From a virus, in IMG/VR virus record IMGVR_UViG_3300027832_000106, positions 1 through 23,987 of that record: a stretch of 23,987 nucleotides of DNA; one strand, written 5' to 3'. A program made the position numbers and the translations under genes. Under the pieces are notes generated by a model that did no database searches, was not told the DNA's origin, and saw only the letters and a list, made by a program, of their open reading frames with translations. Positions 1 through 23,987 of this stretch are shown piece by piece (within the stretch, counting starts at the first letter, position 1; each line of letters opens with the position of its first letter).

Positions 1-1029
1 CAAGAAATAAAAAGGGCATTAACTGACATAGTTTTTTACTTAGAAGAAAAAACACATATTGCAGAGGAAGTATATACGGTGGCAGACTTAAGCTTAGCAG
101 AAGATGAAGAGCTAGGACTAAGAGTGCCCTTAGGAATTAATAATTCCTTCGATGCCATTACTGGTGGTATTGCACTTACAGAGTTAGTACTTATAGGTGG
201 AGAACGAGGATCCGGTAAGTCTATAGTAGCGGTTGCACTAGTATTAAACCAATATATGCAGGGGAATACTTCTGCTTTGTTTAGTATAGAAATGCGAGCG
301 CAAGAAATATATTGGAGAATGTTATCTTCTTTAGCTGGTGTTAAATTCGCAGCTATTAGAAAGAATAACCTTAGTGACGTAGAACATGGACGAGTAGCTA
401 AAGTGCTTAAGGATATGTACTTAGATAGTGATGCTTTGTACGACAAATTTACACAAGATAGAGACTATAAAGCGTTTGAAAAAGAACTGCAAAAAACTAA
501 GAAGCTAAAACCCGAAAATCAGATGGTTATTATTGATAACCAGCAGTTAACTTTAGCTGATATAGATATGAATATACAAAAGTTAAAGTCTCAAGCTGGA
601 GAAAAACTGAAGTTAGTAGTAGTAGACTATGTTAACCAGATTGAAATAGAGGATATTTATAGCTGGCAATCACAGATTACTTTATCTAAAGGACTTAAGA
701 ACCTTGCTAGAAAGCATAATATAGTTATAGTAGCACCTTACCAAATTGATAAAACTGGTGAGGCTAGGTTCTCAAAAGGACTGCTTGATGCTGTGGATAT
801 AGCAGTAATTTTAAAAGCTGGTAAAGACCATATTGCATTTGAAACTACTAAAGCACGTAATATTCCACCTACTAAGTTCGCTAGTGGAATAGATTGGGAA
901 TCTCTGTGTATATCACCTCAGGACTACATTGTTGAGAGTATAGGGGACGATGAGCCGGATGATAGTAAGAAAGTGAAATCTATTGGCGGAAAGAAAGTCA
1001 AAAGGTCTGCGGATGATATACCATTCTAA
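1..1029 (+). CDS. Replicative DnaB-type DNA helicase, 5' end cut by the window edge
   Basis: Hexameric replicative helicase that unwinds the fork and works with the primase encoded next to it. The frame is open from base 1, so the GTG at 79 is probably not the start; 342 residues are visible and the N-terminus lies outside. The visible part is the RecA-like core. Walker A is GERGSGKS with its Lys at fragment residue 73, and LVVVDYVNQ is the DnaB Walker B strand. A Lys/Arg-rich linker leads to the C-terminus, which reads SADDIPF. That ending matches the conserved tip of bacterial SSB and is repeated in the phage SSB at 6385-7101. The gene lies 15 bases before the primase in the same operon. 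The helicase call is firm; the residues missing on the left cannot be judged. Confidence 0.9.
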   Translation, partial: QEIKRALTDIVFYLEEKTHIAEEVYTVADLSLAEDEELGLRVPLGINNSFDAITGGIALTELVLIGGERGSGKSIVAVALVLNQYMQGNTSALFSIEMRAQEIYWRMLSSLAGVKFAAIRKNNLSDVEHGRVAKVLKDMYLDSDALYDKFTQDRDYKAFEKELQKTKKLKPENQMVIIDNQQLTLADIDMNIQKLKSQAGEKLKLVVVDYVNQIEIEDIYSWQSQITLSKGLKNLARKHNIVIVAPYQIDKTGEARFSKGLLDAVDIAVILKAGKDHIAFETTKARNIPPTKFASGIDWESLCISPQDYIVESIGDDEPDDSKKVKSIGGKKVKRSADDIPF

Positions 1030-1044
1030 AAAAGGGCTAAGAGT

Positions 1045-1902
1045 ATGAACGTAGAGGAGTTACTAAATAAACAAGGTGTAAAGTATAGGGAAAGCGGAGG
1101 GGACTACCTGATAAAGTGTCTGTCCCCCGAGCATGATGATTCTAACCCCTCACAGAGAGTAGATAAAATAACAGGCATATTTCACTGTCTAGCCTGCGGA
1201 CACTCAGGCAATATCTACCAGCATTTTAACGTTATAGTTTCAATGTCGGATAACCGAGTACTAATGTTAAAAAGTAAGATAAGGGAAATGTATGAGGACA
1301 ACTTTACAATACCTTTAGGATCAGAGCCCTTTCTTGCTCCTTTTAGGGATTTATCGGTACAAACGCTAACAGAGTTTCAAGCCTTTACTCACAAAGACTA
1401 TGAGGATAGAATTGTGTTTCCTATTAGAAAAGAGAATGGCAACCTTGCTGGCTTTAATGCTAGACATATGTACTCTGACGTTGATCCTAAGTATATATTC
1501 GACCCACCAGGAATGAATGTACCTTTGTATCCTTATGACACTAAGCCTATAAACAATTCTATTATTTTAGTAGAAGGCATGTTTGATATGCTTAACTTAT
1601 ACGATAAAGGGCTGACTAATGCAGTATGCACATTTGGTACTGCATTTGGAGCAACTAAGAAACGCGACAACCAGAAAGAAAACTTACAGAGGTTATTGAA
1701 TTTTAAGTTGCGCGGCGTTACAAAAATCTATATAATGTATGATGGAGACCAGGCAGGTAGGGTAGCATCTAAAAACTTAGAAAGTTACATATCTAAAGAA
1801 TTTATAGTAGAAGGGATAGAATTAGATGACGATGTAGACCCAGGTAGCTTATCGCACGATGATGTAAACGAATTAAAAGGAGTACTATATGACGATGCCT
1901 AA
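1045..1902 (+). CDS. DNA primase with CHC2 zinc finger and TOPRIM domain
   Basis: DnaG-type primase that makes RNA primers on the lagging strand, 285 aa. The N-terminal CHC2 zinc finger has C25, H30, C48 and C51. The TOPRIM fold is marked by the acidic E177 (LVEGMFD) and the D233-G-D235 pair (MYDGDQAG), which bind the catalytic metals. It is much shorter than cellular DnaG (about 580 aa) and lacks room for the C-terminal helicase-binding domain; this is usual for phage primases. A weak purine-rich ribosome site precedes the ATG. The last 14 bases overlap the polymerase start, and an AAAAGGAG site for the polymerase (1875-1882) lies inside this gene, so the two are probably translationally coupled. 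Confidence 0.93.
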   Translation: MNVEELLNKQGVKYRESGGDYLIKCLSPEHDDSNPSQRVDKITGIFHCLACGHSGNIYQHFNVIVSMSDNRVLMLKSKIREMYEDNFTIPLGSEPFLAPFRDLSVQTLTEFQAFTHKDYEDRIVFPIRKENGNLAGFNARHMYSDVDPKYIFDPPGMNVPLYPYDTKPINNSIILVEGMFDMLNLYDKGLTNAVCTFGTAFGATKKRDNQKENLQRLLNFKLRGVTKIYIMYDGDQAGRVASKNLESYISKEFIVEGIELDDDVDPGSLSHDDVNELKGVLYDDA

Positions 1903-4174
1903 AGTGGCTATTATAGACAAGTATAAAACCAATATTAGATACAGCAGCTTTTTCGATTTCGATTTCGATAGCCTGCACTTATCTGATGTTAGAAAAGATA
2001 AAATACTAAAGAAAGACATTACATTAGACTTAACTCTAGTAGATAACTATGACTTTGTAATCTTAGTAGGTGCAGAAGCTGCAAAGTTCTGTGCCAAAAT
2101 TACAGGTATAACAACAACGCAAGGATACCTCTTAGGAGAGAAGTTCTTGCCTTTAACTAATCCCGCTATGGCTAAAATTAAGCCAGAAAGCTTACCTGCT
2201 TTTGAGAAAGCAGTAGAGAATATTAATGCTTATGTATCAGGAGAGCATAAAGGGATAGTTGCAGCAGAGACTCATTTTATACAAGACTCTGGTATGGCTT
2301 TAAAGATAGTTAATAAACTACGTAATGCTCCTTTCAAGTTCTTAGCTGTAGATACAGAGACAACCGCACTATACCCTAGAGATGGTTATGTTCTTGGTAT
2401 TTCCTTATCTCATAAGAATAAGTTTGGTTACTATATTGATTCAGACTATGTAGATGAAGACGTAGCTGAGGCTATGCAGAAGTTATTCCTAGAGAAAACT
2501 TGTGTATTTCACAATGCTAAGTTCGACATTAAAATGCTACAGTACCACTTCGACTTTAAATTTGATAAAGTTGAAGATACTTTAATGATGCACTATTTAC
2601 TAGATGAAACTCCAGGAACACACGGACTAAAACAGTTAAGTATCAAGTACACAGATTTAGGCAACTATGATAAAGCACTAGATGATTTCAAAAAAGATTA
2701 CTGTAAAAAGTTCAAACTTAAACAAGCACAGTTTACTTATGACTTAATTCCCTCTGATATTCTAGCAGACTATGCGGCTATAGATGCTGCAGCTACTGTA
2801 GAGTTATTTGGTATGTTTAATCCAATTATTCAGAAAAGTGAAAACCTTAACGCCGCTTATACTAACATAATGCAACCAGCTATGAAGTTCTTAGTGGATA
2901 TGGAAGAGAATGGCGTACCTTTTGATATTGATAGGCTTAAGGAAGCCCAAGGTATCTTTAGTGAAGACCTAAAGAAGTTAAAAGAGACCTTCTACACCTT
3001 TGATGTAGTTAAAGAGTTCGAAGCAGAAACTAATAAAGTTTTCAACCCTAACTCAGTAATGCATTTAAGAGAAGTATTCTTTGAAAGGTTAAAACTTCCT
3101 CTCCCAGATAAACGTACGGATACTGGTGCTGTATCCACAGACAAAGAAGTTCTAGGAGAGCTGGCTGAGCTGCATGAGCTACCAAAAGCTATAGCGGAAT
3201 ATAAGAAAAAGTTAAAAATCAAGTCTACATATTTAGATAAGATTTTACTAGGCTTAGACACTGACGGGCGACTTAGAACCAACTTTAATCTTTGTGCTAC
3301 TACATCAGGAAGATTATCTTCTAGTGGCAAGTTAAACATGCAACAGCTTCCTAGGGATGATAAAACTGTTAAAAGGTGTATAAAAGCTAAGGAAGGCTAT
3401 GTAATAATAAGCCAAGATCTTAAAACAGCAGAAATGTATTGCGCTGCTGTGTTATCAGGAGACAAGAACTTAATGAGGGTATTCTCAGAGGGAGGCGACT
3501 TCCATAGTTCAATGGCTAAGATTGCCTTTAACTTAACTTGTCCTGTGGAAGACATTGCAGAGCACTTCAAAGAATATAGGCAGGCTGCCAAAGCGGTGAC
3601 ATTTGGAATCCTGTTCGGGTCAGGCGCAACTAAGGTAGGAGAATCTATTGGCAAATCTACAGAAGAAGCACAAGAGATTATCAACGAATACTTTGGTAAC
3701 TTCCCTAGACTTAAAAAATGGTTAGACCTACAGAAAAACCTTATTAAACAACATGGAGAGCTTTACTCTTTCTTCGGTAGAAAACGTAGACTTAAAAATG
3801 CTTTCTCTAATGATAGGGCAGTTTCAGGACATGCAGTTCGTTCTGGTGTTAACTTCCAAATACAGTCAGTTAGCTCAGACCTTAATCTTATTGCGGCTTT
3901 TAATACTCATCGTAGAGTACTAGAAGAAGATATAGATGCTAAGATATTTGCTCTAGTACATGACAGTATTATTGCAGAAGTTAAGTTTGAACACGTAGAT
4001 AGATACCTAGAAATAATGAAAGAAGAAACACAAAGAGATATGGGTATTATGATCCCTGGTAGCGCTGTAGGTATTGATGTAGAGATGGGAGACGATTATT
4101 CCTTCGTTACTCCTATAGATGATTTTGTAGACCAAGAAATTGAGAACTTTGCTTTAGATGACTTGGTAGCATAA
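1889..4174 (+). CDS. DNA polymerase I (family A) with 3'-5' proofreading domain
   Basis: Phage replicative DNA polymerase, 761 aa. About 130 unassigned N-terminal residues come before the DEDDy proofreading exonuclease: ExoI D155/E157 (VDTET), ExoII H208-N..F-D213, ExoIII Y295-x3-D299. Polymerase motif A carries D510 and E515 (SQDLKTAEMY), but the usual YSQI between them is LKTA. Motif B is R564-x3-K568-x3-F572-G-x2-F-G, with Phe where the usual Tyr of YG sits. Motif C is H691-D692-S693, with Ser replacing the common Glu. The catalytic Asp pair (D510, D692) is intact, so activity is expected. No 5'-3' exonuclease domain is present; that function is supplied by the separate gene at 10681. The ATG at 1889 has an AAAAGGAG site six bases upstream. 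The stop shares one base with the next ATG (TAATG). Confidence 0.96.
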   Translation: MTMPKVAIIDKYKTNIRYSSFFDFDFDSLHLSDVRKDKILKKDITLDLTLVDNYDFVILVGAEAAKFCAKITGITTTQGYLLGEKFLPLTNPAMAKIKPESLPAFEKAVENINAYVSGEHKGIVAAETHFIQDSGMALKIVNKLRNAPFKFLAVDTETTALYPRDGYVLGISLSHKNKFGYYIDSDYVDEDVAEAMQKLFLEKTCVFHNAKFDIKMLQYHFDFKFDKVEDTLMMHYLLDETPGTHGLKQLSIKYTDLGNYDKALDDFKKDYCKKFKLKQAQFTYDLIPSDILADYAAIDAAATVELFGMFNPIIQKSENLNAAYTNIMQPAMKFLVDMEENGVPFDIDRLKEAQGIFSEDLKKLKETFYTFDVVKEFEAETNKVFNPNSVMHLREVFFERLKLPLPDKRTDTGAVSTDKEVLGELAELHELPKAIAEYKKKLKIKSTYLDKILLGLDTDGRLRTNFNLCATTSGRLSSSGKLNMQQLPRDDKTVKRCIKAKEGYVIISQDLKTAEMYCAAVLSGDKNLMRVFSEGGDFHSSMAKIAFNLTCPVEDIAEHFKEYRQAAKAVTFGILFGSGATKVGESIGKSTEEAQEIINEYFGNFPRLKKWLDLQKNLIKQHGELYSFFGRKRRLKNAFSNDRAVSGHAVRSGVNFQIQSVSSDLNLIAAFNTHRRVLEEDIDAKIFALVHDSIIAEVKFEHVDRYLEIMKEETQRDMGIMIPGSAVGIDVEMGDDYSFVTPIDDFVDQEIENFALDDLVA

Positions 4175-4674
4175 TGGAGCTACATGAAATAGTTTTTCCA
4201 GTATTCAAAATGCGGCAGTACAATAAACTAGAAACTATAGACAATATTGTACATGTGCATACACACTGGCAATCATATGTATTAGACAATAGAAACCTTC
4301 AAGGAGATACTATAGGTGTTAGAAGGTTGAAAATGAGGGATAGCAATATCTATCCCTTTAAGACCATAGTTAAAAACCCTAGAGACTTAGTAGTAAGCGC
4401 AAAAACCAATGATACCTTTGTAGATAATAGTGGAGCTATCTTTAAGTACCAGAAAACTAAAAGGTGTGATATTTTGTGTTTTGAAATTAAGAGCGTTATT
4501 TTTGCTAATTCTAAAGCTATAGTGCATTTTTGGGACTACCCAACTCCTCTAGTCATACCTAGTAATATATATGATATTTCCTATAAATATGCCTGTATTG
4601 TAAAATATGGGGCATATTATATGCTATATAGTTTGGAGGAGAACTATATAAAACCATTCAAGAAAAGACTATAA
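4174..4674 (+). CDS. Conserved-looking phage protein of unknown function (166 aa)
   Basis: I do not assign a function. The protein is basic, with a beta-strand-rich look and no signal peptide or membrane segment. A central stretch, DNSGAIFKYQKTKR (about residues 87-100), resembles a motif I associate with unannotated proteins beside phage polymerase genes; this is recollection, not a search. It is joined to its neighbours by one-base TAATG overlaps on both sides, so it is co-translated with the polymerase and the SF2 helicase and probably has an accessory role in replication or repair. Confidence 0.8.
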   Translation: MELHEIVFPVFKMRQYNKLETIDNIVHVHTHWQSYVLDNRNLQGDTIGVRRLKMRDSNIYPFKTIVKNPRDLVVSAKTNDTFVDNSGAIFKYQKTKRCDILCFEIKSVIFANSKAIVHFWDYPTPLVIPSNIYDISYKYACIVKYGAYYMLYSLEENYIKPFKKRL

Positions 4675-5963
4675 TGAAAGCAGTAATAAGTAATAGAATA
4701 TACCTAACATATAGCGATGAACTTTTAGAGTCTTTAAAAGGTAAGTTAACTTACTCTTTTCAGCCCTCCAACCCAGAAGCATTACCTGAAGTAGTTTGTA
4801 ATGTAACTTGTATAGGCGAGAGAGCAATAACTATACCTTCGGGAAGAACAGATTTAATACCTAAAGGCTGGAGTGTAGAAAATAAGCGCGTAGCACCACC
4901 TTTTAGATTTCCTAGTATGGCTAATAATATAGTACTGCGAGAGGATCAACAAGAGATTTACGACTTAGTTACAGGTGATTGTATTATAAACGCGTCTCCG
5001 GGGTATGGAAAGACTTTTACTGCGCTAGCTATAGCTGCTAAGCTTGGATTAAAAACATTGATAGTGGTTCATAATGTGCCACTGCGTCAGCAGTGGGAGG
5101 ATGAATACTTTAAAATGTTTGGTGTGAAAGCAGGAGTCATAGGCAGTGGGCTTAAAGAGATTGATAAGCCTGTAGTAATTGCTAACGTTCAAACCCTTAC
5201 AAAGATAGCTAATGATGTGTCTGGTCTCTTTGGGCTACTGATAATGGACGAGACGCATCATTGCCCTGCAACAACCTTCAAGAATATAATAGACAAGTCA
5301 AAAGCAAGTATTAAAATAGGTTTATCCGCTACGCTTAACAGACGCGATAAGAAGCATATAATGCTACCAGACTACTTCGGCAAAAAGCTTTATGTACCTA
5401 AAGAGCAGAATAGGATGAAACCTACTGTTACTATGGTTTACACAGACTTTGAGTTATCTAGTAATAGAATGATACCTTGGGCAACTAAGATTAATACTCT
5501 AGCCAATAACCTAGACCACAGGCACTTAGTTATAGACCTAGCTAAAACGTGCATAGCGGAGGGTAGAAAAACTATAATACTAGGAGATAGAGTAGAGTAC
5601 TTAGAATACTGTGCCTCCTTGACACCTAGTTCTGTTTCAGTAACGGGGGGTACTGAAGATCGTAAGGCTTTACTTAAGAGAGTGTTCACCGATATAAATG
5701 CTATATATGGTACCACTTCCATATTCAAAGAAGGAATATCAATAGATATACTTAGTTGTTGTATCTTAGCATTTCCTATCAGTCATTTAAACCTAGGTAT
5801 GCTAGAGCAAATAATAGGGCGTATAACGCGCGAATACGAAGGTAAGCAAGCACCTTTACTGATAGACATATGTTATAGGGGTGCTACAGGTAAAAGACAA
5901 GCAGCAGGAAGATTAAATTACTATATTAATATGGGCTATAAAGTTAAAGAGATTCAGTTATGA
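4674..5963 (+). CDS. SF2 DNA helicase, UvsW-like
   Basis: ATP-dependent superfamily 2 helicase of 429 aa, of the kind that remodels forks, D-loops and branched recombination intermediates (compare T4 UvsW). About 80 N-terminal residues precede the Q-motif-like region (LREDQQEIY). Walker A is SPGYGKT with K113. Motif II is the DEAH variant D192-E-T-H195. Motif III is LSAT, and motif VI is QIIGRITR near residue 385. The final segment matches the RecA2 domain of T4 UvsW/UvrB-like helicases. It starts with a TAATG overlap and ends with an ATGA overlap into the next gene. The SF2 class is clear; the UvsW role is inferred from size and context. Confidence 0.9.
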   Translation: MKAVISNRIYLTYSDELLESLKGKLTYSFQPSNPEALPEVVCNVTCIGERAITIPSGRTDLIPKGWSVENKRVAPPFRFPSMANNIVLREDQQEIYDLVTGDCIINASPGYGKTFTALAIAAKLGLKTLIVVHNVPLRQQWEDEYFKMFGVKAGVIGSGLKEIDKPVVIANVQTLTKIANDVSGLFGLLIMDETHHCPATTFKNIIDKSKASIKIGLSATLNRRDKKHIMLPDYFGKKLYVPKEQNRMKPTVTMVYTDFELSSNRMIPWATKINTLANNLDHRHLVIDLAKTCIAEGRKTIILGDRVEYLEYCASLTPSSVSVTGGTEDRKALLKRVFTDINAIYGTTSIFKEGISIDILSCCILAFPISHLNLGMLEQIIGRITREYEGKQAPLLIDICYRGATGKRQAAGRLNYYINMGYKVKEIQL

Positions 5964-6364
5964 GTGCGATAATACGATATAATATGCCTGCTTTACTGAA
6001 GACATTTAAAGGTGATGGCAGGAATATTTTATACCACTTAGAAAGACGAATAAAGGGCAAGTTACTTAGTAACTTAGATACATACGCAGTAGCCGGACCC
6101 CTCCCCTCATTTTTACTTGAAGACGAAGCTTATATTTGCTATAATAGTAAAACAAATAAGAAATTAATAAAGAATACAACCATAGACGAACGTATAGTGT
6201 ATTTATATCTAGCAGGCAAGCGAGACTACTTAGAGTATACCACTAAAGGTATAAAAACAATTCCAATCGAGTTTGCAGACTTACCAGTTCATAAGCTAAG
6301 ACTGAATAAGTTGCTAGAAATAAAGAATGGCTTAATTTACTTTAAAAATGTACCTACAGAGTAG
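5960..6364 (+). CDS. Hypothetical protein (134 aa) between helicase and SSB genes
   Basis: Not recognised. It is a basic protein without transmembrane segments, signal peptide or obvious catalytic motif; its N-terminal half carries a Lys/Arg-rich stretch (LERRIKGKLL). The start overlaps the helicase stop by four bases (ATGA), which supports both the start and a shared transcript. The position suggests a replication accessory role, but nothing in the sequence proves it. Being maintained in a tightly overlapping frame argues that it is a real gene. Confidence 0.75.
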   Translation: MSAIIRYNMPALLKTFKGDGRNILYHLERRIKGKLLSNLDTYAVAGPLPSFLLEDEAYICYNSKTNKKLIKNTTIDERIVYLYLAGKRDYLEYTTKGIKTIPIEFADLPVHKLRLNKLLEIKNGLIYFKNVPTE

Positions 6365-6384
6365 GGACTAAGAGGAAACAAAGA

Positions 6385-7101
6385 ATGGCGATTAAATTCA
6401 ATAAAACAAACGGTTCTGCTAAAAAAGGTGAGCTAGAATACTTCAAATTTAAAGACGGCTCAAATGTCTTTCGTATGTTTGGTGATATTCTACCACGCTA
6501 TGTATATTGGGTACGAACACGTGATGGTAGCGGAAGCGTACCTATTGAATGTCTCTCTTTTGATAGAGATGAAGAAAGATTTACAAACGTAGAAAAAGAT
6601 TATGTAGCTGAGTACTTTCCAGATATTAACTGCGGCTGGTCTTACATGGTTTTATGCATCGACCCAGCTACTGGAACTGTTAAAGCTATGGGGCTTAAAA
6701 AGAAAATGTTTGAGCAAATTATCTTAGCTTCTGAGGATTTAGGAGATCCAACAGACTTAGAAACTGGCTGGGACGTAGTAGTTAGTCGTAAGAAAAATGG
6801 GCCTAAAGCTTTCAACGTAGAATATACTGTTGATGTGTTAAAGTGCCAAAAGAACCAAAAACCTATAACAGAAGATGAAAAAGCACTTATAGAAGCCGCT
6901 AAAACGATTGAAGAGTACTACCCTCGTCAATCTCCAGCAGATCAGTTAGCTTTCTTGAAACGTTCAATTCTTCCAGAAGAAGAAGAATCTAATGTGGACG
7001 AAGAAGCAGTTGATAATCTTAAAGATGATGATTCTGACGATGAAGATGTCATGAAAAAAGCTAAAAACACTGATTACTTAGACGATGATATCCCTTTCTA
7101 G
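6385..7101 (+). CDS. Single-stranded DNA-binding protein, gp32-like, with SSB-type acidic tail
   Basis: Phage SSB of 238 aa that coats single strands at the fork and during recombination. The first ~150 residues form an aromatic- and Lys-rich, OB-fold-type core like phage gp32-family proteins. They are followed by a strongly acidic tail (roughly residues 190-225, with EEEE and DDDSDDED runs) ending YLDDDIPF. That last hexapeptide matches the tip of E. coli SSB, which docks host repair and replication proteins; T4 gp32 does not use this tip. A clear AGAGGA site (6371-6376) lies eight bases before the ATG. It is the last gene before the terminator at 7126-7152, so it closes the first transcription unit. 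The SSB role is well supported by tail and context; the exact fold family is less certain. Confidence 0.85.
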   Translation: MAIKFNKTNGSAKKGELEYFKFKDGSNVFRMFGDILPRYVYWVRTRDGSGSVPIECLSFDRDEERFTNVEKDYVAEYFPDINCGWSYMVLCIDPATGTVKAMGLKKKMFEQIILASEDLGDPTDLETGWDVVVSRKKNGPKAFNVEYTVDVLKCQKNQKPITEDEKALIEAAKTIEEYYPRQSPADQLAFLKRSILPEEEESNVDEEAVDNLKDDDSDDEDVMKKAKNTDYLDDDIPF

Positions 7102-7108
7102 ATACTAG

Positions 7109-7122
7109 TAAGTAACTACTTA
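7109..7122. repeat. Short perfect inverted repeat after the SSB gene
   Basis: TAAGTA and TACTTA are exact reverse complements separated by two bases. It lies between the ssb stop and the terminator. It could be an operator half-site pair or chance in AT-rich DNA; no function can be assigned. Confidence 0.35.
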
Positions 7123-7125
7123 ATT

Positions 7126-7152
7126 AAGCCCCATTTATTGTGGGGCTTTTTT
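7126..7152 (+). terminator. Rho-independent terminator after the SSB gene
   Basis: An 8-bp perfect stem, AAGCCCCA (7126-7133) with TGGGGCTT (7141-7148), encloses a seven-base loop and runs into six T residues (7147-7152). It ends the helicase-to-SSB transcription unit. It also shows that the next gene starts at the ATG at 7168 and not at an upstream TTG in the loop. Confidence 0.92.
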
Positions 7153-7167
7153 ATTTGTTGGAGAAAT

Positions 7168-8130
7168 ATGAAGATTTTGTTCACAGCGGATTTACACATC
7201 AAGGTAGGTCAGAAAAACGTGCCAAGAGACTGGCAAAAGAATAGGTTCTCTATGTTCTTTAAAGAGTTATGCGCTTTAGCAGAAAGAGCAGATATAATCA
7301 TTCTTGGAGGCGATATCTTCGATAAGGCGCCCAATCTCCAAGAGCTTCAACTCTATTTTGAATTGGTTACGTGCCTGCCTATAGATACGTATATTTATGA
7401 CGGCAACCATGAGAGTACGCGAAAAGGTTACACGTTCTTTGAAACATTGAAACCAGTAACCGAGTCACTAAACCCTAAAGTCAAAGTACTTTTAGGTGCT
7501 CAGCAAATAGAAGTACTTGGTGAGAAAATTGACTTCTTACCTTATACTGAACTTTACAAAATAGGTAAAGATGAATTCACTGAACTAGATTCAGACCTTC
7601 TATGCACACACGTACGTGCGGACATACCTCCACATGTGGTTGCTGAGGTAGACTTACAGTTTTTCAAAAGATGGACTACAGTATTAGCAGGCGATTTGCA
7701 TAGCTACACAAATAGTCAAAGGAATATATTATATCCTGGGAGTCCTCTAACGACCTCCTTTCATAGAAAAGAAGTCAAGACTGGGGTTTTACTCTTTGAT
7801 ACCGAAGACCATTCACACGAGTGGATAGTACTAAACCTACCCCAATTAGTAAAGAAAACCATAAGTGATCCTGAAGATGCTATATCTACAGCTTTTCACC
7901 ATACTATATATGAGATAAAAGGGTCTAGCTTAGAGCTAGCAGGGGTAGATTCTAAAAATGACCTAATAGACAAGAAGCTAGTAACTAGAGAGTATTCAGC
8001 AACTCTTGATTTAGGAAATAAAGATATGAGGGAAGAATTGATAATATACTTAGAAGAGATTCAGGCTTTATCAGATACAGAAATTTCTAAAGTAGTGAGG
8101 GTCTTTGATGATTACTATTCAAAAGCTTAG
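7168..8130 (+). CDS. SbcD/Mre11-like exonuclease subunit (gp47 type)
   Basis: Metallophosphoesterase nuclease that pairs with the Rad50-like ATPase encoded next to process DNA ends and hairpins in recombination-dependent replication. It is 320 aa from the ATG at 7168, which has a TGGAGA site just upstream; an upstream TTG at 7138 lies in the terminator loop and is rejected. All phosphoesterase motifs are present in order: D8-L-H10, GGDIFDK, DGNHE, THVR, then GDLHSY near residue 175. The C-terminal third is the capping and partner-binding region. It overlaps the SbcC-like gene by 23 bases, matching the universal pairing of these subunits. Confidence 0.93.
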   Translation: MKILFTADLHIKVGQKNVPRDWQKNRFSMFFKELCALAERADIIILGGDIFDKAPNLQELQLYFELVTCLPIDTYIYDGNHESTRKGYTFFETLKPVTESLNPKVKVLLGAQQIEVLGEKIDFLPYTELYKIGKDEFTELDSDLLCTHVRADIPPHVVAEVDLQFFKRWTTVLAGDLHSYTNSQRNILYPGSPLTTSFHRKEVKTGVLLFDTEDHSHEWIVLNLPQLVKKTISDPEDAISTAFHHTIYEIKGSSLELAGVDSKNDLIDKKLVTREYSATLDLGNKDMREELIIYLEEIQALSDTEISKVVRVFDDYYSKA

Positions 8131-9925
8131 GTTCCACAATTGGTTTTCTTATGGTAGTGATAATGAGATAGACTTTACTAAAGATTCACTCACACAAATA
8201 TGTGGGGTTAATGGCTCAGGTAAGAGTTCTATACCTTTGATACTTGAGGAAACTCTATTTGGTAAGAATAGCAAAGGTATAAAGAAAGCAGATATACCCA
8301 ATAGAGCATTAGAAGGATGTGCTGTAGATAGCGTAGTCTACTTTTCAGCTAATGATATACAGTACATAGTAAAACTACAGAGAAAAGGTGCTAGTACAAA
8401 ACTGATTTTAATTCAGGCAGGAGAGGATATATCTAGCCATACAGCCACAGGGACATATGCTCAGATCTCTAATATACTAGGAATTGATTACAAGTTATAC
8501 ACACAATTAACATACCAGAGTAGCACAAGCAGTTTACAGTTTTTGAAAGCTACAGATACAGAGAGAAAGAAATTCCTTATATCCTTATTCAACCTAGACG
8601 AGTACCTAGGTCTGCACGAAACGTTCAAAGCTGAGCATAAAGCAGTAAGTACTAAACTGACTTATATTTCTGGGCAAATGAGCGCGTCCACTACGTGGTT
8701 GGCAGCCCATAAAGAATTTGACTTCACTGAGAAAACAGAAGAAGTTGAGCTACCTCTTAATACAGAGGCAGTAGACAAGTTAGCAGCAGTTAGGCTAGAT
8801 ATAGCTAATATTAAAAAGATTAATGAAGAAATAAATAGGAACAACACGTATAAGTCCGAACTTGCTTTAATAGATAAGGATCTACTTACTTACAACAAAG
8901 CTAAGCCTATTCAGTCAGAAATGACAGACCTAGAAGTGGAACTGAAAGTTTTACTTACCGAGGTAGCTACTGCAAAAAAAGATATAGTATCGCTAGAAGA
9001 AAAAGGTAAGGATAAAATATGCAAATCCTGTTTGCAAAATATCCCAGCAGAGGATGTTAGTAGTATAGTAGTAAACCGACGCAATTTCATAAAGGTGAAA
9101 AGTGAGCAAGGTACCTTTAAAGCTAAAGAGCTGGAAATACTTAAAACAGAAAATCAGGCATACGGTAAACACAAGTCTGCTATATTCAAGTTTGAGAAGC
9201 TAACAAACTATATAGACCCAGATATTTCCGAGAGTGTGATTGTAGATGCGGAGCTGGCTGATCAGGCTATAGAGCTAGAAGCACAGATAGTTAAAGATAA
9301 AGAAATATTTGAAGGCACTAGGTCTAGGAACTCTAAAGCCCAGACACATAATGCCAAAATTGATGTAGTTTTAGAGGAGTTAAAATCTCATGAAAAAATT
9401 GTACAGGATACTAGAACAAAAACTGCTACTATACAAGATAAAGTGGCTATTCTACAAATGCTCAAAGATTCTTTCAGCACGTCGGGACTTATAACCTACA
9501 AATTAGAGTTCGTAGTTAAAGCCCTAGAAGAAGAGATAAATGAGTACCTAACCGAGCTATCTTCTGGTAGATTTCAATTAGTGTTTGTATTAGTAAAAGA
9601 TAAACTGAATATCGAGATAGTAGATCAAGGAACAAGCATAAGTATTGCAGCCTTGTCTGCGGGAGAGTTAGCTAGAGTGAACACCGCTACAGTATTAGCT
9701 ATACGTAAGCTCATGGCTAATATAAGTAAAACTAAACTAAACCTACTCTTTTTAGACGAAATAATGGGTGTGCTAGACGATGAAGGAAAGGACACTTTAG
9801 TTTCATTACTTATGCAGGAAAACTTAAATACCTTTATTATTTCCCACGAGTATGATCATCCTCTAGTTCCTCAGGTTTTAGTTGTTAAGAATAGTGAAGA
9901 TATATCAAATATAGAGGGGCAGTAA
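8108..9925 (+). CDS. SbcC/Rad50-like ATPase subunit (gp46 type)
   Basis: SMC-like ATPase, 605 aa, partner of the upstream nuclease. The N-terminal half-site has Walker A CGVNGSGKSS. Coiled-coil arms flank a zinc-hook C305-K-S-C308, and the C-terminal half has the ABC signature LSAGE (516-520) and Walker B with D550-E551 (LLFLDEIMGVLDDEG). The arms are short, as in T4 gp46. The preferred start is the ATG at 8108, with GTGAGGG just upstream inside the preceding gene; a TTG one codon earlier is possible. The stop touches the next ATG without a gap. Confidence 0.95.
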   Translation: MITIQKLRFHNWFSYGSDNEIDFTKDSLTQICGVNGSGKSSIPLILEETLFGKNSKGIKKADIPNRALEGCAVDSVVYFSANDIQYIVKLQRKGASTKLILIQAGEDISSHTATGTYAQISNILGIDYKLYTQLTYQSSTSSLQFLKATDTERKKFLISLFNLDEYLGLHETFKAEHKAVSTKLTYISGQMSASTTWLAAHKEFDFTEKTEEVELPLNTEAVDKLAAVRLDIANIKKINEEINRNNTYKSELALIDKDLLTYNKAKPIQSEMTDLEVELKVLLTEVATAKKDIVSLEEKGKDKICKSCLQNIPAEDVSSIVVNRRNFIKVKSEQGTFKAKELEILKTENQAYGKHKSAIFKFEKLTNYIDPDISESVIVDAELADQAIELEAQIVKDKEIFEGTRSRNSKAQTHNAKIDVVLEELKSHEKIVQDTRTKTATIQDKVAILQMLKDSFSTSGLITYKLEFVVKALEEEINEYLTELSSGRFQLVFVLVKDKLNIEIVDQGTSISIAALSAGELARVNTATVLAIRKLMANISKTKLNLLFLDEIMGVLDDEGKDTLVSLLMQENLNTFIISHEYDHPLVPQVLVVKNSEDISNIEGQ

Positions 9926-10234
9926 ATGGCTACTGAAATTATAAATGAAAAAGTATGTAAGAAATGTGGTGAAGTAAAAACCTTTGACTTGTTTAGTAAG
10001 GATAACAGGCGTAAAAACGGCATAACTTGTAAAGCTTGTAAAAATCTTAAGAACAAGCAGTATTATGCAGACAATAGGGAAGAACTAACAGGCGTTAAAT
10101 GGCATGTCGATCATATAGTTCCTTTACAAGGAAAACTTGTGTCAGGATTACATTGTGCTGATAATATACAGGTTATAACAGCAACTGAAAACTTAAGTAA
10201 AAGTAATAAGTGGGATCCTTTAACTAATGGCTAA
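9926..10234 (+). CDS. Compact HNH endonuclease with zinc ribbon
   Basis: Small HNH nuclease, 102 aa. An N-terminal zinc ribbon is formed by CxxC pairs near residues 12-15 and 36-39. The nuclease centre is HVDHIVPL, followed by the conserved N of DNIQVI and the N of ENLSKSNK. Phage proteins of this type that I recall normally carry a longer linker between zinc ribbon and HNH core; here it is nearly absent, suggesting an internal deletion. The gene sits inside the recombination cluster, abutting sbcC and overlapping the resolvase gene by eight bases. It may therefore be a working recombination nuclease or a homing-type insertion that became fixed. The HNH class is clear, the role is not. Confidence 0.8.
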
Positions 10235-10679
10235 AATAGATAGCCGTGCCAAAGGGGCGCGCATTGAGGCAGGTATAAAGAAGAAACTTACAGAGCTTAC
10301 AGGTTTAAAGTGGGAAAGAGTGCCCGGCTCTGGCGCATTAAATGAAGTACACAAACTTAAAGCTGACCTTTATATACCCGATGAAAGCAATATTTTTGCT
10401 GTTGAGGTTAAGGGCTACGCAACTGATCACATAAACAGTGGACTACTAACCCACAAAACTCCACAGATAGAGGAGTGGTGGATTCAAGCAGTTAGGCAGG
10501 GTAAGCAAGTACAAAAACGACCACTTTTAATATTCAAGTATGATAGGAGTAAGGTCTTCGTTTGTTTCCAGGATGAACCTGTTGAAGAGTATAGATACTT
10601 GTACTATTCTCACTTAGATGTATACATTGCTTTACTAGAAGATTGGCTTTTAGATAAGCCTAAATTTATAAAGGGTTAA
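10227..10679 (+). CDS. Hjc-like PD-(D/E)XK nuclease, probable Holliday junction resolvase
   Basis: A 150-aa protein with the motif order of archaeal Hjc-type resolvases: E14 in the first helix ([10 protein letters not shown]), R31 and GSG (34-36), D47 (KADLYIP), then E60-V-K62 (AVEVKG). These are the metal-binding residues of the PD-(D/E)XK fold. It probably cuts four-way junctions produced during recombination and before packaging. It overlaps the HNH gene upstream by eight bases and lies one base before the flap exonuclease gene. Fold assignment is strong; branched-DNA specificity is inferred from the Hjc-like arrangement and context. Confidence 0.8.
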
Positions 10680-10680
10680 T

Positions 10681-11511
10681 ATGGGAAAAAAATTCGCTAA
10701 GTTAAGTGATAAGTCGAGCTTCAACAATGTATTAATTGTGGATTCATTGAATCTAGCCTTCAGGTACAAAAATGCAAAGACTAGGAACTACGCAGCTAAG
10801 TACTTAGAAACAGTTAGGTCTCTAGCCCAGTCTTATGAGTGTAGAAAAATAATAATAACTGCGGATAAGAAAGGGTCTTCTTATAGAAAGGGTATTTATC
10901 CTGAGTATAAGGGAAACAGAAATGTGCTAAGAGCTAAGCAGACAGAAGCAGAATCCTTGGAGTTTCAAGAGTTTTTTAATGATTATAAAAAGACTCTAGA
11001 ATTACTAGAAGAGACAGGTTTTCCTATACTAATGTATGAAGGAGTTGAGGCGGATGATATAGCTGCCTATTTGATCAAGTACAAAACCGATGAGTTTGAC
11101 CACTCTTGGTTAGTTTCGTCAGATAAAGATTGGGACTTACTTATTAGTGAAAATACTTCTAGGTTCTCCTATGTAACTAGAAAGGAAATTACTCTTAGTA
11201 ATTGGAAGCAACATTATGACTGTGAGCCTGAGCAGTATATTTCCTTAAAAGTACTACAAGGCGACACAGGGGATAATGTTCCGGGTGTTGCAGGTATTGG
11301 GCCAAAAAGAGCCTTTAGCTTACTGAAAGAATATGGCAGTGCTTTAGATATATATGACGCTTTACCTATAGATCAAAAGTATAAACATATTCAAAATCTT
11401 AACGAGTTTGGAGATAGGCTTCTACTGAACTATGAGCTTATGGACTTATTAACTTATTGCGACGAAGCAATAGGGAAAGAAAATATAGAGGATATTGAAG
11501 CAAAAATATGA
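10681..11511 (+). CDS. 5'-3' exonuclease / flap endonuclease
   Basis: FEN-family nuclease of 276 aa that removes RNA primers and 5' flaps and can act in recombination (compare T5 D15, T4 RNase H). It supplies the domain missing from the polymerase at 1889. Visible motifs: VDSLNLAFR with the first metal Asp, YRKGIYPEYKGNR (helical arch), GVEADDIAA, SSDKDWD, then GDTGDNVPGVAGIGPKRA, which combines the last acidic pair with the H3TH DNA-binding loop. An AAGGG site (10671-10675) lies five bases before the ATG. It ends in an ATGA overlap with the ClpP-like gene. Confidence 0.94.
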   Translation: MGKKFAKLSDKSSFNNVLIVDSLNLAFRYKNAKTRNYAAKYLETVRSLAQSYECRKIIITADKKGSSYRKGIYPEYKGNRNVLRAKQTEAESLEFQEFFNDYKKTLELLEETGFPILMYEGVEADDIAAYLIKYKTDEFDHSWLVSSDKDWDLLISENTSRFSYVTRKEITLSNWKQHYDCEPEQYISLKVLQGDTGDNVPGVAGIGPKRAFSLLKEYGSALDIYDALPIDQKYKHIQNLNEFGDRLLLNYELMDLLTYCDEAIGKENIEDIEAKI

Positions 11512-12101
11512 GTCAAAAAAACGAAGAATTAAAATACTTATATCTAACAGAAGTTATTTATACCTGCACACACCATACATTATATCTGTCTGATGTGTTA
11601 GAACAGAACAGGGAAATAGATCAAGTAATAGCGGCACTAAGAGCGTCTGGCGGCGATGATATATTAGAAATACGAATTAATTCTGGTGGAGGCGAGGTGG
11701 CTATTGGTCAAAAAATAATTGCTTTAATTCAGGAAGTGTTTGGTGGGAGAACCATAACTATAATGGACGCAGAAGCTAGTTCTATGGCTGCTATAATATT
11801 TTTGGCTGGATCAAAGAGGGTAGTATATCAACACAGCATTTGCATGCTGCATAATTATAGTACAGGTCTTTTTGGTAAGGGAGGAGAAGTAGGAGATAGA
11901 TACATAGCTTTAAACGATTCTTTAGCTGAGTATTTAAAACACGCTATAGAACCATATACAAAGAAAAAAGAATTCAAGAGAATTTTAGATGGAAAAGACT
12001 TATATCTTGACGCGTACCAGATGTGTGCCCGTGGGATCGCAACTCATATTATTATTAATGGTGAAGAAATTGAAGCTAAGGAATACTTAAAAGATGATTG
12101 A
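11508..12101 (+). CDS. ClpP-like serine protease
   Basis: A 197-aa peptidase of the ClpP/crotonase fold. INSGGGEV forms the strand-turn of the oxyanion region. The nucleophile is S92 in EASSMAAIIFLAG (the ASMG box of ClpP), the base is H115 (CMLHNY), and the acid is probably D161 or D164 in LDGKDLYLDA. The length is normal for ClpP, with no fusion to capsid or scaffold. In many phages ClpP-type proteases mature the prohead, but this one is embedded between the flap exonuclease (four-base overlap) and dUTPase (eight-base overlap). It is thus expressed with replication genes, and its target and its unfoldase partner are unknown. Confidence 0.87.
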   Translation: MSQKNEELKYLYLTEVIYTCTHHTLYLSDVLEQNREIDQVIAALRASGGDDILEIRINSGGGEVAIGQKIIALIQEVFGGRTITIMDAEASSMAAIIFLAGSKRVVYQHSICMLHNYSTGLFGKGGEVGDRYIALNDSLAEYLKHAIEPYTKKKEFKRILDGKDLYLDAYQMCARGIATHIIINGEEIEAKEYLKDD

Positions 12102-12522
12102 TATAGAAACTATTTGTGCTCCTGGTTGCATACCAGAAAAGGCACACAACACAGATGCAGGCTTCGACTTAAAAAGTAACAGTAAAGACTTTACACTAGA
12201 ATCAGGAACTAAGAGACAAATTAACTCAGGAGTACACATAGATATACCTTCAGGTTACGTAGGGGTAATAACACCCCGAAGTGGATTAGGTACTAAGTTC
12301 CAAGTAGGCTTAGCTAATACTGTAGGTGTAATTGATGCTCACTACACAGGCGAAATTATGCTTACCTTAGTTAATAGAGGGGCAGTAGACGTAAAGATTG
12401 AACAATTTGACAGAGTAGCACAGCTGCTTATACTACCAGTAATAGAAGCTAGATTTAACTTTGTTAAAGAACTTAAAAAATCAGATAGAGGAGCTAAAGG
12501 GCATGGATCAACAGGCAAATAA
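12094..12522 (+). CDS. dut: dUTP pyrophosphatase (trimeric dUTPase)
   Basis: Hydrolyses dUTP to dUMP and PPi, keeping uracil out of phage DNA and feeding dTMP synthesis. At 142 aa it has all five motifs of the trimeric family: HNTDAGFDL (18-26), PRSGLG (61-66), GVIDAHYTGEI with catalytic D81 and Y84, RVAQLLI, and the C-terminal RGAKGHGSTG arm. The arm has His137 where the aromatic Phe that caps uracil is normally found. An AAGGA site sits within the ClpP-like gene upstream. The last 20 bases overlap the small membrane-protein gene. Confidence 0.95.
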   Translation: MIDIETICAPGCIPEKAHNTDAGFDLKSNSKDFTLESGTKRQINSGVHIDIPSGYVGVITPRSGLGTKFQVGLANTVGVIDAHYTGEIMLTLVNRGAVDVKIEQFDRVAQLLILPVIEARFNFVKELKKSDRGAKGHGSTGK

Positions 12523-12706
12523 TAGTAGTGGTGGTATTGGTTTTGTAGGGTTACTGACTGTATTGTTTATTGGGCTAAAGCTTACGGGATATATAGCGTG
12601 GAGTTGGTGGTGGGTACTTTCCCCTCTTTGGATTTCGGGCATTATAGGTTTATTCTTTTTAATAGGCTTTTTAATATATGGAGTAATGAAGTGGGCAGGT
12701 ATATAA
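12503..12706 (+). CDS. Small two-helix transmembrane protein (67 aa)
   Basis: The ATG at 12503 lies within the end of dut and follows an AAAGGG site; an upstream TTG in the same frame at 12461 is less likely. A short polar, Gly/Ser-rich N-terminus precedes two hydrophobic helices: about residues 11-28, then about 38-63 after an aromatic WSWWWVLSPLW motif. I recall this aromatic pattern in short membrane proteins of phages and bacteria without known function. No lipobox, holin hallmark or charge-rich tail is seen. Being between nucleotide-metabolism genes argues against a late lysis role, though a holin-like function cannot be excluded. Confidence 0.7.
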   Translation: MDQQANNSSGGIGFVGLLTVLFIGLKLTGYIAWSWWWVLSPLWISGIIGLFFLIGFLIYGVMKWAGI

Positions 12707-12906
12707 TAGAGTATTACCCAGACTCAGGTATGTTTTATGATAAAAATGGGATGTTTATGTTTACTCATCTAGGTGCAACTTTAGACCTTGAAGAGAGTGA
12801 AACAGAAGCTAAGGGTACGACGGTAGACTCTGTAAAAGCATTAGTAGATTATGGCCTATCTGTAGATGACATAATTAAGTTAAAAAATGCGGGGTTTATT
12901 TCATAG
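12691..12906 (+). CDS. Small hypothetical protein (71 aa), GTG start
   Basis: The GTG at 12691 follows GGAG (12680-12683) by seven bases and lies inside the preceding membrane-protein gene; a longer frame from 12598 has no matching ribosome site. The protein has an N-terminal strand-turn region (YYPDSGMFYDKNG), an acidic middle, and a C-terminal helical segment, SVKALVDYGLSVDDIIKLKNAGFI, resembling short helix-turn-helix or SHOCT-like modules. The function is unknown. Its TAG stop shares a base with the GTG start of the ribonucleotide reductase gene, so it is co-translated with it. Confidence 0.65.
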   Translation: MGRYIIEYYPDSGMFYDKNGMFMFTHLGATLDLEESETEAKGTTVDSVKALVDYGLSVDDIIKLKNAGFIS

Positions 12907-15155
12907 TGATAAAGATAATAGTTAAAAGAGATGGAACTTTAGAGGACTTTACTCCTGCTAAAATTAATAATTGGGGTGAGTGGGCAGCAGAAGATCTAGG
13001 TGAGTTCATTGACTGGTCTAGCGTAGTGCTAGATACTGTAGCTGTACTTCCAGAAAAGTGTAGTGCTGTAGATCTACAGAAAACTCTTATAAAGACCTGC
13101 CTAAACTATGACAGTTGGTCATATAACAGAATGGCAGGAAGGTTGTATGCCTCCTTTATATATAAAGAAGTATTCGAGGATACCTTACCTACTATCCAAG
13201 CATTGCATAACAAGTTATATGACTTAGGTTTCATGACTAAGTTAAACTACACGGATGAGGAGTATGAAGAGTTAGAGAAAGTAATACTACACAGTAGGGA
13301 TCTAAAAAGCTCACACTACGAACTACATCAGTGTAGGCAGAAGTATGCAATAAAAAATAGAGTTTCAGGGAAAGAGTATGAATCTCAGCAGTTTACTTAC
13401 ATGCGGATGGCTATGGCTTTAGGAGAAAGTCAGCCTGAAAATAGAAAAATGCAAGACGTTTATAACTTGTACGAATTATTTAGCTTAAAAATAGTTAACG
13501 CGCCAACACCCAATTTTGTAAACTTAGGCACACCTTTAAGAGGTTATGCATCTTGCTGCTTGTATACTACAGGTGATACAGGTAAGAGTATAGCAATTGG
13601 AGACCATATAGCATACACAATGACTATGATGAGTGCAGGAATAGGCTCACATACTCAAGCTAGATCTCTAGGAAACCCAGTACGTGGGGGAGCTATAATA
13701 CACCAAGGTAAACTTCCTTACTACAGAGCTTTAGTGGGGGCTGTAAAGGCCAACCAACAGAACGGTAGAGGCGGAGCTTGCACTACGTATTACAATATTT
13801 TTGACCCAGAAGTAGAAGTAATATCTCAACTAAAAAACCCTATGTCTACGGAAGATAAAAAGATTAGAGGCATGGACTACTCTGCGGGAACTAATAAGTT
13901 GTTTGCTAGAAAAGCAGCTAAGAAAGAAAAAATATTTACATTTAACTTTTTTACTGCACCTGACTTATACACAGCTATGTATGGAAAAGACCAAGACCTG
14001 TTTGAAGAGTTGTATAGCAAGTACGAAAACGACCCTAATTTTGAGAAGTCTTATATCTCGGCTAGAGACTTAATTCTTATTATACTTAACGAAGGTTCGG
14101 AAACAGGTAGAGCTTACTTACACCAAATAGATGAAATAAACAGGCATACACCTTTTAAAGATGTTATCTACAGCAGTAATTTGTGTGCTGAAATAACAGA
14201 ACCTACTTTAGAATACCAAAGCATGGAAGACCTGTACAGCAGAGAAGACCATGGAAGGGGTGAAATAGCTCTATGTAACTTAGGAGGTTTAGTAGTTTCA
14301 AATATAACCTCTGAAGCAGTGTATGAAAAAGCTGCATACTATGTACTGCTAATGATTGATAAATGTATACACCTAACAGATTATGCTTTGCCTCACTTAG
14401 GAGTTACAGCTAAAGCTAGAATGAATGCAGGTGTAGGTATTGTAGGTTTGGCCCATTTAATGGCTAGAGAAGGTTTTAGGTACTCTAGCCCAGAGGGTAA
14501 AAACTTTATACATACTGTGGCAGAACGTCATTCTTGGCACTTAATTAATGCTTCCCTAAAGCTAGGAAAGGAGTTAGGTAATGCCCCCTGGATGCACAAG
14601 ACTAAGTGGCCAGAAGGTTGGCTGCCTATATCAACCTACAACAAAAACGTAGACTCTGTAGTATCTGTAGAAAACAAATATGATTGGGAGTGGTTACGTT
14701 CCGAAATTATAGCTAATAAAGGCATTAGAAACTCCGCTGTAGTTGCTCATATGCCTACGGAAGCATCTTCTAAGTCTGCGGGTATGCCTAATAGTGTATA
14801 TCCAGTAAGAGACCTTACCTTAATTAAAACGGATAATAATATTTTAAGCTATTGGGCGGCTCCAGATGGAGAAAAGTTAGCTAATAGGTATGAAAGAGCT
14901 TGGGATATAAAAACTAAAGATATGATAGATGTCTATGCTATTGTACAGAAGTGGACTGACCAATCTATAAGTGCTGATTTCTATAGAAAGCTTATAGGCG
15001 ATGAAGTTATTACATCCTCAGAAATGTTAAAAGATTACTTTTACTTGATTAAAATGGGGTTAAAAACAAGGTACTACGTAAATAGTTTAACTTCTGAAGG
15101 CACAGAGTTAAATGCCGAAGGAGCTGTGTGCACTAGCGGAGGATGTGAGTTATAA
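12906..15155 (+). CDS. nrdA: Ribonucleoside-diphosphate reductase class I, alpha subunit
   Basis: Catalytic subunit (749 aa) that reduces ribonucleotides to deoxyribonucleotides for phage synthesis. A short N-terminal region (about 1-80) resembles an ATP-cone allosteric domain. Active-site residues align with the E. coli enzyme: C217 (YASCCL) and C457 (ALCNLGG) as the redox pair, N425-L-C427-A-E429 with the thiyl-radical Cys, and Y723-Y724 (LKTRYYVN) for radical transfer. The C-terminal swivel thiols are C742 and C747 (VCTSGGCEL). Translation starts at GTG, overlapping the upstream stop (TAGTG). The beta gene follows with a TAATG overlap; its ribosome site GGAGG is inside the codons for the final Gly-Gly. 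Confidence 0.96.
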   Translation: MIKIIVKRDGTLEDFTPAKINNWGEWAAEDLGEFIDWSSVVLDTVAVLPEKCSAVDLQKTLIKTCLNYDSWSYNRMAGRLYASFIYKEVFEDTLPTIQALHNKLYDLGFMTKLNYTDEEYEELEKVILHSRDLKSSHYELHQCRQKYAIKNRVSGKEYESQQFTYMRMAMALGESQPENRKMQDVYNLYELFSLKIVNAPTPNFVNLGTPLRGYASCCLYTTGDTGKSIAIGDHIAYTMTMMSAGIGSHTQARSLGNPVRGGAIIHQGKLPYYRALVGAVKANQQNGRGGACTTYYNIFDPEVEVISQLKNPMSTEDKKIRGMDYSAGTNKLFARKAAKKEKIFTFNFFTAPDLYTAMYGKDQDLFEELYSKYENDPNFEKSYISARDLILIILNEGSETGRAYLHQIDEINRHTPFKDVIYSSNLCAEITEPTLEYQSMEDLYSREDHGRGEIALCNLGGLVVSNITSEAVYEKAAYYVLLMIDKCIHLTDYALPHLGVTAKARMNAGVGIVGLAHLMAREGFRYSSPEGKNFIHTVAERHSWHLINASLKLGKELGNAPWMHKTKWPEGWLPISTYNKNVDSVVSVENKYDWEWLRSEIIANKGIRNSAVVAHMPTEASSKSAGMPNSVYPVRDLTLIKTDNNILSYWAAPDGEKLANRYERAWDIKTKDMIDVYAIVQKWTDQSISADFYRKLIGDEVITSSEMLKDYFYLIKMGLKTRYYVNSLTSEGTELNAEGAVCTSGGCEL

Positions 15156-16255
15156 TGCTTGATTCTAAGATATTTAATACTGCAAAAACAGACTACGAGG
15201 CGCCTAGTATTTTTCTAGGCGCTCAGGATTCTGGTTTATTTGATACAGTGCATAAGAAGTTTCCTGAAGTTTGGAAGTTGTATAAGACTATGAAATCTTT
15301 AGATTGGGATGAAAACGAGTTTGATTACTCATCCTGTAACGCTGACTTTAAATCTTGTAGTAAAGATACATACGACATAATGATTAAAACTTTAGCTTTT
15401 CAATGGGAAGCTGACAGTATTGCTGCAAGAAGTTTATCTCCAATAGTAGCCCCGTTCATAACCTCTAGCGAGGTGTGGGCAGGGTGGCAGCGTATTTCAG
15501 ATAATGAAGTTATACATACTGCTACATACTCTGAAATAGTAAGAACTTGCTTTGATAACCCAAATGAAGTTCTCGATGAAATACTAAAGATACATGAAAT
15601 GTTTTCTAGGTTAGAGACTGTAGGTAAAGTATTCTCTACTGCGTATACTATAGGGCATAAATATGCACTAGGTCTAGTGGAGAATAATCAAGAAACCTAC
15701 AATGCTATTTTTATGTTTACTATAGCAATGCTGGTTATGGAGCGAATTCAATTTATGGCTTCCTTTGCTGTAACCTTTACAATTTGTGATACAGGACTGT
15801 TTCAGCCGATAGGCAAAGCAGTGCAGAAAATTGCACAAGACGAGCTAGAAGTACACTCTGCCTTTGATAAAGCAATACTAACTTATGAGCTAAAAACTCC
15901 TAGAGGTAAAGAAGCCTTTAGGCAGTGTGAAGAGCAGATTAAGCAACTTCTTAGAGAAGTACTGCAAAGAGAGTACGACACTGTAGACTATCTGTTCTCA
16001 GAAGGCAGAACTCTAGTAGGCTCTAATGCTAAAGTAGCGAAACAATGGGTTTCGTTTTGTGCCAAAGATGTTTATACCTTCCTAGGTGTAGAGCCAGATG
16101 TAGAACTACCTGCAAAGAACCCTTTGCGTTTTATGGAAAGCTGGCTTAACATGGGGAAAATACAACCTTCTCCACAAGAAGAACAGAACGCACAGTACAA
16201 GGTTGGTATCATGAGGAGAACAGACGAAAATGAAGATTTCGATATAGATTTTTAG
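15155..16255 (+). CDS. nrdB: Ribonucleoside-diphosphate reductase class I, beta subunit
   Basis: Radical-generating subunit (366 aa) with a ferritin-like di-metal centre. Ligands can be placed at D87, E118, H121 (NEVIHTATY), E196 (MERIQF), E230 and H234; the radical Tyr is Y125, at the same +7 spacing from E118 as E. coli Y122. One feature is odd: the last helix reads DELEVH, giving E-x3-H instead of the usual E-x2-H, an extra residue between ligands. The acidic tail, EDFDIDF, is the probable alpha-binding peptide. It is the last plus-strand gene; an A-rich stretch and a terminator follow. Confidence 0.94.
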   Translation: MLDSKIFNTAKTDYEAPSIFLGAQDSGLFDTVHKKFPEVWKLYKTMKSLDWDENEFDYSSCNADFKSCSKDTYDIMIKTLAFQWEADSIAARSLSPIVAPFITSSEVWAGWQRISDNEVIHTATYSEIVRTCFDNPNEVLDEILKIHEMFSRLETVGKVFSTAYTIGHKYALGLVENNQETYNAIFMFTIAMLVMERIQFMASFAVTFTICDTGLFQPIGKAVQKIAQDELEVHSAFDKAILTYELKTPRGKEAFRQCEEQIKQLLREVLQREYDTVDYLFSEGRTLVGSNAKVAKQWVSFCAKDVYTFLGVEPDVELPAKNPLRFMESWLNMGKIQPSPQEEQNAQYKVGIMRRTDENEDFDIDF

Positions 16256-16287
16256 AAAACAAAAAAATAAAAGTTAAAAATAAAAGT

Positions 16288-16324
16288 AAGGTGCGCACTG
16301 ATTTATTCAGTGTGTGCCTTTTTT
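16288..16324 (+). terminator. Terminator closing the plus-strand arm
   Basis: A 14-bp stem, positions 16288-16301 with 16307-16320 (AAGGTGCGCACTGA against TCAGTGTGTGCCTT, three G-T wobbles), is capped by a five-base loop and followed by TTTT. The flanking A-rich DNA upstream means it could also work on the opposite strand. Confidence 0.9.
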
Positions 16325-16424
16325 ATTGTCTGAAATAAATTAAATATGAAAAACCCAAATCTTCTTATTTTTGAACTTGGAGGCATACTCATAGCTCTTA
16401 CTTTTTCATATCGAAAGCAGGACA

Positions 16425-16450
16425 TAAAAAAACCTCCGATTAAGGAGGTA
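16425..16450 (-). terminator. Terminator closing the minus-strand arm
   Basis: ACCTCC (16432-16437) and GGAGGT (16444-16449) form a six-base-pair stem with a six-base loop; the A run at 16426-16431 becomes a U tract in the minus transcript. It sits just after the lipoprotein stop. The interval 16325-16424 between the two terminators has no gene I can support. Confidence 0.88.
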
Positions 16451-16456
16451 TTAATA

Positions 16457-16720
16457 TTATGGTACAGGTATTTTACTTACTAAGGCGTTAATAGCTTGGT
16501 AAGAGCCATCACCTTTAGCAATACTAGTGGTTAAAGAGCAGTCTGGCCCTACACTAATCTCACCATCAGTAATATCTCTAGAAGAGGAGATCTCTAGTAT
16601 ACAACCTTCTGCAGTCTTTTCAAACCGATAGGCGGCTCCGCCACCGGCGGTATTTCCTAGTGGGGATAGAGCACAGCTTGATAAAGCTAGCACTAGTAGT
16701 AAACTGATTATTAGTTTCAT
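16457..16720 (-). CDS. Small lipoprotein, possible outer-membrane lysis (spanin-like) or surface protein
   Basis: An 87-aa protein with a type II signal peptide: MK, a hydrophobic core of Leu/Ile/Val, and the lipobox L13-S-S-C16, with Ala at +2, which favours outer-membrane sorting. The mature part is Gly/Ser-rich, with two further cysteines (GCILE and PDCSL) that could form a disulfide. The start is fixed by an ATGA overlap with the phospholipase stop; an ATG ten codons upstream is not needed. It is the last gene of the late operon. The location fits an outer-membrane spanin or superinfection-exclusion lipoprotein, but no inner-membrane spanin partner is seen and the mature part is not Pro-rich as Rz1 usually is. 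Confidence 0.8.
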   Translation of the reverse strand: MKLIISLLLVLALSSCALSPLGNTAGGGAAYRFEKTAEGCILEISSSRDITDGEISVGPDCSLTTSIAKGDGSYQAINALVSKIPVP

Positions 16721-17565
16721 TTCTTTAAAAACTCCATTGTGGAAATCCAACCTGCCTGTATAAGTCTATCAATCTCTACTTTATTTATATCAAAATCCAT
16801 AGCCGACATTCTTCCACAATCTACTACGATTGTTTTATTCCAGTCTTTCTTTGATATATGGTTGTTCTGTAGTCCATCGTATATTATATTAAATAAACTC
16901 ATAGAATACTGTAAGACATTATCTCTTCTATATTCTTTAGTTCCAGTTATTTCTTCTGTAGTATCTAATCTAACACCTATAGTAGTGCCTACACCATCAA
17001 AGAAGTGAATAGGGTAGTTATTTAAAACTCCCCCATCTACGTACATCTTACCTTTATAGGTTACTGGTGTAAAGAAGAAAGGAATAGCCATAGATGCCCT
17101 AACTGCTATAGTTATAGGCATATCTGGGTAGGTTTCATAGGAGAATACCTCTTGTACTCCTGTATCTAAGCAGGTAGCCCCTACATAAAGATCTTTAGAA
17201 GTATCAAGGTTTTTAAGCTCCGAAAAAGTACAAGCCCTAGATCCAGTATAAGCTTCTAGAAAATCCTCTATCCAGTGAGTAAAGAAATCCCCCTTATTCT
17301 TACCGTATTTAGTGGTTAGTCTATATAGATCACGGAAGGCACCAAAAGAGTCATCTTGAAACTCATTATAATCTATAGCTTTAAGTGCTTGTTCCATCTC
17401 TTGTGGCGTCATTCCTATTGCTAGGAATAATGCCGCAATAGAGCCTGCGGATACCCCTAGTACCTTATCTATACTTTCTAGCTTATCGTATGCGTTAAAG
17501 GCGTGAAATACTCCAGCGTAAGCTACGCCTTTTACTCCTCCGCCTTCTAGTACTAAGTTGGTCAT
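16717..17565 (-). CDS. Patatin-like phospholipase
   Basis: A 282-aa acyl hydrolase of the patatin family, expected to cut acyl chains from membrane phospholipids. The oxyanion loop is LEGGGVKG (residues 6-13). The nucleophile elbow is G37-V-S39-A-G41 with catalytic S39, and the dyad Asp is D177 in VDGGVLNNYP, the usual DGG/A-N-P context. There is no signal peptide or membrane helix, so it is made in the cytoplasm. It overlaps both neighbours by four bases (ATGA), placing it in a late operon after the tail fibres and before the lipoprotein. It may weaken the membrane at lysis, act in entry as a virion component, or counter a host defence; the sequence does not decide. Confidence 0.93.
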   Translation of the reverse strand: MTNLVLEGGGVKGVAYAGVFHAFNAYDKLESIDKVLGVSAGSIAALFLAIGMTPQEMEQALKAIDYNEFQDDSFGAFRDLYRLTTKYGKNKGDFFTHWIEDFLEAYTGSRACTFSELKNLDTSKDLYVGATCLDTGVQEVFSYETYPDMPITIAVRASMAIPFFFTPVTYKGKMYVDGGVLNNYPIHFFDGVGTTIGVRLDTTEEITGTKEYRRDNVLQYSMSLFNIIYDGLQNNHISKKDWNKTIVVDCGRMSAMDFDINKVEIDRLIQAGWISTMEFLKK

Positions 17566-17858
17566 TTATCTAACCCTAATTGTGTAGCTGCGAGGAGATT
17601 ACTAGTTGTTTCGTTAGACTTGACCATTTCATTTCTAAAGCTTTCAGTAGCTTGTGTTGTGCCTTTACTAGCTAAAGCTGCTTCTAATCCTATAATAGGC
17701 ATCCAAGCTATAGCGCAGTCTCGTTCATCATGTTCTACCCCCTGAGCATCTGTGCCCTTAATAGTCTTATACCAACGACAACGGTAAATCTTACCATTCT
17801 TTACTTCTTCGCAGGTAGAACCTAAGGGGCAGGTTAATACTACTTCAATGTCACTCAA
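17562..17858 (-). CDS. Conserved Cys-rich small phage protein (98 aa), TTG start
   Basis: Four cysteines stand near the front: TCPLGSTCEEV, YRCRWYK and ERDCAIAWMP, a spacing that could bind zinc or form disulfides. The C-terminal half is helical (ATESFRNEMVKSNE). I recall similar CPLGSxCEE proteins in other tailed phages, always unannotated. The TTG start is supported by AAGGAG seven bases upstream, and no ATG in frame fits better. The gene follows tail fibre B by 14 bases and overlaps the phospholipase start by four, so it belongs to the late operon. No function is proposed. Confidence 0.8.
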   Translation of the reverse strand: MSDIEVVLTCPLGSTCEEVKNGKIYRCRWYKTIKGTDAQGVEHDERDCAIAWMPIIGLEAALASKGTTQATESFRNEMVKSNETTSNLLAATQLGLDK

Positions 17859-17872
17859 TTATATTCTCCTTA

Positions 17873-18916
17873 TTAAGACTTAGTACAGATAATCATGTCA
17901 ATGTACTTAGGCGTAAATGTTGCCCCTGCTGTGTTTGTGCTTCCATGATTATGTGCTACCCCACTACCGGAGCTACCGCCAGAGCTAACTCCAAGTACGT
18001 TTTGGCCCCCGGTAAACCCACCAGCACCGTTGTTTCCCGGACCTTGAGAGTTGTTTAAATCTACAAAGACACCAGACGATACTATAGTATGATTATGCGT
18101 GGGCATCTGTGCAATTGTTAAGGCAACCGAGCCTGTAGTATGCGTATGTGATGTACTAAAAGATATAGGACTTCCTACACCACCAACACCACCACCAGTT
18201 CCACTAACAACCCGCAACATAGCGTCATTATTAGTAACATCTTGAGTCCAACCTGTAGGTGCGAAGGCTTGGAAGAAAGCCATCTTAGTACCTACAGCAA
18301 ACCCTAAAGACGTAACAGCTTGCGCTACTCTCTGTGGAGTAAATACTCTATTTGCAGTACTAGTGCCTGCTTCTGCTTCTGCTTGAGAGGCTACAACTGT
18401 TGGAATATTTGCATTTATAGCTTGGAATTTTGCAGAAAGTAAATTACCTCCCTCTGTAATATCTCCATTTCTACCAAAAATGATAGCATCAGACAGGAAG
18501 GATCCAGTATCTGAGTAGGTAGATAACCTTAGGCTTCCTGCTACACTTCTAATTTTCCAGCGTTTTGCATCTGTAGGGGCATCATCCTCCCAAGTCTCTA
18601 AAGAAGGTTCCGCGTTTTTTACTTGCCAGTTACCTGTGATAACAGCATTAGCAGCTAGCCTACCGAAAGCCGTTTCCGCGTATGTTCCTAGCGTATCGGC
18701 GTTTGCTGCGTTAATCTTATTCCAAGCAGAAGTACCATCGTATATGTATAGCTCGTCTAAGTCCTCCCTCCAACAAGGAGTACCTTCGTATAGAAGTGTA
18801 GACGGAAATACCGTACCAGCATTTAAAGATCTAAATGTTTTAAAGTTATCCATCATTTTACCATAGGATACGTTTAAGGTTTGTGTGTTTGGAAATTCTG
18901 TGTAATTTTGTGCCAT
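17873..18916 (-). CDS. Tail fibre B with collar-like, His-rich receptor-binding tip
   Basis: A 347-aa tail fibre. Residues 1-70 (from MAQNYTEFPN to about YDGTSAWN) are a near copy of the same region in tail fibre A, probably the virion-attachment adaptor. The middle is a shaft region. The C-terminal part has the phage collar/fibre-tip signature: APTGWTQD, then HTHTT, MPTHNHT and AHNHG His clusters in Gly/Ser-rich sequence, ending FTPKYIDMIICTKS. HxH motifs bind metal in T4 gp37-type needles. The ribosome site is weak (AGAGAA); the AATAAATAATGGCAC context is the same as for tail fibre A. Confidence 0.88.
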   Translation of the reverse strand: MAQNYTEFPNTQTLNVSYGKMMDNFKTFRSLNAGTVFPSTLLYEGTPCWREDLDELYIYDGTSAWNKINAANADTLGTYAETAFGRLAANAVITGNWQVKNAEPSLETWEDDAPTDAKRWKIRSVAGSLRLSTYSDTGSFLSDAIIFGRNGDITEGGNLLSAKFQAINANIPTVVASQAEAEAGTSTANRVFTPQRVAQAVTSLGFAVGTKMAFFQAFAPTGWTQDVTNNDAMLRVVSGTGGGVGGVGSPISFSTSHTHTTGSVALTIAQMPTHNHTIVSSGVFVDLNNSQGPGNNGAGGFTGGQNVLGVSSGGSSGSGVAHNHGSTNTAGATFTPKYIDMIICTKS

Positions 18917-18924
18917 TATTTATT
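18707..18924 (-). repeat. Duplicated fibre N-terminal module, copy B
   Basis: The first ~70 codons of tail fibre B and its immediate leader match 20367-20584. Protein identity is high (both have GTPCWR.DLDELYIYDGTSAWN) and DNA identity is visible by eye, including an identical AATAAATAATGGCAC around the start. The copies have diverged by many synonymous changes, so the duplication is not recent. Confidence 0.85.
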
Positions 18925-18941
18925 TCTCTGTTGTAAGTATA

Positions 18942-19241
18942 TCATACAATTGCCAGCGCTTCACCAACAGAAGTATATCCTAGCCTAAAAATAGTACCGT
19001 TAGGATCTTCTCTTAATTCATACTGTGTAAAGGTGCTGACATCATCTATGTCTTTCTCCTCGACTACTTTATGAGTTGCATCTTCAACACCCTCGGCGGC
19101 AGTAGCTAAAGCTCCCGTAGGAAACCACGCGTCCTTGGTGTCAATCAGTGTTTGTAGGTATGCTTTAGTTTCAGTAGGAAAATCCACTAATAGATTCTCT
19201 ACATCCTTCTTATTGTTTATATACTTAGGGAAATTTTTCAT
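18942..19241 (-). CDS. Hypothetical protein (99 aa) between the two tail fibres
   Basis: It starts at ATG 19241 after an AAGGCGG site. It is a soluble, acidic protein: a helical N-terminal half (VENLLVDFPTETKAYLQTLIDTKDAWF) and a strand-rich C-terminal half (TQYELREDPNGTIFRLGYTS). It is not the four-helix Avd accessory protein of DGR systems, being shorter and mixed in secondary structure. Located right after the lectin-tipped fibre, it could be a fibre chaperone or a small tail component. I do not recognise a family with confidence. Confidence 0.75.
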   Translation of the reverse strand: MKNFPKYINNKKDVENLLVDFPTETKAYLQTLIDTKDAWFPTGALATAAEGVEDATHKVVEEKDIDDVSTFTQYELREDPNGTIFRLGYTSVGEALAIV

Positions 19242-19279
19242 AGTACCGCCTTGAGTTGTTTCATAATATCCTTCTACCC

Positions 19280-19295
19280 TTTCACTTTCGTGAAA
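19280..19295 (-). other. Hairpin with GAAA loop just after the variable region
   Basis: On the coding strand TTTCAC-GAAA-GTGAAA forms a perfect 6-bp stem with a GAAA tetraloop, beginning four bases after the fibre A stop. No T tract follows, so it is a poor terminator. In the Bordetella phage DGR a stem with a GRNA-type loop lies at the same place, just past the variable repeat, and is needed for target recognition. The stem here is shorter and poorer in GC than that example. Confidence 0.6.
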
Positions 19296-19298
19296 CTT

Positions 19299-20576
19299 TT
19301 AAAATCTTGAACTCGCAGGCTCCGCGACCCCACGCGAACCAGAGCTGGAACCGAGAATGAGAGGCGAAGCATTCCAAAGCGAGCCACGCGAACCGCAGCT
19401 CACACCGGCAGCCCAAAACCCACCCAGCCGAGCGCGGTTTGGTGCTAAGAAGTGTTGACCACCCACATCAGCATCGTTAGCATCATAAGCATTAGCCCAA
19501 GTGGCCGCACTCTGCCCACCTCCTTGGTCACGCGACCATTGCCACATTACGCCGCATGTATCTTCAACACCTTCATCAGAAATCATGCGTCTACCTGCTG
19601 TGTCCACATGCCCCGTTGTTGTGCTGGGATCTGCTGAACCCGTAATGTTAGTCGATTGATTAGCACCGATTGATGCCGCCACAAATTCAATTTGTGACAT
19701 TGATTTCATCTTTTGTCTGCCAAACCACTGCTCAAATTTGTAAGCATGGAACGCTGGCGCTGATACCCCGTCCGCTATAGTGCCACTATTAACTGATACT
19801 AATGTTGTGCCTGAAACAGAAGATAAGTAAATATCCACCCATACACCAGACGAGGAGAGGATAGTCCCCTCCTGTCTTGCGGATGAACGATTAAACCTAT
19901 CCCATACTGATAACGGAAGAATATCACCAGCAAGATAACCTGTAAGTGCGTGGCCTGCGATTATACCTACTGCAACAGCTAAACAATGAAACCCACCAAT
20001 CTTACGAGAGTTGGTTGCTGTGTAGCCTGTAGGAATAGTAGAGTTATTTGATAGTACGACTCCACCAGCTTCTAATGTATACAAGTAGAAGTCTTTACCT
20101 GCTCTGTTTGCGGCGGTAGCAAAGGACGTGTCATCCCAGTTACCTGCTGTACCTAGTGCTAGTGTTGAGCCTGTTATAGATACAGATGTGGTGTCAACAC
20201 CCGCAACAACATCAGGAACAACTAGGCTTGTTTGTGAGCCTGATAGTAATGCTGACATATCGAGGGCTGTGGATACACGATTAGACTTCTCAGCATCAAG
20301 CTCATTAATAGCCGCTTGAACATTGGTTGCTGCTATGTTGCCTGCTGGGGTGTTGGCTAAAGCAGAAGCATCTAAGTTATTCCAAGCAGATGTACCGTCG
20401 TAAATATAAAGTTCATCTAAGTCAGTCCTCCAACAAGGAGTACCATTATATAAGTCTGTAGTAGGAAAAGAAGTTCCAGAATTCAAGGATCTTGAAGCCT
20501 TAAAGTTGTCTATTATTTTTGTATGAGAAGCGAGTATAGGTTCCGTACTTGGAAACTCTGTATAATCTTGTGCCAT
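19299..20576 (-). CDS. Tail fibre A with C-type-lectin-fold variable tip (DGR-target type)
   Basis: A 425-aa receptor-binding tail protein. Residues 1-70 form the adaptor shared with tail fibre B. The C-terminal ~130 residues carry the formylglycine-enzyme/C-type lectin pattern of DGR target proteins such as Mtd: GRRMISDEGVED, CGVMWQWSRDQ (341-351), HFLAPNRARLGG, then the variable stretch from residue 385 with GFW, two GSRG turns, WNAS and a terminal GVAEP. DNA for the tip (about 19310-19450) is much richer in GC than the AT-rich surroundings. The ribosome site is weak; the start has the same context as the paralogue. The lectin fold is well supported by motifs; active diversification is not shown, as no reverse transcriptase is in the window. 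Confidence 0.88.
   Translation of the reverse strand: MAQDYTEFPSTEPILASHTKIIDNFKASRSLNSGTSFPTTDLYNGTPCWRTDLDELYIYDGTSAWNNLDASALANTPAGNIAATNVQAAINELDAEKSNRVSTALDMSALLSGSQTSLVVPDVVAGVDTTSVSITGSTLALGTAGNWDDTSFATAANRAGKDFYLYTLEAGGVVLSNNSTIPTGYTATNSRKIGGFHCLAVAVGIIAGHALTGYLAGDILPLSVWDRFNRSSARQEGTILSSSGVWVDIYLSSVSGTTLVSVNSGTIADGVSAPAFHAYKFEQWFGRQKMKSMSQIEFVAASIGANQSTNITGSADPSTTTGHVDTAGRRMISDEGVEDTCGVMWQWSRDQGGGQSAATWANAYDANDADVGGQHFLAPNRARLGGFWAAGVSCGSRGSLWNASPLILGSSSGSRGVAEPASSRF
19314..19424 (-). other. Candidate DGR variable repeat (codons 385-421 of tail fibre A)
   Basis: The 37 coding-strand codons contain only 6 adenines in 111 bases, in an otherwise AT-rich gene. Positions where DGR templates usually have AAC/AAT (after GG, around the W, between GSR turns) hold TTT, GCT, GCC, AGC, TGC, GGC, ATT, GGT and TCC, all NNY codons. 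The invariant scaffold (G-G-x-W, G-S-R, W-N-x-S, G-S-R-G-V) is kept. This is the pattern left by adenine-specific mutagenic retrohoming. No matching template repeat was seen in the window. Confidence 0.6.
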
Positions 20577-20584
20577 TATTTATT
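20367..20584 (-). repeat. Duplicated fibre N-terminal module, copy A
   Basis: Partner of the copy at 18707-18924; it covers the adaptor codons of tail fibre A and the shared AATAAAT leader. The downstream halves of the two fibres are unrelated, so the module marks the joint where tips have been exchanged. Confidence 0.85.
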
Positions 20585-20617
20585 GTCCGTGATTATTGTG
20601 GTAGCCATTATCATTAT

Positions 20618-21814
20618 TTAATATCCGTCTGATGCCCAGGTAACAGCACCTGTTATGTAGGTGCCTGTATTGTCTATTAGCTTAACTGTAAATCCTGTTA
20701 GCGTTTCTGCTGATATTTCCGGAGAAGCTACACCGCCTATACCCCCCTTAAAGGCAACAACAATATCTGGGTTAGAAACCGTGTAAGCTCTGTAGTAGGT
20801 TACTACAACTCCAGTAGCTGCATTTGTGATTACAGCAGTACCTTTATTATGAATATCAGGAACATCTACTACAATTTTTAAGTTGTCAACTACAGGTGTA
20901 TCGTCTGATAATGTCTCTAATACTGCCTTAACTTTGGCATACCTATAAGTATAGTCGCCTGGAAGAAACTTCTGGAACTGCTGGTATCCTGCAGGGCTTC
21001 CAGAATCTACTAAATCTTTAAACTCTGTAATAGTCATACCTTTTGCAAATAGGGATATCTCAGAGAAAACTGAATTGCCTTTTCTGTTTAAGTAGTCTTC
21101 TACAGAAAGTGTACTAGTCTTAAACAGATTAATGTTATTAGCTGCTACACCCTCTAAATTTAAAGACTCTAAGTAGTTTACTATAAATACTGTCACAGTA
21201 TTTATATCCTCTAAAACCTGTAAGTCTACTAAGTTGTCTTGTTGGAACTTCTTAGTATAGAAGTCTAACATACTTAAGCTTTCTGAGGAGTTGTGCGTTG
21301 ACCCTCTGCTACCAACCTCTAAAACGTTTAGAGCCTCTTGGTACTCTCTTAAGAAACTTAAAGTTCTGCTAAAAGTATCAGAGACGTTTAATGAATCTGA
21401 GGGGTTTTTAAGAACATTCCTATGGCTAGTAGAAGCTACAGACAGTAAAGTAAAATATAATTTACTAGATACTTTCTTTATATTCTCCACAAGAGTTAAA
21501 GTCTCGGAAATATTTCGAGTGAAACCTATATAATCTACATAGGTTTCAGCAGTAAATAACGCCTCTGTTACCTTTTTAATTAGTGCGACTGCAGGAGTTT
21601 CCGAAAAGGATAAGGTATTCAGCTTATTTAACCCCAATCCCCAAACTGCTGCGTCTGTAGCACTGAAGCTAGCACCTATCTGTAAATCGTTAAGGTATGT
21701 AAAGGCATTATCCCATTGATCAGATACTTCCGCAGTAGACCAGTTAGAGTAAGGCACTGAGCCCCAGGACTGTTCGGCCCCAGGGTTCGGTGTGTTAGTT
21801 ATGCTATCTGCCAT
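20618..21814 (-). CDS. Tail protein with degenerate ~20-residue repeats
   Basis: A 398-aa probable tail structural protein. Residues 1-60 are a Trp-rich, Asp/Asn-rich leader (EQSWGSVPYSNWST). Residues 64-258 contain about nine imperfect repeats of roughly 20 residues with the pattern (E/D)-x-L-x-(V/L)-x-(E/D): for example SETLTLVENIKK, SDSLNVSDTFSR, QEALNVLEVGSR, SESLSMLDFYTK, LESLNLEGVA. The last ~130 residues are strand-rich (AKVKAVLETLSDD, VVDVPDIHNKGTAVI) and look like a beta-sandwich. AAGGAG (21823-21828) precedes the ATG by eight bases. It lies between the tail-tip gene and the fibres, supporting a tail role; the exact part is unknown. Confidence 0.8.
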   Translation of the reverse strand: MADSITNTPNPGAEQSWGSVPYSNWSTAEVSDQWDNAFTYLNDLQIGASFSATDAAVWGLGLNKLNTLSFSETPAVALIKKVTEALFTAETYVDYIGFTRNISETLTLVENIKKVSSKLYFTLLSVASTSHRNVLKNPSDSLNVSDTFSRTLSFLREYQEALNVLEVGSRGSTHNSSESLSMLDFYTKKFQQDNLVDLQVLEDINTVTVFIVNYLESLNLEGVAANNINLFKTSTLSVEDYLNRKGNSVFSEISLFAKGMTITEFKDLVDSGSPAGYQQFQKFLPGDYTYRYAKVKAVLETLSDDTPVVDNLKIVVDVPDIHNKGTAVITNAATGVVVTYYRAYTVSNPDIVVAFKGGIGGVASPEISAETLTGFTVKLIDNTGTYITGAVTWASDGY

Positions 21815-21836
21815 GCTTATAGCTCCTTATGGCTTA

Positions 21837-22295
21837 CTAAGATAGAGTAAATGTAAATGTTATATCTAAACTATCATCTAAACCTTTATTTATAACTGGA
21901 AACACTACTCTATCTAATAGAATGCCTGTGGTAGCAGCGTTTAAGACGCCTGATTCCGTTATAGCTCCTGTGGACACACCAGCAGCGAAAGAAGCAGTCA
22001 TAGTAAATACTTTAGTACTTGCAGTATGTGCAAATGTTGCCGCTTGTCTGTTTAGCTCAGTGCCTAAAGTTGTATCTCCTGCTGCTGCTGCTACCGTGCC
22101 TGTACCTGTGGCAATGTGGCTTATAATGGCCGGTCTAGCAGATGTGGCCCCAATAGCATCAATAATTAAGTCAAAACCCACATTTACAATTAGGTTACCC
22201 TTTTTTCTTAACTCTACTGAGCCGTCTGCTTTTGTAAGCTTAGCCTGCATACTGCCATGCATAGTAAGCGTTTGTTTTGTGATATTATCGTTCAT
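21837..22295 (-). CDS. Small tail-associated structural protein (152 aa)
   Basis: A Gly/Ala/Thr-rich, strand-rich protein. After a short polar N-terminus comes GNLIVNVGFDLI, then ISHIATGTGTVAAAAGDTTLGTELNR. This pattern, in which a conserved ATGTGT and DTTLGTE precede an alternating strand domain, is one I associate with phage tail/fibre accessory proteins. The C-terminus (LDITFTFTLS) is a single amphipathic strand. It starts two bases after the gpJ-like stop and lies in the same operon. No enzymatic motif is present; tail location is inferred from neighbours. Confidence 0.75.
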   Translation of the reverse strand: MNDNITKQTLTMHGSMQAKLTKADGSVELRKKGNLIVNVGFDLIIDAIGATSARPAIISHIATGTGTVAAAAGDTTLGTELNRQAATFAHTASTKVFTMTASFAAGVSTGAITESGVLNAATTGILLDRVVFPVINKGLDDSLDITFTFTLS

Positions 22296-22297
22296 AT

Positions 22298-23987
22298 TTA
22301 ATATAGCCTTAAAGTATTATAGGTTGTAGAGGTAGAAAGCGCACTAGTATTTAAAACTGCGTTGTTTGCACCATAGATACTAGAACACATAATTTTACGT
22401 TGCGTTCCTGTGTAAGAAATAGCTATAGCGTATAGCTTGTCTTGTTCAAAGGTATAAACTACCTCCTGAGTTGTGTTGTCTGAAGACTCTAAAGATACAA
22501 TTCCATTTTGGTAGCTAACAGCTAAGTAAGCTAAAGTACTAGAGTTGAATACGCTAAATAAAGAGTACTTAGAATCCGAAGCATTAAAGTCCTCTGAAGG
22601 ATTAACCCATATAAGTAAAGAAAATACACTAGGTATACTTATATTCCAAGAAGCTGTGGATAAATCAGATATTTCTAAGCCGCTACCTACTCTACCCTTA
22701 ACTGTAAATGTAGCTGCACCCACACTCTCTAGTAGAGTAGTGCCATTATAAGTGGTTGAGCTGCCGTCTAGGCGTATAGCATCTACATAGTTAGTAGGTA
22801 AGCTACCAGAATCAATAGAAAGCTCTATTTCGGCTGCTACGGTAAATATGTCTGTATCTCCAGCAGGTAGCCAAGCCCTAGTACTTGCTGACCCTGAAAG
22901 CCAAGAAAAAGTAGACTGTTCCCAGGCAAGTGTATCTATCTGAGCTACAGATAAGGTTGAGTAAGGTGTATTCTGTGCCATTACAAAGTAACCCAAATCT
23001 ATACCAGTAATAAACTCGCCCTTAGATTCACTTATGCTGTTTAATTGTATTTTATTACCATTATTAACAGTATTTATAAACCTACCTGCATAGTTATCTA
23101 GCTCTTTATCTATAGTAGCTAAAATATTTCTATCAGGCAAAGCAACCACATTAGTAGTTGAAAAGGAAGCTAACTCACTGTATATACCCCCTAAGCTGAT
23201 CGCTTTAATTAGGAATACTCTAACACCTTCTAGCCCAGAAGCTAAACTGAAATATGTAGAATCAGTTCTAGTAATAAAGGTAGATTCTCCCCAAGCAGTT
23301 CCTTCTCTAATTTCATAGTTTGTAGTACCTTCTACAGCTTGCCAGTTTAGCTGAATTGTTGCTTTATTCTGCACAGCTATAAACCTTCTAACAGCTTCAG
23401 GAAATACTAGTTGAATACTAGCTGAAGTAACTTGTGTAGATTCGTTACCTGAAGTATCGACAGCCCTTATTAAATAAAAGTTTAAGCCTTCTCCAGGATC
23501 CTCATCTGTAAAGCTGTTAGCAAACAGCTTATCTACTAATACTATAGCAGTTTCCCAAGCTTCTCCCCTTTTAACAGTATAGCCACCTAAGTCTACATCA
23601 GGAACATTATTCCAGCTTAATAGTATGCCACCTTTAACTTCGGTAGCAGTAAAATTCTGCACTATAGCTGGTGGTGCTGTTTTACCAAGAGTAACAAAGT
23701 CTACTATTTCAGCCGCAGAGCCTGACCTTCTTCCTATACTGTCTATAGAGTAAACCCTTATGTCGTAAGAGCCTACAACTGAGTCATCTATAGAAACCTC
23801 AGAAGACTTGATGCTTTCTGCTAAAAGCTGCCAGTTTCCTTCATTAGCCCTATACTCTACCCTGTACGCTCTTGAGCTAGCTAGTATGTCCCAAGCTATT
23901 TGGATTCTAACCTTAACTGTACCTGCTTCAGAAATATATAATACTTCTTCTGCTTCAAGGTTTGTAGGGGGTAAAGGAGAGTCTAAT
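22298..23987 (-). CDS. gpJ-like tail-tip/host-specificity protein, C-terminal part (5' end outside)
   Basis: The frame is open through the right window edge, giving 562 visible residues; the GTG at 23662 is internal and should not be used as the start. There are three fibronectin type III-like domains: about residues 4-103 (PPTNLEA...AWDI), 103-195 (APPAIVQNF...LSWNNVPDVDLGGYTVKRG, ending in AVDTSGNES) and 198-285 (IQLNWQAVEGTTNYEIREG). After a linker, the last ~150 residues resemble a concanavalin/LamG-type lectin sandwich (FSLLIWVNPSEDF, LYAIAISYTGTQRKI). FN3 chains after a tip core are typical of lambda gpJ-type central fibres that contact the host. The domains are clear by pattern; the gpJ identity depends on the missing N-terminal part. 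Confidence 0.82.
   Translation of the reverse strand, partial: LDSPLPPTNLEAEEVLYISEAGTVKVRIQIAWDILASSRAYRVEYRANEGNWQLLAESIKSSEVSIDDSVVGSYDIRVYSIDSIGRRSGSAAEIVDFVTLGKTAPPAIVQNFTATEVKGGILLSWNNVPDVDLGGYTVKRGEAWETAIVLVDKLFANSFTDEDPGEGLNFYLIRAVDTSGNESTQVTSASIQLVFPEAVRRFIAVQNKATIQLNWQAVEGTTNYEIREGTAWGESTFITRTDSTYFSLASGLEGVRVFLIKAISLGGIYSELASFSTTNVVALPDRNILATIDKELDNYAGRFINTVNNGNKIQLNSISESKGEFITGIDLGYFVMAQNTPYSTLSVAQIDTLAWEQSTFSWLSGSASTRAWLPAGDTDIFTVAAEIELSIDSGSLPTNYVDAIRLDGSSTTYNGTTLLESVGAATFTVKGRVGSGLEISDLSTASWNISIPSVFSLLIWVNPSEDFNASDSKYSLFSVFNSSTLAYLAVSYQNGIVSLESSDNTTQEVVYTFEQDKLYAIAISYTGTQRKIMCSSIYGANNAVLNTSALSTSTTYNTLRLY

Follow-up and report, generated by a model that had tools for sequence, protein, structure and literature searches.

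Locus and gene identity

The window, by which we mean the whole viral stretch of 23,987 nucleotides that was analysed, carries a tail protein gene whose 3' end is poor in adenine. This gene, the gene that follows it and the features at and between them are given below.

19299-20576, minus strand: Mtd-type receptor-binding tail protein of 425 aa, predicted DGR target gene (Pfam, PDB sequence, fold and phrog matches)
19309-19440, minus strand: adenine-poor variable repeat (VR), with its extent set by analogy with the VR/TR pairs of relatives; 6 A in 111 bases and mismatch bias to the adenines of the L051 template (TR)
19318-19328, minus strand: GTCGCGGAGCC, G+C-rich and IMH-like 3' end of the VR (from the VR/TR pairs of L002, L007, L051 and L058)
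19280-19295, minus strand: stem-loop TTTCAC-GAAA-GTGAAA with a GRNA loop, putative homing hairpin or cruciform (position, loop and single occurrence)
19238-19264, minus strand: MKQLKAVL (stop), perhaps what remains of the 3' end of a lost reverse transcriptase (RT) gene (likeness to the RT end of L053)
18942-19241, minus strand: 99-aa gene, homologue of the post-RT gene of relatives (identity of 53% with that of L007 and 46% with that of L002)

The 425-aa product matched the Pfam family mtd_2nd above the cut-off (3.9e-16), PDB chains of Mtd over residues 148-419 (1yu3, E 2.6e-20) and the tail protein family phrog_11262 (1.8e-44), and the mtd gene of Bordetella phage BPP-1 was matched by tblastn, with about 30% protein identity. 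The best PDB fold matches of an AlphaFold2 model (27 input homologues, mean pLDDT 78) were five Mtd variants, with E values of 1e-20 to 1e-21 and 1yu0 at the top (1.3e-21). Judged from sequence and model together, the product is homologous to the BPP-1 tropism determinant Mtd, and we therefore regard it as an Mtd-type receptor-binding tail protein. On the same grounds, the lectin tip recognised by the first-pass annotation is the C-type lectin domain which is diversified by the BPP-1 DGR. No DNA-level relatives of the window were found in the phage collection. The neighbouring 347-aa gene (17873-18916) has an N-terminal region in common with the Mtd-type fibre, with 75% DNA identity over about 211 bp, and probably makes a second fibre that uses the same anchor. 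A patatin-like phospholipase gene at 16717-17565 (Pfam 2.5e-37) adjoins these tail-fibre genes.

The adenine-poor stretch lies at the 3' end of this C-type-lectin gene. The 111 coding-strand bases of 19314-19424 comprise 6 A, 29 C, 33 T and 43 G, while A makes up 27.7% of the rest of the gene and 111-base stretches on both strands of the window hold 34.5 A on average (sd 6.4). There are 42 such stretches with 10 or fewer A on the two strands, and all 42 fall at this site. The depletion reported by the first-pass annotation is thus exact, and the site is the sole A-poor stretch of the window. The rise in GC that accompanied the original proposal is also seen (0.57 at 19300-19499 vs 0.34-0.48 across most of the neighbourhood), as are NNY codons at the variable positions of the lectin fold, where the TRs of relatives have AAY, and an intact scaffold with the codons TGG and TGC GGT TCG CGT kept. 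Judging from relatives, the VR is probably slightly longer than the A-poor stretch and covers about 19309-19440.

Relatives with the complete cassette

Among the viral contigs of IMG/VR we found 80 loci with Mtd-type relatives. At most of those with enough downstream DNA, an A-rich near copy of the gene's 3' end, the TR, lies within some hundred bases and is followed by the RT; a gene of about 100 aa usually comes after the RT, so that the order is target, TR, RT and 100-aa gene. Differences between VR and TR fall at TR adenines in 22 of 23 cases in L002 and in 29 of 30 in L051. Among the near-identical phages L002, L003 and L004 we counted differences at 15-18 sites of the VR, against only 7-10 in all of the remaining 4.8-7.8 kb, a concentration which is the mark of an active DGR. 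Two further observations concern these loci. About 60 of them share an element, TAGTAG...CGAAAGT or CGAACGT, between TR and RT and 75 nt upstream of the RT start, which is perhaps part of the DGR RNA and is absent from the window; we considered ACGAAAGTGAAAG in the window as the equivalent of the motif that precedes the L002 RT, and did not adopt this because the conserved TAGTAG element is absent. Also, six contigs of the Mtd clade (L005, L054, L062, L065, L067 and L069) stop either at the VR or shortly before it, as they should if assemblies are broken by polymorphism in the VR.

The TR of L051, a near relative with the cassette present, served as the reference for the window's own stretch. 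At codon positions 1 and 2 the window mismatches 23 of the 30 TR adenines and 6 of the 42 other positions (p = 1e-7). The TRs of six further relatives gave the same bias (p from 9e-6 to 1e-9), and none was seen in the 600 nt upstream of the VR.

The homing signals also appear to be in place. The counterpart of GTCGCGGAGCC in relatives is CGGAGCC in the VR and CGGATAC or CGGCTAC in the TR. The stem-loop begins 3 nt past the target stop codon and is the single perfect hairpin with a stem of at least 6 and a GRNA loop on the window's coding strand; 0.065% of shuffles of this stretch yielded such a hairpin. Hairpins of different sequence stand at stop+2 to stop+5 in L057, L058, L060, L066 and L006. 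Homing in BPP-1 needs a hairpin or cruciform 3' of the VR, the stem of which counts by its structure and not its sequence, and phage DGRs have in common 4-nt GRNA loops 4-34 bp from the VR (PMC3240598). Published stems measure 7-10 bp (PMC3240598), whereas that of the window has 6 bp and a lower G+C content. Since the ssDNA folding energy of the stretch is not unusual (z -0.87), stability forms no part of the case for the hairpin, which is made by position, loop and single occurrence; an Rfam search of the window gave no match. Mtd homology, mismatches that concentrate on the TR adenines of relatives and a GRNA-loop hairpin in the right place strongly support the earlier proposal of a DGR variable repeat in a tail fibre, and we consider it almost certain, from the comparison with these TRs, that 19314-19424 is a VR of DGR origin.

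The missing TR and RT

In the window the target is followed by the hairpin and then directly by the 99-aa gene, which starts 57 nt past the target stop and whose homologue adjoins the RT in most relatives. The stop of MKQLKAVL overlaps the next start (ATGA) in the same phase as does the end of the L053 RT, LQKLKEIL (stop). This short peptide was the sole high scorer among the window's 194 ATGA sites, in a comparison over 8 codons for which L053 was picked after looking, and it may be a remnant of an RT.

Part of the same virus is also available as G001, a 38.7-kb contig with 99.88% identity to the window. Because G001 starts inside the tape-measure gene and has no head genes, the virus genome is incomplete. 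In addition to Lambda-like tail genes, G001 (L043, L044) carries a two-gene split DNA ligase and SbcC/D-like, D5-like regulator and NrdA/B-like genes. The first-pass annotation had suggested looking for a template and an RT. On the window and G001, in this incomplete genome, no DGR RT was found with Pfam PF00078 or with an RT profile built here, and an A-tolerant scan found no TR. Scans of 2.9 million viral contigs with TR-shaped patterns gave no template for the window's VR; they returned that VR and nothing else, except for L006/L007 with the first pattern.

Is the tip, then, still being diversified? Window and G001 have no differences in the VR and 28 elsewhere, only 6 of which lie outside the first 5 kb. 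We considered this identity as proof of a frozen tip and found it too weak, since the RT-bearing pair L117/L120 also has no VR differences, at 0.117% divergence. The claim that the fibre is hypervariable at present is nevertheless not supported, given two identical VRs and a cassette that is gone from its usual place and was met on neither contig.

Pairs of RT-less relatives give a different picture. VR divergence in L102/L112 is 0.20 at codon positions 1+2 and 0.02 at position 3, vs 0.05 and 0.15 upstream; for L093/L096 the corresponding values are 0.21 and 0.07, vs 0.04 and 0.16. The RT-bearing pair L083/L085 follows the same pattern, raised in the VR at positions 1+2 and lowered at position 3, which suggests that homing has occurred in the two RT-less pairs since they split. 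For RT-less loci generally, trans supply or a very recent loss therefore has to be taken seriously as an alternative. No RT or TR was found on the contigs of these two pairs (45-123 kb), and it is possible that theirs are trans-served targets.

Other relatives have broken or incomplete cassettes. L066 has kept its TR together with an RT reduced to its C-terminal end, L108 its TR and the first 39 RT codons, and L103 an inverted RT fragment. In L127 there is a scar at which the target runs into the last part of what is the post-RT gene in its relatives, and in L122 the 100-aa gene lies 24 nt downstream of the target. The cassette's place between target and 100-aa gene is taken in L093 by an unrelated open stretch (about 2165-2790), perhaps an HNH-type gene. 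On the 122.7-kb contig of L096, where neither RT nor TR was found, two Mtd-type VRs are separated by about 1.6 kb that includes a homologue of the 100-aa gene. Whole contigs of the RT-less relatives (14-123 kb) yielded neither TR nor RT. In the Mtd-phage tree of the conserved part, the RT-less members are scattered and at least 6 changes are needed. Loss or breakage of the cassette thus appears, from these sequences, to recur among Mtd phages, with the limit that some contigs are fragments and that a remote RT is possible for each.

Discussion

The explanation which we favour, and which we hold to be rather probable, is that the tip is a real DGR VR in an Mtd-type receptor-binding tail protein, orphaned by loss of the remaining retroelement. 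In an ancestor, a TR transcript would have been reverse-transcribed with errors at A and the cDNA would have replaced the VR beside the hairpin, allowing the phage to change receptors. Later, a deletion that began just past the hairpin and finished close to the 3' end of the RT gene would have taken out TR and RT and spared the target, the hairpin and the region where ribosomes bind for the next gene. The tip seen today would then be a single variant passed on like any other gene, and, given a TR and an RT, the orphan VR would still be recognisable as a target for homing. Cassette loss is favoured by the absence of TR and RT between the target and the 99-aa gene, their place in relatives, by the possible RT stub, by the broken RTs of L066, L108 and L103 and the scar in L127, by the scatter of RT-less members on the tree and, weakly, by the identical VRs of window and G001. 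Against it stand the incomplete genome, which leaves room for a remote cassette, the two RT-less pairs that look as if homing continued after their split, and a putative RT stub of only 8 codons.

The same observations bear on a second reading, which we think unlikely but of real weight, namely that the VR is diversified in trans by a TR and an RT in the unsequenced part of the genome, in a co-infecting phage or in the host, with homing directed by the VR 3' end and the hairpin. The IMH-like end and the hairpin are intact, VR divergence resembles homing in two RT-less pairs, the genome is incomplete, and remote DGR targets are known and missed by surveys (PMC8144416). However, neither TR nor RT occurs on 38.7 kb of this virus or on the whole contigs of RT-less relatives, the scans of 2.9 million contigs gave no template, and the VRs of the two copies are identical. 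It is improbable that the target, with its tip already diversified, reached this genome by recombination with a DGR phage and that the lineage never had the cassette. The N-terminal 70 residues do resemble the neighbouring 347-aa gene, at the DNA identity given above, and not those of relatives, which indicates that fibre modules are exchanged; but the adjoining 99-aa gene is the RT-flanking gene of relatives and a possible RT stub remains, and both fit a deletion at the locus better.

An artefact, in which the assembly dropped the stretch with TR and RT on joining VR and TR reads, has very little probability in our view. The region is hard to assemble, given how nearly VR and TR agree and that several contigs of the clade break off within the VR. 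Yet the same junction is present on two contigs, though these may be related assemblies, a collapse of VR and TR would spare the RT, which is absent here too, and a different short sequence occupies the junction. Finally, an ordinary fixed lectin domain of odd composition which was never diversified would agree with the failure to find a template or RT for the window's copy, but we give this reading hardly any credence: the mismatches are biased to TR adenines with the TRs of seven relatives and not upstream, the A-poor stretch coincides with the VR, the GRNA-loop hairpin is present and the protein belongs to the Mtd family.

The scattered counterparts of the window's locus invite a broader, more tentative proposal. 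Perhaps TR and RT are repeatedly shed by Mtd-type phages while a diversified tip and the homing hairpin stay, which would make orphan VRs a regular condition of their receptor-binding proteins, reached either because tropism switching is turned off after a good variant has arisen or because retroelements of co-infecting phages or hosts serve them in trans; we would put this at somewhat below an even chance. The signature and hairpin without the cassette allow a frozen good receptor binder to be tested against trans-shared diversification, and the scattered losses with broken intermediates in Mtd phages make the question testable on existing data.

How does this locus compare with known systems? 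It is like the BPP-1 DGR in the Mtd domain and fold, the C-terminal lectin VR, the VR 3' end and the downstream GRNA-loop hairpin, and unlike it in having neither TR nor RT at the locus and in a protein identity of about 30%. With the uncultured Mtd-type phages L002-L004, L051, L053 and L006/L007 it has in common a target of 60-70% identity, the VR layout and the downstream 100-aa gene, but these phages have VR, TR and RT in a row, and L002-L004 show current VR variation. The DiGReF collection includes DGRs in which mutation has cut the RT short and others in which one copy of two has lost it (PMC3521204); most of these cases involve a transposon or a nonsense or frameshift mutation, or the genome has another RT that works, whereas the window lacks the TR-RT unit altogether and a second copy was found neither there nor on G001. 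In a large survey of DGRs, remote targets escape detection (PMC8144416), and because large surveys look for a target beside an RT, targets that have lost the RT go unseen. Truncated or lost DGR RTs were thus already known (PMC3521204), and what we add is a clean Mtd-type orphan VR, with the homing hairpin kept and the cassette apparently removed, together with signs that such losses recur.
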